Notes under the pieces: model-generated
Database searches by the model: none
Told to the model about the DNA's origin: nothing
What the model saw: the letters and a program-made list of their open reading frames with translations, nothing else
Made by a program: the position numbers and the translations under genes
Shown here: piece by piece, positions 1-64,000 of the stretch
How the letters are laid out: every line of letters begins with the position of its first letter
Numbering within the stretch: position 1 is the first letter of the stretch
NCBI RefSeq assembly: GCF_017355955.1
Contig: NZ_JAFFID010000002.1
Coordinates: forward strand, 62,001-126,000
Length of the DNA: 64,000 nucleotides
Direction of reading: 5' to 3'
Source of the DNA: Sabulibacter ruber
GTDB taxonomy: Bacteria > Bacteroidota > Bacteroidia > Cytophagales > Hymenobacteraceae

Positions 1-1019
1 GCACCGTTTGGTTTCGCTGCCTGCCCCGGGGCGGCACTGGTTTCAGGGGTTTTCTGCTGCGCCAATAGCTTGTACTCGCGGGTGATTTCCTGCTGTAGCG
101 CCTGCGGCAGTTGGTTTAAGAACTCGGGGGTGGCGGCAAACCAGAAAATGGCTTCGTCTTTGGCTTTGTTGTTGGCCCGCACCAGCACCGGAATCAAAGT
201 GTTCACAATCTCAGTGAAGTACGAGGGCTCCAGTTTCTGTTCGTCTTCAGTGTCCATCATGTACTTCACCCGCTGTTCCCCTTCCCGGTTAGAGACGTAC
301 AGCGGGTGAAGGTTAGGAACGGGCATCGCAACTTTGCTGCTGTCTTCTTCAGGTTTCAAGCCCTTGAAAATATTCACAGAGTGCCCTCCGCTGTAGATGG
401 TGAACTCCAGCCGCACGTTGCTGCCGTCTTTGTCCTGGAAAATGCGCAGGTACATAATGCCTCGGTCGTTCACCTCAATGCCCAGTTTGCGCTCCGCCTC
501 GCGGGGCAGTTCCAGCAACGTGATCTTCCCGAATACTTTCTCGCCTTCCTTTGCATCTATTTCTGCGGGGCTTGTCTCTCGGGCGCTGATCTCTTTGCCT
601 TGTAAAGAAGTAGTTCTGCTGGTGGCAGTTGGTTTCTGAAGTGTTTGTTGCCTTGGCGCGGTTACTTCTTTAGATGTAGGAACAGGTGAAGATGTCTTAG
701 GTTGAATTTCACTGTTTGTTCCCTGTGAAACCGCTTGCTCGTTTCCGGCAACAGCTTTGCCCATCATCTGGGTAGGGGCTGTTTTGGGGGTATTTTCGTT
801 TAAACCCAGCCAAAGCAGAACAGAAATTAATAGGGTTCCCAGTCCGCCCAAGGTCCAGAGGGCAGTTTTGCTGTTGCCTGTGCCCGATGCCTTCCCATTG
901 GGTTGGTTACTGGCGGGCAGTTGGCCTATGGCTTCTTTCAGCTCGCTCAAGGGCACCACGGGTTCCTGGGCCTTGGCAGCCTCAAAGTAATGGTTCAGGT
1001 TTTTATGTGCGTGTGACAT
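1..1019 (-). CDS. Membrane protein partnered with an ECF sigma factor (partial, probable anti-sigma-like)
   Basis: Reading the minus strand from an ATG at 1019 gives an open frame through the left edge, so the C-terminus is missing. It starts MSHAHKNLNHYFEAAKA, has about 50 cytoplasmic residues, one hydrophobic helix (TALWTLGGLGTLLISVLLWL, residues about 51-70), a Thr/Gln/Pro-rich linker, then a folded-looking domain rich in acidic and aromatic residues. The start lies 11 bases after the stop of the sigma factor gene, so the two are probably co-transcribed. Single-pass proteins encoded directly after ECF sigma factors commonly act as anti-sigma factors or regulated envelope proteins. I see no clear zinc-binding HxxxCxxC motif, so the anti-sigma role is inferred from context only. 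Confidence 0.75.
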   Translation of the reverse strand, partial: MSHAHKNLNHYFEAAKAQEPVVPLSELKEAIGQLPASNQPNGKASGTGNSKTALWTLGGLGTLLISVLLWLGLNENTPKTAPTQMMGKAVAGNEQAVSQGTNSEIQPKTSSPVPTSKEVTAPRQQTLQKPTATSRTTSLQGKEISARETSPAEIDAKEGEKVFGKITLLELPREAERKLGIEVNDRGIMYLRIFQDKDGSNVRLEFTIYSGGHSVNIFKGLKPEEDSSKVAMPVPNLHPLYVSNREGEQRVKYMMDTEDEQKLEPSYFTEIVNTLIPVLVRANNKAKDEAIFWFAATPEFLNQLPQALQQEITREYKLLAQQKTPETSAAPGQAAKPNG

Positions 1020-1030
1020 GATGCTGCTGG

Positions 1031-1627
1031 TTAAAAAGTGAGGCTGACCTGGGCCCGTGAACTGATTTTCTCAAACTGCGCTTCCTCCGTGGTTTCGCTT
1101 TCCAGTACCCGCAGGGTTTCCTGGTCGTTGAGCAGGCGGGCCAGTCGTTTCTTGCCGCGTACCACCCTTGATTTCACCGCCGAGAGGCTGCACCCCTGGA
1201 TGGCCTGCACCTCCTTCAGGGCGAAGCCTGAAATCTCAAACAGAATGATGGCTTCGCGCTGCTCCTCAGGGAGTTTGGCCAGGGCCTCGTACAGCAACCG
1301 CACATCGGCACTCACTTCCGCATTCTGCGTGTCCTGGTGTTTCTCCTCGGCCTCGGGTGCGCTAAAGATGCCCCAGAACTTGCGGCGGCGGCTCTTGTTC
1401 CGCAGAATGCGCGTCGCGATCCCGAAGAGGAAATGCAGAAACGCCTCTTTGTGCCGAAGCGAATCAAAATGCTCATAGGCTTGCAGCACCGTCTCGCTGA
1501 TGAGGTCTTTGGCGTCTGCGCTATGAAACACCCGGGCCTGGCAGAACCGGGCGAACGGCGCGTGCACCGGCTCATAAAGCGCCAGAAACGCCTGCTGCTT
1601 GGCGGTATGTTCTTGCGGTTGGGACAT
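1031..1627 (-). CDS. ECF-type RNA polymerase sigma-70 factor
   Basis: This 198-aa protein has the two-domain layout of extracytoplasmic-function sigma factors. Region 2 covers residues about 16-85, with the core-binding and -10-recognition helices around FRF-like and DLISETVLQAYEHF. Region 4 covers about 108-168, with LPEEQREAIILFEISGF followed by a helix-turn-helix at EVQAIQGCSLSAVKSRV. It would direct RNA polymerase to a small envelope- or stress-linked regulon. The next gene downstream encodes a single-pass membrane protein 11 bases away, the usual arrangement for a sigma factor and its regulator. The ATG at 1627 gives a normal length for the family. The target regulon cannot be told from this window. 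Confidence 0.9.
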   Translation of the reverse strand: MSQPQEHTAKQQAFLALYEPVHAPFARFCQARVFHSADAKDLISETVLQAYEHFDSLRHKEAFLHFLFGIATRILRNKSRRRKFWGIFSAPEAEEKHQDTQNAEVSADVRLLYEALAKLPEEQREAIILFEISGFALKEVQAIQGCSLSAVKSRVVRGKKRLARLLNDQETLRVLESETTEEAQFEKISSRAQVSLTF

Positions 1628-1860
1628 ATCGTACTCCTCTGGTTTTGACGGTAAGTGGCACAGCCGGGCTTAAAAGTCGCAGCGGGGAGGAAAATTTTTA
1701 ACTTTTCATTGAAGATAAGCGAATACACCTGTAAAAGATGATTTAGAACTGTTTTTCAAAAAGAAGCCGTAAAACAGGCTTTCTCCATTCTGATGGCTAT
1801 CTTTCCTGAAGAGCACCTCGGGAGCAGTTCTTGACCGCTTGAGCCTTTACCACCTGAACT

Positions 1861-2793
1861 ATGAAAATCATTACCATCACCGTAAACCCCGCCCTGGACA
1901 AGAGCACCCGGGTAGAATCTGTAGCCCCCGAAAAGAAATTGCGCTGCGAAAAACCCGTCTTTGAACCGGGCGGCGGCGGCATTAACGTTTCCCGCGCCAT
2001 TAAGAAACTGGGCGGCGAATCCTGCGCCTGGTTCCTGTCGGGCGGACATACCGGGGAGAAACTGGGGCACCTGTTGCAGGAAGAAGGCGTGCAGTTCAGG
2101 AAGTTCGATTGCCAGGAATCTACCCGCGAGAACCTGGTGGTGTTTGAGAAATCTACCCGGCAGGAATATCGGTTTGGCATGCCCGGTCCGCAGGTAAGGG
2201 AAACGGAGTGGCAACAGATGCTGCAAGCCCTGGAAGACCTGGAGGAAGCCCCGGACTTTGTGATTGCCAGCGGCAGCAACCCGCCCGGTGTCCCCGATGA
2301 TTTCTACGCCCGCATTGCGGAAATGGCCTGCCGCAAAGGCTTTAAACTGGTGGTAGACACCTCGGGCGAAGCCCTTATGAAAGCCGCCGGCAAAGGCATT
2401 TACCTGCTCAAGCCCAACCTGAACGAGCTGGCCGCCTTAGCCGATAAAGAAGTGATTTCCTCGCAGGAACAGGAAGACCTGGCCACCAAAGTCCTCGCCG
2501 ACGGTAAAAGCCATGTGCTGGTCGTCTCCTTAGGTCCACGGGGCGCCATGCTGGCCTCTAAGGACGGATTTGAATACGTGGTACCGCCCACCGTGAAGCA
2601 GGAAAGCGCCGTAGGCGCCGGCGACAGCATGGTAGGCGCCATGGTTCTGAAACTACAGGAAGGCTGGCCTTTGTCTGATGTAGTCCGCTATGGTGTAGCC
2701 GCCGGTACCGCCGCCACCATGACACCCGGCTCAGAACTCTGCCGCAAACCCGATGTAGACAGCATCTACGAATGGCTCAAAGCCCGCCGGTAA
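1861..2793 (+). CDS. pfkB: 6-phosphofructokinase, PfkB family (hexose kinase)
   Basis: The 310-aa protein follows E. coli Pfk-2 along its whole length. It has the N-terminal TVNPALDKST strand, the sugar-binding FEPGGGGINVSRAI stretch (about residues 34-47), and the nucleotide/anion-hole signature GAGDS at residues 252-256, where D255 is the expected catalytic base. It should phosphorylate fructose-6-phosphate with ATP in glycolysis. Tagatose-6-phosphate or fructose-1-phosphate are alternative substrates in the same family, but the GGGGIN and VKP-type motifs favour Pfk-2. It stands alone: the gene to the left is on the other strand, and a strong hairpin follows the stop codon by 13 bases. Confidence 0.92.
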   Translation: MKIITITVNPALDKSTRVESVAPEKKLRCEKPVFEPGGGGINVSRAIKKLGGESCAWFLSGGHTGEKLGHLLQEEGVQFRKFDCQESTRENLVVFEKSTRQEYRFGMPGPQVRETEWQQMLQALEDLEEAPDFVIASGSNPPGVPDDFYARIAEMACRKGFKLVVDTSGEALMKAAGKGIYLLKPNLNELAALADKEVISSQEQEDLATKVLADGKSHVLVVSLGPRGAMLASKDGFEYVVPPTVKQESAVGAGDSMVGAMVLKLQEGWPLSDVVRYGVAAGTAATMTPGSELCRKPDVDSIYEWLKARR

Positions 2794-2806
2794 GCTTTAA
2801 CATTGG

Positions 2807-2854
2807 AACCATGTTTCAGGGCTGATTTACTTAAATCAGCCCTGAAACATGGTT
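2807..2854 (+). terminator. Perfect hairpin after pfkB
   Basis: The arms 2807-2828 and 2833-2854 are perfectly complementary over 22 bp, with the 4-nt loop ACTT. The inner part GCTGATTTACTTAAATCAGC resembles the hairpins at 28599-28650 and 53025-53076, while the outer arm sequence is unique to this copy. Its place 13 bases after the pfkB stop suggests transcription termination, though the T-run after the stem is short. Confidence 0.75.
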
Positions 2855-2925
2855 TCTTGGTATTGCAGTAGAGCTAAGCCATTTCTTAGGATTGATAGGG
2901 TTTTCTTAGTAAGATATTTCCCAAT

Positions 2926-3340
2926 ACGTGGGGACACGAGCGGGACGCTCGCGCCAGCGGATCAGCAATCGTGTTTTGAGGCTAGCGCCTCACGGCAGTT
3001 GCAAACTGCCATCATGGTAGGTCCAAGTCACAGACTTGAACCATGGAAAGGAAAGGCCTCGTAGAGACAAGGCAGTGCCTTGTCTCTACGAGGCCACGAG
3101 ACCCAACATCGTCATCGCTTTTGCCACTTCTGCCTCTTTCCCCGATTCCAGTCTTTCGGGCGAGCGCCTTAGCAGGTTCCGGTGCCGCAGGCATTGCGAC
3201 TGATAAGGAGCAAAGGAAGCTGGTACAGCGCGAGCGCGGAAGACGGGGCCTCGCGGCCGTGAGCGCATACCGCTACCTATGAAACAACCAAGCTCATGAG
3301 TCCCTGGATCAGCGGTCACATCGCCAGCATCAGCAGGCTA
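2926..3340 (+). repeat. Long structured intergenic repeat, copy 1
   Basis: This non-coding stretch matches 22331-22712 in the same orientation, with blocks of near identity separated by divergent spacers. It holds a row of small hairpins: GAGCG-GGA-CGCTC (2938-2950), a GAGGC/GCCTC stem, GGCAGTT-GCA-AACTGCC, and a longer CATGGT...ACCATG stem. A second conserved block includes AGCGCCTTAGCAGGTTCCGG. Short open frames here do not stay in frame between the copies, so it is unlikely to be coding. Its function is unknown; it could be a dispersed element or a structured RNA. Confidence 0.75.
3055..3095 (+). repeat. 41-bp near-perfect palindrome inside repeat copy 1
   Basis: Arms 3055-3074 and 3076-3095 are perfectly complementary over 20 bp around a single central G. 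The inner sequence has the form GTAGAGACAAGGCA...TGCCTTGTCTCTAC. It is absent at the matching place in the other repeat copy (22331-22712), so it looks like a separate small element inserted into copy 1. Palindromes of the form GTAGAGAC...GTCTCTAC are, from memory, common dispersed elements in Bacteroidota and cyanobacteria. Confidence 0.7.
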
Positions 3341-3386
3341 CAAGCCTTGTTACCATCATCTTTACCCTCCGCTGCAAACAAACACC

Positions 3387-3797
3387 TTATTTCCTTCCTT
3401 CCTTAACTACTTTCATCTGCACCGGCACTACCCCGCTTTTCTCCATATCCAGCTTGCGGGCGGCTGATTTAGACAGATCCAGAATGCGGCCGGGGGTGAA
3501 CGGACCTCTATCGGTGATGCGCACTTTCACGGAGCGGCCGTTCTGCGGATTGGTGACTTTCACCTTGGTACCGAAGGGAAGTTTCTTGTGGGCGGCGGTA
3601 CGTTTGCCGGGGCGGTATTTCTCACCGTTGGCCATCTTGCGTCCCCTGAACTTATCGGCGTAGAAAGAAGCTTTGCCTTTTTCAGCGTAGCCACGCTCCC
3701 CAAAGGCTGGTGCGCTGGTGGTACATTGGGTGTGCAAAAAGGCAAGCAGGGCAAGACAGAGCAGTTCCCAATGGAACAGAAAGAAACGTTTACGCAT
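3387..3797 (-). CDS. rlpA: RlpA-like double-psi beta-barrel lipoprotein
   Basis: The start MRKRFFLF at 3797 is preferred because the upstream in-frame ATG (3821) would lengthen the overlap with the preceding gene and place residues before the signal peptide. The product has a signal peptide ending in a lipobox (LHTQC), so it is probably a lipoprotein. It then shows the RlpA fold: GKASFYADKFRGRKMANGE, AAHKKLPFGTKVKVTN and VKVRITDRGPF, with the acidic D of ITDRGPF in the lytic-site position. RlpA proteins cleave or bind denuded peptidoglycan glycan strands at septa. At about 136 aa it is the short form without a SPOR domain. It overlaps the hydrolase stop by 8 bases, implying translational coupling. 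Confidence 0.88.
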   Translation of the reverse strand: MRKRFFLFHWELLCLALLAFLHTQCTTSAPAFGERGYAEKGKASFYADKFRGRKMANGEKYRPGKRTAAHKKLPFGTKVKVTNPQNGRSVKVRITDRGPFTPGRILDLSKSAARKLDMEKSGVVPVQMKVVKEGRK

Positions 3798-4482
3798 AAT
3801 CAAAAAAGTGAAGCAAGGCATGGGCCAGCAGGGGCCAGTCCAGTTGCTCCAGGGGGTGTTTGGTATTAGGTAAAACTTGAAACTGCCCCTGCGGCAATTG
3901 CCGGTAGGCGGCCAGGGATTCTTCTACGGAAACCATCTGGTCTTTGTCGCCCACCGCAATCCGGACCGGGACGGAAACCTGAGCCAGCTTGGAGGCCGGC
4001 AGAACAGGCTGCTCACCCAATTGGCGCATCAGGTCGGCGGTGCGGCGCACTACTTCTACCCAATCCTGGGGCGCATGCCTGGTTTTAAGGGTTTGGGCAA
4101 AAACGGGCACTTTTTCGGCAAGCACTTCGGGCCGCAGTTTCGCAACCTCGGTCTGGGCCACCTCTGGAGTCCAGTTAAACTTGGTGGCCAGCGTGAAGAT
4201 TTTGGAAAAACGGCTGGGCTGCTGGCGGGCTGCCTCTAACGCAATATAGCCTCCCATGCTATAGCCAAAAACCCGCACCTTGGGCAACTGCTGTTCTTTA
4301 AGCCAGTGCAGTAGCTGGTCCACAAAAAAGTCTATGCGGAAAGGCTCCTCGGGGAAAGCCTCTCCGCCATGCCCGGCCAGATTGAAAGAATACACTGGCA
4401 ACTTGGGAGGCAGCAACGACAAAAGCGGTTTGAACTGAGTCTTAGCGCCCAGCGCACCGTGTAGCAGCAGCAATGGTTCCAT
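3790..4482 (-). CDS. Alpha/beta hydrolase
   Basis: The protein begins MEPLLLLHGALG at 4482; a longer frame from 4536 adds 18 residues that do not fit the fold. The HGALG stretch forms the oxyanion hole. The nucleophile elbow is GYSMGG (Ser about residue 75), followed by a likely Asp in AVGDKD (about 181) and His in NTKHPLEQ (about 209). This is the complete Ser-Asp-His set of small esterase/MenH-like hydrolases. The substrate is unknown, and the surrounding genes (rlpA, acetyltransferase) give no pathway. The gene overlaps rlpA by 8 bases and follows the acetyltransferase gene on the same strand, so the three may be one transcript. Confidence 0.85.
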   Translation of the reverse strand: MEPLLLLHGALGAKTQFKPLLSLLPPKLPVYSFNLAGHGGEAFPEEPFRIDFFVDQLLHWLKEQQLPKVRVFGYSMGGYIALEAARQQPSRFSKIFTLATKFNWTPEVAQTEVAKLRPEVLAEKVPVFAQTLKTRHAPQDWVEVVRRTADLMRQLGEQPVLPASKLAQVSVPVRIAVGDKDQMVSVEESLAAYRQLPQGQFQVLPNTKHPLEQLDWPLLAHALLHFFDYA

Positions 4483-4569
4483 ACGGGAAGTTAAGCTTCT
4501 TTTGCAGACAACCCAAACGCGTTGTTTTAGGGCCACATTTCTGAAACCGCACCTAAAACAGACACAGCA

Positions 4570-5013
4570 TCAGCCGCCTTCGTTCAGTTTTTTCAGGAAG
4601 TGGAAGCCCTTGATGGCAAATCCTTCGCGCAGGTAGAATTTGTGGGCGGCATTGTTCACCACGTAGGCATCCAGCATCATGGTTTCGCATTGGTTTTGCT
4701 GGGCTTCCTGGGTGAGCCAGTCCAGCAGGCGTTTTCCTATGCCATGAGAGCGGTACTGCTCATCTACCACAAAGTTGTCTACCTCCAGGTACTTGCCGCT
4801 GTACAGTTTGGTGCCAATCCAGAAACCCGACAGCCCCAGGCAAGTGGCTCCATCAAAGACGCCCACCATGCGGTACTTAATGGGGAGCATCTGCCGCAAC
4901 AGCGTTTCATAGCGCTCAGCTTCCATATTGGGGTTCAGGCACTGAATCAGATGAAGTTGCTGTAGCATCTCGGGCATCTCGGTTATTTCCCTTATCTGAA
5001 ATGGTAATGTCAT
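4570..5013 (-). CDS. GNAT family N-acetyltransferase
   Basis: This 147-aa protein shows the acetyl-CoA-binding signature VDEQYRSHGIGKRLLDWL (residues about 83-100), where R/Q-x-x-G-x-G binds the pyrophosphate. The usual last strand follows (TMMLDAYVVNNAAHKFYLREGF). The domain fills the whole protein, as is typical of single-domain GNAT enzymes. The acceptor could be a small amine, an antibiotic or a protein N-terminus, and cannot be predicted. It is first of a possible three-gene minus-strand group with the hydrolase and rlpA. A long AT-rich leader lies upstream. Confidence 0.88.
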   Translation of the reverse strand: MTLPFQIREITEMPEMLQQLHLIQCLNPNMEAERYETLLRQMLPIKYRMVGVFDGATCLGLSGFWIGTKLYSGKYLEVDNFVVDEQYRSHGIGKRLLDWLTQEAQQNQCETMMLDAYVVNNAAHKFYLREGFAIKGFHFLKKLNEGG

Positions 5014-5774
5014 AAAAGTAGAAATTGGGCCACAAAGCTAGGAAGCTAAAGATTGCTGCGAAACAAATGCTAACAAAATGTTAAAAAAAAGGCCGCATAA
5101 AAGAGGAACGTTAAATATCTGTTAATTAACATTTCACACCTAGTTTAGCGAAAAAAGCCCTTCTATATTTGATCCATTAGAAGACAAAAAGAACGGATTA
5201 GAACTTACTTTCAAAAGCATGTAGCTACTTATAAGGGAACAGGATCAACCAACTAAGCGGCGCAGGAATGCCGCCAGGAGGCAAGCTGTTTCTGGGAGTT
5301 CTATTGAAAGTTAAAAGCTGATCTACCAGTCACCAGTAATGTAAAATGAAGGCCACTTGCTAAAATGTTCGATTCTGAATTATAAGGTGTTCGGTAATGA
5401 ACGTACAGAAAAGACACAAAACTCATAATTGCCTAATAATCAACAATTTGATTCTATGGCACACCGCTTGCAACTATACAATTGAACAACAGCTAAAGAG
5501 GCAGTTTGGAGCAGATGGGAAGTTTAAAAGAACACTTTTGCTGAGGTATAAAAAAATCTAAAAAAATTTTAAACACATAAGCAACCTTCTTCTAATTTCT
5601 GCATCTATTAAAATGAAAGCACTTCAGAAAAGAAAAACAAATAATAAATAACAGGCAAAATACCTGCCCTGGAACCACTTTACCTTTAAGTTAATTAGAG
5701 GCGCTTATATTCCTTAATTAAGAAATAAAAAGAAGTCTTTTTACGTCATCAACCCACAAAAAAACATTACAATT
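5014..5774. other. Gene-free AT-rich interval
   Basis: No convincing reading frame was found in these 761 bases between the divergent acetyltransferase and SH3 genes. Base composition is clearly more AT-rich than the flanking genes. A TATATTTG at 5164-5171 fits the -7 form TAnnTTTG, but no TTG lies at the right distance and the next gene is 600 bases away. The interval may hold long untranslated leaders. Confidence 0.5.
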
Positions 5775-6089
5775 ATGAAAAGAGCATTATTAATTTTCGC
5801 CCTAGTTTGTGTTCAAGTATTAACTGCTTTCGCACAAGGTCCAACCAGCAGAGTAAACACTGAAAAAGTAAAAATGTATCGTCAGCCTGCCATTGGCACA
5901 GAAGTGATGCGCCTGTTGAGCCCTGAAGATGAAATTATTGTGATGCGCAAACAAAACCACGAGTGGACCCTTGTGCAGATTGACGGAGAAGCCGGTTATG
6001 TGCTTACTTCTTACCTGAAAGCCAAAAAAGCTAAAAAAGCCACCGCCTCCAAACAAGTGGAACCCTCTAATAAAAGCGCAAAATTATAA
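5775..6089 (+). CDS. Small exported SH3-domain protein
   Basis: The 104-aa product begins with a signal peptide (MKRALLIFALVCVQVLTAFA, cleavage near AFA|QG). One bacterial SH3-like domain follows (VNTEKVKMYRQPAIGTEVMRLLSPEDEIIVMR...WTLVQIDGEAGYVLTSYL). The C-terminal tail is Lys/Ala-rich and disordered. SH3b domains of this type usually bind peptidoglycan or other envelope ligands, so a periplasmic role is likely; no catalytic domain is attached. A strong palindromic terminator follows within 35 bases, so it is probably a single-gene transcript. Confidence 0.8.
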   Translation: MKRALLIFALVCVQVLTAFAQGPTSRVNTEKVKMYRQPAIGTEVMRLLSPEDEIIVMRKQNHEWTLVQIDGEAGYVLTSYLKAKKAKKATASKQVEPSNKSAKL

Positions 6090-6120
6090 GGAGAAAAAGC
6101 TGCACTTGGTAGCTTTATAA

Positions 6121-6158
6121 AGCAGAGGGCCCGCTCTTATAAGAGCGGGCCCTCTGCT
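6121..6158. terminator. 38-bp perfect palindrome, bidirectional terminator
   Basis: Positions 6121-6139 and 6140-6158 are perfectly complementary with no unpaired centre. The GC-rich middle AGGGCCCGCTCTT is followed by a short T-run (CTGCTTTT). It sits between the converging SH3 gene and the Gly/Tyr-rich gene and could stop transcription from both sides. Confidence 0.85.
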
Positions 6159-6175
6159 TTTAGAGAAACTCCTTT

Positions 6176-6946
6176 TTATTGTTTAGGAGTGTAGTTGTAG
6201 AGTTCTATGGCTTCTGAAAGCTTGTCTTTCTTCACCAGCCTAATGATCTGCGGCAGCAACGTAATACCGGCTCCTACCAACAGCAACGGAGACACACTGC
6301 CCCCGGATGAACCACCTCTAAACTGCTGCTGAACACCTGCCAACATTAAGCCCGCCCCGGCAATGTACATCCCCGTCTGGATGTTCTGGCCTCTCTTGTA
6401 GTTCTGGAGACTTTCCACACTACCCGGGTTATCAGACAAAGCGGCTCTCAGGTTTTTGTAGGTAAGCGGCTCTAGCGGCCCGTTGTCTTTGGAGAAGTAA
6501 TACACCCGGCGTTGGGTAGGATAGCCATACCCGTACCCACCGTAACCGCCCATGCCGTAGCCATAACCACCGTAGCCGCCCATGCCTATTCCAATGCCCG
6601 GCGCGTACGAATTATAATCAGTACGGTACACAAAGTAGGTAGATACGCGGCCAACAGACTCGCGCTGCGCAAAATCACTGAACCGGCGTCCGGCATTTAC
6701 ACGGGCAAAGTATCCTTCCTGGCTTTGGAAGACTTTCACGGCATCAGGGGCGTATTTAAGGGAATCATCCAGTAGGAAGAAGTTCTGCTTAAAGACCGGG
6801 CTTTTAAATTGCAACTTGCTGGCGTACACGCGCTGCCCGTTGTGCAATTCTATAAAATATGGTTGGCCAGTGGAGACACCTTGGCTCCAGGCACATTCAA
6901 CTGCCGCCCAGCAGAAGAAAACCAGAAAGTATAATTTTTTCATCAT
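6176..6946 (-). CDS. Exported Gly/Tyr-rich protein of unknown function
   Basis: The start MMKKLYFLVFFCWAAVECAW (6946 or 6943) gives a good signal peptide; the longer frame from 7051 adds 35 unlikely residues. The mature protein has a beta-rich N-terminal half (FIELHNGQRVYASKLQF, with VKVFQSQEGYFARV further on). A flexible centre made of GGYGGYGYG-type repeats follows (GIGIGMGGYGGYGYGMGGYG), and a C-terminal hydrophobic segment (MYIAGAGLMLAGV, then LLLVGAGITLLPQIIRL) may be membrane-associated. I do not recognise the family. Glycine/tyrosine-rich linkers of this kind occur in surface and stress proteins. It is transcribed toward the SH3 gene and shares its 5' region with the small membrane protein at 7114. 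Confidence 0.75.
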   Translation of the reverse strand: MMKKLYFLVFFCWAAVECAWSQGVSTGQPYFIELHNGQRVYASKLQFKSPVFKQNFFLLDDSLKYAPDAVKVFQSQEGYFARVNAGRRFSDFAQRESVGRVSTYFVYRTDYNSYAPGIGIGMGGYGGYGYGMGGYGGYGYGYPTQRRVYYFSKDNGPLEPLTYKNLRAALSDNPGSVESLQNYKRGQNIQTGMYIAGAGLMLAGVQQQFRGGSSGGSVSPLLLVGAGITLLPQIIRLVKKDKLSEAIELYNYTPKQ

Positions 6947-7113
6947 AGCAAAAGGAAAACGAAAAAGTAGGATCTCTATGATAAATCTATATAAAAAAAG
7001 AAGAACCTCACGTGAAATCTTGAATATGAGCCAGATAAGCGCAACAGACAAAGATAAAGCTTAGTAAAAGAGAGGGAAAGAGGCAATTTGTTCCACCTAA
7101 CCTAAACTAGATC

Positions 7114-7365
7114 ATGTTCATTGCACTGTGTATTTTATTGATTATTGCGTTGTTTGTTACCGTGTATTACGTGAGAGCTAACAAGGCAGGTACTTCTTCT
7201 TCTCCAATGGGAAGCACTACCCGTATTTCTGGTGGTGGTCCTAACGCACCGGCTACTCCCGGGCAAACCTCCAGAGTTTCCCATAACCCAGGCAGCATTC
7301 CAGACGGCAACGGAAACAACATGGGGAATGGTAATGCGGCTATGAGCACCGGTATGCAAGGCTAA
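7114..7365 (+). CDS. Small single-pass membrane protein
   Basis: The 83-aa product is one N-terminal transmembrane helix (MFIALCILLIIALFVTVYYV) followed by a Gly/Ser/Asn/Pro-rich, low-complexity tail with no predicted fold. With no charged residue before the helix, the tail could face either side. A strong hairpin terminator follows the stop by about 30 bases, which supports a real short transcript. No family is recognised. It is divergent from the Gly/Tyr-rich exported protein, and the two could share regulation. Confidence 0.6.
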   Translation: MFIALCILLIIALFVTVYYVRANKAGTSSSPMGSTTRISGGGPNAPATPGQTSRVSHNPGSIPDGNGNNMGNGNAAMSTGMQG

Positions 7366-7394
7366 TGCCTTTGCAGCTATAAAACAAAAATAAG

Positions 7395-7440
7395 AGATAA
7401 AGAGAAGGGCACCACAGTAGTGGTGCCCTTCTCTTTATCT
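7395..7440. terminator. Hairpin terminator
   Basis: Arms 7395-7415 and 7420-7440 are perfectly complementary over 21 bp with the loop AGTA; the centre is GGGCACCAC/GTGGTGCCC. It lies between the converging small membrane protein gene and the first Hsp20 gene and can serve both. Confidence 0.85.
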
Positions 7441-7458
7441 TACCTCTCAGCCATTACC

Positions 7459-8016
7459 TCAATGGTTTCCGTTTTCATTGGACATGGCGGGTTGTTTCTT
7501 CTTTGAAGAGGTACTGGCCTTGTTGGCATCAGCGTTGTTGTTGTTGGTAGCCTCTATCTGGATAGGGTTTGCGCTGCCCTCACGTACCTCAATGCGGTGT
7601 TTGGCGGTTTTCTGCTCGTCTTTAGGTACCCGTACATGCAGAACCCCGTTTTCAAATACCGCCTCAATGCCATCGGCCTTTACCGTATCTGGGAACTGGA
7701 ATGAACGGCTGAAAGAACCGTACTGGCTTTCAACCAGGTGATAGCGCTTGTCTTTTTGCTCATTGCTGAAGCGGCGCTCACCCGAGATGGTAAGACGTCC
7801 TTGCTGAAAGTCAATCTGGATGTCTTCTTTTTTAAGACCGGGCAATGCCACCTCAATTTCATACCCTTGCTCGGTTTCGCAGGTGTCTACCAGAGGGCTG
7901 AACTTGCTCAAGCGCTCCCGGGTGTTCACAGATTCATTAAAGAAACGATCCAGCATGCTGCTGAAAGATTGCGGCATGAATTCGTCAAAGCCGCTTCCTA
8001 AACGTTGGATAGCCAT
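7459..8016 (-). CDS. Hsp20/alpha-crystallin small heat-shock protein
   Basis: The 185-aa protein has an alpha-crystallin domain at about residues 45-145 containing VALPGLKKEDIQIDF, the GRLTISGERR strand and the family hallmark FENGVLHVRVPK (A-x-x-x-n-GVL form). An I-x-V motif (HRIEVR), used for oligomer assembly, follows. The last 40 residues are Asn/Ser/Lys-rich and disordered, longer than in most bacterial relatives. Small heat-shock proteins hold unfolding proteins for refolding by DnaK/ClpB. A second, more divergent Hsp20-like gene lies just upstream on the same strand, separated by 163 bases. Confidence 0.93.
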   Translation of the reverse strand: MAIQRLGSGFDEFMPQSFSSMLDRFFNESVNTRERLSKFSPLVDTCETEQGYEIEVALPGLKKEDIQIDFQQGRLTISGERRFSNEQKDKRYHLVESQYGSFSRSFQFPDTVKADGIEAVFENGVLHVRVPKDEQKTAKHRIEVREGSANPIQIEATNNNNADANKASTSSKKKQPAMSNENGNH

Positions 8017-8179
8017 AGCTTTAATCTTTTTTAAATTGTGAAATGAAACATCTGGCAGGCTGTTCCTGCCTTTACAACATTGCCAATTGACACAAGGGCC
8101 GTTTTTAAGCCTTGTTTCTGAAAAGGAGCCCTAAAACACGTTCAACCGGTATCTCAGGCGCTCCGTCTTCTTATTTATA

Positions 8180-8560
8180 TTAGAGTTGCTCAATTTCCAA
8201 AAACCGGGGGCCTTGTGGCAGATATGGGATCTGCACCCGCAGCTCGTTTCCTTCATGCACCACCCGCAGCGCGCTTAGGTCTGCGTACGGGGGCAACAGC
8301 ATATTCTGGTGGAACAAAGGGATCTGCATGTCCTGGTTTTGTTCGCTCTGGTGCAGGGCCATGATGGTAAGTTGGTTTTTATCCAGCACCACCTGGCATT
8401 GCTCAGGGGCAACCCCCGGCAACATGATTCTCAGCACCAGGTCTTTTTTACGCTTTAGCACGTTCACCTGCGGCTGGACAACCCCACCGCCTACCGTGTT
8501 GGCTAAGTCTATATAGTGCGCTATATTTTGTAAGAACTTTTTATCTTTAATGAGTTTCAT
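8180..8560 (-). CDS. Divergent Hsp20-like protein
   Basis: This 126-aa protein has a recognisable alpha-crystallin core: VNVLKRKKDLVLRIMLPGVAP, then QVVLDKNQLTIMAL and the closing strand VVHEGNELRVQIPYL, where EGNELRVQIP replaces the usual nGVL(T/H)(V)xxP. The N-terminal arm is short and there is no C-terminal I-x-I/V anchor, so it may not form large oligomers alone. Its position directly upstream of a standard Hsp20 gene suggests a partner or specialised variant. Assignment rests on the LPG and strand pattern and is less sure than for its neighbour. Confidence 0.75.
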   Translation of the reverse strand: MKLIKDKKFLQNIAHYIDLANTVGGGVVQPQVNVLKRKKDLVLRIMLPGVAPEQCQVVLDKNQLTIMALHQSEQNQDMQIPLFHQNMLLPPYADLSALRVVHEGNELRVQIPYLPQGPRFLEIEQL

Positions 8561-9150
8561 GGCTCTTCTCCTCTTCCTGTCTTATTTCATGAAGGACATT
8601 TGCAAACGGCATACCAAGCCCTGAAATGCCCTTTTTACGCCGCATTTAAGACAGTTTGTCAACCCACCGCAGACACAAACGTGGCATTATGACAGCTATT
8701 TTGACAGCCACCCTATAGGCATAGCTTAGCCCTGATCGCTTGCGTTTAACCCGTAAAAAAGATGTTGTTTATTACACCGGGCAAACTACTTTCCTGTGCC
8801 GGCTACGTATAAGCAGGAACATGCTTAAACAGCTGCAAGAATCAGCGGCAACTGGTATTATGTACAACAGAAGGCTTATGAAAAGTACTACTTAGCTGCT
8901 GCTGCCTCAGGGCCTATAAACATTGAACTACAGAGAAAAAAAGCCAAACCCAAGAGAAACGTTAACTTTCTTAAACCCAGCGCCTTGTTCCGTCTTATCT
9001 CTGAAAATGCTCAGATTATCCAATTTGAAAGCAAAAACAGACATAGAAGGATAACATAATTATTTATAATTTTGAATAGTGGTATCTATAGAAGTGCCTG
9101 TCTTACCTACAGTGTTCTTCAACTGAGTAAATACTAGTACGATTGTCTCC
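8561..9150. other. Gene-free interval
   Basis: About 590 bases between the divergent Hsp20-like and SpoIIAA-like genes hold no convincing reading frame. TAATTTTG at 9067-9074 fits the -7 promoter form TAnnTTTG for the gene starting at 9151, but no matching -33 TTG was found. I see no strong hairpin. Confidence 0.45.
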
Positions 9151-9585
9151 ATGAGAAAAAGTTACTTCCATTCCGCCAACTTAGACCTCACGTATGACGA
9201 GGATCAGAAAACGGCTTATGCCGTTTGGAATGGTTTCTTATCTACCCAGGAGTTCCGCGAAGCCGTAACCAAATGCGTTGAGCTGATGGAGGAAAAGGGT
9301 ATTGTTAGATGGCTGGCAGACAATCGGAAGATGAAGGTGATGCGCAAAGCCGATCAGATCTGGTTTCAGGAGCAGATCATCCCGCGCATCCTGAGAAGCT
9401 CCGTCCGCCGCATGGCTACTTTGGTGTCTGAAGACTTCTTCAACAAACTGGCGGTAGAGCAATTGATGCAGCGTGTGGGCAGCCTGGGTCACCTTGCCAT
9501 GCACGACTTTGAAGATGAGGCCTCAGCCATGACCTGGCTTATGGCTCCCCACTCTGAAAACGCAATTAACCAAGACAAAGGCTAA
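9151..9585 (+). CDS. SpoIIAA/STAS-like small protein, paralog 1
   Basis: This 144-aa cytoplasmic protein shares a clear pattern with the gene at 10011: A-V-W-x-G near residue 25, R-W-L-A-D-x-R-K-M-K near 55, R-R-M-A near 87 and a final F-x-D-E-x-x-A-x-x-W-L-M. The strand/helix order and single-domain size fit SpoIIAA-like (STAS-type) proteins. Similar stand-alone proteins occur in Cytophagales, as I recall. There is no signal peptide or membrane helix. The biochemical role is unknown; STAS-like domains often bind a regulatory partner. The two copies lie 425 bases apart on the same strand and probably arose by duplication. Confidence 0.7.
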   Translation: MRKSYFHSANLDLTYDEDQKTAYAVWNGFLSTQEFREAVTKCVELMEEKGIVRWLADNRKMKVMRKADQIWFQEQIIPRILRSSVRRMATLVSEDFFNKLAVEQLMQRVGSLGHLAMHDFEDEASAMTWLMAPHSENAINQDKG

Positions 9586-10010
9586 GTTCCGGTACTAAAA
9601 GTTACTCCCCGGGCCTTCTAAGACCTGGCATTTCTTCTTTGCTTACCCGTAAGAGGGTTTTCCTCAACCAAGTGCTTGCCTGTTTTGGCACTGTTTTTCT
9701 GAATGTAGGGCTAAAACGGGCTTTTCCCCCACGCCAGTTTGCCTCTACACTTTCTCTGAGAGAGGTAAAGATTTTACCTGCTCGGAAATCAGAACAGCCT
9801 AATCATAATAGGCCAAAACTGACGCTGAACCAGAAACACCTGCTTCCTTTTGTGGAAAGTACCCTTTCCGGGCATCTGTGAGTAGCTGGCATGAGCAAAC
9901 TACTGCTACATGCAGAGTATTTTAATTAATATATTTGTGAAATAATATATTAGGAACCATCGTTGGCATAGTAAAAAATTAATATATACGTAAAACTTAT
10001 ACAATATTTC
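9586..10010 (+). promoter_or_regulatory. Intergenic region with a candidate promoter for paralog 2
   Basis: No supported gene lies in these 425 bases. TATATTTG at 9930-9937 fits the Bacteroidetes -7 form TAnnTTTG and lies 74 bases before the ATG at 10011 in an AT-rich stretch; a good TTG at -33 was not found. This suggests the two SpoIIAA-like paralogs are transcribed separately. Confidence 0.4.
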
Positions 10011-10427
10011 ATGCCCTTAAAACTACCTTCTGTTTACTATGAAAGCCATGCCTTTACTGTTTCATATGACCTGGACCGTTCTTTAGGAATGGCTGTCTGG
10101 CAGGGAAGACTGCCCAGTGCAGACTTACAGGAAGCGTTTCTGATATGCTCCTATGTGGTGGATAAGTTTAACCTTAGTCGCTGGCTCGCCGATGACCGCA
10201 AAATGAAGGGGTTTACAGAAGAAGACAAAAAATGGATTGCTGAGAATGTGGCTCCCTCTATGATTGCAGGTCCTTTGCGCCGCATGGCCATTCTTCCCTC
10301 AGAAGACGAGGAGCAGGTAGAAGCAATTGAGCATCTCATCCAGCGCGCCGGTGATCTGGGCGATTTTATCATAAAGAGTTTCTTTGACGAAGACGAGGCC
10401 CTTCAATGGCTCATGAGAGAGCTCTAG
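10011..10427 (+). CDS. SpoIIAA/STAS-like small protein, paralog 2
   Basis: This 138-aa protein is a paralog of the one at 9151. It keeps AVWQGRLPS, RWLADDRKMKGF, PLRRMAILPSED, EHLIQRAGDLGDF and the ending FFDEDEALQWLM. Conservation of the RWLADxRKMK and RRMA blocks points to a shared binding surface. It has no signal peptide or membrane segment. It appears to have its own promoter, so the paralogs may be expressed under different conditions. Function is unknown; SpoIIAA/STAS-like is the best structural guess. Confidence 0.7.
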   Translation: MPLKLPSVYYESHAFTVSYDLDRSLGMAVWQGRLPSADLQEAFLICSYVVDKFNLSRWLADDRKMKGFTEEDKKWIAENVAPSMIAGPLRRMAILPSEDEEQVEAIEHLIQRAGDLGDFIIKSFFDEDEALQWLMREL

Positions 10428-10609
10428 AATTGCTTTCCGCTCTTATTATCCACCACCACAGGAAGAACCTTTAAGTCTAACCACGTTTTTGGCCTGTTTT
10501 CAGGTTTTCAGCCCTAAACCATCAGGCCTTTTTACTTTTAGAAGAAGCGGGTGGCAAAGGCTATCTCACCAGAAGCGTAACTCTGGTTTGGTTCTGTCGT
10601 TTGCTTTTG

Positions 10610-11119
10610 ATGATGGAAACGCTTGAATATGTCTTCGGGATTGGGCAGCAGGACCTCAACTGGTGGCAGATGTCCATCAGGGCAGTGGTGGTCTTTTTTA
10701 TTTCTTTGGTGTACGTACGCATTGCCAACAAACGCATTTTTGGCCGGCACAGCGCCTTTGATATTGTGCTGGGGGTAATGTACGGCTCGGTTATGAGCCG
10801 TGCCATTACGGGTACCTCGCCGTTTATCCCCACGCTGGCGGCCGGTTTGGTGCTTATTGTGTTGCACCGCATGCTGGCCTCCCTTGCTGCCGGAACGCAG
10901 CACCATGAATCCCTTAGTAATTTCCTGAAGGGGAAAACTGCCACCCTGGTGCAGGACGGTAAGTTTCTGGAAGATGCCTTGCGCGCCCACAACGTCACCA
11001 AGAATGACATCATGGAAGCGTTGCGCACCAAGGGCGGTCCGGTAGAGGTTGAGAAAATAGAAACCGCCTGCCTGGAGCGGAGCGGCAGTATTAGCGTAGT
11101 TTATAAAAAAGAGAGCTAA
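10610..11119 (+). CDS. DUF421 (YetF-like) membrane protein
   Basis: The ATG at 10610 (MMETLEYVFG) is chosen over an in-frame TTG at 10601. The protein has two to three transmembrane helices (MSIRAVVVFFISLVYVRIA, FDIVLGVMYGSVMSRAI, then FIPTLAAGLVLIVLHRMLA). A cytoplasmic DUF421 domain follows, with the typical LVQDGKFLEDALRAHNVTKNDIMEALR stretch interrupted only by normal variation. YetF-like proteins occur across bacteria and are mostly uncharacterised; some are linked to spore or envelope functions. It stands alone, 7 bases short of the converging lipoprotein gene. Confidence 0.85.
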   Translation: MMETLEYVFGIGQQDLNWWQMSIRAVVVFFISLVYVRIANKRIFGRHSAFDIVLGVMYGSVMSRAITGTSPFIPTLAAGLVLIVLHRMLASLAAGTQHHESLSNFLKGKTATLVQDGKFLEDALRAHNVTKNDIMEALRTKGGPVEVEKIETACLERSGSISVVYKKES

Positions 11120-11125
11120 AACCGG

Positions 11126-11596
11126 TTATTGCTTTCTCACCAGCTTAATCCCCAGCTTACCATGAGATCTGTTCCATTCGCCTAAACCCAGCGGCATGCA
11201 GGTATCCAGAATAAGCGTGTCTTTGGTGAGCATCACAATAGAGTATTCCTGGCCGTCAATGGTGAGTTTGTTGCCCTGCCGCTGGTACGCTTTGGTTTGG
11301 GTGGCGGCCTCGGTTATACCGCATTTACGGCTGCCGGTGGAAACAATCAACTCACTGCCGCTTCTGAAATCATAGACATCGTCATCTTCGCAGGTAGGGT
11401 TAGACGGCCTGAAATACATATCAGAGGGTTTGGTTTGGTAAGCACAGGCTTCTTCGCCGCCTAACACCAAAACTTTGTTAGAATACCAGTCCCACTGGGT
11501 CTGTAACAGATCGGCAGTGTCCTCCTCATCATCGTTGTTGCAGCCCCAAACGTAGCAACTCAAAAGAAGCAGCAGTAAAAGCCTTGCGGTTTTCAT
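11126..11596 (-). CDS. Lipocalin-like lipoprotein
   Basis: The 156-aa product starts with a lipoprotein signal (MKTARLLLLLLLSCYVWGC, cysteine at residue 19) followed by an acidic Asp/Glu stretch, as in many Bacteroidota surface lipoproteins. The rest is beta-rich with repeated short strands (YFRPSNPTC, YDFRSGSELIV, LTIDGQEYSIVMLTKDTLIL), which fits the lipocalin-like domain common in this phylum. Four cysteines in the mature part could form disulfides. Ligand and role are unknown. It converges on the DUF421 gene with 6 bases between stops. Confidence 0.7.
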   Translation of the reverse strand: MKTARLLLLLLLSCYVWGCNNDDEEDTADLLQTQWDWYSNKVLVLGGEEACAYQTKPSDMYFRPSNPTCEDDDVYDFRSGSELIVSTGSRKCGITEAATQTKAYQRQGNKLTIDGQEYSIVMLTKDTLILDTCMPLGLGEWNRSHGKLGIKLVRKQ

Positions 11597-11842
11597 AGGT
11601 TTCTAGGTTCTCTTCTGATACTTCTAATATCCAAAAGACAGAGGTTTTATTCAAGGGCTCCGGTCCCTTTCCCCCTTGCGAGGCTACATGGGTAGGCGCT
11701 TTACCGGGCACTAGATGAAAATATAATTCTCTCTTGCCAGAATAAACCCTGGTTTTAACTGGTCTTGCCTACCTTACCTACGTAGTACATGTTCCTGCAC
11801 AGGTTTTGCCATGCTTAAGTTGTTTAAACTCAGAGCAGGCAG

Positions 11843-11873
11843 TTGGCACTTCCTGGCTGGTTCCTTACTTTTG
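11843..11873 (+). promoter_or_regulatory. Promoter for the PAS protein gene
   Basis: TTG at 11843-11845, 20 bases of spacer and TACTTTTG at 11866-11873 match the Bacteroidetes sigma-A promoter TTG-N20-TAnnTTTG. The start codon lies 27 bases downstream at 11900. The same spacing is seen before rplU and tRNA-fMet. The rest of the 303-base interval 11597-11899 holds nothing else I can support. Confidence 0.7.
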
Positions 11874-11899
11874 CTCCGCTACCGTAACCCTCCCTGAAA

Positions 11900-13159
11900 A
11901 TGGATTTTTCAAAACTCTTCAAGCACGCCCCAGACAACATGGTGGTGATTTCTCCTGACTTTAAGATTGTGACCGCCACAGACGCTTACCTGCGTACTAC
12001 CATGCGCCGCCTGGAGGATGTGGTGGGCCTGCATTTGTTGTTGGAGGCGTACCCAGACAAGAACTATTCTTTTGAGGAAAACCCCGTGCGCAAATCCATT
12101 GCCAAAGTACTGGAGACAAAACAGGTAGATTACATGGACCTGGTGCACTACCACATTGCGCGCCCGGCCGCTGAAGGCGGTGGCTACTATGAGAGCTATT
12201 GGGAAGCCTCTCACACCCCGGTGCTGGACGATGCGGGCAACGTGGAATTTGTGATCCAGAAAACCACCGATGTTACCGAACGCGAGCTGGCCAAACAAGC
12301 CCACCAGGAGAGCGAGAATAAGTTCAGGATCATGACCGATACGGTGCCGCAGCTTATTTACATGGTAAACCCAGACGGCCAGGTGTCTTACGTGAACGAA
12401 AAATGGACCCGGTACACAGGCCTGAGCTTTGAGGAAGCCACCACCTCACCCGAGGGTTTCCTAAGCATCATTCACCCCGAGGACAAAGAACTACTGCTCA
12501 GCAGGGCCAAAGACAGCTTCACGAACAATGCAGAGTTTCAGGTAGAGGTACGGCTGCGCGATAAAAACGGGAACTACCGGTGGTTTGTGAAGAAATGCTC
12601 GCCGGTGATCAATGCAGAAGGCAAGGTCGCCCGGTGGGTAGGCAGCGCCACAGACATCCACTCCACCAAGCAGATGGTGCAGGAGTTACTGGAAAGCAAC
12701 GAACAGATGGCTCTCTTGTCTGACCAGGTGCATGCCGCCCTGCAGAGAGCCGAGTCTGAGCGCAAGACGCTGGTGAACATGATCATGAACGCCCCGGCTA
12801 TCTTCTGCACGTTCAAAGGCCCTGAGCACCGGTTTGACTTGATTAACCCCTATTACCAAGCGCTTTTCCCAGACCGTGAGTTACAGGGCAAAACAGTGCA
12901 GGAAGCAATTCCGGAGGCGGTGGAGCAAGGCTTTGTGGCTTTACTGGATAATGTGTACAGCACCGGCACGCCTTTCTCGGCCAATGAGATCCTGTTTCAG
13001 CGGAAACGGCAAGACACGGGCGCAGTAGAAGATGTGTACCTCACCCTCAATTACCAACCTGTTTACGGAGAGAATATGACCGTTATTGGTATTCTGGTGT
13101 TTGGGTACGAGATAACAGAACATGTAAAACTGAGGGAAAGTCTTCAGCAGGAAAGCTAA
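11900..13159 (+). CDS. Multi-PAS domain protein without an output domain
   Basis: The 419-aa protein holds three PAS domains in tandem: about residues 5-130 (ending VIQKTTDVTERELAK), about 135-260 (FRIMTDTVPQLIYMVNPDGQ... with RWVGSATDIH at its end) and about 290-410 (MNAPAIFCTFKGPEHRFDLIN...). A short coiled coil (MVQELLESNEQMALLSDQV) lies between the second and third. The frame stops at KLRESLQQES, where a histidine kinase would normally begin, so no HisKA, ATPase, GGDEF or HTH output is present. It is soluble. It presumably senses a ligand or redox state and passes the signal to a partner, possibly the helical protein encoded 43 bases downstream. Confidence 0.85.
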   Translation: MDFSKLFKHAPDNMVVISPDFKIVTATDAYLRTTMRRLEDVVGLHLLLEAYPDKNYSFEENPVRKSIAKVLETKQVDYMDLVHYHIARPAAEGGGYYESYWEASHTPVLDDAGNVEFVIQKTTDVTERELAKQAHQESENKFRIMTDTVPQLIYMVNPDGQVSYVNEKWTRYTGLSFEEATTSPEGFLSIIHPEDKELLLSRAKDSFTNNAEFQVEVRLRDKNGNYRWFVKKCSPVINAEGKVARWVGSATDIHSTKQMVQELLESNEQMALLSDQVHAALQRAESERKTLVNMIMNAPAIFCTFKGPEHRFDLINPYYQALFPDRELQGKTVQEAIPEAVEQGFVALLDNVYSTGTPFSANEILFQRKRQDTGAVEDVYLTLNYQPVYGENMTVIGILVFGYEITEHVKLRESLQQES

Positions 13160-13202
13160 GATGCCAGATACCCATCACATTAACCTCTTACCATAGCTTT
13201 AC

Positions 13203-13550
13203 ATGAACGCTGTACAAAGTGACTTCCAGCAGCTCAGGATAAAGCTGATTCTTTTCAAGTCAAAGGTGCGCTCTGCCGTGTACGGCGGCAACCCAGACCT
13301 GGAGTTCTTCTCTTCCAGTGGTCCCGTGAACCAGTGGTTCCAGACCGTTGGCGCTACGCAGTACGCAAGTGCCCCAGAATTTACCGCCATGTCCCGGCTG
13401 TACAAAGAGCTGGTGGCTACGGCTTCTCAATTAATCAACCTATACCGCTCCGGCAAGATTGAAGAGGCTCATGATGGCCTCCGAGACGTAGAAAAGTTGT
13501 CTGAGCAACTAAACAAACACCTTTCCGCTCTGGAGGAAAAACTAGTATAG
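13203..13550 (+). CDS. Helical protein resembling a CZB domain that has lost its zinc ligands
   Basis: The 115-aa all-helical protein follows the spacing of the chemoreceptor zinc-binding (CZB) domain: FKSKVRSAVYGG, then GPVNQWFQTVG where CZB has C-x-L-G-K-W, YASAPEFTAMSRLYKELVA, and the end EEAHDGLRDVEKLSEQLNKHL. The positions normally held by the zinc-binding His, Cys, His and His read F/K, G, Y and A, so zinc binding is not expected. It follows the PAS protein gene by 43 bases and precedes a terminator, so the two form an operon. I infer a signalling partner role; a chance resemblance of helical proteins is the alternative. Confidence 0.6.
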   Translation: MNAVQSDFQQLRIKLILFKSKVRSAVYGGNPDLEFFSSSGPVNQWFQTVGATQYASAPEFTAMSRLYKELVATASQLINLYRSGKIEEAHDGLRDVEKLSEQLNKHLSALEEKLV

Positions 13551-13553
13551 GCA

Positions 13554-13590
13554 ACCGGCAGAGGCTTAACCGCCCTGCCGGTTTTCTTTT
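13554..13590 (+). terminator. Intrinsic terminator of the PAS/CZB-like operon
   Basis: AACCGGCAG (13554-13562) pairs with CTGCCGGTT (13576-13584), followed directly by a T-rich run TTCTTTTTC. It begins 3 bases after the stop codon. Confidence 0.85.
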
Positions 13591-13912
13591 TCTCCTGCCT
13601 TCGCCTTCTTGCTTTCAAAAGGCAACTGTACCCGCTTGCTGCAACAACCAGATGTTCTGCCCACCAGGTTTCAGGTGGAACATGCCGCGCTCACATCAGA
13701 AACAGTCATTTCTTTACAGCAACCATTGGTACTCTCCTCTCTATCAGCCTAATCAAACCTAGCTTTTTCCCGGCTTTACCAGCAGTTAAGCAACACGGCA
13801 AAACCTGCCCGGTTCTCTAATGAAAATCTCTTGGGGCGGTGCAACCTTCTTGGGCTTGCGAGACTCTCTCCTATATCACTGTTACCTACTATTTAGCACA
13901 CGCATCTATCGT

Positions 13913-14713
13913 ATGAAAACCTTTTTAAGCAAGCTTGCTTTTGCCCTGGCCACCACCCTTCTGCTGGCGGGTTGTAGCTTAGATGATCCTCAGCCCAACT
14001 CGGGGCCTTCGCCTGTTTTACTCAAGAAAGTGACCACCTCCCAAGGCGACCAGCGGGAGTTCCTGTACACGGCCGGTGGCTGGCTTACAGGTATTGTGGG
14101 GCATGGCTTCCTGGCCCTGAACGAAAACGAAGACTCTGAGAGCGATGTGATTTATGACAACTGGGGCCGGATTGCCTACGTCCTAACCGAGGGACCAGAC
14201 ATTGACACCGAGAACGCTTACTACTACACCTCAGACAACAAGCTCTATAAGATAGACGAGCTTATCAATGATCAGCTGGAGAGTTACCACACGTTTGAGT
14301 ACGGCAACAACGGAAAGCTGGCGGTACGCACCAGCTTCTACAAAACGGCCACTACAGATGCCCCCAGCGCCGCCAATAAGTTGTCTTACACGTATGACAC
14401 CAACGGCAACGTGAGCGAAGAAACCCTGCACCACAGAGCCGCTCCTGCCCAGCCCTGGCAGTTGGTACACACCAGAAAGTATGAGAACTATGACGCCAAG
14501 ATAGCGGTAGAGCACCTCACCGATTTCCTGTTCACGCCCAGCATTATCCTGCACAAAAACAATCCGGGCAAAGTGACCACTACCCTGGCCAGCGGAGAGC
14601 AGCGCGTTACCACGTTCACGTACCAGTACAATGAACAGAATCTGCCCGTGAAGAAGACCACCACCCCATCTACCGGCAACGCGTTTGACACCATGTACAC
14701 GTACCAAATGTAA
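13913..14713 (+). CDS. Lipoprotein with YD/RHS-like repeats
   Basis: The start MKTFLSKLAFALATTLLLAG at 13913 gives a lipoprotein signal with the lipobox LLAGC; a longer frame from 13820 lacks sense at its N-terminus. The mature protein carries several short repeats of the YD/RHS type: FLYTAGGWLTGI, DVIYDNWGRIAYVL, YYYTSDNKLYKI, TFEYGNNGKLAV, LSYTYDTNGNVSEE and FTYQYNEQNLPV. Such small repeat proteins without a toxin tip are common lipoproteins in Bacteroidota, and their role is unknown. A hairpin terminator follows. Confidence 0.8.
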   Translation: MKTFLSKLAFALATTLLLAGCSLDDPQPNSGPSPVLLKKVTTSQGDQREFLYTAGGWLTGIVGHGFLALNENEDSESDVIYDNWGRIAYVLTEGPDIDTENAYYYTSDNKLYKIDELINDQLESYHTFEYGNNGKLAVRTSFYKTATTDAPSAANKLSYTYDTNGNVSEETLHHRAAPAQPWQLVHTRKYENYDAKIAVEHLTDFLFTPSIILHKNNPGKVTTTLASGEQRVTTFTYQYNEQNLPVKKTTTPSTGNAFDTMYTYQM

Positions 14714-14735
14714 TTTTGGTAAGCCAATAAACAGG

Positions 14736-14789
14736 AGAGTCCCCGTTTTAGCCCTGGATATTAGAATTCAGCCCTAAAACGAGGACTCT
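14736..14789. terminator. Hairpin terminator between converging genes
   Basis: AGAGTCCCCGTTTTAG (14736-14751) pairs with CTAAAACGAGGACTCT (14774-14789) with one mismatch; CTTCTTTTG follows. It carries the TTTTAG...CTAAAA feature shared by several hairpins in this window. Confidence 0.75.
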
Positions 14790-14833
14790 TCTTTTGTAAG
14801 CTAGCTAAGCGTGAATTAACAGATTCCCCTGTA

Positions 14834-15685
14834 CTATCGGTTACCAGCCTTAGGCAAGTACGCTGGTTTCAGATGGCTTTTGATCTGCGCATACGGCAAC
14901 AGCAATTCTGTAGGGCCAAAGGCATAGGCATTCACTTCATAAGCATTATAGTACAGCCGCAGCCCTTCCTTTGTGAGCGCAAGGTTCTCCGGAAAAGGCA
15001 GCTTGCCGGCCTGCGTGTAGAAACCCTGCTGTTCAAATGACTTAGCACTCAGTTTCCGTACTTTTCTGAACTCCTGCTCTATCAGGTTCCTGAGTTCAAC
15101 CGTGTCTGTGACCATGTCTGTAAGCCGGAGGGTGTGCCCCGTACTGTCAAAGCTTTGCAGGGTGGTAACGTCATAGCCGTGCGCCCCGCCGCTATAGCCC
15201 ACGGCGTTCATCTTCAAAGAAACCAGCACTGGCGTTTGGTACAGCACTTCAGACGAAATGGTCAGTTGCCAGCCAATATTGGTAGCCGCCCCCGGGAATT
15301 CCTTTCTGCTCTGGGCGTACTGCTTCAGAAACTCTTCAGCTGTAATCTCTGCGGCGTTGCCTTGTTTGGTAAGGTCTGCGTCTGGGTTATTGGTGAGTTG
15401 CTGCCGAAGCAGGTACCGCCGGATGTACTGGTTCAAAGAATCGCGCTGGGGTGCGGGACCGCCCTGGGCCATGAAATACTGGAATTCCACTTTGGCGCAG
15501 GTATCTGCCTTGCAAAAATCATACTGCCGCTGCAAGCGCTGCGACCGAAGCGTTAGCGCCTGCTCCCTGCCCGCTGAAGTTTCCTCTGCTTTAGTGGTTG
15601 GCTTAGTGGTTTCTGGCGAAGATTGGCGGCAGGAGAACAGAATGCTGCTCACCAGCGCCAGCAGCGCTATAGAATACTTGTGCAT
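14834..15685 (-). CDS. DUF3298 (RsiV-like) lipoprotein
   Basis: The 283-aa protein has a lipoprotein signal (MHKYSIALLALVSSILFSC) and a Thr/Glu-rich linker. The C-terminal half is a DUF3298-type domain, recognised by YSGGAHGYDVTTLQSFDSTG and the following helix ELRNLIEQEFRKV, and the protein ends near LLLPYAQIKSHLKP. The same domain occurs in RsiV, which binds lysozyme, and in many periplasmic lipoproteins. Here there is no cytoplasmic anti-sigma part, so a lysozyme-binding or general periplasmic role is only an analogy. It is probably transcribed alone. Confidence 0.85.
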   Translation of the reverse strand: MHKYSIALLALVSSILFSCRQSSPETTKPTTKAEETSAGREQALTLRSQRLQRQYDFCKADTCAKVEFQYFMAQGGPAPQRDSLNQYIRRYLLRQQLTNNPDADLTKQGNAAEITAEEFLKQYAQSRKEFPGAATNIGWQLTISSEVLYQTPVLVSLKMNAVGYSGGAHGYDVTTLQSFDSTGHTLRLTDMVTDTVELRNLIEQEFRKVRKLSAKSFEQQGFYTQAGKLPFPENLALTKEGLRLYYNAYEVNAYAFGPTELLLPYAQIKSHLKPAYLPKAGNR

Positions 15686-15729
15686 GGAAAGCTGAATTGG
15701 GTAACACCGTAGTTATACGGATGCTCACT

Positions 15730-15768
15730 CCTTTTGAGCCTGTTTTTGGGAAAACAGGTTCAAAAAGG
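15730..15768. terminator. Hairpin of the dispersed family
   Basis: CCTTTTGAGCCTGTTTT pairs with the complement of AAAACAGGTTCAAAAAGG around the loop GGG, with one bulge and one G-U pair. It lies downstream of the minus-strand gene at 15938 and upstream of the DUF3298 gene. The core CCTGTTTTTGGGAAAACAGG is one of the clearest copies of this family. Confidence 0.6.
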
Positions 15769-15841
15769 AAGGTCCTTAGCGTGTAATCGGCTTTTTCTGC
15801 ACTTGACAGTGCAATTCTTCTTTGAACTGTTTTTTCTCCCT

Positions 15842-15919
15842 TGTTGGTGTTATCACCAACAAGCAGATTCGGGTGCCGCGTAGGGGCCGCTGTTTAGAAT
15901 GTTGGTGATAACACCAACA
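15842..15919. repeat. 78-bp element with 20-bp terminal inverted repeats
   Basis: The ends 15842-15861 and 15900-15919 are perfect 20-bp inverted repeats of each other. Each end is itself a palindrome of the form TGTTGGTG-n4-CACCAACA. The 38 bases between are GC-rich and non-coding. The build resembles a very small miniature inverted-repeat element; the ends could also be a paired operator. It lies 19 bases downstream of the stop of the low-GC lipoprotein gene. Confidence 0.6.
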
Positions 15920-15937
15920 TTGGCGAAAACAGAATAA

Positions 15938-16738
15938 TTACTCAACTACTTCAAAAGCATATTTAACTGATGTACCATTGACCCAGAGAGAGTCTCCCTC
16001 AAGAGGTTCATGGTAAACAATGCCCGTCAAATAGTGCATACCAAGCTTTGTGGGGACAAATTTGAATGGGAAAGTTCTGTTGTCTTTTGAATAGAGCGTG
16101 TCAATTACTGTTGTAATTTTTGGGTGTTTGTTCCGGTATTGGTCTGATTCCCCTATCACCGCATATATCTTTCCTCTGATAGGTTCAGCAAATGCAATAG
16201 TGAAGTCGTGTGCTTTGTTCAGTTTCAAAGGAGATTGGCGGCCTATTAAATCTGGAATGTAATACACCATTTCTGTTTTGCCAGTAGTGTCATATCTTTC
16301 AGCATAGAATTGCTCCCCCTTTCTATCAAACCGGTTTAGCTCAGCTTTTATACCTGTTCCGTAGTAGTACTTAATTTCATCACCACAAAGAGTGCCTTCG
16401 CAATAATCTGCAATGTAGTCTAATTTACCATTTTCAGCATATGCCCTTAGCTGCCCATGTGGTTTACCGTTCTTAAATACAGTTTCTTGTTCCACTTTTC
16501 CGTTAGGGTAATAGAAGAAAACAGGTCCATTTTCTATTCCATTTTCCCAATGTGACTTTATTTGCAACGTTCCCGTTGAATCGTACTTGAACGCTACTCC
16601 ATGACGCTTGCCATCTTTTAACTCAACTTTCATCTTGAGTTTGCCATTTGGATAATATTCTTCTTCAATCTTTTTGGCACAGGAGGAACACAGCAAAGTT
16701 AGGGTTAGTAAAGTAATTAAGATGCGAAGTAAAATCAT
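15938..16738 (-). CDS. MORN-repeat (YwqK-like) lipoprotein
   Basis: The 266-aa protein starts with a lipoprotein signal (LLCSSCAKK, cysteine near residue 20). At least four MORN_2 repeats follow, with the form YYPNGKLKMKVELKDGKRHG, FKYDSTGTLQIKSHWENGIENG, FYYPNGKVEQETVFKNGKPHG and YAENGKLDYIADYCEG. The C-terminal 90 residues are an extra beta-rich domain. YwqK-type MORN proteins are sometimes labelled antitoxins, but in Bacteroidota they are mostly surface or periplasmic lipoproteins. Base composition is visibly lower in GC than the neighbours, and a small inverted-repeat element borders it, both hinting at acquisition by transfer. Confidence 0.82.
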   Translation of the reverse strand: MILLRILITLLTLTLLCSSCAKKIEEEYYPNGKLKMKVELKDGKRHGVAFKYDSTGTLQIKSHWENGIENGPVFFYYPNGKVEQETVFKNGKPHGQLRAYAENGKLDYIADYCEGTLCGDEIKYYYGTGIKAELNRFDRKGEQFYAERYDTTGKTEMVYYIPDLIGRQSPLKLNKAHDFTIAFAEPIRGKIYAVIGESDQYRNKHPKITTVIDTLYSKDNRTFPFKFVPTKLGMHYLTGIVYHEPLEGDSLWVNGTSVKYAFEVVE

Positions 16739-16771
16739 TCAAGAAAGAGGCTTGGCTATTCCACTAAAGTA

Positions 16772-16825
16772 GCTTATAAATAGGAAAAGGAGGCCGTTTC
16801 GGGCCTCCTTTTTCTATTTATAAGC
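16772..16825 (-). terminator. Terminator of nrdA
   Basis: A long hairpin with GGAGGCC/GGGCCTCC at its core is flanked by AT-rich arms (GCTTATAAATAG/CTATTTATAAGC). It lies 12 bases downstream of the nrdA stop on the minus strand. Poly-A/T tracts in both arms allow it to work in either direction. Confidence 0.85.
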
Positions 16826-16836
16826 AAAACTAATTC

Positions 16837-19218
16837 TTAGCTACCGCAAGCCTCGCAAGCGTCTGGGTTATCCAGGGAGCAGGCCATGTCGCTTTGGTTT
16901 TGTTCTACCGAGCTGTACATCGGGGCCAGGGTTTCGGCGGCCTGTTTCTCTACGGTGAACTTGATGGCGTCTGCGGCGGCTTTGGTGCGCAGGTAGTACA
17001 TACCGGTTTTCAAGCCTTTCTTCCAGGAGTGGAAGTGCATAGAGGTCAGTTTCCCGAAGTTCACGTTAGACACGTGCAGGTTCAGGCTTTGGCTCTGGCA
17101 GATGTACGCTCCGCGGTCGGCAGACATGTCAATGATGGTCCGCTGGCTGATCTCCCACACGGTCTTGTACAGGTCTTTGATGTGCTGCGGAATGTTAGGA
17201 ATACCCTGCACCGAGCCATTGGCGGCAATGATGGCATTCTTCATCTGGTCGTTCCACAGGTTAAGGTCAATCAGATCCTGCAACAAGTGCTTGTTCACCA
17301 CCATGAACTCCCCGCTCAACACGCGGCGCACGTAGATGTTAGAGGTGTAAGGCTCAAACCCTTCGTTGTTCCCCAGAATCTGCGAGGTAGAAGCGGTTGG
17401 CATGGGCGCTACCAACAGAGAGTTGCGTACGCCATGCTCTACCACTTCCTGACGAAGCGCTTCCCAGTCCCAACGGCCGCTCTCTGGCTTCACGCCCCAC
17501 ATATCAAACTGGAAGATACCCCGGCTGATAGGCGAGCCTTCAAAGGTCTCGTATGGTCCGTTCTTTTTCGCCAGGTCCTTAGAGGCCGTCATGGCCGCGA
17601 AGTAAATGGTCTCAAAGATGTCTTTGTTCAGGCGAGCGGCTTCTTCGCTGTCAAACGGCATGCGCAGTTTCAGGAAGGCATCGGCTAAGCCTTGCACCCC
17701 TAAGCCTATTGGGCGGTGACGCAGGTTAGACTTCTTGGCCTCTGGTACCGGGTAGTAGTTGATGTCAATTACCTTGTTCAGGTTCTTGGTAACGGTGTAG
17801 GTTACGTCGTACAGCTTCTGGTGGTCAAAGAACTTACGGCCGCCTTCTTCTTTGATAAAGCGTGGCAAGGCCAGAGAGGCCAGGTTACACACGGCAATCT
17901 CATCGGCATCGGTGTACTCAATGATCTCGGTGCAGAGGTTAGAGCTCTTGATGGTACCCAGGTTCTGCTGGTTAGACTTGCCGTTGGCGTGGTCTTTGAA
18001 CAGCATGTACGGCGTACCGGTCTCGGTCTGGGCTTCCAGAATAGCGAACCACAGTTCCTGCGCTTTGATGGTTTTGCGGGCTTTGCCTTCGCGCTCGTAT
18101 TTCTCATACAGGCGCTCAAAGTCTTTCCCCCAGGTTTCAGACAAGCCAGGGCACTCATTAGGGCACATCAGGCTCCAGTCGCCGTTGGCCTCTACGCGCT
18201 TCATGAACAGGTCTGGCGTCCATAACGCTAAGAACAGGTCACGGGTACGCATCTCTTCTTTCCCGTGGTTCTTGCGCAGATCCAGGAACTCAAAGATGTC
18301 TGAGTGCCATGGCTCCAGGTAAATGGCAAACGCGCCTTTGCGCTTTCCGCCGCCCTGGTCTACGTAACGGGCCGTGTCATTGAACACTTTCAACATTGGT
18401 ACCAAGCCGTTAGACGTACCGTTGGTGCCTTTGATGTAAGAACCCGTGGCTCTGATGTTGTGCACCGCCAGGCCAATACCACCGGCGCTCTGGGAGATAA
18501 GCGCGCAGTTTTTAAGCGTGTCATAAATGCCCGGAATGCTGTCTTCCTTCATGGTTAACAGGAAGCAGGAAGACAACTGAGGTTTAGGCGTACCGGCGTT
18601 GAACAAGGTTGGTGTAGCATGCGTGAACCACTTCTCAGACATGAGGTTGTAGGTCTCAATAGCCGCGTCAATGTCGTTCTTATGGATACCCACGGCCACG
18701 CGCATGAGCATGTGCTGCGGACGCTCCACCACTTTGCCGTTCACGCGCAGCAGGTACGAGCGCTCCAGGGTTTTGTACCCGAAGTAATCATAGTTGTAGT
18801 CGCGGTCATAGATGATGCTGGAATCCAGCACGGCCGCGTGTTTCTTGATCACATCAAATACGTCCTTCGCAATCAGAGAAGCGTTTTCCCCGGTTTTGGG
18901 GTCTACGTAGGTGTAGAGCTGCTTCATGGTGTTGAAGAACGATTTCTGCGTCACCTTGTGCAGGCTGGAGATGGCAATGCGCGCCGCCAGAATGGCGTAA
19001 TCGGGGTGCTTGGTGGTCAAAGACGCCGATGTTTCCGCCGCCAGGTTATCCAGTTCTACCGTGGTTACGCCATCGTAGATCCCGTCAATCACCTTCTTGG
19101 CGACCTCAATGGGGCTTACGAACGTCATGTTCAGGCCATAGCATAGTTTCTCTATGCGGGCCGTGATCTTATCAAATTTGACCGACTCCCGGCGGCCATC
19201 TCTTTTTACAACTAACAT
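16837..19218 (-). CDS. nrdA: Ribonucleoside-diphosphate reductase, class Ia alpha subunit
   Basis: The 793-aa protein reduces ribonucleoside diphosphates to deoxy forms together with NrdB. An ATP-cone occupies the N-terminus ([16 protein letters not shown]). Active-site residues are C218 (LSSCFLL), N427, C429 and E431 (NLCTEI) and C444, and the C-terminal redox pair is in EACGS. These fall at the same residue numbers as in human RRM1, and the sequence is eukaryote-like throughout, as is usual for Bacteroidota class Ia enzymes. nrdB lies upstream on the same strand with a 292-base gap that holds a near-promoter (TACCTTTA form around 19237), so nrdA may have its own start as well. Confidence 0.97.
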
Positions 19219-19510
19219 ATCTTTCCTGTTTTTATAAAGGTACTCGCAGGCTGGAAAGGCCTGTTTTAACTACGTATGTATTCGCCCGCTTTCCACAAGG
19301 AGACACTAGGCTACGCCCTTCTGCCTTGTTTCTGAGGCAGATTACGTGACAGAAGGCCGTACTTTACCTGTTCACCTCCGGAAGGAGGCAAAAACAGGCT
19401 ATGGTTCTGATTTTTAAGAAGTAGAATAACCCAACCGGCTGCTGGATGTTTCTGCCGTGTTTAAGGGAAAACAGCTCCAAAACAGAGCGGCATTGCCCTT
19501 GGGTTAATGA

Positions 19511-20470
19511 CTAGAAATCTTCGTCCAGAGAGAACACGTTATCATTGCGGTCGGCCATTACACCGGCTTTCTGATATTCACCCACGCGTTTCTCAAAGAA
19601 GTTGGTTTTGCCTTGCAGGGAGATCATCTCCATGAAGTCAAAAGGATTGGTAGCATTGTAGATTTTGGTGTAGCCCAGCGCCACTAACAGGCGGTCTGCT
19701 ACAAACTCAATGTATTGTGTCATGAGTTTTGCGTTCATCCCTATGAGGTCCACGGGCAGGGCATCGGTCACAAATTCCTGCTCAATGCTCACCGCGTCGC
19801 GGATGATGGTATGTACGCGCTCTTCTGGCAACTTGTTCACTAACATAGAGTAAAGCAGGCACGCAAAATCTGTGTGCAGCCCCTCGTCACGGGAGATCAG
19901 CTCGTTGGAGAAGGTAAGGCCTGGCATCAAGCCGCGCTTCTTCAACCAGAAAATAGAACAGAAAGAACCAGAGAAGAAGATACCCTCTACCGCGGCAAAG
20001 GCAATCAGTCTTTCAGTGAAGTTCTCAGAGTTGATCCACTTCAGCGCCCACTCGCCTTTTTTCTGCACGCAAGGAACTGTCTCCAGCGCGTTGAACAGGC
20101 GGTCTTTCTCCTGCGGGTCTTTAATATAAGTGTCAATCAACAGCGAATAGGTTTCAGAGTGGATGTTTTCCATCATAATCTGGAAACCATAGAAACAACG
20201 GGCTTCTGGCATCTGCACTTCTTGCATGAAGTTGATGGCCAGGTTCTCGTTCACGATTCCGTCTGAAGCGGCAAAGAAAGCCAGCACGTGGGAAATGAAG
20301 TGGCGCTCGCCGTCGTTCAGTTTTTCCCAATCTTTCAAGTCCGGCGACAAGTCGATTTCTTCGGCCGTCCAGAAGCTAGCCTCTGCTTTCTTATACATCT
20401 GCCACACGGCATCGTTTTGGATGGGGAACAGGACAAAGCGATTCGGGTTCTCTTGTAAAATGGGCTCCAT
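19511..20470 (-). CDS. nrdB: Ribonucleoside-diphosphate reductase, class Ia beta subunit
   Basis: The 319-aa protein carries the di-iron and tyrosyl radical. All expected residues are present: D70, E101, H104, the radical tyrosine Y108 ([10 protein letters not shown]), E162, E196 and H199 (SRDEGLH). The C-terminal FSLDEDF is the tail that docks on NrdA. It resembles eukaryotic R2 closely ([28 protein letters not shown]). It is first in the nrdB-nrdA order. Upstream, CAAATATA at 20591-20598 is the complement of a TATATTTG -7 box. DnaA-box-like sites in the same upstream region may link its expression to replication. Confidence 0.97.
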
Positions 20471-21423
20471 AAACTATACGGTTAATTGCTCTTAATAATA
20501 AGGGAGGATAACGGTGCGCGGGCGTTACACCTCGGCCGCCACAGCCCCTGAACCGGTGGCCCAGGAGGCAATTGCTTTGGCTTGAGATTTCAAATATAGG
20601 GACAAATACGTTGTTTGCCCGTTCTGAACCGCCTAATTTATCCAATTCTTATACAGCGGTTATCCACATTATAACGTCCTGTTAATCAGTATCTTAAAAT
20701 TTTATCAAAATTAGAAACCCTAAATATAGGCTTAATTCTATAGCTGCAGACTGGTATCTCAAAGGATAGCAATACACCCACAGAAAGAGAAGCTTACCGC
20801 CTTGAAAACGGAAAATACAAGAAGAGGAAAGCAGAAGTTTTAAGCAGACCACAGGCACCCAAAACGCAGAAAGCACCTCCAACCACAGCCGCTGCGCTGC
20901 GCTTCAATCAGATCCGGCCAATCGCGTGAATACTTGCCACACCACTTCAGCCTCCTGAACCTCTGTTGCCAGTTCTACTCAGACAAACTCCAGATTTTTT
21001 TTTTACCCACAGATATCCACAGGCAATGAACACCGCCTACGCCAAAGCCGCTCAGGAACACAGAAACACCTTTAGTCAAGAAACCCGCTGTTTTTCTTGG
21101 ATTTAGCGCAAAAACAACGTACTTTCATTTACCTCTAAAACTAGGAAACACCGCCACTGCACAGCGGTTTTAAGGCCCGTTTTCCACCAATTTCCACGGG
21201 CTTGTTTCTTTTCCTGCGAGTTTTCCCACACGTAACTACTTGACTATCATTACAAATTTGGTTTATCCACTTGAGTTATCCACATTTCTGGGGAAAACTC
21301 ACAACTTGTTAGAAGTCAGGGAAGTACTCAACTGATTAGGAGGAAAATTAAAGAAAGGAAACTTGGATATACCGGTTGATAGTCTTACCTTTGCGGTTCA
21401 TTTTTAAAAACTATCGTAAGCTG
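20471..21423. other. Gene-free region with a cluster of DnaA-box-like sites (candidate oriC or DnaA-regulated region)
   Basis: This 953-base interval between leftward nrdB and rightward rplU has no supported gene. TTATCCACA occurs at 20660-20668 and 21276-21284. One-mismatch forms are TTACCCACA (21003-21011), ATATCCACA (21013-21021) and TTATCCACT (21263-21271). All five are on the plus strand. A strongly AT-rich block (about 20669-20745) adjoins the first box, and a T-run precedes the middle pair. Divergent, growth-linked genes on each side fit a replication origin. The alternative is DnaA control of nrdB, known in E. coli. dnaA itself is not in the window. Confidence 0.55.
21363..21393 (+). 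promoter_or_regulatory. Promoter of rplU-rpmA
   Basis: TTG (21363-21365), 20 bases and TACCTTTG (21386-21393) match the Bacteroidetes promoter form. The rplU ATG at 21424 is 30 bases downstream, which rules out the longer reading frame that begins at 21376 inside the promoter. Confidence 0.8.
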
Positions 21424-21732
21424 ATGTACGCAATTGTAGAAATCGCTGGTATCCAGACGAAAGTAGAGAGCGGTAAGTTCTTCTACACTAACAAGCTTTC
21501 CGGCAATGAGGGTGACGCCGTAGAGTTCGCCAATGTTCTTTTAACTGATGACAACGGAACTTTAACTGTTGGTGCTCCTTTTGTAGAAGGTGTGAAGGTA
21601 ACTGGAACTATCCAGGGCCACGCTAAAGGTGACAAAGTGATCGTTTTCAAGAAGAAAAGAAGAAAAGGTTACAAGAAGAAAAACGGTCACCGTCAACAAT
21701 ACACCAAAGTGTTGATCAACACTATTGGCTAA
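21424..21732 (+). CDS. rplU: 50S ribosomal protein L21
   Basis: The 102-aa protein starts [20 protein letters not shown] and follows L21 to the end, with the basic rRNA-binding segment [20 protein letters not shown]. The start at 21424 is fixed by the family N-terminus and by the promoter at 21363-21393; an upstream in-frame codon at 21376 would lie within the promoter. L21 binds 23S rRNA domain I in the large subunit. rpmA follows 69 bases later, the conserved L21-L27 order, and both end at one terminator. Confidence 0.97.
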
Positions 21733-21801
21733 TTTTTAGAGACAGAAACTAATTGTTGAACCAATCTTGGGCGTAAGCCCAGAATTAATAGAAATACAGA
21801 A

Positions 21802-22080
21802 ATGGCACACAAAAAAGGTGTAGGTAGTTCTAACAACGGCCGTGAATCACATTCCAAGAGACTAGGTGTTAAAATCTTCGGTGGCCAGCCTATCATTGCT
21901 GGTAACATCATCGTGCGTCAGCGCGGTACTGCTCACCACCCAGGTCAGAACGTAGGTATCGGGAAAGACCATACTTTGTTCGCTTTGACTGACGGTGTAG
22001 TATCTTTCAGAAAAGGTGCTAAAAACCGCTCTTACGTTTCAGTTATCCCAGTTGCTGAGACTACTGAAGCTCAAGCATAA
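21802..22080 (+). CDS. rpmA: 50S ribosomal protein L27
   Basis: The 92-aa protein starts [20 protein letters not shown], the standard L27 N-terminus that reaches toward the peptidyl-transferase centre; there is no cleaved N-terminal extension of the Firmicutes type. The core [21 protein letters not shown] and [12 protein letters not shown] is fully conserved. It is co-transcribed with rplU. The C-terminal TTEAQA tail is slightly longer than average. Confidence 0.98.
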
Positions 22081-22113
22081 GTTTTCTTTCGGCTCACGCC
22101 GATGAAAATCTCC

Positions 22114-22142
22114 AAAAGGCTGCCCTACCAGGCAGCCTTTTT
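22114..22142 (+). terminator. Intrinsic terminator of rplU-rpmA
   Basis: AAAAGGCTGCC (22114-22124) pairs with GGCAGCCTTTT (from 22131) around the loop CTACCA, ending in six T residues: a textbook rho-independent terminator. Confidence 0.93.
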
Positions 22143-22330
22143 TGTTGGCTGCTTATTGTACGTTTTTGGGCCGTTTTTTGGGAAACCGGCTTGAAACAGG
22201 CTTTTCTCTTTTACGCCAAACATCATCTCCTTGTCTCCTCAAAGGCAGTGTGGCTGGCAAGAAAAAGGATGGTGATGCCGTTGGGGTTATTGGTAACAAG
22301 GCCAGGACACAGAGGAAAGCTTTTCTGGAA

Positions 22331-22712
22331 TGCGTGCGGACACGAGCCGGAGGCTCGCGCCAGCGGATCAGCAATCGTTTCTTTGTGGCTAATGCCTCAC
22401 GGCAGTTGCAAACTGCCATCATGGTAGGTCCAAGTCACAGATTTGAACCATGGAAAACAATAGAGAAAAGATCCAAAATCACCTGCTCTGCTAAACAAGG
22501 CACCAACAGGAAGGAACCAATTCCAGTCTTTCCGTTGAGCGCCTTAGCAGGTTCCGGTGCCGCCAGGCATTGCGACCCCACGGGAGCAAAGGGAGCTGGT
22601 ACAGCGCGAGGCGGGAAGACGGTGCCCCGCGGCCGTGAGCGCATATCGCCAGCTATGCAAAGAAGCGCTCATAAACCCATAGACAAGCGGGAATTCGCCA
22701 GCGTTAGCAGAT
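22331..22712 (+). repeat. Long structured intergenic repeat, copy 2
   Basis: This is the second copy of the repeat at 2926-3340, same orientation, about 19.4 kb away. Shared blocks include GGACACGAGC, TCGCGCCAGCGGATCAGCAA, CGGCAGTTGCAAACTGCC, the CATGGT...ACCATG stem and AGCGCCTTAGCAGGTTCCGG. The first hairpin reads GAGCC-GGA-GGCTC (22344-22356) where copy 1 has GAGCG-GGA-CGCTC, a paired change that keeps the stem. The GTAGAGAC palindrome of copy 1 is missing here. A 192-codon open frame crosses it but is not kept in copy 1. Confidence 0.75.
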
Positions 22713-22727
22713 TAAACTAAACACCTC

Positions 22728-23534
22728 TTAGTGCGGTGCCTCCACAAAAGAAACAGCTCCTTCCTCCGCCACAGGCATTAACGCATACAACACCGGCTTA
22801 CTAGGACTGGCATCCAGCACCAGACTGGTGACTTGCAGGTTCAGCAAATACAGCCCGTCCGCTACGGCATCCGGCACAAAGATCAACTCCGTAATGGTGG
22901 CATTCTTTCTGACCGAATCAGGATATTGCCAGAATGCCCGGTGCGCGAGCAAAGCGCCGCCGTCTTCCTCGCGGTCCACGGAGGGCAGGTCCAGAAGCAG
23001 GTGCTCTACGCCACGTTGGGCTAAGTATACGGCTAAAGCGGGTTCAATATACGTGGGGTTGGTACCGGAGTACTGGGCGGTGCGCTTGCTTTCCAAGTTG
23101 GGGAGAGTGCGCAAAACCAACGCTTCGGGCAGATTTTCTTCCGGGAGTTGCGAGAGCACATCCTGCGCCATCACTACCCAATCACCAGTAGCTTGCTGCT
23201 TAGGCGTCACCGAGACTAACTGGGCCACAAACAGGAACCGGTGCAGGCAATTGTCTAACTTAGCGGCTGGGTCTGGAGAGATATGCCCGTAACATTCAGT
23301 GTGGGTGCCGTTGCCGTGTGGAGTGAGGTGTACGCGCTGGTAATTGGTGGAGCCGCCCAAGGCCACACTGCCCACAAAGCTGCCTACCGTGATGGTTTCT
23401 ACCTGCACCGGCTCGGCCCAGAAGCAGTTCACGTTTTCAGGTCCAGGTGCTAAACGCAAGGAAATATCAAGGGGCTGCAGCGGATTGAACTGGTACGTAC
23501 GGTTCCGGAAGGTGATAGAAGCAGAGGAAAGCAT
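22728..23534 (-). CDS. Cyclase family protein (kynurenine formamidase-like)
   Basis: The 268-aa protein carries the metal-binding signature of the cyclase/KynB family: HGNGTHTECYGH at residues 73-84, with H73, H78, E80 and H84 in ligand positions (the family form is HxGTHxDxxxH; here E replaces D). A later His/Glu region (TNPTYIEPALAVYLAQRGV... DLPSVDREEDGG) completes the fold. Members hydrolyse amide or ester bonds in cyclic or N-formyl substrates. No kynurenine-pathway genes are nearby, so the substrate is open. It is separated from the 2H phosphoesterase gene by 62 bases on the same strand. Confidence 0.85.
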   Translation of the reverse strand: MLSSASITFRNRTYQFNPLQPLDISLRLAPGPENVNCFWAEPVQVETITVGSFVGSVALGGSTNYQRVHLTPHGNGTHTECYGHISPDPAAKLDNCLHRFLFVAQLVSVTPKQQATGDWVVMAQDVLSQLPEENLPEALVLRTLPNLESKRTAQYSGTNPTYIEPALAVYLAQRGVEHLLLDLPSVDREEDGGALLAHRAFWQYPDSVRKNATITELIFVPDAVADGLYLLNLQVTSLVLDASPSKPVLYALMPVAEEGAVSFVEAPH

Positions 23535-23596
23535 GGGCAGTGTTTTAGACCTGTTTTTACGAAAGTAACTTAGAATCAGGATATCAGGCGGGGAAT

Positions 23597-24280
23597 TTAC
23601 GTCAACGGGAAAGTGGCCAGCAACTGGGTGTTCTCCTTGCGCTGGTACCAGTCATTGCTCACCAATTCCACTTGCTTGATGAGGGCTGTCCCGAAATCGT
23701 GCTCCCGGCAGGTTTGTAGTTTTTGCAGAAAGGCTTGTGGCCGTTGCAGCGGTTTCCGGAACCTGATAACGGTGCTATGGGCGGTGGAAATGGCGTAACG
23801 TTGGTCAATGGACTGCTGCAACCCCGAGTTCCGGAAAACGGTTCGTAGGTTGTCCCGCAGGTTCTGCAGATCATCGCCCTGCGGAAACCCCTGGACCATG
23901 ACGCAGGAGGGCGACGCGGTAATGCCCTTGAACTCTACGTTGAACGGTTTAATGGAAACCAGCGCCTCTTTCACTAAATCAATGTATTGCTGCAACTCAA
24001 TCTGGTCTACCTTAAAGCCCGGGTAACAGCTGATGATGCTTAACAATGTGATGTGCACGTCTGAGGCTGGGTAATAATATTGTTCTGGTTCTAGGGAGGC
24101 CATTTCCTGCACAAAACTTAATATGTTCTCCAGCGCTTCTCCCTGGGGACGAGCCAGCAGAGTAATGCCCAGGCGGGTATCGGTTGGGGAGTCAAGCAGG
24201 GCATCAAACTCGTATTGGTTTTCCTTGAATCTGGCCTCGGTGCTTTCCCAGAGTTGGGTGTAATGGGCTCTTAACTCCAT
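23597..24280 (-). CDS. 2H phosphoesterase (2'-5' RNA ligase family)
   Basis: The 227-aa protein has the two H-x-T motifs of the 2H superfamily: HITLL at residues 76-80 and HSTVIRF at 168-174. Between them are the usual strands (FNVEFKGITASPSCVMVQGF). Bacterial members (ThpR/LigT-like) hydrolyse 2',3'-cyclic phosphates or open 2'-5' RNA linkages in vitro. At 227 aa it is slightly longer than the classic LigT group, with an N-terminal extension of about 30 residues (WESTEARFKENQYEFDALL). Its cellular substrate is unknown. It may be co-transcribed with the cyclase gene. Confidence 0.85.
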   Translation of the reverse strand: MELRAHYTQLWESTEARFKENQYEFDALLDSPTDTRLGITLLARPQGEALENILSFVQEMASLEPEQYYYPASDVHITLLSIISCYPGFKVDQIELQQYIDLVKEALVSIKPFNVEFKGITASPSCVMVQGFPQGDDLQNLRDNLRTVFRNSGLQQSIDQRYAISTAHSTVIRFRKPLQRPQAFLQKLQTCREHDFGTALIKQVELVSNDWYQRKENTQLLATFPLT

Positions 24281-24398
24281 GGGGGTAGAGGTTGACGGAT
24301 ATTCGTTTTAGAGCTGTTTCTGCTAAAGTAGGGCAAAAACAAGTAAATGCAACACAAGTGGCCTCTTCTTTTCCCCGTGGAACAACGCAGTTTCAGCG

Positions 24399-24971
24399 CT
24401 ACTTCACATCAATGTCATACTTGGCCAGCAAGCCCAGGGCACCCTGCGCCGAGAACTTCGCCTTCCTGATTCGGTTCAGCTCGGGATCAAATGTGTAGTT
24501 GTAGGCCGTCCGAAAATCGGCTTTCTCCAGGTTGCTGCGCTGGAAGATGGTTCGGGTCAGGTCACAGTCCAGGAAAGCGGCCTGGGTTAAATCCGCATCG
24601 GTGAAGTTGGCTTCCTTAATGCTACAGCTTTCAAAAATGGTCTTTTTGAGGTTCTTTTTGGCAAAATAGGTGTAATCCAGGGAGCAGCCTTTGAACCGAA
24701 CCGCGAACAGAAAATCATTACACCCGCTGAAATCCACGCCCACCAGTTTGCAGTCGGTAAACGTCACGTCCTGCAGTTTGGCGTAGTTCAGTTTTACCAG
24801 ACTCAGATTGCAGGCCTCGAACCGACAATCGGTGAAGCTGGAGTTAGAGAAATCGTTATTGGAGAAGTCACAGTTCCGGAAATTGCAGTCGTCAAACTCG
24901 CGGCCAGCCACGCGCTGCCCGGTGTAGTTGATGCCCTCAAACGTCTTGTTCTGGTGCAGCGCTTCTTGCAT
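24399..24971 (-). CDS. Pentapeptide repeat protein (Qnr/McbG-like size)
   Basis: The 190-aa protein is nearly all A(D/N)LXX-type pentapeptides with Phe/Leu at the centre: FDDCNFRNCDFSNNDFSNSS, then FTDCRFEACNLSLVKL and later IKEANFTDADLTQAAFLDCD. It ends with a non-repeat helix (GALGLLAKYDIDVK). This build gives a right-handed quadrilateral beta-helix. Length and the C-terminal helix are like Qnr and McbG, DNA-mimicking proteins that bind DNA gyrase, but many pentapeptide proteins have other or unknown roles. It is soluble, with no signal peptide. A hairpin-family core lies upstream at 25007-25028. Confidence 0.85.
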   Translation of the reverse strand: MQEALHQNKTFEGINYTGQRVAGREFDDCNFRNCDFSNNDFSNSSFTDCRFEACNLSLVKLNYAKLQDVTFTDCKLVGVDFSGCNDFLFAVRFKGCSLDYTYFAKKNLKKTIFESCSIKEANFTDADLTQAAFLDCDLTRTIFQRSNLEKADFRTAYNYTFDPELNRIRKAKFSAQGALGLLAKYDIDVK

Positions 24972-25006
24972 ATTTAAGTAGACGGCACAAAGGAATGGCT
25001 CTTTGC

Positions 25007-25028
25007 GCCTGATTTTTGGGAAACAGGC
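25007..25028. repeat. Hairpin-family core
   Basis: CCTGATTTTTGGGAAACAGG with flanking G and C forms a short imperfect palindrome, closely like the core at 15738-15757. It lies between the minus-strand genes at 24399-24971 and 25041-25670. Confidence 0.5.
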
Positions 25029-25040
25029 TTAAATTAAAAC

Positions 25041-25670
25041 CTAATTGAGCTCTTTGTACAACTGGTTCAAATCCAGAGGTTGGTCATATACTTTGACTGT
25101 CTTCATCAGGTTGGTTAGTAACCTTAGAGATTCCTTCATATCCTCCTCCTGCCTGAGAGGGATGTTCAAGCTTAGAGCCTGGTTGAAACAAAGGCGGGTG
25201 ACATATATTTGCTTTCTTATATCATCACCTTTGGGCATTGAGAACAACCAAAACACCACTGGTGCGCCTTCAAGAGTACCGGGATGTATATCTAAATCTT
25301 TGTATTTTATTTTCAGTTCTTTCTTGAAGTATTCCATCTCATAGTTGATATACCCCAGAAGGATTTCCTGCTGTCTTTTCTCTGAGAGAGTATCTTGATA
25401 AAGATGCTCGGGAACCGGAACCGTGCTGGCTTGAACAATCTGCCCGTTTACATACACCCATCCGGGGTGCTCTGAAGGCCTGACACTATCAGCGTCCATC
25501 GTAACGGTAAAAGCATGCTTCTGCCCGTTATAGGTGAGCAAGGCGCCGGTTTTGCTGGGCAGCAGATTGGCTTCGAACTTTTCAGAGGCCCCAGAACTTT
25601 GTCCGTAGCTTACCAGAGAAAGTAAGGCGAAGAGCAGGGCTATTCCGGGTGTTTTCATATGGACCCGCAT
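25041..25670 (-). CDS. Exported protein of unknown function
   Basis: The product of about 209 aa has a signal peptide (MKTPGIALLFALLSLVSYGQ, starting at 25658, or four residues earlier at 25670). The mature protein is mixed alpha/beta, with the strands GALLTYNGQKHAFTVTMD and PGWVYVNGQIVQ, then helices around YLGYINYEMEYFKKELK-type sequence and a late VTRLCFNQALSLNIP. I do not recognise the family. Its first ATG overlaps the stop of the esterase gene by one base (TAATG), so translation is probably coupled and the two may act together outside the cytoplasm. Confidence 0.65.
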   Translation of the reverse strand: MRVHMKTPGIALLFALLSLVSYGQSSGASEKFEANLLPSKTGALLTYNGQKHAFTVTMDADSVRPSEHPGWVYVNGQIVQASTVPVPEHLYQDTLSEKRQQEILLGYINYEMEYFKKELKIKYKDLDIHPGTLEGAPVVFWLFSMPKGDDIRKQIYVTRLCFNQALSLNIPLRQEEDMKESLRLLTNLMKTVKVYDQPLDLNQLYKELN

Positions 25671-26761
25671 TACCAGTTCAACTTTTTCTGAATAAACGCA
25701 ATCAGCAGATCAGCCATGGCTTTTTGCTCTTCTACCCGCGGGTGGCCGGGGGTGTTCTTGTACGGCGCGAACAACGTGTGAATTTTAGGATCCTGCAGGC
25801 CCGTCACGGCTTTCTCCACATAGCCCGGCCACGGTGATCCGGCGCGGGTGATGTCCATGTTGCCCAGCATGGCAATAATGTGCGCGTTGGGGTATTTGCT
25901 TCTGATGCTGCGCACAAAGTTCTGGTAGGCGTTGATCAGGAACTCCTCCGTAGGCTTGGTGGTCCCGAACCGGCGCTTAAACTGCTCGTTGTTGGGCAGG
26001 TTCACAATCCAGGAATCGTTCTGGAACAGGTTGACTAACACCACATCGGGTTGCTTTTGGGAAAAGTCCCACTTACTGGCGGGGTCTGATGGGTTAAGCC
26101 GGTCGTAGATATCGGGCATGATGTTGGCTTCCCAGCTTACGGTAATCCCGATGCCGCTTTTGCAGATGCAGGTATAATCGGCGTCAAAATGCCGGGCGGT
26201 TAAGGCGGCGTAACTTACGTAGTTGTTGGTGTTGGTACCCTCCGGGGAATCTTTGCCCGAGTAATCCTCGGCGGCGTAGCCGGCCGTGATGGAGTTGCCG
26301 TAGAACTCAATCGTGCGGGTTTTAGGTGCTGAAACCGGTAGGGTTTTGCCTCCTTCCAGCTCAAATCCATAGAAAGTGGTAGTGCCTTTGTCCCACTCGG
26401 TGCGCTTAAAGAGTTCTATGGTGTGCGGACCGGACTTTAACCCTTCGGCTAAGGTGTAAAGTCTGGCAGAGGTGTCTGGCTGCAGAATGGAGAGTTGCTG
26501 GCCGTCTAGCAGCACATTGTAGTAACTTTTGCCGGTATTGTCTTGCAGGCGGGCTTTTACTGCATCTCCCTCAAAGTTCATCTTCACCGAGGTGCCTGAC
26601 CAATACAACGCTGTTTCATCCGGAGAAGGCTTTCCTACCCGCCCCATGTAAGACAGGTGATTGTCTTGCGGGGCAACAGAACTATTTTTTTGAGTGGCAC
26701 AGCCAGCTAAAAGCAGTACCAGAAGAAAAGAAGAGAAGCGGGTGATGGCGCTTGTTCGCAT
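25670..26761 (-). CDS. SGNH/GDSL lipoprotein esterase (carbohydrate esterase family 2-like)
   Basis: The 363-aa protein has a lipobox (LLLLAGC, cysteine 21). An N-terminal beta-sandwich of about 120 residues carries the typical ALYWSGTSVKMNFEG. The SGNH hydrolase domain starts at about residue 150. Block I is GNSIT (nucleophile Ser157), block III includes NLFQND, and block V is PGHPRVEEQ with the catalytic His. The sandwich-plus-SGNH layout is that of CE2 acetyl-xylan/acetyl esterases, so it probably removes acetyl groups from plant polysaccharides at the cell surface. The Asp usually present two to three residues before the His is not obvious, as in some CE2 enzymes that use a dyad. Confidence 0.85.
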   Translation of the reverse strand: MRTSAITRFSSFLLVLLLAGCATQKNSSVAPQDNHLSYMGRVGKPSPDETALYWSGTSVKMNFEGDAVKARLQDNTGKSYYNVLLDGQQLSILQPDTSARLYTLAEGLKSGPHTIELFKRTEWDKGTTTFYGFELEGGKTLPVSAPKTRTIEFYGNSITAGYAAEDYSGKDSPEGTNTNNYVSYAALTARHFDADYTCICKSGIGITVSWEANIMPDIYDRLNPSDPASKWDFSQKQPDVVLVNLFQNDSWIVNLPNNEQFKRRFGTTKPTEEFLINAYQNFVRSIRSKYPNAHIIAMLGNMDITRAGSPWPGYVEKAVTGLQDPKIHTLFAPYKNTPGHPRVEEQKAMADLLIAFIQKKLNW

Positions 26762-26923
26762 GAAACCAAGAGGGTTGAAGGGTAGAAACAGGTGCTGGCA
26801 AAGATGCTGAGAACCAAGATTGTTTCAAAGTACATCCTTGAAGAAAACCTGCTTGCCACCCTTCAGCCTTTGGGTAAACAAAACGTTAGGCAGGTAAGCG
26901 CGTCACTATAGTTTCATTACTCC

Positions 26924-27250
26924 CTATCTTAAAATCAAGGGGACAGCATTTGCTTGTCGCTCCTGAAGCGGAGCAAACATGGCGTGACTGGCCATGTCGG
27001 CGGTGGTTCCAATAGAAGGACCTGCCACGGGTTCGCCAACTCTTGTACCTTGTCCTGTTGTAACCGGATTCTCAATTCCCTGGGCAGGTGCCACCTGCGG
27101 AGAAGAGAAATCGGTTAAATGGAAGAAGTACAGAGCTCCTGCAAGGAACAGGACGAGCAAGCCGGCGAAAACAGCCCCGAAGAAAGTGGATCGGTTTCCC
27201 TTTCCAACAGGAGCAGGCCCAAAGAGGTTGGGTTTGGTTAGTGTTTCCAT
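26924..27250 (-). CDS. Small single-pass membrane protein
   Basis: The 108-aa product has about 22 cytoplasmic residues rich in Pro, Gly and basic residues, one transmembrane helix (FFGAVFAGLLVLFLAGALYF) and a Pro/Gly/Thr-rich periplasmic tail with no predicted fold. It resembles the protein at 7114 in build (one helix and a low-complexity tail) but not in sequence. No family is recognised. It lies between the esterase and the MBL hydrolase on the same strand, with gaps of over 140 bases on each side, so it may be transcribed alone. Confidence 0.55.
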   Translation of the reverse strand: METLTKPNLFGPAPVGKGNRSTFFGAVFAGLLVLFLAGALYFFHLTDFSSPQVAPAQGIENPVTTGQGTRVGEPVAGPSIGTTADMASHAMFAPLQERQANAVPLILR

Positions 27251-27391
27251 AGTTAGAAAAGTTAGTTTCTCCTAAGATGTGTTTCAGGCCTGTTTTTCAT
27301 AAAACGACCAGAAACAAACGCTTCTCTTACAATGAAATTTCTACCCATAATTTACGGTCAGGCACCTCTGGATGTTGTCTGTACGGGCTTT

Positions 27392-28519
27392 CTACTCCAC
27401 GTTCGCCCACCATTGCTTTTTCGGCAGTTCGGCTTCCAGGCTCCAGCGCTGCCCAATGAGCGGCGTAGCCAGTTGAATATTGTGCTGCGGGGCGGCTTTG
27501 GAGAGGCGTTGGATGGGGTCTTTCCAGTGGTGCAGGGCCAGGGAGAAAGCGCCCCAGTGCGTGGGCATCAATACCTTGCCGCGCAGGTCTACGTGCGCCT
27601 GGGCGGTCTGCTCAGGCATCATATGGATGTATCTCCAGGCCTCGTTGTACTGCCCGCACTCCAGCATGGTTAAATCAAACGGGCCATATTTCTCGCCTAT
27701 CTGCTTAAAGTGCGTATCATAGCCAGAATCACCACCGAAGTAAATGGACTGCGCCCCGCTTTTCAGCACCCAGGAGCACCACAGCGTCTGGTCACGGTCT
27801 TTGAGCCCTCGGCCGGAAAAATGCCGGGCCGGAGTGGCGGCCAGGAACAGTCCTTCAAAGGTGGCGGTTTCCCACCAGTCCAGTTCCGTGATCTTATCGG
27901 CCGGAACGCCCCACCACACCAGGTGGGCGCTTACTCCCAGAGGCACGAAGAAATGCTTGGTTTTGGCCTTCAGCTTCAGGATGGAGCCGTGGTCCAGGTG
28001 GTCGTAGTGGTCATGGGAGAGCAACACCACATCCAGCGGCGGCAGGTCTTCAATGGCAATGGGCAGTTTCTCATTAAACCGCTTGCTGCCAATAAACGAC
28101 ACCGGTGAGGCCCGCTGCCCCAGCATAGGATCTGCGAAGATGCGTTTGCCGTTAATCTCCAGCAATACCGCTGAGTGCCCAAACCACGTCACCTTCACTC
28201 CGGCACCGGCCGCCTCGAAATCTTCTTTCCGAAGTGTCATCATAGGAAGTTCCTCAGCGGGTTTGGCGCCCTCGGTGCCGCCAATGAACTTAGCGAAGAT
28301 CTTTACCTTGTCCAGGAACGGAGCCTCATCCATCATGGGCGTGGGGGAAGTATTCTGGAATTTACCGTCGCGGTACTGTTTCGATTTCTGGATACGCTCC
28401 AGGCTTTGTCCTTGCGCCGCGGCCCCAAACTGCGGAGCGAACGCCATAAACAGCATGCCTCCACCTACCAGCACCACAATTACGGAGAGCAGTGTATACA
28501 TAAACTTTTTCATTGTCAT
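27392..28519 (-). CDS. MBL-fold metallo-hydrolase, NAPE-PLD/UlaG-like
   Basis: The 375-aa protein has an N-terminal membrane helix (residues about 5-28), then a metallo-beta-lactamase fold: WFGHSAVLLEINGKRIFADP, the metal motif SHDHYDHLDH (H169, H171, D173, H174), GGDSGYDTHF and PTHWGAFSLALHHW. This pattern is that of the RomA/NAPE-PLD group, which cleaves phosphodiester or lactone bonds; bacterial substrates are mostly unknown. The N-terminal helix suggests an inner-membrane anchor with a periplasmic active site. It is not clearly in an operon. Confidence 0.88.
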   Translation of the reverse strand: MTMKKFMYTLLSVIVVLVGGGMLFMAFAPQFGAAAQGQSLERIQKSKQYRDGKFQNTSPTPMMDEAPFLDKVKIFAKFIGGTEGAKPAEELPMMTLRKEDFEAAGAGVKVTWFGHSAVLLEINGKRIFADPMLGQRASPVSFIGSKRFNEKLPIAIEDLPPLDVVLLSHDHYDHLDHGSILKLKAKTKHFFVPLGVSAHLVWWGVPADKITELDWWETATFEGLFLAATPARHFSGRGLKDRDQTLWCSWVLKSGAQSIYFGGDSGYDTHFKQIGEKYGPFDLTMLECGQYNEAWRYIHMMPEQTAQAHVDLRGKVLMPTHWGAFSLALHHWKDPIQRLSKAAPQHNIQLATPLIGQRWSLEAELPKKQWWANVE

Positions 28520-28598
28520 TTTTCGGTTTTTGGCAATACCTCCCGGAAACGAAAAGGTTTAGAGGAGATTTTGCCTGAACGCCCCCAAAGAAAAAGAA

Positions 28599-28650
28599 TA
28601 TCCTGTGTTTTGCGGCTGTTTTCTTAAAATCAGCCGCAAAACACAGGATA
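28599..28650. terminator. Perfect hairpin of the dispersed family
   Basis: Arms 28599-28618 and 28631-28650 are perfectly complementary over 20 bp (ATCCTGTGTTTTGCGGCTG type). The 12-base centre TTTTCTTAAAAT can extend the stem. It lies downstream of the minus-strand lipoprotein gene at 28690 and upstream of the MBL gene. The core is close to those at 2807-2854 and 53025-53076, but the outer arms are unique. Confidence 0.75.
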
Positions 28651-28689
28651 CCTGAAATGAGAGACAGCTACAATGAGCCGTAAACTACC

Positions 28690-29394
28690 TTATCTCGCCT
28701 TTAACAATGCGGGGATATCCCGTTTGAACGACGTTGCTTTGGGTGCCTTTCTCATGTTAGCCGTAGTATCCTCCTCTTCCTCATCTGGATCTACCGGCTG
28801 AGCAAGCACCTCCCCTGAATAATGCGCTTTCAGTCCGTTGTTATTCTGCAGTTGCACATCACACTCAATAGTGTAATTAGGAGCAGTTCCAGATACCGTG
28901 ATAGAGCCGCCGGTTACCTCAAAAACCTCGGTGTCTTCGTCAAACTCTTCATCGTTATTGGAGTCTAAGAGGAACGCGGTCTGCAGGATGAGGTTCTTAT
29001 CTCTATACTTTGCCGTTGCCGCCGCTACGCTCTCTTCATCTTCAAAATCAATTTCATCATCCAGATTAACGTAGTCAAAAGTACCGGTCTTGAAGGTGGT
29101 AGTCCCCGAGGATAACAAGAACATATCCAAGGCAGCCTTCACTGACAGCGTCTTGGTTACAGTGTCCAGCAAGGCAAATTCCTGCGCGTAATGCGTTTCA
29201 ACGTCTTCAGAGAAGCCAATAGGGCCGAAATCCCAGGAAAGAGCCAGATCAGCATTATACCGGGTATTGTTGTACTCTATCTGATTGGATAGGGGAGCTA
29301 TCTGCTCCTCATCGTCGTCATCGCCGCAGGAAACAGCCAGGAAACTGCACAGAAGCAACGTCAACAGTCTGAAAGAAAGGGTAAGCTTTTTCAT
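28690..29394 (-). CDS. Lipoprotein of unknown function
   Basis: The 234-aa product has a lipoprotein signal (LTLLLCSFLAVSC) followed by the acidic stretch GDDDDEE, a pattern linked to surface export of lipoproteins in Bacteroidota. The mature part is beta-rich and acidic (YNNTRYNADLALSWDFGP, SVKAALDMFLLSSGTTTFKTG, GGSITVSGTAPNYTIECDVQ) and ends in a basic tail. The strand pattern is like small extracellular calycin-like or DUF-type domains, but no named family is recognised. It lies between hemW and the MBL gene on the same strand, with a hairpin downstream. Confidence 0.65.
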   Translation of the reverse strand: MKKLTLSFRLLTLLLCSFLAVSCGDDDDEEQIAPLSNQIEYNNTRYNADLALSWDFGPIGFSEDVETHYAQEFALLDTVTKTLSVKAALDMFLLSSGTTTFKTGTFDYVNLDDEIDFEDEESVAAATAKYRDKNLILQTAFLLDSNNDEEFDEDTEVFEVTGGSITVSGTAPNYTIECDVQLQNNNGLKAHYSGEVLAQPVDPDEEEEDTTANMRKAPKATSFKRDIPALLKAR

Positions 29395-29552
29395 GAGGAA
29401 GGGGAAAGTTAGAAATGGATATACTTAGTCTTCTACTCCAAACGGCCAGAAAAGTTACCAGGCAAAAGAGGCCGCCGTGCCACTCCCACAAAAGCCTAAA
29501 AGCCTCCGTTTTCAAGCCGGTTCTAAGAAAACAGCCCGAAAACGGATGCCCT

Positions 29553-30692
29553 TTACGCTTCTTCCTCCAGCAGGAATAGATCCAGCGCAATCTCATCGGC
29601 GAGGAGTTTGCCGGCTTCGGTTAAGAGGAGCACGTCTCCTTCCTGGCGCAGCAGGCCCTTCGCCTCAATTTTCTGGAGATACGCCGCGTGCAAGGCTTTG
29701 AGATCGATGCCCCATTTCTCCCGGATGTAGGCCGTGTCACAGCCCCAACTGGTGCGCAGGGTAGTCATAACGTACTCGTTCACGCGGTCTTCCACGGAGA
29801 GCTCTTCCACGGTGCAGGGCAGCTGGCCACCTTCCAGGGCCTGTACGTATTTAGGGTTGTTCGCTACGTTGAACTGTCGGCTCACGCCGTTGAAGGAGTG
29901 CGCGCTGGGTCCCAGGCCCAGGTACGGCACCTGCTTCCAGTAGCTGCTGTTGTGCTTGCTCTCAAAACCGGGCTGGCAGAAGTTGGAGATCTCGTAGTGC
30001 AGGAAACCGTGATCGGCGGCCTGGGTCATGAGCAGCTCAAACTGATGGGCCACGCGCTCTTCATCGGCGGGCGAAAACTTGCCTTTCCGAACCCGGTGCC
30101 CGAAGACGGTGTTAGGCTCAATGGTGAGGGCGTAGCAGGAGAGGTGCTGCACCTGCAGGGCGAAGGCTTTGGCCAGGTCCTCTTCCCACAGCTTGGGATC
30201 CTCGGCCGGAATGCCGTAGATGAGATCCAGCGAAATGTTATCAAAACCCTGATCCTGGGCCTGTTTGATGGAATCAGCGGCCTCCAAGGCGGTATGCGGA
30301 CGGTTCATCAGCTGCAGATGCGGATCATGGAACGACTGCACGCCCACGCTCAACCGGTTAATAGGCGTTTGCCGTAAGGCCTGTAGCTTCTCCGGGGTAA
30401 GGTCATCGGGGTTGGCTTCCAAGGTTATCTCGGCGGCTGGGTTTACGGGGTGTTTTCGGTAAATCGCCTCTAAAAGACCGTTCAGCTCGGCCACGGATAA
30501 AATAGACGGCGTACCACCCCCAAAGTAGATGGTATTGATGGTTTCACCGTTAAGGTACTGCTGCTGCAAGGCCAGCTCTTGGTGCATGGCCTGCAAGACC
30601 TGCTCCTTGAGCCCCATAGACGTACTGAAATGGAAATCGCAGTAGTGACAGGCCTGTTTGCAGAAAGGGATATGAAGATAAATTCCGGCCAA
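29553..30692 (-). CDS. hemW: Radical SAM heme chaperone HemW
   Basis: The 379-aa protein has the radical SAM cluster motif C-x3-C-x2-C at C11, C15 and C18 (IPFCKQACHYCDF), with the aromatic residue before the last Cys typical of HemW. GGGTPS, NPDDLTPEKL, INRLSVGVQSF and LDLIYGIP follow. The C-terminal HemN-like domain (YEISNFCQPGFESKHNSSYW) includes the heme-binding region. HemW delivers heme to respiratory proteins and lacks the extra Cys of the coproporphyrinogen oxidase HemN. It is divergent from the Omp85 gene, with about 86 bases between start codons. Confidence 0.95.
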   Translation of the reverse strand: MAGIYLHIPFCKQACHYCDFHFSTSMGLKEQVLQAMHQELALQQQYLNGETINTIYFGGGTPSILSVAELNGLLEAIYRKHPVNPAAEITLEANPDDLTPEKLQALRQTPINRLSVGVQSFHDPHLQLMNRPHTALEAADSIKQAQDQGFDNISLDLIYGIPAEDPKLWEEDLAKAFALQVQHLSCYALTIEPNTVFGHRVRKGKFSPADEERVAHQFELLMTQAADHGFLHYEISNFCQPGFESKHNSSYWKQVPYLGLGPSAHSFNGVSRQFNVANNPKYVQALEGGQLPCTVEELSVEDRVNEYVMTTLRTSWGCDTAYIREKWGIDLKALHAAYLQKIEAKGLLRQEGDVLLLTEAGKLLADEIALDLFLLEEEA

Positions 30693-30744
30693 AATAGGAT
30701 AGGGCTTGGAAAAACGTTTAGTATAATGAAAATCGGCGGTGCGT

Positions 30745-30752
30745 TACCTTTG
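30745..30752 (+). promoter_or_regulatory. -7 promoter element of the Omp85 gene
   Basis: TACCTTTG in the context GTTACCTTTGCGGT is nearly the same as the rplU promoter (CTTACCTTTGCGGT). A TTG at the expected -33 position is missing. It makes the in-frame ATG at 30755 unlikely, since transcription would start around there, and supports the start at 30779. Confidence 0.55.
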
Positions 30753-30778
30753 CGGTGCAAGCCGTACCTTTAGAAACA

Positions 30779-32572
30779 ATGAAGAGGAGGTCTAGTTCCC
30801 GTCTGTACCAAAAGAATATCCTGCAAAGATACGCATTTCTGGGGCTTCTCCTGGGTTTGTGGCTGTGCAGCGGTGTGGGGCAGGCGCAGGACCGCCGCGT
30901 AGTGAAAGTGCTCTCCCCTGATCCCGAGGCCGTGAAAATCTGGCAGCAACTCCAGCCCAAGCTCTCTTCCCGTGATTCACTGGGAGTGCAGCAGGAGTTA
31001 CGCGCTTGGCTCACCCGCGTGCAGGAAGAAGGGTACCTCACCGCCTCCATTGACAGCGTGCAGCAGCGGCATGATTCTTTGTGGGTGCATGTGTATGTGG
31101 GCAGACCCTACAAGTGGGCCTCGCTCAAAAACGGCAACGTGGGCGAAGGTTTGCTGGAGAAAGTAGGTTTTAGAGAGAAACTGTACAGCGGACAGCCTTT
31201 CCGGCCCGCCGAGTTTGCCCAACTGCAGCAGGCGGTCCTGCGAGAAGCCGAGAACAGCGGTTTTCCTTACGCATCCGTCAACATTGACTCCTTGCGGCTT
31301 TACAATGATTCCATCAGCGGGGTTTTGCGGGTTAAACGCGGGCCTCTCATGCTCATTGACTCGGTGCAGATTGTGGGCAGTAGCCGCATGCAGCTGCGCA
31401 CGCTCTACCGTTACACCCAACTGGCGCCGGGGCAACCGTTCTCCCAGCAGCGCGTGGAGGCGGCCATGCGGGCGCTTCGGCAATTACCCTTCGTACGGAT
31501 TACCGGCGAACCCCAGGTCCTGTTCGCGAAAAACCAGGCGCGCGTGTATTTCTTTCTGGACGAGAAGAAAGCGAACCAGTTTGACGGCATCATCGGCTTC
31601 CTGCCTGATCCCAACTCATCCGCGAACAAACTGCTGATTACCGGCGAGGTAAACCTGCAGGTGCGCAACCTGCGCGGCAGTGGCAAACAGATTGGCCTGC
31701 ACTGGCGCAAGGTGGAGCGCAACTCCCAGATTCTGGATATAGAATACCGGCACCCGCACTTTTTCAACTCGCCGTTTGAAGTGGCGGGTTTGTTTCACCT
31801 TTATAAACAGGATACTTCTTTTCTGAACCTACGGCCGAGGCTGGAGATTGCCTATCCGCTTTCCACCACCAGTCGGGTTACGTTCTTTGCCGAAGTCCTC
31901 AGCTCCCAGCTGCTCTCCCCCGAGGCGCTTCGGCAGCGTACCTCAGATTCCTCGGCCATTGACGCCAACTTCACCTCATATGGCCTGGCCTATACCTGGG
32001 GCAACCTGGACGATCTGTTCTTCCCGCGCCGGGGAGCGCAGGCGTATTTCCAGGGAGCGGTGGGCAACAAACGGGTGCAGCGGAACGCCCGCGTAGAAGC
32101 CAGTTACTATGACACGCTGCAGATGAAAACCACCCAACTCTCGCTGGCGGGTCGGGTGGAGCGCTACTGGCCCATCTCTAAAAACGGAGTGGTGCTGACA
32201 AGACTTCGGTCTGAGGTCTTGGTGAACCAGCGTCTGTACCTGAACGAGCTGTACCGCTTAGGGGGCCTGAACTCGCTCCGCGGCTTTGACGATTACGCGT
32301 TTTATGCCTCTTCGTATGCCATCAGCACGCTGGAGTACCGCCTCTACACCGGGCAAGACTCGTACGTTTTCCTGTTATATGACCAGGGATATCTTCGCCG
32401 CGACCTGAAAAATGAAAAAAATATTCAGTGGGCCAGTGGCGTGGGCGGCGGCATCAGCTTTTCCACGGGAGCCGGTGTGTTTCAGCTAGTTTACTCCGTG
32501 GGAAGGACCTCGCAAGAGGGTTTCAGCCTCTCCAGAGGCAAGATTCACTTCGGGATTACGGGCCGTTTTTAG
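30779..32572 (+). CDS. Omp85-family outer membrane protein (BamA/TamA-like)
   Basis: From the ATG at 30779 the protein is about 597 aa. It has a signal peptide (YAFLGLLLGLWLCSGVGQAQ), then two to three POTRA-like domains over about residues 40-260 (VYVGRPYKWASLKNGNVGE, and VKRGPLMLIDSVQIVGSSRM). A 16-strand barrel follows, with the family lid motif region near YRLGGLNSLRGFDDYAF, where LRGF is the conserved VRGF/Y loop that seals the barrel. It ends in a strand closing with GRF. Omp85 proteins insert or secrete outer-membrane proteins. The short POTRA part and lack of a bam-like neighbourhood argue for a TamA-like accessory rather than the main BamA. Confidence 0.85.
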   Translation: MKRRSSSRLYQKNILQRYAFLGLLLGLWLCSGVGQAQDRRVVKVLSPDPEAVKIWQQLQPKLSSRDSLGVQQELRAWLTRVQEEGYLTASIDSVQQRHDSLWVHVYVGRPYKWASLKNGNVGEGLLEKVGFREKLYSGQPFRPAEFAQLQQAVLREAENSGFPYASVNIDSLRLYNDSISGVLRVKRGPLMLIDSVQIVGSSRMQLRTLYRYTQLAPGQPFSQQRVEAAMRALRQLPFVRITGEPQVLFAKNQARVYFFLDEKKANQFDGIIGFLPDPNSSANKLLITGEVNLQVRNLRGSGKQIGLHWRKVERNSQILDIEYRHPHFFNSPFEVAGLFHLYKQDTSFLNLRPRLEIAYPLSTTSRVTFFAEVLSSQLLSPEALRQRTSDSSAIDANFTSYGLAYTWGNLDDLFFPRRGAQAYFQGAVGNKRVQRNARVEASYYDTLQMKTTQLSLAGRVERYWPISKNGVVLTRLRSEVLVNQRLYLNELYRLGGLNSLRGFDDYAFYASSYAISTLEYRLYTGQDSYVFLLYDQGYLRRDLKNEKNIQWASGVGGGISFSTGAGVFQLVYSVGRTSQEGFSLSRGKIHFGITGRF

Positions 32573-32591
32573 AAAAACTTTCACAAACTAT

Positions 32592-32622
32592 TTGGAGCGT
32601 ATTGAAAAAGCCCCTACATTTG
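32592..32622 (+). promoter_or_regulatory. Promoter of tRNA-fMet
   Basis: TTG (32592-32594), 20 bases and TACATTTG (32615-32622) fit the Bacteroidetes promoter. The tRNA begins 12 bases after the -7 element, about where transcription should start plus a very short leader. Confidence 0.75.
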
Positions 32623-32634
32623 TATTACAAACAG

Positions 32635-32707
<73 letters not shown>

Positions 32708-32713
32708 CCTCAG

Positions 32714-32745
32714 AAAAGCCTTGTAAGGAAACTTGCAAGGCTTTT
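32714..32745 (+). terminator. Terminator of tRNA-fMet
   Basis: AAAAGCCTTG (32714-32723) pairs with CAAGGCTTTT (32736-32745), leading into further T residues. Confidence 0.85.
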
Positions 32746-32932
32746 TCGTTTTTGGGCCATTTTCTTGAAATCAGGTAGAAAGCATAAACGTTTTCTGTCT
32801 TGCAAGGGCTTCGTTTTTCCTAAACAGCAAGCTTCTCTGAAGCACCTGGCGCAAATCTCATCCCAGGAAACCTCAACTTCTCAGCCGTTCTGCGCTTTTT
32901 TACTTAACTTAAGTCATCTAAGTACTTAAGCA

Positions 32933-34819
32933 ATGAAGCGCCTTTTAACTCTTTTCCTCTGCGTTAGCTCTATGTTAACGGCTACAGCGCAGCAGACGCA
33001 AAAACCTCCTTTACACGGCAAGAACTGGATGGCCATCACCGGAAAACCCTTGGCCGCCACTGCCGGGTCCATGATCTTCCAGAAAGGAGGTAATGCCGTG
33101 GATGCCGCCTGCGCCATGTTGGCCGCCACCTGTACCATGTGGGATGTCCTGAGCTGGGGCGGTGAAACCCAGGCCCTGATCTACAATCCCAAAACCAAGA
33201 AAGTCATAGCCATTAATGCCATGGGCGTGGCTCCCACAGGTGCCACTGTAGAATTCTTCAAAAGCAAAGGTTATCATTTCCCGCCCGAATACGGTCCTTT
33301 GGCCGCTACTACGCCCGGAACTCCCGGCGGACTTTTGCACATGCTGGCCAACTACGGCACGTTGAGTTTGGAGCAAGTATTGGCCCCAGCCATGGAAATG
33401 GCCGCGGGTTACCCCATAGAAGCGCAAACTGCTAACAGCTTTGAACGGGAGAAAGAGCGCCTGAAGCAATGGCCTTACAGCAAGAAAGTGTTCCTGACGC
33501 ACCTGGGCGAGAAGCGGGAAGCCCCCGAAGCCGGCGAAATCTTTGTGCAGAAAGACCTGCTGGCTACCCTTACCAAACTGGTGGAGGCCGAGAAAGCAGC
33601 TCTCAAAAAAGGGAAGAGCCGTAAAGAAGCCATCATGGCGGCGTATGATAGGTTCTATACCGGTGACATCGCGAAAGAATTTGTACGCGGCTGTCAGGAG
33701 CAAGGCGGCCTGATTACCATGCAGGACCTGGCTAAATGGAAACCCCTGGAGGAGGAGCCTCTTAGTGTCAAATACAAAGGTGTAGACGTTTACAAATTAA
33801 AGCAATGGACGCAAGGCCCGGTAATGCTGCAGGCGCTGAACATCCTGGAGAACTTCGATCTGAAGAGCATGGGCCACAACAGCGCCCAATACATCCACAC
33901 GCTTTACCAGACCATGAACCTCACCTTCGCCGATCGGGATTTCTATTACGGAGACCCTGCCTTCGGGCCGCAGGAACCTATCAAAGGGTTGCTGAGCAAG
34001 GAATATGCGAAACAAAGGGCCGCACTCATCCAATTTGATAAAAACAACCCTGGCATCGGCCCCGGTGATCCTTACCCGTTTGAAGGAAAAGGGGCCAAAA
34101 ACCCGTATCTGAAGCTCCTGAAGGAAAGAGGCTATGAAATGGATACCACCAAGCGCAACTTCGCACCTACCCACGATATCCGGAACGGCTCTTCCATGGT
34201 AGACTATCAGCAAAGACTATGGCTGGGCACCACTACCGTTGAAGCCGCCGACAAAGAAGGCTGGGTAGTCTCTATTACGCCCAGCGGCGGCTGGAACCCG
34301 GCGTGCATCGCCGGGAATACCGGCATTGGCATGAGCCAGCGCATGCAAAGTTTTGTGCTGGACGCTGCGCTGAACCCGTTCAACGTGGTGGAACCGGGTA
34401 AAAGGCCCAGGGTTACGTTAACGCCCTCCATGGCCCTGAGAGACGGAAAACCCTTCCTGTCCTTCGCGGTACAGGGCGGCGACACACAAGACCAGAACCT
34501 GCTTCAGTTCTTTTTGAACGTAGCCGAATTTGGCATGAGTGTGCAGCAAGCGTCTGAGGCGGCTAACTTCAACACAAACCAACTTTGGCTGTCACTTGGC
34601 GGCACCAAAACCGAGGACCGGCAACCAAAACCAGGACAGATTCTATTGCATGACAGCACTCCGGAGGCAGTACGCGCCCAGTTGAAAAAGATGGGCTACA
34701 TCCTAAGTTTTGATGACCGAACCAGCGGGCCCATCAACGCCATTTATTTTGATTGGAAACACGGCACTTTCTGGGGCGGCTCTAGTAACCACGGGGAGGA
34801 CTATGGCATTGGATGGTGA
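32933..34819 (+). CDS. ggt: Gamma-glutamyltransferase family protein
   Basis: The 628-aa protein has a signal peptide (LLTLFLCVSSMLTATAQ) and the large/small-subunit fold of GGT: MAITGKPLAATAGSMIFQKGGNAVDAACAM, the PGTPGGLLHML stretch and, in the C-terminal part, NTGIGMSQRMQSFVLD and PSMALRDGKPFLSFAVQGGD. GGTs cleave themselves before a Thr that becomes the nucleophile, in the motif T-T-H-x-S-x-x-D. Here the stretch is T433-T-T-V-E-A-A-D440, so the nucleophile Thr and the Asp remain but the H and S positions are changed. It may act on gamma-glutamyl compounds such as glutathione, or on another amide, in the periplasm. Confidence 0.88.
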   Translation: MKRLLTLFLCVSSMLTATAQQTQKPPLHGKNWMAITGKPLAATAGSMIFQKGGNAVDAACAMLAATCTMWDVLSWGGETQALIYNPKTKKVIAINAMGVAPTGATVEFFKSKGYHFPPEYGPLAATTPGTPGGLLHMLANYGTLSLEQVLAPAMEMAAGYPIEAQTANSFEREKERLKQWPYSKKVFLTHLGEKREAPEAGEIFVQKDLLATLTKLVEAEKAALKKGKSRKEAIMAAYDRFYTGDIAKEFVRGCQEQGGLITMQDLAKWKPLEEEPLSVKYKGVDVYKLKQWTQGPVMLQALNILENFDLKSMGHNSAQYIHTLYQTMNLTFADRDFYYGDPAFGPQEPIKGLLSKEYAKQRAALIQFDKNNPGIGPGDPYPFEGKGAKNPYLKLLKERGYEMDTTKRNFAPTHDIRNGSSMVDYQQRLWLGTTTVEAADKEGWVVSITPSGGWNPACIAGNTGIGMSQRMQSFVLDAALNPFNVVEPGKRPRVTLTPSMALRDGKPFLSFAVQGGDTQDQNLLQFFLNVAEFGMSVQQASEAANFNTNQLWLSLGGTKTEDRQPKPGQILLHDSTPEAVRAQLKKMGYILSFDDRTSGPINAIYFDWKHGTFWGGSSNHGEDYGIGW

Positions 34820-34910
34820 TCTGATATCAGCCTGATGCTGCATCTTGCTTAAGCTTACCTAATTTTGGGAGTGAGCTTGTGAGTTTTTTCAATCATCTTA
34901 CAGCATAAAT

Positions 34911-34953
34911 ATGAAAACGGAGGCTGCTTTTTATTAGCAGCCTCCGTTTTCAT
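34911..34953. terminator. Hairpin terminator after ggt
   Basis: Arms 34911-34928 and 34936-34953 are perfectly complementary over 18 bp around a 7-base loop, with CGGAGGCTGCT at the core and T-rich sequence within and after the stem. Confidence 0.85.
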
Positions 34954-35516
34954 TAACACCATTGTAGTTTATTACTTTTTCTAAGTAGCCTGTGTCTTTC
35001 CTGTCAGGGAGGCAAGCCAAATAGAACCTTCTGAATCAAAATGGCTTCATCCTTTGTATTACTATCTTTATATTTAGCTCGGCTGCTCGGCTAAATCCCA
35101 ACTCGTTATTACTGAAGCAACTACTTTGAGTCTCATTTTAGAAAAATAGGCTTAAAACATAAAATTCAGCCATTTATTAAGGTTCTGCTTTTCACATCAC
35201 CACAAACAAATGTGACACGTGCCTTTACTTTTGTTATTAATTCGTATTATTAGATTATTCTCATTCATTCATTGAATAATATTTACCTTCTCTTGAATTA
35301 AAATTTTCCGTAGCTACTATTCATATTTCCTCCTACACTCAGCGCCTTAAAATCTCCATAATGATGTATTATATATAACTATTCCAATTTAAAATATTCT
35401 TAACTCAGCTCTGCTTCAGGAACTAATGCTATTTATTACTTGTATTGTCACATATACTGAGAATACCCCCTCTCTCATAAAGGTAAATACTACATTCTAT
35501 CATTTTATTTTATTCT
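34954..35516. other. AT-rich leader of the first adhesin gene
   Basis: This 563-base stretch has no supported gene and is strongly AT-rich. TACTTTTG at 35226-35233 fits a -7 element but lacks a good -33 partner and would leave a 280-base untranslated leader. The long leader before a very large surface gene may carry regulation, but no riboswitch-like fold was recognised. Confidence 0.45.
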
Positions 35517-38500
35517 ATGGCACAGTTCTACCGTAGCCACATACTATCTTTTGTTTTCTTTATTTTCCTGAGTGCACAGGGGTTTGCAGAGGAATGCGAG
35601 GTTTCAATAGCAGCAGTAGGACCTAATGCGCTCTGCCCAGGTGGGCAGGTGGTTCTAGAAGCTTCCTCTACAAACAGCGGCGCCACTTACCAGTGGCAAA
35701 AGGATGGAGCTAACCTTGCCGGGCAAACAACCAACCGGTTAACCGTAACCTCTCCGGGCGATTACACTGTCCTGGTCAAAGGCAGTTCGTGCACAGAAAA
35801 GGTTTCTTCGCCTTTCTCTGTAGCTACAAGCCAGAATCCGGTGGCAGATTTCACCTTTGCAAACAATGTCTGTTCCGGCAACAGCGTCAAGTTCTCGGGC
35901 GCTCCGGCTGGTACAGGCTTCAAATATGAATGGGACTTTGGCGATCCAACCGCCGGGAATAACAACACCAGCACTGCCGCTGAACCTAGCCACACGTTTA
36001 TCTCAAACGGCACTGGCACCACTAGCTACACGGTTACATTGAAAGTCACCAACGCAGGGGGCTGTACAAGTGAAATCAAAAAGGATATCACCATTATACA
36101 GCGGGCAGATCCATCGCTGGAAGACGTGCTGGCTACCCAAAACTTCACCTTACCCTTCACCAACTGTTCCCCTGTTGCCTCCAATTATCTGCTGAAAGTC
36201 AGGAATACCTCTTCTACCAAGAGCACCAACAGAGCCTATACCATAGATTGGGGCGATGGAAAAGTGGAGAATTTTCCGGCCTCCTTTGAAGAAGCCGAGC
36301 ACACGTACACGGGCCAGGGTGCTTTTAACCTCAAATTCATCATTGCGGGGCCAAACGGCTGCACCACCACCAGAAATATACTGGTCTTCAACGGAAGCAA
36401 TCCCAGCCTTTCGGTAGGTAGCCCCGGAAACACGGTTGGTTGCGCGCCCGTTACTTACACCTTCCCTATCACGGGCGTGGCCAATAACAGCCCCTCTACT
36501 ACCTACACGTTCCAATTTGATGATGGAACGCCAGCGTACACTTTCACGCAGGACAATGTGCCTTCCAGCCTTTCCCATACGTTCAGAAAGAGTTCGTGCA
36601 ACAACAACAATAGAGACTCCTTTACTTTAACGGCCATTGCTTCCAACCCCTGTGGTATTACCAATGTATCCGTAAGTTCTATCAACATTGCGGCCACGCC
36701 TAAAGCGAAGTTTGAAATAGAGCCCAAAAGCCCGGTTGGATGTCTTAATACACCTTATACCCTCAAAAACACTTCAGACCCCGGGGCCAACATGCTGGGC
36801 ATTGGCAGATGTAACACCAATGCCAACTACCAATGGGAGATAAGCCCCGCTACCGGCTGGTCACTTACCTCTGGCACGCTTTCCTCGGCTAGTCCGGTTA
36901 TTCAATTTACGGCCAAAGGAAGCTACAGCATCAAACTCAAAGTAAGCAACAGCTGTAACCAGCATGACACCACACAGGTCTTCACCATCCTTGATGCACC
37001 GGCTTCCAGCTTCACAACCAGCCTGAACCCTACTACCGGCTGTACCAACCTGGAGGTAGCCACCAATAACACTTCTGTCGGCGAACAGCTTTCTTACAAC
37101 TGGACGGTTTCTCCCAACAGCGGCTATACCATCACGTCTGGGTCTCTCGCCAGTAAAGATCCTGTTTTCAACTTTACTGCCGCCGGGACTTACACCCTCA
37201 CCTTGGAAACTGTAAACCCCTGCGGAACCTCTACCAGTAGTACCCAGGTGAAGGTGAATGCTGCCCCTACCGTTACCTTACCAAGCGCACGGGAATACTG
37301 CGAACCACAGGCAATTTCCTTCTCAGCCTCTAATACAGCTCACTTCCCGGTGTACGAGGCCAACTTTGGCACCATCTCAGCCTATAACTGGACCATCACA
37401 GGAACACCGGGCGCTACCTTTGTAGCTGGCACCTCTGAGAATTCTCAATACCCCAGCATCAATTTTCCGGGCAAAGGGACGTATCTGGTTACCGTTACCG
37501 CCACAAATGAATGCGGCACCTCAACTACCGCCTCGCAGGAAATCACCATCAGAGACCTGCCTTTGCCTCCAACAGTAGCGGGCCTTACCATTTGCGAGGG
37601 ACAACCCACCACGCTTACTGTAAGCGATGCTGCTGCCGGGTATACTTACCGTTGGTACGCTGCTGCCACGGGAGGAAACCCCTTGTTTACTGGCGAAAGC
37701 TTCACTCCGTCCTCGGCCCTAACTACCACTACCACCTTTTATGTGGAAACTGTGAGCGGCTTTAGCTGCGTGAGCGCTACCAAAACCCCTGTCACCGTAT
37801 CGGTTATCAAAGGGATTACCAATAACAGCATTACGGCACAGGCCCCTACTTCCGTCTGCGAAGGAGAAGCGATCAAAACCATAAATGGATCCCTACCAAC
37901 TGGCGGAGACGGCGGTCCTTTCCAGTATAAATGGCAGATCAGTACAGATGGGGTAACGTTTACAGATGCTCCGGGCATCAATACGGAGCAGAACTATACG
38001 CCAGGCACTATTTCCCGGGACACCTGGTTCCGGAGAACAATTGTATCGCAAAGCTGTCCGGCGCATGAGAGTAACGCGGTGGCCTTCACCTTTAGCCCCA
38101 CTCCGGCAGCCCCAACTGCCCAGTCCGAAATGGCTATCTGCCAAGGACAGCAGGCAACCCTAGTGGTGAATGCGCAACCGGGTTTCACCTACAGATGGTT
38201 TACCGCCAGCACCGGAGGGACCGCAGTAGCTACTGGAGAGTCGTTCAAAACAGCTGTCCTGAGCCGTGACACGGTGTATTATGTGGAGGCGATAAACGGC
38301 AACAACTGCGTAAGCGCCACTCGCACTGAGATTCGGGTTAAAGTAGCGCCTGCCATTGCGGATAATACCCTGCTCGGTAGCCAGGACATTTGCACCGGCC
38401 AAACCCCAAGCGTACTCACAGGCTCCCAGCCAACGGGAGGAAACGGCACCTTTGCTTATGCCTGGGAGAGCAGCACAACCTCTGGGACCTCCGGCTTTGC

Positions 38501-41500
38501 CCCTATTCCTAATTCTAACACCAAAGACTACTCGCCGGCGGCCCTTACTACCACTACCTGGTTCCGCCGGGTGGTTAGCTCTGCCGGCTGTGTTACCACC
38601 AGCGGAGCCATAGAGATTACGGTACGTCCTGAAATCACCGGCAACACGATTTCTTCTAACCAGACAGTCTGTGTAGGTAGCACCCCTGCGGCTTTCACTG
38701 GTTCGCAGCCGGTAGGAGGCAACAACACCTACACTTATCAATGGGAAATCAGCACAACTTCTGCCACTACTGGTTTTAGCCCAATTGCAGGAGCCACCAC
38801 CAAAGACTATACTCCCACTGAGGCGGTTACTCAGAATACCTGGTACAGACGCGTGGTGGAATCGGGGGCTTGCCAAAGAAGTGAAAGCGCTGCTATGCTG
38901 GTGGAGGTACAGCAACCTATTGCCAATAACTCTATCTCCGCAGATCAGACTATTTGTGCAGGAGAATTAACGCAAGTTCTTGCGGGAGCAGACCCTACCG
39001 GAGGCAGCGGCTCCTATACCTACGTCTGGGAACAAAGCACCACGTCTGCTACTGCCGGCTTCAGTGCAATTCCGAATGCCGATGCCAGGAATCTGGATCC
39101 CAGAACGCTCACTGCCACTACCTGGTTCAGACGTGTTGTTACCGCAGGAGCGTGTGCGCCAAGCGTAAGTAACGTGGTGCAGATCACTGTAAGCCCTGCT
39201 CTGGAGAATAACATTATCACGAATAGCCAAACCCAGGCTATCTGTACAGGCTCTACTCCTGCTTTGTTATTAGGCGCGCAGCCTACCGGAGGAGACAACA
39301 TCTTTACCTACCAGTGGGAGCAAAGCACTGACGGCACCACCTACGCTGATATCTCTGGCGCAACCGAAAAAAACTATGCTCCTACCGCACTTACGCAGGA
39401 CACCTGGTACAGAAGAAAAGTAATCTCCAGAACCTGTACGTCTACCAGTCCGGCCGTAAAAATAGAGGTACAGCAGCCTATTGCTGACAATACCATCACC
39501 GGAGAACAGACCATCTGCGCAGGTTCTGCCGCACAGACCTTGACCGGTTCACAACCTAGTGGAGGCTCCGGCACTTACAGTTACCAATGGGAGTCCAGCA
39601 CCGATGGTACCACGTTTACTCCAATAGCTAGCGCCACCCAGGAAAACTATGCTCCTGTTGGGCTAACTGAAACTAGTTGGTTTAGAAGAAGGGTGCAAGG
39701 CGGCCCCTGCGCACCCAGTTTCAGCAACGTCATCAAGGTTACCGTAACCGCACCTATCACAAACAATACCGTTAGTGCTTCGCAAACTATTTGCAGCAAT
39801 ACAGTTCCTGCAAAACTGACAGGTTCGGTTCCAGCCAGCGGCTCCGGAGCGGTATTTACGTACAGATGGGAAAGCAGCACCACCTCTGCTACGGCCACAG
39901 ACTTTACGGTGATCTCTGGTGCAGAAGAAATAGACTACGCTCCCGGCAATCTTACGCAAACTACCTGGTTCAGGAGAGTGGTTTCCACTGGAGGCTGTAC
40001 CAGCGCTTCGGCGGCAATAAAGATCACCGTAGAGCCTTTGCCAGCTTCTCCAGCGGTAGGCGCGCAGGTAATCTGCGAAAACAGCAAAGCAACGTTAGCC
40101 GTGACAAGCTCCGGAGCGGGAACCTACCAGTGGTTTGATGTAGAGACCGGCGGAACCGCCCTGGGGCAAGGGGCTGCCTTTACCACCCCGGTTCTCACAG
40201 CTACCACAACTTACTACGTTCAGATCACTGATGCCAAAGGTTGTATAAGCCCCCGAACAGCCGTTCAGGTAACCGTAAACCAGAACATAGCCAATAACAT
40301 CGTTTCTTCAGACCAGGCATTGTGCGCAGGCTCCAGCCCAAGCCTTCTGACGGGCTCTACTCCAACCGGAGGAAGCGGAACCTATACCTACCTTTGGGAA
40401 AGAAGTACCCAGGGGCCAACTGCTGGGTTTAGCCCTGCTCCTGGAAACAACACCGGCATGGATTACATGCCTACCAATATTACAGCTCCTACCTGGTTCA
40501 GACGAACAGTAACTGCAGGGCCTTGCGCGCCCAACATCAGCGCCGCCGTGCGTATTGCCATCAGTCCTGTTATCACTAATAACCAGATTTCCATTCCGCA
40601 GGCTATCTGCGCGGGCAGCCGGCCGGCTCCGTTGACCGGCTCTCAACCACAGGGCGGCGATGGCACGTACACCTATATCTGGGAAAGCAGCACTACAGGC
40701 TCTACCAGCGGGTTCACCTCGGCCAGTGGCAACTTTCAGGAGAGAAACTATCAGCCTGCGAACCTTACCCAAACCACCTGGTTCAGAAGAACTGTTTTAT
40801 CCGGCGGATGCTCCATCACTTCTGCCGTGGTACAGGTAACGGTGGTGCCGCTGGTGAGTAATAATGACATCACCGCTGATCAGACGATCTGCCAGGGCGA
40901 TATGGCCCAACCGCTTACCGGCTCCTCCCCAACCGGCGGAAGTGGCACCTACACCTACCTATGGGAAAGCAGCACCGATGGCGTGTTGTTTACTCCTGCC
41001 CCTGGCGATAATAAAAAGGCTACATATGCTCCCGGAGCAGTTAAAGTCACCACCTGGTACAGACGCTCCGTTACTTCATTCCCTTGTTTTGAAAGCAAGA
41101 GCGCACCAATTAAGATCACTGTTATTCCGCCTATCACCAACAACCTCATCAGCGCAGAGCAGGAGATTTGCGCCGGCGTAACTCCAGTCTTATTACGAGG
41201 CTCAGTGCCTACCGGAGGTGGCCCTAACGTTACGTATCAGTGGGAAGTTAGCACCGATGGCCCTGCCGGAACCTTCAGCCCGGCTCCGGGTAACAATACG
41301 GGCATCAGTTACCAGCCGGCGGCTCTTAGCCAGACTTCATGGTTCAGAAGAGTCATTCTTTCGGCTCCTTGCCAAAACCAGGCAAGTAACGCCATCCGCA
41401 TCAAAGTGAATCCGCTGCCTGCGCCACCTGCGCTAGTGACGGTCAACCCAAAGGTTTGTCCGGGAGAAAGAACCAATGTGACGGTTACCAACCCAGCCTT

Positions 41501-42155
41501 TGGGGTGGAATGGTATGATCAGCCGCAGGGAGGTTCCTTTATTTACGGGGGCGTTACCTTCCCAACTCCTGCCCTTACGCAAACCACTACCTATTACGTC
41601 CAATCAGTTTCCCGCGAAGGTTGCTTCAGCAGCACCAGAACCCCGGTGAAAGTAGAAGTGGTGCCGCCTGCAGCCAACGCCGGCCCCGATGTGACCATCA
41701 TTGCCGGACGATCTACTCAGCTGATTGCTACGGGCGGGGTAACCTATGAGTGGTCGCCAGCTACGGGGCTTTCTTCTACCAATACAGCTTCCACCACGGC
41801 TACTCCAAAAGAAACCACCACTTACACGGTAACCGTCACCTCCGCGGAAGGCTGCACCTCCAGAGATGAAGTAACCGTGACGGTATTGCCTCAAATCAAC
41901 ATCCCCAATGTGCTCACCATTAACAAAGACGGGATCAATGACGACTGGGAAATCCAGAACATTGAGAATTACCCTAACTGCAGAGTGGAAGTGTTCAACC
42001 GTTGGGGCACTAAGCTCTTCTCTTCGCAAGGGTACAAAACCCGGTGGGATGGCACTTACCAGGGCCAGCCTCTGCCAGTTGCCGCCTATTACTACATCAT
42101 CCACCTAGACAAAGACGAAGAACCTATTTCAGGAAGCATCACCATCATCAAGTAA
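35517..42155 (+). CDS. Giant T9SS-exported adhesin with PKD and 11 'WFRR' repeats
   Basis: The 2212-aa protein has a signal peptide (ILSFVFFIFLSAQGFA). Next come Ig/PKD-like domains (residues about 30-750, with KYEWDFGDPTAG and ISAYNWTITG). Eleven related modules of about 90 aa follow, from about 764 to 1990, each with the form QTICxGxxPxxLTGSxPTGG, YxWExST, then TTW(F/Y)RR and a Cys some seven residues on. Three Ig-like units (YRWYAAATGG, YRWFTASTGG, EWYDQPQGG) are mixed in. Residues about 2127-2212 are the gliding-motility/CHU_C (type B) T9SS signal: NIPNVLTINKDGINDDWEI...VEVFNRWG. It resembles SprB-type surface adhesins and is followed after 4 bases by its likely SprF partner. Confidence 0.92.
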   Translation: MAQFYRSHILSFVFFIFLSAQGFAEECEVSIAAVGPNALCPGGQVVLEASSTNSGATYQWQKDGANLAGQTTNRLTVTSPGDYTVLVKGSSCTEKVSSPFSVATSQNPVADFTFANNVCSGNSVKFSGAPAGTGFKYEWDFGDPTAGNNNTSTAAEPSHTFISNGTGTTSYTVTLKVTNAGGCTSEIKKDITIIQRADPSLEDVLATQNFTLPFTNCSPVASNYLLKVRNTSSTKSTNRAYTIDWGDGKVENFPASFEEAEHTYTGQGAFNLKFIIAGPNGCTTTRNILVFNGSNPSLSVGSPGNTVGCAPVTYTFPITGVANNSPSTTYTFQFDDGTPAYTFTQDNVPSSLSHTFRKSSCNNNNRDSFTLTAIASNPCGITNVSVSSINIAATPKAKFEIEPKSPVGCLNTPYTLKNTSDPGANMLGIGRCNTNANYQWEISPATGWSLTSGTLSSASPVIQFTAKGSYSIKLKVSNSCNQHDTTQVFTILDAPASSFTTSLNPTTGCTNLEVATNNTSVGEQLSYNWTVSPNSGYTITSGSLASKDPVFNFTAAGTYTLTLETVNPCGTSTSSTQVKVNAAPTVTLPSAREYCEPQAISFSASNTAHFPVYEANFGTISAYNWTITGTPGATFVAGTSENSQYPSINFPGKGTYLVTVTATNECGTSTTASQEITIRDLPLPPTVAGLTICEGQPTTLTVSDAAAGYTYRWYAAATGGNPLFTGESFTPSSALTTTTTFYVETVSGFSCVSATKTPVTVSVIKGITNNSITAQAPTSVCEGEAIKTINGSLPTGGDGGPFQYKWQISTDGVTFTDAPGINTEQNYTPGTISRDTWFRRTIVSQSCPAHESNAVAFTFSPTPAAPTAQSEMAICQGQQATLVVNAQPGFTYRWFTASTGGTAVATGESFKTAVLSRDTVYYVEAINGNNCVSATRTEIRVKVAPAIADNTLLGSQDICTGQTPSVLTGSQPTGGNGTFAYAWESSTTSGTSGFAPIPNSNTKDYSPAALTTTTWFRRVVSSAGCVTTSGAIEITVRPEITGNTISSNQTVCVGSTPAAFTGSQPVGGNNTYTYQWEISTTSATTGFSPIAGATTKDYTPTEAVTQNTWYRRVVESGACQRSESAAMLVEVQQPIANNSISADQTICAGELTQVLAGADPTGGSGSYTYVWEQSTTSATAGFSAIPNADARNLDPRTLTATTWFRRVVTAGACAPSVSNVVQITVSPALENNIITNSQTQAICTGSTPALLLGAQPTGGDNIFTYQWEQSTDGTTYADISGATEKNYAPTALTQDTWYRRKVISRTCTSTSPAVKIEVQQPIADNTITGEQTICAGSAAQTLTGSQPSGGSGTYSYQWESSTDGTTFTPIASATQENYAPVGLTETSWFRRRVQGGPCAPSFSNVIKVTVTAPITNNTVSASQTICSNTVPAKLTGSVPASGSGAVFTYRWESSTTSATATDFTVISGAEEIDYAPGNLTQTTWFRRVVSTGGCTSASAAIKITVEPLPASPAVGAQVICENSKATLAVTSSGAGTYQWFDVETGGTALGQGAAFTTPVLTATTTYYVQITDAKGCISPRTAVQVTVNQNIANNIVSSDQALCAGSSPSLLTGSTPTGGSGTYTYLWERSTQGPTAGFSPAPGNNTGMDYMPTNITAPTWFRRTVTAGPCAPNISAAVRIAISPVITNNQISIPQAICAGSRPAPLTGSQPQGGDGTYTYIWESSTTGSTSGFTSASGNFQERNYQPANLTQTTWFRRTVLSGGCSITSAVVQVTVVPLVSNNDITADQTICQGDMAQPLTGSSPTGGSGTYTYLWESSTDGVLFTPAPGDNKKATYAPGAVKVTTWYRRSVTSFPCFESKSAPIKITVIPPITNNLISAEQEICAGVTPVLLRGSVPTGGGPNVTYQWEVSTDGPAGTFSPAPGNNTGISYQPAALSQTSWFRRVILSAPCQNQASNAIRIKVNPLPAPPALVTVNPKVCPGERTNVTVTNPAFGVEWYDQPQGGSFIYGGVTFPTPALTQTTTYYVQSVSREGCFSSTRTPVKVEVVPPAANAGPDVTIIAGRSTQLIATGGVTYEWSPATGLSSTNTASTTATPKETTTYTVTVTSAEGCTSRDEVTVTVLPQINIPNVLTINKDGINDDWEIQNIENYPNCRVEVFNRWGTKLFSSQGYKTRWDGTYQGQPLPVAAYYYIIHLDKDEEPISGSITIIK

Positions 42156-42159
42156 GGCC

Positions 42160-43185
42160 ATGAATATGAAGAAGAGTTTAGTTTTAGTGAGCCTGACATT
42201 GTTTTGGATGGCTTCCTTTTCCGCAGCAGGGCAGCAGATGCCCCAGTTCAGCCAGTACATGACCAACAGCCTGGTGATCAATCCGGCGGTGGTGGGCATA
42301 GAGAATTACATGGATGTGCGGTCTTCGTTCCGGAAGCAATGGATAGGAATTGAGGGCGCCCCTACCACTTTCTACACCAGTGCACACGCCTCCATTGGCA
42401 AGAATGACCGCAATGCGCAGGGCCGGGGAAAATTTCAGTACCGAACCTCCAAAAGCCATGTGAACCGGAACAACAAATTCCATCGGGTAAATCCGCATCA
42501 CGGGGTGGGTGCCATGGTGCAGGTAGACCAGGCGGGTTTGCTTAGAACCAGTTCTGTGAACCTGATGTACGCCTTCCATATTCCCTTGACGAAGAGTATC
42601 AACCTTTCTACCGGCATCTCGGCCGGGGTGTTGAAGAACAGTTTCAACACCAACAGGGCACGGGCCATTAATCCGTCAGATGCCGCTTTGCTGGGAGACC
42701 AGGTGAACCTGACGAAAGCCGATGTAAGCGTTGGCACCTGGCTCTACACGCCCAAAGCTTTTCTGGGGATTTCTGGGGCGCAGTTGCTCAACAGCAAAAG
42801 CGACTTCAAAACCCCGCTGGACCTTAGCATATCGGCTCGTTTGATCCCGCACTACTTTGTCACCGCTGGGTACCGCTTTAGCGTGCATGACCTGATGATC
42901 ACGCCTTCGGTGCTGTACAAAAAGGCAGGCCCAAGCCCCGGAGCCATTGACCTGAATGTGAAAGCCATGTATGATGAGCGGGTTTGGATAGGCGCCTCTT
43001 ACCGCGACAAAGATGCCGTTTCTTTTCTGTTTGGCCTGTACGTAAGCCATGTGCTAGACTTTGGGTACTCTTATGACCTCACCACCTCGGGGCAAAGTGA
43101 GAACAGTGCGGGCTCCCATGAATTCATGGTGGGATTCAAACTAAACAACAAACTTAAGGTCCTCTGCCCGCGCTGGATCTGGTAA
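42160..43185 (+). CDS. PorP/SprF family T9SS membrane protein, copy 1
   Basis: The 341-aa protein has a signal peptide (LVLVSLTLFWMASFSAAG) and the PorP/SprF beginning MPQFSQYMTNSLVINPAVVGIENY. A predicted outer-membrane beta-barrel ends in HEFMVGFKLNNKLKVLCPRW. SprF is needed for surface display of SprB in Flavobacterium, and PorP is a T9SS component. The start codon lies 4 bases after the adhesin stop, so the pair is co-translated. A second copy follows the second adhesin, which suggests each SprF serves its own adhesin. It is slightly longer than the second copy through a Lys/Arg/Asn-rich insert (RGKFQYRTSKSHVNRNNKF). Confidence 0.9.
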   Translation: MNMKKSLVLVSLTLFWMASFSAAGQQMPQFSQYMTNSLVINPAVVGIENYMDVRSSFRKQWIGIEGAPTTFYTSAHASIGKNDRNAQGRGKFQYRTSKSHVNRNNKFHRVNPHHGVGAMVQVDQAGLLRTSSVNLMYAFHIPLTKSINLSTGISAGVLKNSFNTNRARAINPSDAALLGDQVNLTKADVSVGTWLYTPKAFLGISGAQLLNSKSDFKTPLDLSISARLIPHYFVTAGYRFSVHDLMITPSVLYKKAGPSPGAIDLNVKAMYDERVWIGASYRDKDAVSFLFGLYVSHVLDFGYSYDLTTSGQSENSAGSHEFMVGFKLNNKLKVLCPRWIW

Positions 43186-43249
43186 GCTGTCTTCCTGCAT
43201 GGCATAATCGGTACTCACACTACAGTTCACATTCTGGGATAGAACGAAA

Positions 43250-43299
43250 ACATAAAAGGCCAGCTGACTCTTATTCAGAAGTTAGCTGGCCTTTTATGT
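43250..43299. terminator. Terminator of the adhesin-SprF unit 1
   Basis: Arms 43250-43268 and 43281-43299 pair over 19 bp with one G-U; the core is AGGCCAGCT/AGCTGGCCT. T-rich ends fit a terminator working in both directions. Confidence 0.85.
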
Positions 43300-44033
43300 C
43301 TAAGCTTAGTGCTTGCCAGGGAAGCCCGGCACTTCCTTCAACAGCAAAGCAGAACGGCTCACCTGAACCGATTTATTTTAGGCTTGTTTTAAGGAAAATA
43401 GGCTTAAATCGCAGGTTGTCCACAGTTTAAAAAGACGAATCTACCTAGCATTTGAGCACCTCTATTTCGGGTTCCGGAAAGGCGACTGCAGGTGCTTCAA
43501 GCTCTCCTGCCAGAATCTTGTTTAACCGTGAGAATTGCATTCCTTGAAGCAGGGGCAGAACCTGTGCCTGAGTTTTAGGTCTGATTTCGCTAAAAGAAGC
43601 AAAAAACGCTCCTTGATTCTTCTTATTCCCTTTCTGGAAAGGCACTCCTGTAGAAGCTTTTCTTGAGAATGAACCTTATCTACCACCCTACAGACTTCCA
43701 CAAGCAAGTATATTCTTCAAAATCAGCCAACTACTTTATGTGGCTCCCTTAGGGCCACAGCAAAACAATCTTACTAAATCCCTCAGATATCACATTTTAT
43801 TTAATAAATTTGTGCAAGCACAGAATCTTGTACTATATCAATTTACCTAAGCATTAAAAAAAGCAGAAAGACATTTAACCGAAATGGAATTCTCTTATTC
43901 ATTTTGCTTAGAAACTATTTTCCTCTAGGGTTAACATAACATTATGTATAATATAAAATACGCTATATATTTAATAAACTTAATTGGACTAATAGTTCAA
44001 GGAGTGATTCTTTAGATTGCCCGGAGGAGTTAC
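43300..44033. other. Intergenic region between adhesin units, possible decayed gene
   Basis: No intact gene is supported. On the minus strand two overlapping short frames (43445-43645 and 43522-43707) could be pieces of one decayed gene, with KTQAQVLPLLQGMQFSRLNK in one and LSRKGIRRIKERFLLLLAKS in the other, but no family is recognised. A hairpin-family copy lies at 43370-43410. The last 200 bases are AT-rich. GGAGGAG at 44023-44029 is an unusually good Shine-Dalgarno site for this phylum, 4 bases before the ATG of the next adhesin. Confidence 0.4.
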
Positions 44034-47000
44034 ATGAAAATACGTTTACTGCTAATTATATTTTCGTTTCTATTTGTATCTGAAGCGATTGCACAAAAAT
44101 CTCCCGCTTTAAAGTCTTTACAACGGCTGTCTGTAATAGGTGGCGCTGGCGTTAAAAACACGGGCAACAGCAAAATAGCAAAAGGCATTCTCCCGGCTGT
44201 TTCCAGGAACTCTGAGGTAAGCTCAGACTTGGACAGAGTGTATGCAGAATTGCAGAAACAACAGCCTACCACCACACTGTCAAGCGAAGCGCTGTCGGGT
44301 GGCAAGCTGCAGCCAGGCGTGTACCGGGTGAAAGGGAACGCCCACCTCCGGAAATCCATTGAGCTGTTAGGAAGCAAGCACCCTAACGCCGTTTTTGTAT
44401 TTCAAATAGACGGCAATCTGCAGGTAGATCCCCACGTGAAGATTGAGTTGCGCCAGGGCGTACGCGCCAAAAATGTTTTCTGGCAAGTAACAGGAAACGT
44501 GACCTTGGCACCCGAGAGCGCATTCAAAGGAACAATTCTATCTGAGGGCAACATCACAGCAACCAATACCTCGGTACAGGGAAAACTGCTGAGCAAGAGC
44601 GGCAGCGTGACGGTTTCCAAAACCGATGTGACCGAACTGGGCTCAGACAACGTCTCTGATCTGGAGATTAAGCACGTGGTAAGCGAAGGCCCCTTTGGAG
44701 TAGGCCTGCTTGTGACGTACACCATCACCCTGAAGAACCTGGGCCCAGACCCCGAAACCAATGTGGTGGTAAACTTTGAAACACCTTCTGGTCTCCTTTA
44801 CCTAAGCGCCGTTACCTCGCTGGGTTCTTTGTTTGACCCAATCCGGAGAGAGTGGCTCATCCAGAAGTTTCCCAGCGGAGCCTCCGCTACCATGGTAGTG
44901 AAAGCCAGCATTCTGAAGACCGAGTTTTCCACCACGGTAGCTACTGTCACCGGAGACGGCACCGACCCTAACATCAAGAACAACTCCTCTGAGCTATCTA
45001 TCTGCGCCACCCCTTCCAAACTGGACGAGATCAGCGGGAAAACAGCGCTTTGTATCAATACCACCAGCACGTTCACCGTACCGGCAGTTTCAGGAGCCCG
45101 CAAATACGCCTGGACCCTTCCTGCCGGCTGGTCTGTTGTGTCTGGAGGCGAATCCAATACCATCACGGTTTCTACCGGAGGCACCGAGACGCAAGGCACC
45201 ATCTCTGTACGGGCGGTCAATGCCTGCGGCGAAGGCCCGGAAAGCACCCTGCCGGTAAGCACAATTTCCTCCCCGCCGCCCATGCCTTCTACCATTGCCG
45301 GTCCTAAGGAAATATGTGCAGGCCAAAGAGAAATCACGTACGCCATCAATCCGGTGGCAGGGGCCATCTCCTACCAGTGGGAGCTGCCTGCTGGCTGGAC
45401 CGTGGTGCGCGGACAGGGAACCACTTCTGTAACGGTGAACACCGGCACAACAGGCGGCAAAGTGAAAGTGACCGCCGAGAACAGCTGCGGCAAGAGTGCC
45501 AGCAGTGAAGTACAGGTGAACATATCGCCCTCGGCCCCTCAAAAGCCCGGGCTAATCTCCGGACCGGAGCAGGTCTGCGCCAACACAGACAGAATCACCT
45601 ATCAGGTGGCAGCGGTAGCCAACGCCACCAACTACACCTGGACCATACCTGCCGGATGGAGCATCATTAGTGGTCAGGGCACCGCCACTCTGGTGGTGCG
45701 TGCTGGCAGTACAGGCGGCCAGGTCAGCGTAAAAGCGGGAAACATTTGCGGAACCAGCCCTGAAACGTCTCTCAGAGCCTCAATCTTCACGGGTGTTCCT
45801 ACGGTTGGCGCTATCTCTGGCAATACCTCCATCTGTTTCTCAAATGCGGAGCAAACGTACTCCGTGGAAGACACGCCGGGCGTCACCTATACCTGGAGCG
45901 TTCCTGCTGATTGGCGCATTCTTTCCGGGCAAGGTTCCCGGCGGCTCAACGTGAAAGTAGGATCTACCGGTGAGGTGAAACTGATTGCTACCAACCCCTG
46001 CGGCGAAGGTGCCACGGTGAAGCTAAGAGTATCGGTTAGCACCAACGTGCCAACCATCACCGGAGTAATCTCAGGACCTACCGCCCCATGTTTTTCACAG
46101 GAAAACCTTACCTACTCTGTGACTGCAACCAACGGACCAACTGGCTACAACTGGTCGGTGCCCGAAGGATGGGCCATTGTTTCAGGGCAAGGAACCGCTT
46201 CTATCACAGTAAAAGCGGGGAAAAACGCTGGTAACATCTCGGTGTCTGCCAACAATGACTGCGGCACCAGCCCTGTCAAGCTTCTGCCAGTAGCACCTGT
46301 TACTATTCTGCCCGTAGCCCCGGTTGCCATTTCAGGTGAAACAGCCCCTTGCGTGGGTGGCCAGGCAACCTACACCATCAGCAATCCAGTGGCTGGTCTT
46401 TCTTATTCCTGGGTACTACCAGCAGGATGGAGCATTGTCTCTGGCCAGGGTACTGCCAGCGTAACCGTGAAAGCAGGCAACAATGGAGGCCAGGTAAAAG
46501 TTACCGCCAGCAATGCGTGCGGTCAGAGCACGGCCACTGAACTAACCGTTAGCCCCACCACCGGAATCCCGGCGTTAACCGCCACTATTCAAGGGCAAGC
46601 AGCTGTTTGTGCCAACACAGATCAACTCACCTACAGCATTTCTTCTACCAACGCCGCTTCTTCCTTCACCTGGCAGGTGCCTGCCGGCTGGGTTATCACT
46701 TCCGGTCAGGGAACAAACCAAATAACCGTGAAGGCAGGCAGTAACAGCGGAACTATCCAGGTATCAGCGAAGAATGGCTGCGGCCAAAGCACTTCGCGCA
46801 GCCTGGCGGTTTCTGTTTCTGGCGCAATTCCGCCAACTCCGGCCAAAATCACAGGTCCCGCAAACCTTTGCGCGAACCAAGGCGAAGTTACCTACTCCAT
46901 TGCTGCCGTAGCCGGCGCTACCTCCTACACCTGGGCGGTACCAACTGGCTGGACCATTGTACGCGGTCAGGGCACCACTTCCTTGGTGGTACGCGTGGGT

Positions 47001-49964
47001 GGGTCTACGGCACAAGTAAGCGTAACTGCCTCTAATGCCTGCGGTACCAGCACTGCCTCGGCGCTCAACGTGAACATGTCTGGCTCAGCTCCGGCAGCCA
47101 TAGGCGCGATAGCTGGTGACAAAGCCTTTTGCGTGTCTACAGCTCCACGCACGTATTCTGTAGCCGAAGTGGAAGGCACTAAAACCTACACCTGGTCGGT
47201 ACCGGCTGGTTGGAGCATTGTGTCAGGCCAAGGCACCCGAACCATCAGCGTAAAACCAGGCAATACCGGCGGATACGTGAAAGTGGTGGCCGCTAACTAC
47301 TGCGGAACCCGGGCAGACTCTACCAACATCTCCATTTCTCAACCGTTGTCTGCCACCCCAACGGCAATCAAAGGAGTTACAGCCCCCTGCGTATCTGACG
47401 CGGCTCTTACCTACTCAGTTGAGGCCGTTTCAGGAGCAACCCAATACACCTGGTCAGTTCCGGCCGGCTGGGTGATTGTAGGCGGGCAAGGCACCAATTC
47501 CATTCAGGTTAAAGCAGGACCAGCCGCAGGAGCTATCACCGTGGCAGCCGCCAATGCCTGTGGCGCCAGCGCCGCTGTTCGGTTAGAGGTGGCCCCAGTT
47601 AGCGCCCCTATCTTGCCAGCCGGAATCATTGGCGAAGCAATGCCTTGCGGAGGCGGAACAGAGCAAACCTATACCATCAAGAATCCGGTAGCGGGAGTTT
47701 CCTATACCTGGACCCTGCCAACAGGCTGGACCATCGTTTCAGGCCAGAACACCAGTACGTTAATAGTAAAAGTTGGGAATGCCGCCGGAAACCTTACCGT
47801 AAAAGCCAGCAATGCTTGTGGAAGCAGCGCAGCGCAGGTATTAGTAGTAGCCCCAACCACCATCACGCCAGCCACTGATCCCATCCAGGGCTCTACTGCT
47901 CTTTGCGCTACCACGGTGCAGACGTATTCAGTGGCGGCTTTGGCTGGTGTAACTAGCTACCAGTGGCAAGTACCCACCGGCTGGACCATCGTCAGCGGTC
48001 AGGGTAGCCGTGAGATTCAGGTAAGAGTAGGATCAGGATCAGGAGAAATAGCGGTTACAACCCAATATACCTGCGGCACCGGAACCAGAAGAACACTGAG
48101 CGTAACGGCAGGATCAAACAACCTGTCTGCCCCTTTGGCCATCACAGGCAACAGCGGAGTTTGTGCGCAGGCGAACCAGATTACGTATTCCGTTCAGCCA
48201 GTAGCGGGTGCTACTTCTTATGAGTGGAAAGTGCCAGCGGGATGGACCATTACCTCCGGCCAGGGAACTACTACTATTACTGTTCAGGCGGGTTCTGCCT
48301 CTGGTCAGGTGACAGTAGCTTCAAAGAACGCTTGTAGCACCAGCACCGCCACCGCTCTGGCCGTTAGCGTTTCTCCAAGCTCTGCTCCTGTTCTGGGCGC
48401 TATTACCGGCCAGACCGGTGCTTGCGGTAATGCTCGCGGCACTTACACCGTGGCGGCTGTAGCCGGGGTGAATATCTACACCTGGATCGTGCCAAACGGC
48501 TGGACCATTGAGGCTGGGCAGGGCACTAACACCATCACCGTTGTTTCAGGGAGCACCGGCGGAACCATTAGCGTGACAGGAGTGAACGGATGTGGGCTTA
48601 AATCTACTCCAAGTTCTTTACCGGTACAGATTCAAAGCACTTTACTGCTTAAGCCAAACCCTATTGTAGTTGCGGCATCGGCCCTGAAACCTTGCGCAGG
48701 ACAAAAAGGCCTGGTGTTCCGGATTGATGCTGTAGCCGGGGCCACTTCCTATGCATGGACTTTCCCGGCCGATTGGAAAGTCGAATCGGGTCAGGGCACT
48801 ACCACTATTACCGTAACTGCCGGAAGTTCTGCGGGGATGGTAAGCGTAGTGGCAAAGAACGCCTGCGGACAGAGCGAGAGCCGCACGGTAGCAGTAACGC
48901 CAAGCAACGGGGTTCCGGTGATCAACGGCGACATCAACGGCAATTCCATGGTCTGCGCCAACGGCGGATCAGTGATCTACAGCATTAGTGGAGCCACCGG
49001 GGCAGACCAGTATACCTGGACCATCCCTTCTGGCTGGACTTTGGTATCGGGTCAGAACACTACCGCCATCACCGTAATTCCTTCTACTAACAGCGGCACC
49101 ATCAAAGTAAAAGCTACTAATACCTGCGGAGTAGGAACAGAGAAAAGCCTAAGTGTAATGCCAAGCGCTACCAGTTTACTAAGCCCCACCCATATAGATG
49201 GCCCAACCACCTTCTGTGTAACCGGCGAACAGCAAACCTACAGAATCCCTGAAGTGACCGGCGCTTCCTCCTATGTTTGGAATGTGCCAATAGGGTGGGA
49301 AATCATCAGTGGGCAAGGCTCTACCAGCATCAAGGTCATTTCTAAAGCGGGCGATGGGGAAATAAGCGTGAGAGCCGCCAACGGGTGCAGCAGCGTAGTG
49401 GCTAACTTGCCGGTATCGGTGGCCCCGCCGCTGGAAAAAGCTCTGTCCATCATAGATGAAAGCTCTCCGTGCGTGGGCAACCAGTTCTCAGTGGCCGGTC
49501 AGCCGGGCCTCACCTATACTTGGACCATCCTCACCGACGATAAAGATTGGTCTATCGCTTCTGGTCAGGGTACCAGCAGAGTGACCGTGCTTGCTCCCGC
49601 TAATGCCTCTCTGTCTCCGGCCAGAATCTCGGTAGTAGCCAGCAACGGAAACTGCTCGGTATCTTCGGGCAGCTTTGACATTACCCCAAGATACCTGGCG
49701 CCGGAACTGAATATCCCTAACGTGTTCTCGCCTAACCATGACGGCCAGAACGATCTTTGGGTAGTGCGCAATCTACTGGAATACCCAGAAAATGAACTGG
49801 TGGTGTTGAACCGCTGGGGCAGCGAGGTGTACCGCATGAAGAAATACCGCAACAACTGGGATGGCAGCGGCCTGGCCGAGGGTACTTATTATTATGTGTT
49901 GCGCGTGCGCCTCTGCGATAACGAGGAGAAAACTTACAAGGGTTACGTAACCGTGATGCGCTAA
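44034..49964 (+). CDS. Giant T9SS adhesin with N-terminal ice-binding-like (DUF3494) domain and 17-18 PKD-like repeats
   Basis: The 1976-aa protein has a signal peptide (LLLIIFSFLFVSEAIA). Residues about 30-205 match the DUF3494 ice-binding fold: LSVIGGAGVKNTGNSKI, ALSGGKLQPGVYRVKG, VFVFQIDGNLQVDP, NVFWQVTGNVTL and FKGTILSEGNIT, closing at GKLLSKSGSVTV. A DUF11-like domain follows (about 207-320). Then come about 17 modules of some 85 aa with the form Y-x-W-x-(V/L)-P-x-G-W-x-(I/V)-x-S-G-Q-G and N-x-C-G, plus one shortened copy. The end (about 1890-1976) is a CHU_C type B T9SS signal (NIPNVFSPNHDGQNDLWVV...LVVLNRWG). A strong ribosome site precedes it. Confidence 0.93.
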   Translation: MKIRLLLIIFSFLFVSEAIAQKSPALKSLQRLSVIGGAGVKNTGNSKIAKGILPAVSRNSEVSSDLDRVYAELQKQQPTTTLSSEALSGGKLQPGVYRVKGNAHLRKSIELLGSKHPNAVFVFQIDGNLQVDPHVKIELRQGVRAKNVFWQVTGNVTLAPESAFKGTILSEGNITATNTSVQGKLLSKSGSVTVSKTDVTELGSDNVSDLEIKHVVSEGPFGVGLLVTYTITLKNLGPDPETNVVVNFETPSGLLYLSAVTSLGSLFDPIRREWLIQKFPSGASATMVVKASILKTEFSTTVATVTGDGTDPNIKNNSSELSICATPSKLDEISGKTALCINTTSTFTVPAVSGARKYAWTLPAGWSVVSGGESNTITVSTGGTETQGTISVRAVNACGEGPESTLPVSTISSPPPMPSTIAGPKEICAGQREITYAINPVAGAISYQWELPAGWTVVRGQGTTSVTVNTGTTGGKVKVTAENSCGKSASSEVQVNISPSAPQKPGLISGPEQVCANTDRITYQVAAVANATNYTWTIPAGWSIISGQGTATLVVRAGSTGGQVSVKAGNICGTSPETSLRASIFTGVPTVGAISGNTSICFSNAEQTYSVEDTPGVTYTWSVPADWRILSGQGSRRLNVKVGSTGEVKLIATNPCGEGATVKLRVSVSTNVPTITGVISGPTAPCFSQENLTYSVTATNGPTGYNWSVPEGWAIVSGQGTASITVKAGKNAGNISVSANNDCGTSPVKLLPVAPVTILPVAPVAISGETAPCVGGQATYTISNPVAGLSYSWVLPAGWSIVSGQGTASVTVKAGNNGGQVKVTASNACGQSTATELTVSPTTGIPALTATIQGQAAVCANTDQLTYSISSTNAASSFTWQVPAGWVITSGQGTNQITVKAGSNSGTIQVSAKNGCGQSTSRSLAVSVSGAIPPTPAKITGPANLCANQGEVTYSIAAVAGATSYTWAVPTGWTIVRGQGTTSLVVRVGGSTAQVSVTASNACGTSTASALNVNMSGSAPAAIGAIAGDKAFCVSTAPRTYSVAEVEGTKTYTWSVPAGWSIVSGQGTRTISVKPGNTGGYVKVVAANYCGTRADSTNISISQPLSATPTAIKGVTAPCVSDAALTYSVEAVSGATQYTWSVPAGWVIVGGQGTNSIQVKAGPAAGAITVAAANACGASAAVRLEVAPVSAPILPAGIIGEAMPCGGGTEQTYTIKNPVAGVSYTWTLPTGWTIVSGQNTSTLIVKVGNAAGNLTVKASNACGSSAAQVLVVAPTTITPATDPIQGSTALCATTVQTYSVAALAGVTSYQWQVPTGWTIVSGQGSREIQVRVGSGSGEIAVTTQYTCGTGTRRTLSVTAGSNNLSAPLAITGNSGVCAQANQITYSVQPVAGATSYEWKVPAGWTITSGQGTTTITVQAGSASGQVTVASKNACSTSTATALAVSVSPSSAPVLGAITGQTGACGNARGTYTVAAVAGVNIYTWIVPNGWTIEAGQGTNTITVVSGSTGGTISVTGVNGCGLKSTPSSLPVQIQSTLLLKPNPIVVAASALKPCAGQKGLVFRIDAVAGATSYAWTFPADWKVESGQGTTTITVTAGSSAGMVSVVAKNACGQSESRTVAVTPSNGVPVINGDINGNSMVCANGGSVIYSISGATGADQYTWTIPSGWTLVSGQNTTAITVIPSTNSGTIKVKATNTCGVGTEKSLSVMPSATSLLSPTHIDGPTTFCVTGEQQTYRIPEVTGASSYVWNVPIGWEIISGQGSTSIKVISKAGDGEISVRAANGCSSVVANLPVSVAPPLEKALSIIDESSPCVGNQFSVAGQPGLTYTWTILTDDKDWSIASGQGTSRVTVLAPANASLSPARISVVASNGNCSVSSGSFDITPRYLAPELNIPNVFSPNHDGQNDLWVVRNLLEYPENELVVLNRWGSEVYRMKKYRNNWDGSGLAEGTYYYVLRVRLCDNEEKTYKGYVTVMR

Positions 49965-49975
49965 AACCAAGAGGG

Positions 49976-50929
49976 ATGAAGAGAAGGATACTAGGAGTAA
50001 TAGCGTTGGCGGCGTGGCTTTGCATGCCCAGGATAAGCCTGGCGCAACAAGACCCGCAGTTCACGCAGTACATGTTCAACGGTCTGTTGCTGAACCCGGC
50101 CTACGCCGGCAGCAAGGGATTCACCAGCGTGAGCGGATCACACAGAAGCCAGTGGACCGGGTTGGAGGGTGCCCCCTTGAGCCAGACCTTGAGCCTGGAC
50201 GGGAACCTGAACCGCAAACTGGCCGGAGGCGTCATCATCACCAATGACCGCCTGGGGGCCCAGCGCTTCACAGAGGTATCGGTGAACTCGGCGGTGCGCA
50301 TCTCTCTGTCTCATGCCACTAAGCTGGCGGTAGGTATTGCCTTAGGAGTAACCCAGCAGACGCTGGATGGCACCATGCTCAAACCCGATGAACAAAACGA
50401 TAACGCCATTCCGCAGACCATAGAAAGGGCCGTGAAACCGAGCGCCAAAGTGGGCGCTTACCTGTATAACAACCGGTTTTACACCGGGGTCTCGTTAGGC
50501 AACATGGTTTTCTTTCAGGATGGCCTGCCCACAGATCCCAAGCCTCACTTGTTTCTTACCTCGGGCGGTGTGTTTGACATCAGCCGGAAAATGAAATTCA
50601 GGCCCAGCATCTTGCTGAAAGAAGATTTCAACGGCCCGGCGGCGCTTGATCTGAACACGTTCCTGTTGTTTAATGAGCAGATCTGGCTGGGTACCTCTTT
50701 CCGTACTACCCTCAACATTTTCAACAACCGGTCTTTTGCCACGTCTACCCGCATAGGAAATGCTTTGGCGGTATTGCTGGAGTTGCACCCATCACCGGTG
50801 CTGCGGGTGGGGTATTCGTATGATTTCTCCCTGAACCAGCTGCGCAGCTACTCCAGCCACGAGCTTTCTCTGGGATACAACTTCCTGAAAAAGAAATATG
50901 GCCGTATGCTAACGCCGCGTTATTTTTGA
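49976..50929 (+). CDS. PorP/SprF family T9SS membrane protein, copy 2
   Basis: The 317-aa protein has a signal peptide (ILGVIALAAWLCMPRISLAQ) and the family start DPQFTQYMFNGLLLNPAYAG. SQWTGLEGAPLSQTLSLDG follows, then a beta-barrel ending HELSLGYNFLKKKYGRMLTP. It starts 11 bases after the second adhesin stop and is probably co-expressed with it. It is a closer match to the classic PorP/SprF pattern than copy 1. By analogy with Flavobacterium SprF it should assist secretion or anchoring of the adhesin encoded just before it. Confidence 0.92.
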   Translation: MKRRILGVIALAAWLCMPRISLAQQDPQFTQYMFNGLLLNPAYAGSKGFTSVSGSHRSQWTGLEGAPLSQTLSLDGNLNRKLAGGVIITNDRLGAQRFTEVSVNSAVRISLSHATKLAVGIALGVTQQTLDGTMLKPDEQNDNAIPQTIERAVKPSAKVGAYLYNNRFYTGVSLGNMVFFQDGLPTDPKPHLFLTSGGVFDISRKMKFRPSILLKEDFNGPAALDLNTFLLFNEQIWLGTSFRTTLNIFNNRSFATSTRIGNALAVLLELHPSPVLRVGYSYDFSLNQLRSYSSHELSLGYNFLKKKYGRMLTPRYF

Positions 50930-51022
50930 GGAAGCAACCGCTTAAGCTGTTTTAGGGCCGTTTTGGCAAAAGGACAGCAAAACTGATTTTTTAGCGCACC
51001 GCTTGGTGCAAGAACTGGAATT

Positions 51023-53005
51023 GTGAAGATTATTTACCTTTTACTTGTAGTTTGTCTCACGTATTGCTTTCAGCCGGCCGCCTTGCAGGCACAGGCAAAC
51101 CAAACCAAGGCAGACAAGCACTACAGTAACTTTGATTACGCGCTCGCGCTGGAAGAGTACCTCAAACTTCTGGACAAAGGCCAGCCTACCTTGCACATCA
51201 CTGAGCGGATTGCGCACTGCTACCGCCTCATCAATCAGCCCGGGGCGGCTGAGTTCTGGTACCGGCAAACCCTGCTTTTCCCTACCTCGGCTCCTGGCAA
51301 TCTGTACTATTTTGCCAACGCCTGCCGCCAGAACGGGAAGTACCAGGAAGCCAAGCAAGCCTATCAGCTCTTTGCCCAGCGTGATCCTTCGCGCAGAACC
51401 GAGGCGCAGCAACTGGTTCAGGCCTGTGACATGGCCATGAGCTGGATTAATCGCCCTCTGCCGGTGGATGTAACCGTTGACAGCACGCTAAGCTCAAAGT
51501 TCTCAGATTTCAGCCCCACGTTTTATAAAGAAAACCTGGTCTTTTCCTCTGACCGGGGCCAGACTTCCAAAAGCAAGAAAGTTTACGGCTGGACCGGCGC
51601 ACCTTTCCTGCAGCTCTACCAGGCCCAACGGCAAAGCAACAACACCTGGGGCGATATAAAACCGTTGGAGAAAAGCATTAACACCCAGTTCCACAACGCC
51701 ACGGCCACGTTCTCCCCCAGCTTTGAGGAGATATTCTTCACCCGCACCAAAAGGGTTAAGAAACGCGTGCTGCCCCAGGAACTGGCCGAGGAATTTAACT
51801 GGCAACGCTACTCTAAAACCGAGGACTTCATTGACCGGCTGGAGATCTACACGGCCGTTCAGGAAAAAGGAAAGTGGAAAGAAGTGAAGCTGTTCCCGCA
51901 CAGCAAAGGCGAGTCCTACTCGGTAGGGCACCCGGCGCTCTCGCCAGATGGCACCATTCTGTACTTTGCCTCAGACATGCCCGGCGGCTACGGCCAGACC
52001 GATATCTACTACAGCGTGCGGCAAGGGCCCGGAGACTGGTCAGTGCCTATCAATGCCGGCCCCACCATCAACACGCCGGGCAAAGAGGTGTTTCCGGTGG
52101 TGCAGCCAGACGGCCGGCTTTTCTTCTCCTCAGACGGGCACCTGGGCATGGGCGGCCTGGACATCTTCTCGGCAACCGGCAACGGTGATGCCTGGGTGGA
52201 AGTGAAAAACCTGTACTACCCGTACAACTCGCCAAGGGATGATTTCGGCCTGATTTTCGAAAAGGACAGCAAAAACGGGTTCTTGTCTTCTAACCGGGGC
52301 GGCGACGGCAATTCAGATGATATCTACCGGGTAGGTCCGTCTACCACGCCTTGCCAGTTGGCGGGAGCCACGTTTGCGCGGGTGCCCACCCGTACCAAAG
52401 GCCGGTTTGTGAAAGTGCCCGTAGAGGCCGTGAATCTGGATGTGACTACCAACGGAGACCCCAACAGCACCTTCCGGATTATTTCCAACGAGGACGGACA
52501 GTTCCTGTTCATCGCCAAAGCCAATCAGACGTACACCATCAAAGGCAGCAAAAAAGGTTATCTTACCAAAACCATTCAGGTGGCGCCAGACTGCCGCAAG
52601 GTAACAGACACGGTTCACATTGAGATGGTCCTGGACCGCAACATCCAGGACCAGGCCATTGTGCTGGAGAACATCTACTACGACCTGGACAAGCACGACC
52701 TTCGGCCCGAGGCCAAGGAAGAACTAAACAAAGTGGTGGACATGCTGCGCGATAACCCCGAGATTAGGATTGAACTCAGCTCCCACACAGACAGCCGCCA
52801 GACGTACCGCTACAACCAGATGCTTTCGCAACTGCGGGCGTCTACAGCGGTGCTCTACATTCTTTCCAAAGGCGTGGACTCTAAACGCGTGGTGGCCAAA
52901 GGTTACGGCGAAACCCGGCTCCTGAACCGCTGCAAAGATGGCGTACCGTGCTCTGAGGAAGACCACCAGCTCAACCGCCGCACTGAGTTCAAGATCATCA
53001 AATAA
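51023..53005 (+). CDS. PorE-like OmpA/PD40/TPR protein
   Basis: The 660-aa protein begins with GTG at 51023 and a signal peptide (LLLVVCLTYCFQPAALQAQ). Domains in order are TPR repeats (about 30-150), PD40-type beta-propeller strands (FSDFSPTFYKENLVFSSDRG, HPALSPDGTILYFASDMPGG and RLFFSSDGHLGMGGLDIF), a carboxypeptidase-regulatory-like beta-sandwich (about 480-545) and a C-terminal OmpA peptidoglycan-binding domain (IYYDLDKHDLRPEAKEELNK, with RVVAKGYGETRLLNRC). This is the layout of P. gingivalis PorE, which links T9SS to the cell wall. It follows the second SprF gene after 93 bases, on the same strand, and is ended by a large hairpin. Confidence 0.9.
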   Translation: MKIIYLLLVVCLTYCFQPAALQAQANQTKADKHYSNFDYALALEEYLKLLDKGQPTLHITERIAHCYRLINQPGAAEFWYRQTLLFPTSAPGNLYYFANACRQNGKYQEAKQAYQLFAQRDPSRRTEAQQLVQACDMAMSWINRPLPVDVTVDSTLSSKFSDFSPTFYKENLVFSSDRGQTSKSKKVYGWTGAPFLQLYQAQRQSNNTWGDIKPLEKSINTQFHNATATFSPSFEEIFFTRTKRVKKRVLPQELAEEFNWQRYSKTEDFIDRLEIYTAVQEKGKWKEVKLFPHSKGESYSVGHPALSPDGTILYFASDMPGGYGQTDIYYSVRQGPGDWSVPINAGPTINTPGKEVFPVVQPDGRLFFSSDGHLGMGGLDIFSATGNGDAWVEVKNLYYPYNSPRDDFGLIFEKDSKNGFLSSNRGGDGNSDDIYRVGPSTTPCQLAGATFARVPTRTKGRFVKVPVEAVNLDVTTNGDPNSTFRIISNEDGQFLFIAKANQTYTIKGSKKGYLTKTIQVAPDCRKVTDTVHIEMVLDRNIQDQAIVLENIYYDLDKHDLRPEAKEELNKVVDMLRDNPEIRIELSSHTDSRQTYRYNQMLSQLRASTAVLYILSKGVDSKRVVAKGYGETRLLNRCKDGVPCSEEDHQLNRRTEFKIIK

Positions 53006-53024
53006 TCACCCGCTTTCCTTTGGA

Positions 53025-53076
53025 GCCATCCTGATTTTGGGCTGTTTTACTTAAAACAGCCCAAAATCAGGATGGC
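53025..53076. terminator. Perfect 24-bp hairpin of the dispersed family
   Basis: Arms 53025-53048 and 53053-53076 are perfectly complementary over 24 bp with the loop ACTT. The inner GCTGTTTTACTTAAAACAGC is almost the same as at 2807-2854 but the outer arms differ completely. It lies 19 bases after the PorE-like gene stop and ends with TTTCT. Confidence 0.8.
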
Positions 53077-53252
53077 ATTTCTGTTACGGTTGCTTAGTAT
53101 GGCTCTGCTCAAAGTGGCGAAACGAGTAGTGGAGAGCGCATCAGATTTCCTGACTCAGCATTAGGAGAATTCTATTTGTTTATTCTTCTAAATTATAGGA
53201 TTTTTATACCCAGCTCTTTACCGTTCGCTTTCTTTGCTAAACCCCACTCTGG

Positions 53253-55220
53253 ATGCAGATAAACATCTTCCGTCTTCTTTGTGCGTTTTTCCTGTGGCTG
53301 GCCGGCACGTTACAGGCGCAGGCCCAGATGCAACTCTTAGCTGAGAAAACCCTGAAACGGCAGGTGAACAGCCTGATTGTTGCCGGAGACAGGCACCTGC
53401 TCAATGACAACCTGGACTCTGCCCGGTACTACTTCCTGCAGGCCGAAGCACTGTCCCGAAAGAATAATTTCAAGTATGGCCTGGTGCTCTTTACCAGTTA
53501 TTACATCCACGTACTCAACCGCGAGGGCAAGTATGACGAGGCGCTGAAGCTGAACCTCCGTTCCATTGAACTCTGCAAGGAGATGAAAGACAGTGCCTCC
53601 TTGGCCATTGCCTACAATAACGCCGGGCACGAGTACGGCCGCAAAGGTGCCCTGGACTCCTGCGCCACGTATTACCTCAAGGCCATCCATATTGCGGAGG
53701 CCATAGACAGCCTCACGTTTGTGCGGCGCTACACCAACAACCTGGCATTTGTCTTTTTAGAGCTGGGAGACGCCAAAAAAGGCCTGCATTACGCTACTTT
53801 GAGCCATAAACTGTCGGTGCAACTCCAGGATTCCTTTGGGGTAGCCAGCAGCCTGGTGAACATTGCCTCCGCTGAAAAACACCTCAAGCAGTATGAGAAA
53901 TCCATCCAGCACAATCTGCAGGTGATTGCGTACGGCAAAGCCCTCAAAGACCCCAGCTATGAACTGGATGCCTATCTCATTCTGGGCGAAGTGGCCATAG
54001 ACCAGAAGAACTACAACTCGGCTTCGGCTTATTTCCGGAAAGGAGCCCAGATACTGAAAACCTACTCAGACCCAGATTACGCCTTCCGGTTCGATTGGGG
54101 CATGGCCCGGGTGCATTTCCTGCTGGGTTCCCCGCAACTGGCGAATACCTACTTAGAGAAAGGCCTGAAGCTGGCGCAATCCATTGGGGCGAGAGCAGAA
54201 CTCCGGCAGATGTACCACTTGGGAGCCGAGATCAAGGAGGAACTGCGCCAGCCGTACCAGGCCCTGGACTTCCGCAAGAAATACGAGGCCCTCAATGACT
54301 CGCTGCAAAGCGCCGAGCACAAGCGCAACATCCATAAGATGGAGATGGAGTACCAGACCTCACAAAAGGAAAAAGCGATTGCCCAGCAGCAGCTTACCAT
54401 TGCCAACACCAGCCTGGAACTGCAGAAAAAGAACAACCTGATCTACCTTTCGGTGTTTGCGCTGGTGGTGTTGTTGTTCCTCATTGTGCTGCTGTACCAG
54501 TTCTACCGCAACCGGCAGAAAGCCGCCGCTGAAAAACTGCTGGCGCTGCAGCAGGTGCAGGAGATTGAAGTGCTGCAGGCGCTCATGCAAGGGGAGGAAA
54601 AAGAACGGACGCGCATTGCCAAAGATTTGCATGATGGTGTGGCGGGCATGCTGGCCGCCGTGAAAATGCACGTGGGCAGTCTGTCTCTGCAAGACGAACG
54701 GGTTCTTCAGAACATTGGCTACCAGCAGGCAGTCACGTTGCTGGACGAGGCTTCTTACGAGGTAAGAAAAACCGCCCATAACCTCATGCCCGAAATGCTC
54801 ATGCAACACGGCCTGGACGAAGCTCTGCGCCGGTACTGCCTCAACATCAGCAATGAGAAAACGCTGGTGGTGCAGTATGATTCCTGGGGCGAGATAAAGC
54901 GGTACAAAGACAGCTTTGAGCTCTCGGTGTACCGGATTGTGCAGGAACTCATCAACAACATTATCAAGCACTCCAAAGCAGACAAGGCCATTGTTCAGTT
55001 GAGTTATCAGCACAACGTGCTTTCGGGCACGGTGGAAGACAACGGCATTGGGTTCAGCCACCAGGAGAAAGGTGATGGCTTAGGCCTGAGCAGCCTGAAG
55101 AGTCGGGTAAAAGCCATCAACGGCACCTTGGAAGTAGAAGCCGAGGTCGGCAGTGGCGTGAGTGCCTATCTTGAATTTGAAACCAGCGGGTTAGAAGTAG
55201 AAGCATATGAACTCAGTTAA
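53253..55220 (+). CDS. TPR-containing sensor histidine kinase (NarL-type)
   Basis: The 655-aa protein has a signal peptide, about 370 residues of periplasmic TPR repeats (YNNAGHEYGRKGALDSCATY, then AYLILGEVAIDQKNYNSASA) and a transmembrane helix at about 395-416. The cytoplasmic kinase follows. The HisKA_3 box is IAKDLHDGVAGMLAAVK, with the phospho-acceptor His460, and the ATPase domain has VQELINNIIKHS and DNGIGFSHQEKGDGLGLSS. It probably senses a protein or peptide through its TPRs and phosphorylates the regulator encoded downstream, whose gene overlaps its end by 14 bases. Its position after the adhesin/PorE-like genes suggests control of surface or T9SS genes, an inference only. Confidence 0.93.
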   Translation: MQINIFRLLCAFFLWLAGTLQAQAQMQLLAEKTLKRQVNSLIVAGDRHLLNDNLDSARYYFLQAEALSRKNNFKYGLVLFTSYYIHVLNREGKYDEALKLNLRSIELCKEMKDSASLAIAYNNAGHEYGRKGALDSCATYYLKAIHIAEAIDSLTFVRRYTNNLAFVFLELGDAKKGLHYATLSHKLSVQLQDSFGVASSLVNIASAEKHLKQYEKSIQHNLQVIAYGKALKDPSYELDAYLILGEVAIDQKNYNSASAYFRKGAQILKTYSDPDYAFRFDWGMARVHFLLGSPQLANTYLEKGLKLAQSIGARAELRQMYHLGAEIKEELRQPYQALDFRKKYEALNDSLQSAEHKRNIHKMEMEYQTSQKEKAIAQQQLTIANTSLELQKKNNLIYLSVFALVVLLFLIVLLYQFYRNRQKAAAEKLLALQQVQEIEVLQALMQGEEKERTRIAKDLHDGVAGMLAAVKMHVGSLSLQDERVLQNIGYQQAVTLLDEASYEVRKTAHNLMPEMLMQHGLDEALRRYCLNISNEKTLVVQYDSWGEIKRYKDSFELSVYRIVQELINNIIKHSKADKAIVQLSYQHNVLSGTVEDNGIGFSHQEKGDGLGLSSLKSRVKAINGTLEVEAEVGSGVSAYLEFETSGLEVEAYELS

Positions 55221-55848
55221 ACTGGCTATCATAGATGACCATCAGGTAGTAATCAATGGTTTGGTTTCCATGTTTTCTGCTGCCCCAGAGCTAGACGTTG
55301 TCCTGAGCACCACAAACCATCAGGAGTTATTGGAGTATGTCACGCACACCCCGCCAGATGTGCTGCTGATGGACATCCAGATGCCCCAGATCAATGGCAT
55401 TGACCTCTGCAAACTGGTCTTAAAGAAGAATGCGGGCGTGAAGATCATCGCCTTCAGCAGCTTTGACGATAGCCATTTGGTAAAGCAGGTGATAAGGAAC
55501 GGTGCCTCGGGCTATGTTCTGAAAAACGCCGATCAACAGACCTTGCTGCAAGCCATTAAAGAAGTGACAAGCGGACAGGAGTACCTTGACGACTCCATCA
55601 AAAAGCTATTGCTGCAGGAAAGCCTTACCGGCCAGCGGCGGTCTATGTTTGAGATCCCCCTGACCAAGCGGGAAAAGGAAATCCTGAAGCTGGTAGCCGA
55701 GGAACACAGCAACCAGGAAATCGCTGATAAACTCTTCCTGAGTTTGCGCACGGTAGAGACACACAGATTCAACTTAACTCAGAAATTAGGGGCCAAAAAC
55801 ACAGCCGCCCTGGTAAAAGAAGCCATCAAAAGAGGTCTTATTGATTAA
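55207..55848 (+). CDS. NarL/LuxR-family response regulator
   Basis: The 213-aa protein has a receiver domain (residues 1-120) with the acidic pair in IIDDHQ, phospho-acceptor Asp56 (LLMDIQMP), a Ser in AFSSFDD and Lys in YVLKNAD. The C-terminal LuxR-type helix-turn-helix reads LTKREKEILKLVAEEHSNQE followed by IADKLFLSLRTVETHRFNL. The gene overlaps the histidine kinase by 14 bases, so it is surely the kinase's partner. The regulated genes are not known; the neighbouring surface-protein genes are candidates. Confidence 0.95.
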   Translation: MNSVKLAIIDDHQVVINGLVSMFSAAPELDVVLSTTNHQELLEYVTHTPPDVLLMDIQMPQINGIDLCKLVLKKNAGVKIIAFSSFDDSHLVKQVIRNGASGYVLKNADQQTLLQAIKEVTSGQEYLDDSIKKLLLQESLTGQRRSMFEIPLTKREKEILKLVAEEHSNQEIADKLFLSLRTVETHRFNLTQKLGAKNTAALVKEAIKRGLID

Positions 55849-56370
55849 ACCGCCCGGCAAGCCTGGTCCTGCAAACCCACAGAAAACGGCCCAGACTTGC
55901 AGCTTTGCTGGCCTGGCAACTCTTCCTTCATCTCCGGCTGTCTGCTTTGCAGAAGCAACTACGTAGTACTACTTAATTACATTTTCCAGCGTTTTTGCGC
56001 AAAAATGCCCGTGCCTGGTAGCCTAAATTTGTCCTATTCAATCACCCCAACAGAACAGGACTAGCTACTATGAAAAAGATCATTCTCCTCAATCGTTTGC
56101 CTTCTTAGACTCCCTGAAGTTGGGAGCTCTTTAGCGTGCGCCAGACTTTCAACGGCCCTCAGGATTAGCCACAGGCAAACAACTAATCAGAATTTTACTC
56201 TCTACAAAAAGCAATGATTCCAAAAATCAATGACAGGATACCTATGCCTTTCACCGGCCGGTTGTTAGCAAGGTTTTGTCCTGTTTCTGATAAAACGCCC
56301 CTAAAACGGACCAATTCACAGGTTTAAAGATTTGTTTTTCCCCTCATCGTTCAACTTTCAACAACCCACT
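55849..56370 (+). promoter_or_regulatory. Leader region with a candidate promoter and a 12-codon frame
   Basis: TAAATTTG at 56024-56031 fits the -7 form TAnnTTTG, although the nearest TTG is 26 bases upstream. It is followed by a short frame at 56070-56108 encoding MKKIILLNRLPS and a stop. The peptide looks like the start of a lost exported protein, or a short leader peptide. Otherwise the 522-base interval before the PKD/beta-helix gene has no gene. A weak hairpin-family copy lies near 56278-56320. Confidence 0.4.
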
Positions 56371-57837
56371 ATGTTCCCTTTAAGAAAAATATTCCTGCTC
56401 CTTCTTCCTGCCATGTTGTTGTTTTCCGCCTGCGAAGACAAAGAGGACAACGAAGATCCAATGCCTAACACACTAGTGGCGAACGCCGGCCCAGACCAAC
56501 AGGTGGAGTTTATCAGAACCGTTACCCTGGACGGCAGCGCTTCTGAGGACAGCGAGAACCAACCGCTCACGTATTCCTGGAGTTTCACCAAGAAACCGGC
56601 CAACAGCAACGCCGCGCTCACCGGGGCCAATACCGTAGAAGCCACCTTCATGCCAGACCAACCGGGTGAATATGAGGCAGAGTTAACAGTTAGCAACGGC
56701 AAGGTGTCGGTTAAAGATAAAGTGCTGGTGACGGTCACCTCATCGGCAATGGTGTTGCAGGACATAGACGTGAAAACCGTGCTGGAAAACCGCATCGCTG
56801 ATCCAAACCTCCCCGATTACCTGGTGAACGATGACATAGGCGTAAACGCCGAGCTGACCGTTAAACCAGGCGTGGTCATTGCTTTCGCGGAAGATGTCAG
56901 CATGTCGGTTAACGGAAACGGCGGGGTGCTGATCGCGAAGGGCGAGGCTACTAACAAGATTAAATTCACTGGTAAAACGGCTCAGAAAGGCTACTGGACC
57001 GGCATCATGTTCTACTCTAACAGCAGCCTGAACGAGTTCTCGCACGCCGAGGTAGTGTACGGCGGCAGCGAAGACCTGATGAGTGACGCCAGAGCCAATA
57101 TTGTAGTAACCGAAGACGCCCGCTTAACCATCAAGAACACCACTATCTCGCAAAGCGGCGGACACGGTCTGTACCTGGCCGAGGGTTCCATCCTGGTGGG
57201 GTTTGCCAACAACACCCTAAGCCACAACGCAGAGGCACCGTTGAAATTAGCGGCCAACAATGTGCCGGTGCTGGATGCCGCCAGCGTGTTTACCAGCAGC
57301 AACGCAAGAAACGTTATTGAGGTGATGCGCTCTTCCGTGGAGGGTAACAATGAGGTGGTGTGGCCCGCTTTCAATGACAACACCCCGTACCGCTTCCTTG
57401 GGTTCATAGGCGTGCATGCCGGCTGGAGGCTCACCCCAGGCATCACCATTGAAGTAGCCGAGGACCAGCAGTTTGATATTGGAGATGGCTACCTTCATGC
57501 CGTAGGCACCCCCGAAAAGAAGATCACCTTCACGGGCGTTTCCAAAACAACCGGCTCCTGGAACGGGATCATGATTTACACCAGAAGCGCCTCTAACCGG
57601 ATGGAGCATGTGCAGATCAGTTATGCCGGCGGTGCCGATATAATCTCCGGTGTGAAGACCAGCGTAGTGGTGAGCCACGGCGGCAGCCTAACCATGAAAA
57701 ACTCAGTTATCAGCCACAGCGGCGGCTACGGAGTATACCTCAATGGCCGCGATGTGACCTTCAACGCAGATATGGAAACCGCCAATACCTTCACCTCAAA
57801 TGCCCTGGCTCCTGTGTTTCATAATGTGAGTCATTAA
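56371..57837 (+). CDS. PKD domain and beta-helix lipoprotein
   Basis: The start MFPLRKIFLLLLPAMLLFSA at 56371 gives a lipoprotein signal (lipobox LFSAC) followed by an acidic DKEDNED stretch; the frame from 56332 adds 13 residues without sense. A PKD domain occupies about residues 35-130 (VANAGPDQQVEFIRTVTLDG, with PLTYSWSFTKKP). A right-handed parallel beta-helix then runs in two similar halves, each with PG(V/I)xIxxAEDxxxxxxxG, GYWTGIMFYS or GSWNGIMIYT, and ending NTxISxSGGxGxYL. The half-and-half repeat suggests internal duplication. It is probably a surface glycan-binding or structural protein; no catalytic residues are evident. Confidence 0.85.
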   Translation: MFPLRKIFLLLLPAMLLFSACEDKEDNEDPMPNTLVANAGPDQQVEFIRTVTLDGSASEDSENQPLTYSWSFTKKPANSNAALTGANTVEATFMPDQPGEYEAELTVSNGKVSVKDKVLVTVTSSAMVLQDIDVKTVLENRIADPNLPDYLVNDDIGVNAELTVKPGVVIAFAEDVSMSVNGNGGVLIAKGEATNKIKFTGKTAQKGYWTGIMFYSNSSLNEFSHAEVVYGGSEDLMSDARANIVVTEDARLTIKNTTISQSGGHGLYLAEGSILVGFANNTLSHNAEAPLKLAANNVPVLDAASVFTSSNARNVIEVMRSSVEGNNEVVWPAFNDNTPYRFLGFIGVHAGWRLTPGITIEVAEDQQFDIGDGYLHAVGTPEKKITFTGVSKTTGSWNGIMIYTRSASNRMEHVQISYAGGADIISGVKTSVVVSHGGSLTMKNSVISHSGGYGVYLNGRDVTFNADMETANTFTSNALAPVFHNVSH

Positions 57838-57854
57838 GCAAAAGCTTCTTAAGC

Positions 57855-57904
57855 AGATCTTCGGGTTCAGTTCTTAGGTAACTGAGCCCGGAGGTCTGTT
57901 TTTT
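57855..57904 (+). terminator. Terminator after the PKD/beta-helix gene
   Basis: Arms 57855-57872 and 57880-57897 pair over 18 bp. All four differences from perfect complementarity are G-U pairs in RNA read in the plus direction. A run of T (TGTTTTTTAAG) follows, as in an intrinsic terminator. Confidence 0.8.
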
Positions 57905-58145
57905 AAGTCGGTATGGAAATGAAAGCAGATTTGAATGAAGAATAGCTTTTAGAGTTTCTCTTTCAGCCATATGGATCCAAACCAAAAATGAGTGTAACCA
58001 AGGGAGCATTGAACCTCCTGGTGCTTATTATTGAATTTGAGAATAGGTTAGCATAGAGTAGAAATTGATCCTTTGGGTTTCAAGATGCTTAATTCTTTTC
58101 TTATAAAAGATCCAGAAGACGTGTCCACTCTATACGATTAGATCC

Positions 58146-58184
58146 CATGAAAAAGGCCCGACAAACTGCCAGGCCTTTTTCATG
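58146..58184 (-). terminator. Terminator of the type A T9SS gene
   Basis: CATGAAAAAGGCC (58146-58158) pairs perfectly with GGCCTTTTTCATG (58172-58184). It lies 16 bases beyond the stop of the minus-strand gene; the A/T tracts give a U-run in the transcript. Confidence 0.85.
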
Positions 58185-58199
58185 AGATCTAGTTATGGA

Positions 58200-61100
58200 T
58201 TAGCGTGCAATTACTACTTTCTTGCTAGCAGTGGCATTTGGCGTTCTGTACTGCAGCAGGTACATCCCTTGGGGCAGTGTCTGCACCGGAATGATTCTCT
58301 TAAACTCGCCCGCTGGTGCTGAGACGGCAAGTTTGTAAATAACATGCCCTTTCAGGTCGGTCAGTAAAATGGAGACTTCCTCTTTCTTGGTGAGGGTTAA
58401 TGTTACCGTCAGCTCGTCTTGGGCAGGAGAAGGAAACACTCTCAGGGAAGCCGCTTGCAAATCATCTTCAACCCCAAGGCAGTTGCCTACCGTTAAGGTC
58501 TGAGAAGCCGTTGCCGTACAGCCTTGTTCATTGGTGTACGTGTACGTAATGGTGTGGGTGCCTTCACCAGCCTCAGCAGTATGGAACTGGTTGTTGCTTA
58601 CGCCTGGTCCGCTGTACGTTCCTCCGGTTGGGGCTCCTCCGGTCAGGGTAAACGTTCCTCTGTCTTTGCAAACATTGGTAAACGGCTCCAGCGTCACCAC
58701 CGGCAGTGCCGAGATTGAAACTACCGTAGGTGCGGAACTAGCCGTACAACCATTCTGGTCGGTGATGGTCACGGTGTAAGATCCCGCCTGGGTTACTTCA
58801 ATGGACTGGGTAGTCTGTCCGTTACTCCACAGGTAAGAAGAAGCTGGAGACGATGTCAGGGCCACCTTGCCGCCGGGGCAGAAGCTGGTCGGGCCATCGG
58901 CCTGAATGGTTGGCGTGGTTGCTTTGTTCACATTTACCGTGACCTGAGCGGTATTGGAACACCCCTTCGCATCGGTAGCGGTAACCGTGAACGTGGTGGT
59001 TTCCGTGAGGGTGGCCACCGGTGAAGCGCTGGCTGGGTTATCAAGCCCGATGCTTGGAGACCACAGGTAACTGGTGCCGCCCGTGGCCGACAGAGTTACT
59101 GAACCTCCCGCACAAATGGTGGCCACCGAGGCTCTAGCCGTAACAGTTGGCAATGGATTTACCGTCACCTTTACCTGATCGGTCTTCACGCAAGTGCCAT
59201 TCGGGTTAGTGATAGTGACCGTGTAGGTAGTAGTGGCTGTCGGGTTGGCAATCGGGTTGGCAATGGTAGGATCGCTTAGGCCTGCAGCAGGGCTCCAGTT
59301 GTAGGTCAATCCACCCGAGGCTTGCAGTTGGGTGCTGGAACCTTGGCAAATGGCCACATCGGGGCCGGCGTAGGCCGCAGGATTTACGGTCACCCGCACG
59401 ACATCCGTGGAAGAACATCCGTTTGCCGTTACAGTTAAAGTATATTCAACGGTGATAGGCTCTGCATTGTCTCCGGGATAAGTAAGAGTCGGATTAGCTG
59501 CCCTGGCATTGTTTAATCCTATGGCAGGTGACCAGGAATAGGTATACCCCGCCACAGCGGCCGCGCCTAACGTAGTTCCTTGCCTTGAACAAACCACCTT
59601 GTCTGGACCAGCATTGGCTACTGGAATTGGGTTCACTTTTACGGTTACCGTTTTGGCCACACTGGCGCATCCGGCCTCAGAATAACCAATCACGGTATAG
59701 GTGGTAGTGCCCACAGGAGAAGCGATGGGGTTGGGTGCCGTAGGATCACTTAACCCCGTAGCCGGGCTCCACCGGTAAGTAGCCGCACCGGAGGCTTGCA
59801 GTTGCACAGAAGAACCCACGCATACTGCCGGAGCCGCAGGTGTCACTGTGACCACCGGCAATGGATTCACATTCACGAACACCGTATCATTTCGACTACA
59901 GCCCTCGGCGTTAGTCACTGTTACAATGTAACGGGTGGTGGCAGTAGGAAAGGCTACTGGATTGGCACTGTTGGGATCACTGAGGTTTGTGGCTGGGCTC
60001 CATCTATAGGTAACACCTCCGCTCGCTTTCAATTGGGTACTGCCTCCCGTACAGATGGCCACATCGGGACCAGCATTTGCCAAAACCGCTGGGTTCACTG
60101 TTACGGCCACTTCGTCGGTAGAGACACAGCCATTAGAAGTAACTGTTAGCTTGTACACATGGGTGACAGGCTGATTGGTGTTGTTCACCAAGGTAAGGGT
60201 AGGTGTCTTCACAGTGGCGCTGGACAATCCAATGGCCGGTTCCCAAAGATAGGTACCGGAAGAAGTAGCCGCTGAGCCCAGTACCTGCGCCTGACCAGAG
60301 CAGACTGCTTTGTCAAACCCGGCATTGGCCACGGGCGGATTCTTCACCGTTACGGTCACAGTTTTGGTGCTCACACAGCCAGCAGCCGAAGTTGCGGTGA
60401 CGGTGTAGATGGTGGTTTGGCTGGGCGAAGCTACCGGAGTAGCGCTGGTAGGATCATCTAACCCGGCAGCAGGGCTCCAGGAATACGAAGCCGCGCCGCT
60501 GGCCTGCAACTGCACAGAGGAACCCAAGCAGATAGAAGGAGCGCTGGGGCTGATGGTCAGCGTAGGCAGAGGACTCACTGTTACCACCACTTTATCGGTG
60601 CGCACGCAGCCATTCTCATTGGTCACGGTCACGGTATAAGTGGTAGTAGCCGAGGGAGTGGCAATAGGATTAGCAATGGTGGCATCGGTCAAGGACGCGC
60701 TGGGCGACCAACTGTACTTCACCCCTCCGGTTGCCTGTAACTGCACAGACTGTCCCGGACAGGTAAGAATGTCTGCCCCGGCATCGGCAAAGGCTGGTTT
60801 TATAGTGATTTCTTTGCTGCCCGTGGCGGTGCATCCGTTGGCCTGGATGGTGACCGTGTACGTTCCGGCGGCCGAGGTCTCCACCGCTGGGATTGATACC
60901 GATCTGCCCGTAGCTGTAAAGTTGTTAGGCCCTCTCCAGGTATAAGTGGCCCCACTCACATTATTTGCGGTTAAGGTAAGAGTTCCTCCGGCGCAAAGCC
61001 CATCATTGGCGGTAATAGCCACCGTGGGCGGAGTACCCATCATCAAATTCTGACCGTTGTCTTCCACTGCCAAACCTGCCGGAGCCTTGGAAGCCACCAC

Positions 61101-61439
61101 CCTGATGCGGTATGCCGTTCCTGCCGCCACACTGGAAGGCAATGTCACCTGAATGGAACCGGAACCTGTCCCCGGGGCAGAAGCCAGTACTCTTGGAGAA
61201 CTGAAGCTCCCGCTGCCATTGGAGAGCTGAACACTGAAGACATTGTCAGCTGGAAGAACCGCATCTGTGGTAAACGACACCAAAAAGGTGCTTCCCACAC
61301 AAAAGGGAGAGCCCGTGATGGGTTGCGTTTTAAGGGTTTCTGCAAACGAGGGTAAAGCAGAACCTTTCGCATAAACATCTTTCTTAAAGCCAGATTGGTC
61401 TAGGAAAATGCATAAGAAAAGCAGTAGAGTTAACCGCAT
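58200..61439 (-). CDS. T9SS type A secreted protein with higher-order Ig-like repeats
   Basis: The 1079-aa protein has a signal sequence and an N-terminal cell-surface-type domain (FCVGSTFLVSFTTDAVLPAD). Eight Ig/PKD-like modules of about 75-80 aa follow in the order A-B-C, A-B-C, A-B. A has AGPDVAICxGxSTQLxASGG, B has CxGSSVQLQASGAAxYxWSP and C has VANAGxDKxVCS with PAIGL. Two more Ig-like units come next (SYLWSNGQTTQSIEV, GTYSGPGVSNNQF). The C-terminal 85 residues are a type A T9SS sorting domain (RVFPSPAQDELTV...LPQGMYLLQYRTPN...KKVVIAR). It is a secreted or surface-bound protein with no catalytic domain, probably adhesive. Confidence 0.92.
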   Translation of the reverse strand: MRLTLLLFLCIFLDQSGFKKDVYAKGSALPSFAETLKTQPITGSPFCVGSTFLVSFTTDAVLPADNVFSVQLSNGSGSFSSPRVLASAPGTGSGSIQVTLPSSVAAGTAYRIRVVASKAPAGLAVEDNGQNLMMGTPPTVAITANDGLCAGGTLTLTANNVSGATYTWRGPNNFTATGRSVSIPAVETSAAGTYTVTIQANGCTATGSKEITIKPAFADAGADILTCPGQSVQLQATGGVKYSWSPSASLTDATIANPIATPSATTTYTVTVTNENGCVRTDKVVVTVSPLPTLTISPSAPSICLGSSVQLQASGAASYSWSPAAGLDDPTSATPVASPSQTTIYTVTATSAAGCVSTKTVTVTVKNPPVANAGFDKAVCSGQAQVLGSAATSSGTYLWEPAIGLSSATVKTPTLTLVNNTNQPVTHVYKLTVTSNGCVSTDEVAVTVNPAVLANAGPDVAICTGGSTQLKASGGVTYRWSPATNLSDPNSANPVAFPTATTRYIVTVTNAEGCSRNDTVFVNVNPLPVVTVTPAAPAVCVGSSVQLQASGAATYRWSPATGLSDPTAPNPIASPVGTTTYTVIGYSEAGCASVAKTVTVKVNPIPVANAGPDKVVCSRQGTTLGAAAVAGYTYSWSPAIGLNNARAANPTLTYPGDNAEPITVEYTLTVTANGCSSTDVVRVTVNPAAYAGPDVAICQGSSTQLQASGGLTYNWSPAAGLSDPTIANPIANPTATTTYTVTITNPNGTCVKTDQVKVTVNPLPTVTARASVATICAGGSVTLSATGGTSYLWSPSIGLDNPASASPVATLTETTTFTVTATDAKGCSNTAQVTVNVNKATTPTIQADGPTSFCPGGKVALTSSPASSYLWSNGQTTQSIEVTQAGSYTVTITDQNGCTASSAPTVVSISALPVVTLEPFTNVCKDRGTFTLTGGAPTGGTYSGPGVSNNQFHTAEAGEGTHTITYTYTNEQGCTATASQTLTVGNCLGVEDDLQAASLRVFPSPAQDELTVTLTLTKKEEVSILLTDLKGHVIYKLAVSAPAGEFKRIIPVQTLPQGMYLLQYRTPNATASKKVVIAR

Positions 61440-61500
61440 ACAATTGCTTTATAATTTTCTTAATAAGAATATGCCTGATAGCTGTACGGGATATTCAGAT

Positions 61501-61508
61501 CAAAGGTA
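61501..61508 (-). promoter_or_regulatory. -7 promoter element of the type A T9SS gene
   Basis: CAAAGGTA on the plus strand is TACCTTTG on the coding strand, 62 bases before the ATG. A perfect -33 TTG was not found at 20 bases spacing. Confidence 0.5.
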
Positions 61509-61628
61509 TTATGCCAAGAAAATTATTGCATGAATTTTCGCTTAATTGGGGAAATAAGCCGATTAACGCAGAAAATCAGAGGACTACATATTTTCTGTTG
61601 GAGATAGTTAGAAGTAGAATAATTTCTC

Positions 61629-63416
61629 TTAGAGTTTCTCTTCCAACCACAGGTAACTTAAAGACACAAGCAAGAAAAGTCCAATACCCCACAAAGGAAA
61701 ATCAGTCTGCACTTGCATGGACTGAGTGTCTGGAGAGGCGGCTGTCTGTTTGACTAACTTTAGGAACGCCTGCTGCTGTTGCTGAAGTTTCTGCGTTTGC
61801 CAACTGTTCTCGGGTTGCACAAACGCAGAGCTCTCCTGTCCACCAGAGGTAAGAACAGAATACCAACCGGTTTCCTGCGGCCACAACAAGCCTTGCTGCT
61901 GCTCCTGCAGGAGAGAAGAAGGTTGAACCAGAACTGGCGCGGCAGTTCCGGCCTTCAGACTCTGAAACGTTACTTTATGGGCGGAAGAATTTACTGAGAA
62001 AGAAACCTGTAGTAACTGATGCGCTTGCGGAATGGAGGGCATAACAGCTAAAGACGGTTCTTCTGCAGGTTTGGCGATGGCATTCAAAACGGTTGCCCAG
62101 TATTGCTGATACAGTGTTTCTTTGCCTTCCAACACCAACGGGAAAGTCTCGGGCAGCACACTTACGCCCACCTGCCCCATACCCCGACGGTACCGTACTG
62201 CCAAGGTCTGCTGTTGGTTCTGTTCCCAAACCATTGCTTGCTGTCCATCCTTAAGTTGAAGAACTCTGGTTGGCAAAGAAAGCACGGCATTGGAAGAAGC
62301 CAACCCTTGCCACCGCACCGTTCCGTTTCTGGGCTGTTTCTGGGAAACTGGCTTGAAAACGGTCTCCGCAAAAAACGGAATGGCTTTGGAACTGGGCTGA
62401 GAAAGGGTGGTTAGCGTCCCCAAACCTTGCTGCCGAACGGCTTGCTGCAGCGCTTGTTTCTCTGCACCGCTCAGATTCTGTAAGGCTGTTTCATCCAGGA
62501 GCACCGCGTCAAACTTCTGCAAAAGCCCGGTTGTGAGTCTATCCAGCTTTGTTGAAGCAAGGTTCACCACTTCGGTCTGGAAGATGCCCTTGCTCACTTG
62601 GGTCCGGATGGCTACGTGGTGCCCTTGCTGGCTTAAGAAGTTCTTCAGGAATTTCACCTCAAACGAGGGCGCCGAAGAAAGCACCAGCACGCTCAGCGGG
62701 CGCGGAGCCTTCACCTCTACCGGAACGGCTTCCTGGTACACAGAATCATTGGCCCCGGTCCAGCGCAAGGTATAGACAAACTTACCCCCCGTCTTAGGGG
62801 TAAACTTTAAGCGAAACGCCTGCGCTCCTTTCTTTACGGCTGCCGAATCACGGGCCGCACCAGACGAGTGCAGAAATACCTTGGTTTCCTGCGCTGATGG
62901 GGCATGGAACGTACCTTGCACCTGCACCTCTTCGCCCAAGGTTACCTCTTTAGGCCAGGAGGCAGCCAGCACACCGGTGGGAAGTTCAGACAAGTGGGGC
63001 ACGAACCGCAAAGAATCAGACGCAGGCATCTCTTCGGCCGGAAGGCCATGTCCCAACACATGAATGGTTTTTACTTCCGGGTGCTGTTTTAAAAAAGCGG
63101 TGAGGTCTGCTACGGGCTGGGCAACTTCGGCGTCCACGTTCAACCCGTACACCTGCGGACGAGGCTTCAGGCTTTTCAACAAACGTTGCAGGGTATCTGG
63201 GCTGTAGCCGTCGGTGAGCAGAAGGACCTCTGAGGCATTGTAGGTGCGGTTTATTTTAGGCGGCACCAACAGCAGCACCAGGCACGCAACTACTCCCCAG
63301 GAAGCCAGTAATCGCCACGCTAACCGGCGGCGGTCCGGACGGCGCACGGCAAGCCAGGTCAGCCAGCTTCCCAGCAACACCGCTACTCCCAACAGAAAGG
63401 GCAAAGGTATCTCCAT
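61629..63416 (-). CDS. Membrane protein with a glutamine-amidotransferase-like fold (MoxR/BatA-operon type)
   Basis: The 595-aa protein has two N-terminal transmembrane helices (FLLGVAVLLGSWLTWLAV and LLASWGVVACLVLLLVPP), a large periplasmic region and one C-terminal helix (WGIGLFLLVSLSYLWLEEKL). The central part (PLSVLVLSSAPSFEVKFLKN, then KFDAVLLDETALQNLSGAEKQAL) resembles the class I amidotransferase-like domain found in large membrane proteins next to MoxR ATPases and DUF58/BatA proteins, but no catalytic Cys is seen. A 41-base hairpin-family unit lies inside the gene at 62322-62362. It starts 2 bases after the stop of the preceding gene, so the two are one operon. Confidence 0.7.
   Translation of the reverse strand: MEIPLPFLLGVAVLLGSWLTWLAVRRPDRRRLAWRLLASWGVVACLVLLLVPPKINRTYNASEVLLLTDGYSPDTLQRLLKSLKPRPQVYGLNVDAEVAQPVADLTAFLKQHPEVKTIHVLGHGLPAEEMPASDSLRFVPHLSELPTGVLAASWPKEVTLGEEVQVQGTFHAPSAQETKVFLHSSGAARDSAAVKKGAQAFRLKFTPKTGGKFVYTLRWTGANDSVYQEAVPVEVKAPRPLSVLVLSSAPSFEVKFLKNFLSQQGHHVAIRTQVSKGIFQTEVVNLASTKLDRLTTGLLQKFDAVLLDETALQNLSGAEKQALQQAVRQQGLGTLTTLSQPSSKAIPFFAETVFKPVSQKQPRNGTVRWQGLASSNAVLSLPTRVLQLKDGQQAMVWEQNQQQTLAVRYRRGMGQVGVSVLPETFPLVLEGKETLYQQYWATVLNAIAKPAEEPSLAVMPSIPQAHQLLQVSFSVNSSAHKVTFQSLKAGTAAPVLVQPSSLLQEQQQGLLWPQETGWYSVLTSGGQESSAFVQPENSWQTQKLQQQQQAFLKLVKQTAASPDTQSMQVQTDFPLWGIGLFLLVSLSYLWLEEKL
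62322..62362. repeat. Hairpin-family unit inside coding sequence
   Basis: CCGTTTCTGGGCTGTTTC and AAACTGGCTTGAAAACGG pair imperfectly around TGGG, matching the intergenic family. Here it is read in frame, giving FKPVSQKQPRNG in the protein encoded on the minus strand. It appears to have been taken into the coding sequence without a frameshift. Confidence 0.5.
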
Positions 63417-63418
63417 GG

Positions 63419-64000
63419 TTACTTGAGCCGGTTAAAATAGTCCTGAGCCAACTTTTTAGGCGCGGCGGGCGCAACCGGTTTCTGCACTGTTTTAGAAGAA
63501 ACAGGCAGGAAACGGTGGAAGGTGGCTTCGGCGCGGGTAAGGCACTCTGCACAAAGCGGCCGCTGCCCCCTGATTTCCTGCGCCAGTTGGCGGATGTCCT
63601 GCAAAGCCCTTAAATATCTTCCGGGTTCCTGCACGGCGGCTTTGCCCAGTTCTTGTCCGGCTTGCTCCAGCAGGGCGGCATCTGCTGAGGAGGGCTTTGC
63701 TCCTTGCCTGATCTGCGCCACCCGCACCAAGGCTTGCCGCACCACGGGGGCCGTTACCTCGGGCTTTTCTTCCCGGCGGGTTTGCACGGGCTGCACTTTG
63801 CTTAGATCGCCGGTGAGGCGTTTTTCGGGTTCTTTGAGCGGAGGAGGCTCAAAACCGGTTTTCTTCACGTACGCTCGGGACTTTTGCTGCACTTCCTTGA
63901 GCATCCGCAAGGCTTTGTATTCAAAGGGCAGGGCTTCTTTAGGCCTGGCGGTCCTGAGCCGAAGCTCGGCTTCCCACATCTGGGCCAAGGCACCTTTGAG
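63419..64000 (-). CDS. Large conserved protein of the MoxR/BatA-type operon (partial C-terminal part)
   Basis: The frame is open through the right edge (LKGALAQMWEAELRL...), so only the C-terminal 193 residues are present. They are helical and charged: ALPFEYKALRMLKEVQQKSR (a segment often seen in large membrane proteins beside MoxR/DUF58 genes, as I recall), then a Pro-rich linker and helices around QALVRVAQIRQGAKPSSADA, with a CAEC pair late in the sequence. It ends 2 bases before the start of the next gene. A second hairpin-family unit (63475-63515) lies in its coding sequence and encodes part of the FLPVSSKTVQKPV stretch. Confidence 0.6.
   Translation of the reverse strand, partial: LKGALAQMWEAELRLRTARPKEALPFEYKALRMLKEVQQKSRAYVKKTGFEPPPLKEPEKRLTGDLSKVQPVQTRREEKPEVTAPVVRQALVRVAQIRQGAKPSSADAALLEQAGQELGKAAVQEPGRYLRALQDIRQLAQEIRGQRPLCAECLTRAEATFHRFLPVSSKTVQKPVAPAAPKKLAQDYFNRLK
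63475..63515. repeat. Second hairpin-family unit inside coding sequence
   Basis: CCGGTTTCTGCACTGTTTT pairs imperfectly with AAACAGGCAGGAAACGG around AGAAG. It lies in the last part of the partial gene at 63419-64000 and is translated in frame as part of RFLPVSSKTVQKPV. The encoded LPVSSK resembles KPVSQK from the other in-gene unit. Confidence 0.45.

Follow-up and report, generated by a model that had tools for sequence, protein, structure and literature searches.

Control of ribonucleotide reductase by DnaA is described in PMC8203912 as established in E. coli and as a proposal for B. subtilis and C. crescentus. By the same account, DnaA-ADP or low DnaA-ATP can activate E. coli nrdAB, while high DnaA-ATP represses it (PMC8203912). 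ChIP-seq data presented in PMC11317965 indicate that E. coli DnaA prefers pairs of boxes 2–3 bp apart; the nrdA gene carries a double box, and at purH the addition of one base to a 3-bp spacer strongly reduced binding. Among the sites that this source describes as bound by DnaA in E. coli are datA, DARS1 and DARS2, which are DnaA-box sites near genes and outside the origin (PMC11317965). The account in PMC2275245 takes TTATCCACA as the default perfect DnaA box, and dnaA, dnaN, gidA, hemE and the like as indicator genes of oriC.

The gap between nrdB and rplU resembles the E. coli nrdAB system in that DnaA boxes lie upstream of a class I ribonucleotide reductase operon and that the boxes stand in tandem with a short spacer, which is 2–3 bp in the E. 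coli arrangement gTTATCCACAaagTTATGCACTt (PMC11317965). It differs in having nrdB as the leading gene, a promoter word of Bacteroidota type, three tandem words and, on the other side of the gap, the divergent rplU-rpmA with boxes of its own; NrdR was not found. The gap is best read, with a probability of about 0.7, as a DnaA-bound control region between divergent promoters, acting chiefly on nrdBA and probably touching rplU-rpmA, and not as an origin. As such it would probably be a DnaA-controlled ribonucleotide reductase promoter of a kind already known.

The window, that is the whole stretch of 64,000 nucleotides that was analysed, spans positions 62,001-126,000 of contig C145 in an assembly of 222 contigs, and the gap lies at 82.5–83.4 kb on that contig. 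The gene names nrdB, nrdA, rplU and rpmA were assigned from the sequences. The features are the following.

16837-19218, minus strand: nrdA, large subunit of ribonucleotide reductase (793 aa), encoded downstream of nrdB (open reading frame)
19511-20470, minus strand: nrdB, ribonucleotide reductase small subunit, 319 aa (open reading frame; relatives 86–90% identical)
20471-21423, no strand: putative divergent intergenic control region between nrdB (minus) and rplU (plus) (open reading frames and sequence)
20591-20598, minus strand: TATATTTG (CAAATATA on the plus strand), nrdB −7 word matching TAnnTTTG, present in 14/14 genus sequences
20638-20646, plus strand: TTATCCAAT, opening word of the tandem array, weak and box-like with 2 mismatches, separated by 2 bp from TTATACAGC
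20649-20657, plus strand: TTATACAGC, central word of the tandem array, weak and box-like with 3 mismatches, separated by 2 bp from the perfect box that follows
20660-20668, plus strand: perfect box TTATCCACA, nrdB side, conserved (motif scan, 14-sequence alignment)
20700-20732, no strand: conserved AT-rich block upstream of nrdB, not a DnaA box (14-sequence alignment)
21003-21021, plus strand: two one-mismatch boxes, TTACCCACA and ATATCCACA, not conserved (motif scan, alignment)
21222-21230, plus strand: degenerate box TTTCCCACA, 2 mismatches in the window, at most 1 mismatch in 9/14 genus sequences
21263-21271, plus strand: one-mismatch box TTATCCACT, rplU side, conserved (motif scan, alignment)
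21276-21284, plus strand: perfect box TTATCCACA, rplU side, 4 bp past the 21263 box, conserved
21363-21393, plus strand: rplU promoter TTG-N20-TACCTTTG, Bacteroidota −33/−7 type
21424-21732, plus strand: rplU, ribosomal protein L21 (open reading frame, matches of relatives)
21802-22080, plus strand: rpmA, ribosomal protein L27 (open reading frame)

The first-pass annotation had proposed this 953-bp gene-free stretch as a candidate replication origin or DnaA-controlled hub. Its extent was confirmed, with nrdB starting at 20470 and the rplU ATG at 21424, and on rescanning the boxes were found where they had been placed, two perfect (20660 and 21276) and three with one mismatch (21003, 21013 and 21263), all on the plus strand. 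The growth-linked genes do diverge from the gap, nrdBA leftward and rplU-rpmA rightward, but such divergence, which had been taken as expected around oriC, is not specific to origins. The AT-rich block at 20700-20732 is a candidate for a second promoter or for the site of another regulator; in an origin, such a block beside the boxes would be the candidate for the DNA unwinding element. Further downstream, past rpmA, the window holds at about 22313-22711 a copy of a dispersed repeat family, with matches in 11 other stretches of the same genome (60 searched), the longest of about 420 bp at 74–81% identity; against the G012 and G017 stretches of the same genus it gives only short matches of up to 126 bp.

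Over the window as a whole, sites with at most one mismatch are not in excess (14 against 10.95 expected, a number reached by 20 of 100 shuffles), and the gap, with a GC content of 43%, holds 5 of these 14, both perfect sites among them. Dinucleotide-shuffled versions of the gap (n=2000) contain a mean of 0.22 boxes and a maximum of 4; none has five boxes and none has two perfect ones. The five-box cluster is not due to chance. Perfect boxes are not enriched genome-wide, since the 6.16-Mb genome contains 40 of them and likewise 40 copies of the reversed control word. Pairs of perfect boxes within about 620 bp of each other occur three times in the genome: in the gap, upstream of mraZ (C156:555953/555991) and at C200:23857/24459, the last of which falls within a coding gene. 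An Rfam search gave a sole match, which at 16.1 bits (E 0.81) fell short of the gathering score of 55.

Fourteen sequences of the genus, that of the window included, were aligned; the nrdB start was not recognised by pattern in 6 of the 14 loci, for which 1000 bp was taken, and the nrdB-side block aligned in all 14. Two blocks are conserved, one on the nrdB side (about 20571-20770) and one on the rplU side (about 21221-21320), with a poorly conserved middle. Three of the five boxes are conserved, with per-column means of 13.2 (20660), 12.6 (21263) and 13.3 (21276) of 14 against 7.6 for the whole gap, while the middle boxes 21003 and 21013 are not (4.8 and 4.1 of 14). Within the genus, the boxes keep nearly fixed short distances from nrdB and from rplU.

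On the nrdB side, the three words of the tandem array follow each other in 11-bp steps, which leaves 2-bp spacers, with the main box last. This main box shows 0 to 2 mismatches across the 14 sequences, and the two weak words 2–4. Both weak words have at most 3 mismatches in 12/14 sequences, a level reached by 1.4% of random 9-mers of the gaps, although they were scored at fixed offsets within a conserved block and hence do not count as independently conserved. In the rplU-side pair, a 4-bp spacer separates the two boxes, and exactly one member is perfect in 13/14 sequences, which one varying; box 21263 is free to vary at its ninth position. The pair is located about 146–164 bp upstream of rplU in the genus and, in the window, about 80–100 bp upstream of the −33 word.

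Intergenic sites with at most one mismatch in C145:1-420,000 were compared with the complete genomes G012 and G017, with 200 permuted words as the control. The count of 25 such sites is in itself unremarkable, as 12 of the 200 permuted words get there. Five sites align in both relatives and four of these are kept as boxes, a number that none of the permuted words reaches (mean 0.16 kept). Two of the kept boxes are at rplU, and the other two, both with one mismatch, are within 45 bp upstream of mnmG (C145:308,340 and 308,372), where they might serve DnaA control of mnmG or form a part of the origin. Upstream of the nrd genes, DnaA boxes are conserved in relatives, box 20660 being kept in G017 and not scored as kept in G012.

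The arrangement extends beyond the genus. Among the best 30 of 60 genomes matched, which cover four of six genera with the window's genome included and leave genera g5 and g6 outside, at least one box is found at −260 to −60 from rplU in 30/30 loci and at least two in 29/30, compared with a mean of 1.9 loci and a maximum of 25 for 500 permuted words over the same 30 loci. In genus g6, where 14 genomes were searched and perfect boxes are fully listed for 6 (in part for G056), the six full lists total 142 perfect boxes, 11 of them in the nrdB-rplU gap, with at least one per genome.

A broader survey covered rplU in the best 80 of 580 relatives, among them five Hymenobacteraceae chosen by name, and came to 79 loci after L114, which has no upstream sequence, was dropped; in 3 of these 79 the upstream sequence is shorter than 1.5 kb, so that a distant nrdB could be missed. 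At least two boxes within 400 bp of rplU occur in 7/12 loci with a divergent nrdB and in 0/67 without (Fisher p 2.7e-7, with shared ancestry ignored). With the five named Hymenobacteraceae removed, the comparison becomes 2/7 against 0/67 (p 0.008, shared ancestry again ignored), and the contrast shrinks when a single box is enough (7/12 against 9/67). Boxes within 400 bp of rplU are lacking altogether in five of the 12 loci with adjacent nrdB, and all five are outside the named Hymenobacteraceae (5/7 there). The box-bearing loci come mostly from one family and hence are not independent. This distribution suggests that the putative DnaA control is aimed mainly at nrdBA.

The closest named rplU loci among these best 80 of 580 are from Pontibacter, Adhaeribacter and Hymenobacter, on which ground the window is taken to be of Hymenobacteraceae type. 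In the Hymenobacter locus L047 tblastn places nrdB at −483 from rplU. No locus with rplU apart from nrdB was seen among the named family members surveyed. Two loci not labelled as Hymenobacteraceae also combine a divergent nrdB with several boxes, L093 (a Cytophagales MAG) with three and L121 (a MAG labelled Bacteroides) with two. In a literature search, mostly confined to papers outside subscription, no title among those listed concerned the nrdB-rplU locus and no paper came up on DnaA boxes at rplU, which is not a claim of absence from print.

The −7 consensus of Bacteroidota promoters is TAnnTTTG. A TTG-N19-21-TAnnTTTG match is present upstream of rplU in 30/30 loci of the family set (the best 30 of 60). 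Upstream of nrdB, no TTG is found 19–21 bp before the TAnnTTTG word in any of the 14 genus sequences, and the tandem array is located 40–70 bp upstream of that word. This position, together with the missing −33 word, suggests that DnaA most likely activates nrdBA.

In the proposed mechanism, DnaA would assemble cooperatively on the nrdB-side array and would most likely activate nrdBA from just upstream of a promoter without a −33 word, while high DnaA-ATP might repress it, as described for E. coli nrdAB. The 2-bp spacing of the array fits the 2–3 bp rule of E. coli. The 4-bp spacing of the rplU-side pair falls outside this range and speaks against the same reading on that side, in view of what a lengthened spacer does at E. 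coli purH; the boxes there may regulate rplU or may just lengthen the array.

NrdR is the usual repressor of ribonucleotide reductase. A search with TIGR00244 gave no match in this genome, while NrdR was detected in 9/14 control genomes. With DnaA in control, dNTP supply would be coupled to the replication initiator in a genome that gave no NrdR match. Control of ribonucleotide reductase by DnaA, which the first-pass annotation had offered as its alternative, is the better-supported reading, in view of the conserved positions, the cooperative-type spacing on the nrdB side, the association with nrdB adjacency and the lack of an NrdR match. A conserved Bacteroidota case with no detectable NrdR would suggest that the link between DnaA and ribonucleotide reductase is wider than the model organisms. 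It is conceivable, if rather doubtful, that DnaA is the main regulator of ribonucleotide reductase throughout a family that may lack NrdR, and that one origin-proximal hub sets both nrdBA and rplU-rpmA and perhaps also buffers DnaA; if true, such a hub would couple replication, nucleotide supply and translation.

The DnaA of this genome matches chain 1j1v, presumably the DNA-binding domain of E. coli DnaA, over residues 384-468 (E 1.2e-17). Its GGRDHSTVIHS segment corresponds to GGRDHTTVIHA in the best-matching chain, 8btg. The genome accordingly encodes a canonical DnaA DNA-binding domain with the expected recognition segment.

A different function for the gap would be that of datA, DARS1 and DARS2, in which a site near the origin limits or recycles free DnaA and the flanking genes are bystanders. 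The likeness is that of non-origin DnaA-box sites near genes, bound by DnaA in E. coli (PMC11317965) and seen here as sequence. The clusters are conserved and origin-proximal, with rplU located 88–389 kb from mnmG in 17/20 genomes (on different contigs in the other 3), and the accumulation of E. coli DnaA boxes towards the origin is read in PMC12371093 as favouring titration. However, the boxes of the gap are few, they sit at promoters, at near-fixed short distances from both genes within the genus, and multiple boxes accompany nrdB adjacency, all of which makes a datA- or DARS-like role unlikely.

Alternatively, the boxes might be conserved for the control of rplU-rpmA, with nrdBA as the bystander. 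This would account for the genus-wide box pair upstream of rplU, which is kept in G012 and G017. It is an improbable explanation, as the 67 rplU loci with no divergent nrdB include none with two or more boxes within 400 bp and nine with one.

Binding of another regulator with a similar site, in place of DnaA, to the conserved TTATCCACA-like words would be in keeping with the free variation at the ninth position of box 21263; we infer DnaA binding at the gap from the sequence. Such a regulator is very unlikely, since TTATCCACA is the default perfect DnaA box in PMC2275245 and also clusters downstream of mnmG in genus g6, and since the DnaA of this genome keeps its recognition segment.

As regards the chromosomal origin, the first 420,000 bases of C145 were read contiguously and have their cumulative GC-skew minimum at C145:297,223. 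Taken in 20-kb stretches, the skew stays largely below zero over the first 300 kb or so, apart from slightly positive values at 120–160 kb; beyond this, as far as 1.02 Mb, every stretch sampled is positive. The switch was placed by a two-level change-point fit with a 95% block bootstrap in the window's genome and in G012 and G017. In the first, the change point is at 298 kb (242–344), with rplU at 83 and mnmG at 308 kb; in G012 it is at 4,402 kb (4,310–4,532), with rplU at 4,571 and mnmG at 4,359 kb; and in G017 it is at 1,502 kb (1,452–1,538), with rplU at 1,352 and mnmG at 1,510 kb. The skew switch thus does not fall at the gap: rplU is outside the 95% interval in 3/3 genomes and mnmG is inside it in 3/3. 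The share of bootstraps nearer rplU than mnmG is 0.7% in the window's genome, 6.5% in G012 and 1.1% in G017. G012 alone separates the two loci weakly, with a log-likelihood drop of 4.9 at rplU against 2.9 at mnmG. Coarse sampling had suggested a switch near rplU in G017, which was rejected when contiguous sequence put the minimum at 1,501,579. The purine and keto skews of C145:1-420,000 have other minima, at 248 and 384 kb.

The mnmG gene (gidA) is located at C145 308,383-310,245, about 225 kb from the nrdB-rplU gap. At C145:312,727-313,109, which is 2.5–2.9 kb past mnmG and within the skew interval, seven boxes with one mismatch are spread over the two strands, the first within the end of the preceding gene. 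Within the mnmG-side gap, the window's genome, G012 and G017 all keep a TTATCCACT box with an AT-rich block after it, and in genus g6 two to five perfect boxes are found 2.9–5.6 kb downstream of mnmG in 6/6 fully listed genomes. By box score, the nrdB-rplU gap ties with this mnmG-side cluster for the top of C145:1-420,000. In G012 and G017, the box-like words of the mnmG-side gap mostly have two mismatches, the top clusters of one-mismatch or perfect boxes are 15–37 kb from mnmG, and the rplU cluster is among the top eight. The ranking of box clusters is not decisive by itself, and the placement of the origin therefore rests on the skew, the conserved block and the g6 genomes.

By these measures, the origin is most probably over 200,000 bases away from the nrdB-rplU gap. 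Its predicted placement near mnmG can be made with confidence, and that to the exact gap with less, because the box match at the mnmG-side gap is not uniform and because of a further cluster, at C145:351,179-351,232, of three boxes (one perfect) in 54 bp. The latter is intergenic, does not align in both relatives and, being just outside the skew interval, is a minor rival candidate; the best candidate is C145:312,727-313,109. The mnmG-side candidate is usable for orienting Hymenobacteraceae-type assemblies. In agreement with the remark of the first-pass annotation that Bacteroidota origins are often away from dnaA, this gene is on contig C178, and no box with at most one mismatch is found in the 520 bp around its start, from 453 bp before to 66 bp after the beginning of the open reading frame.

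An intergenic DnaA-box cluster with an AT-rich block is what the nrdB-rplU gap shares with bacterial origins beside gidA, and the boxes are well above chance (0/2000 shuffles reach five), conserved in position, tied for the top score and origin-proximal, yet an origin at the gap is extremely improbable, as the skew minimum is elsewhere, the indicator genes checked are away from it (dnaA on another contig, mnmG 225 kb off) and a better candidate, with its conserved AT-rich block and the perfect-box clusters of all six fully listed g6 genomes, competes at C145:312.7-313.1 kb. The cumulative GC skew was among the checks named for the origin proposal, and with its minimum and change point near 298 kb and the gap at 82.5–83.4 kb, the proposal fails as far as sequence can decide it.

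The cluster upstream of mraZ has four box-like words in 47 bp (C156:555,953-555,999), two of them perfect and on opposite strands. They adjoin TGGGA-N5-TGGGA repeats, which recall MraZ sites, mraZ being presumably the first gene of a division and cell-wall cluster.
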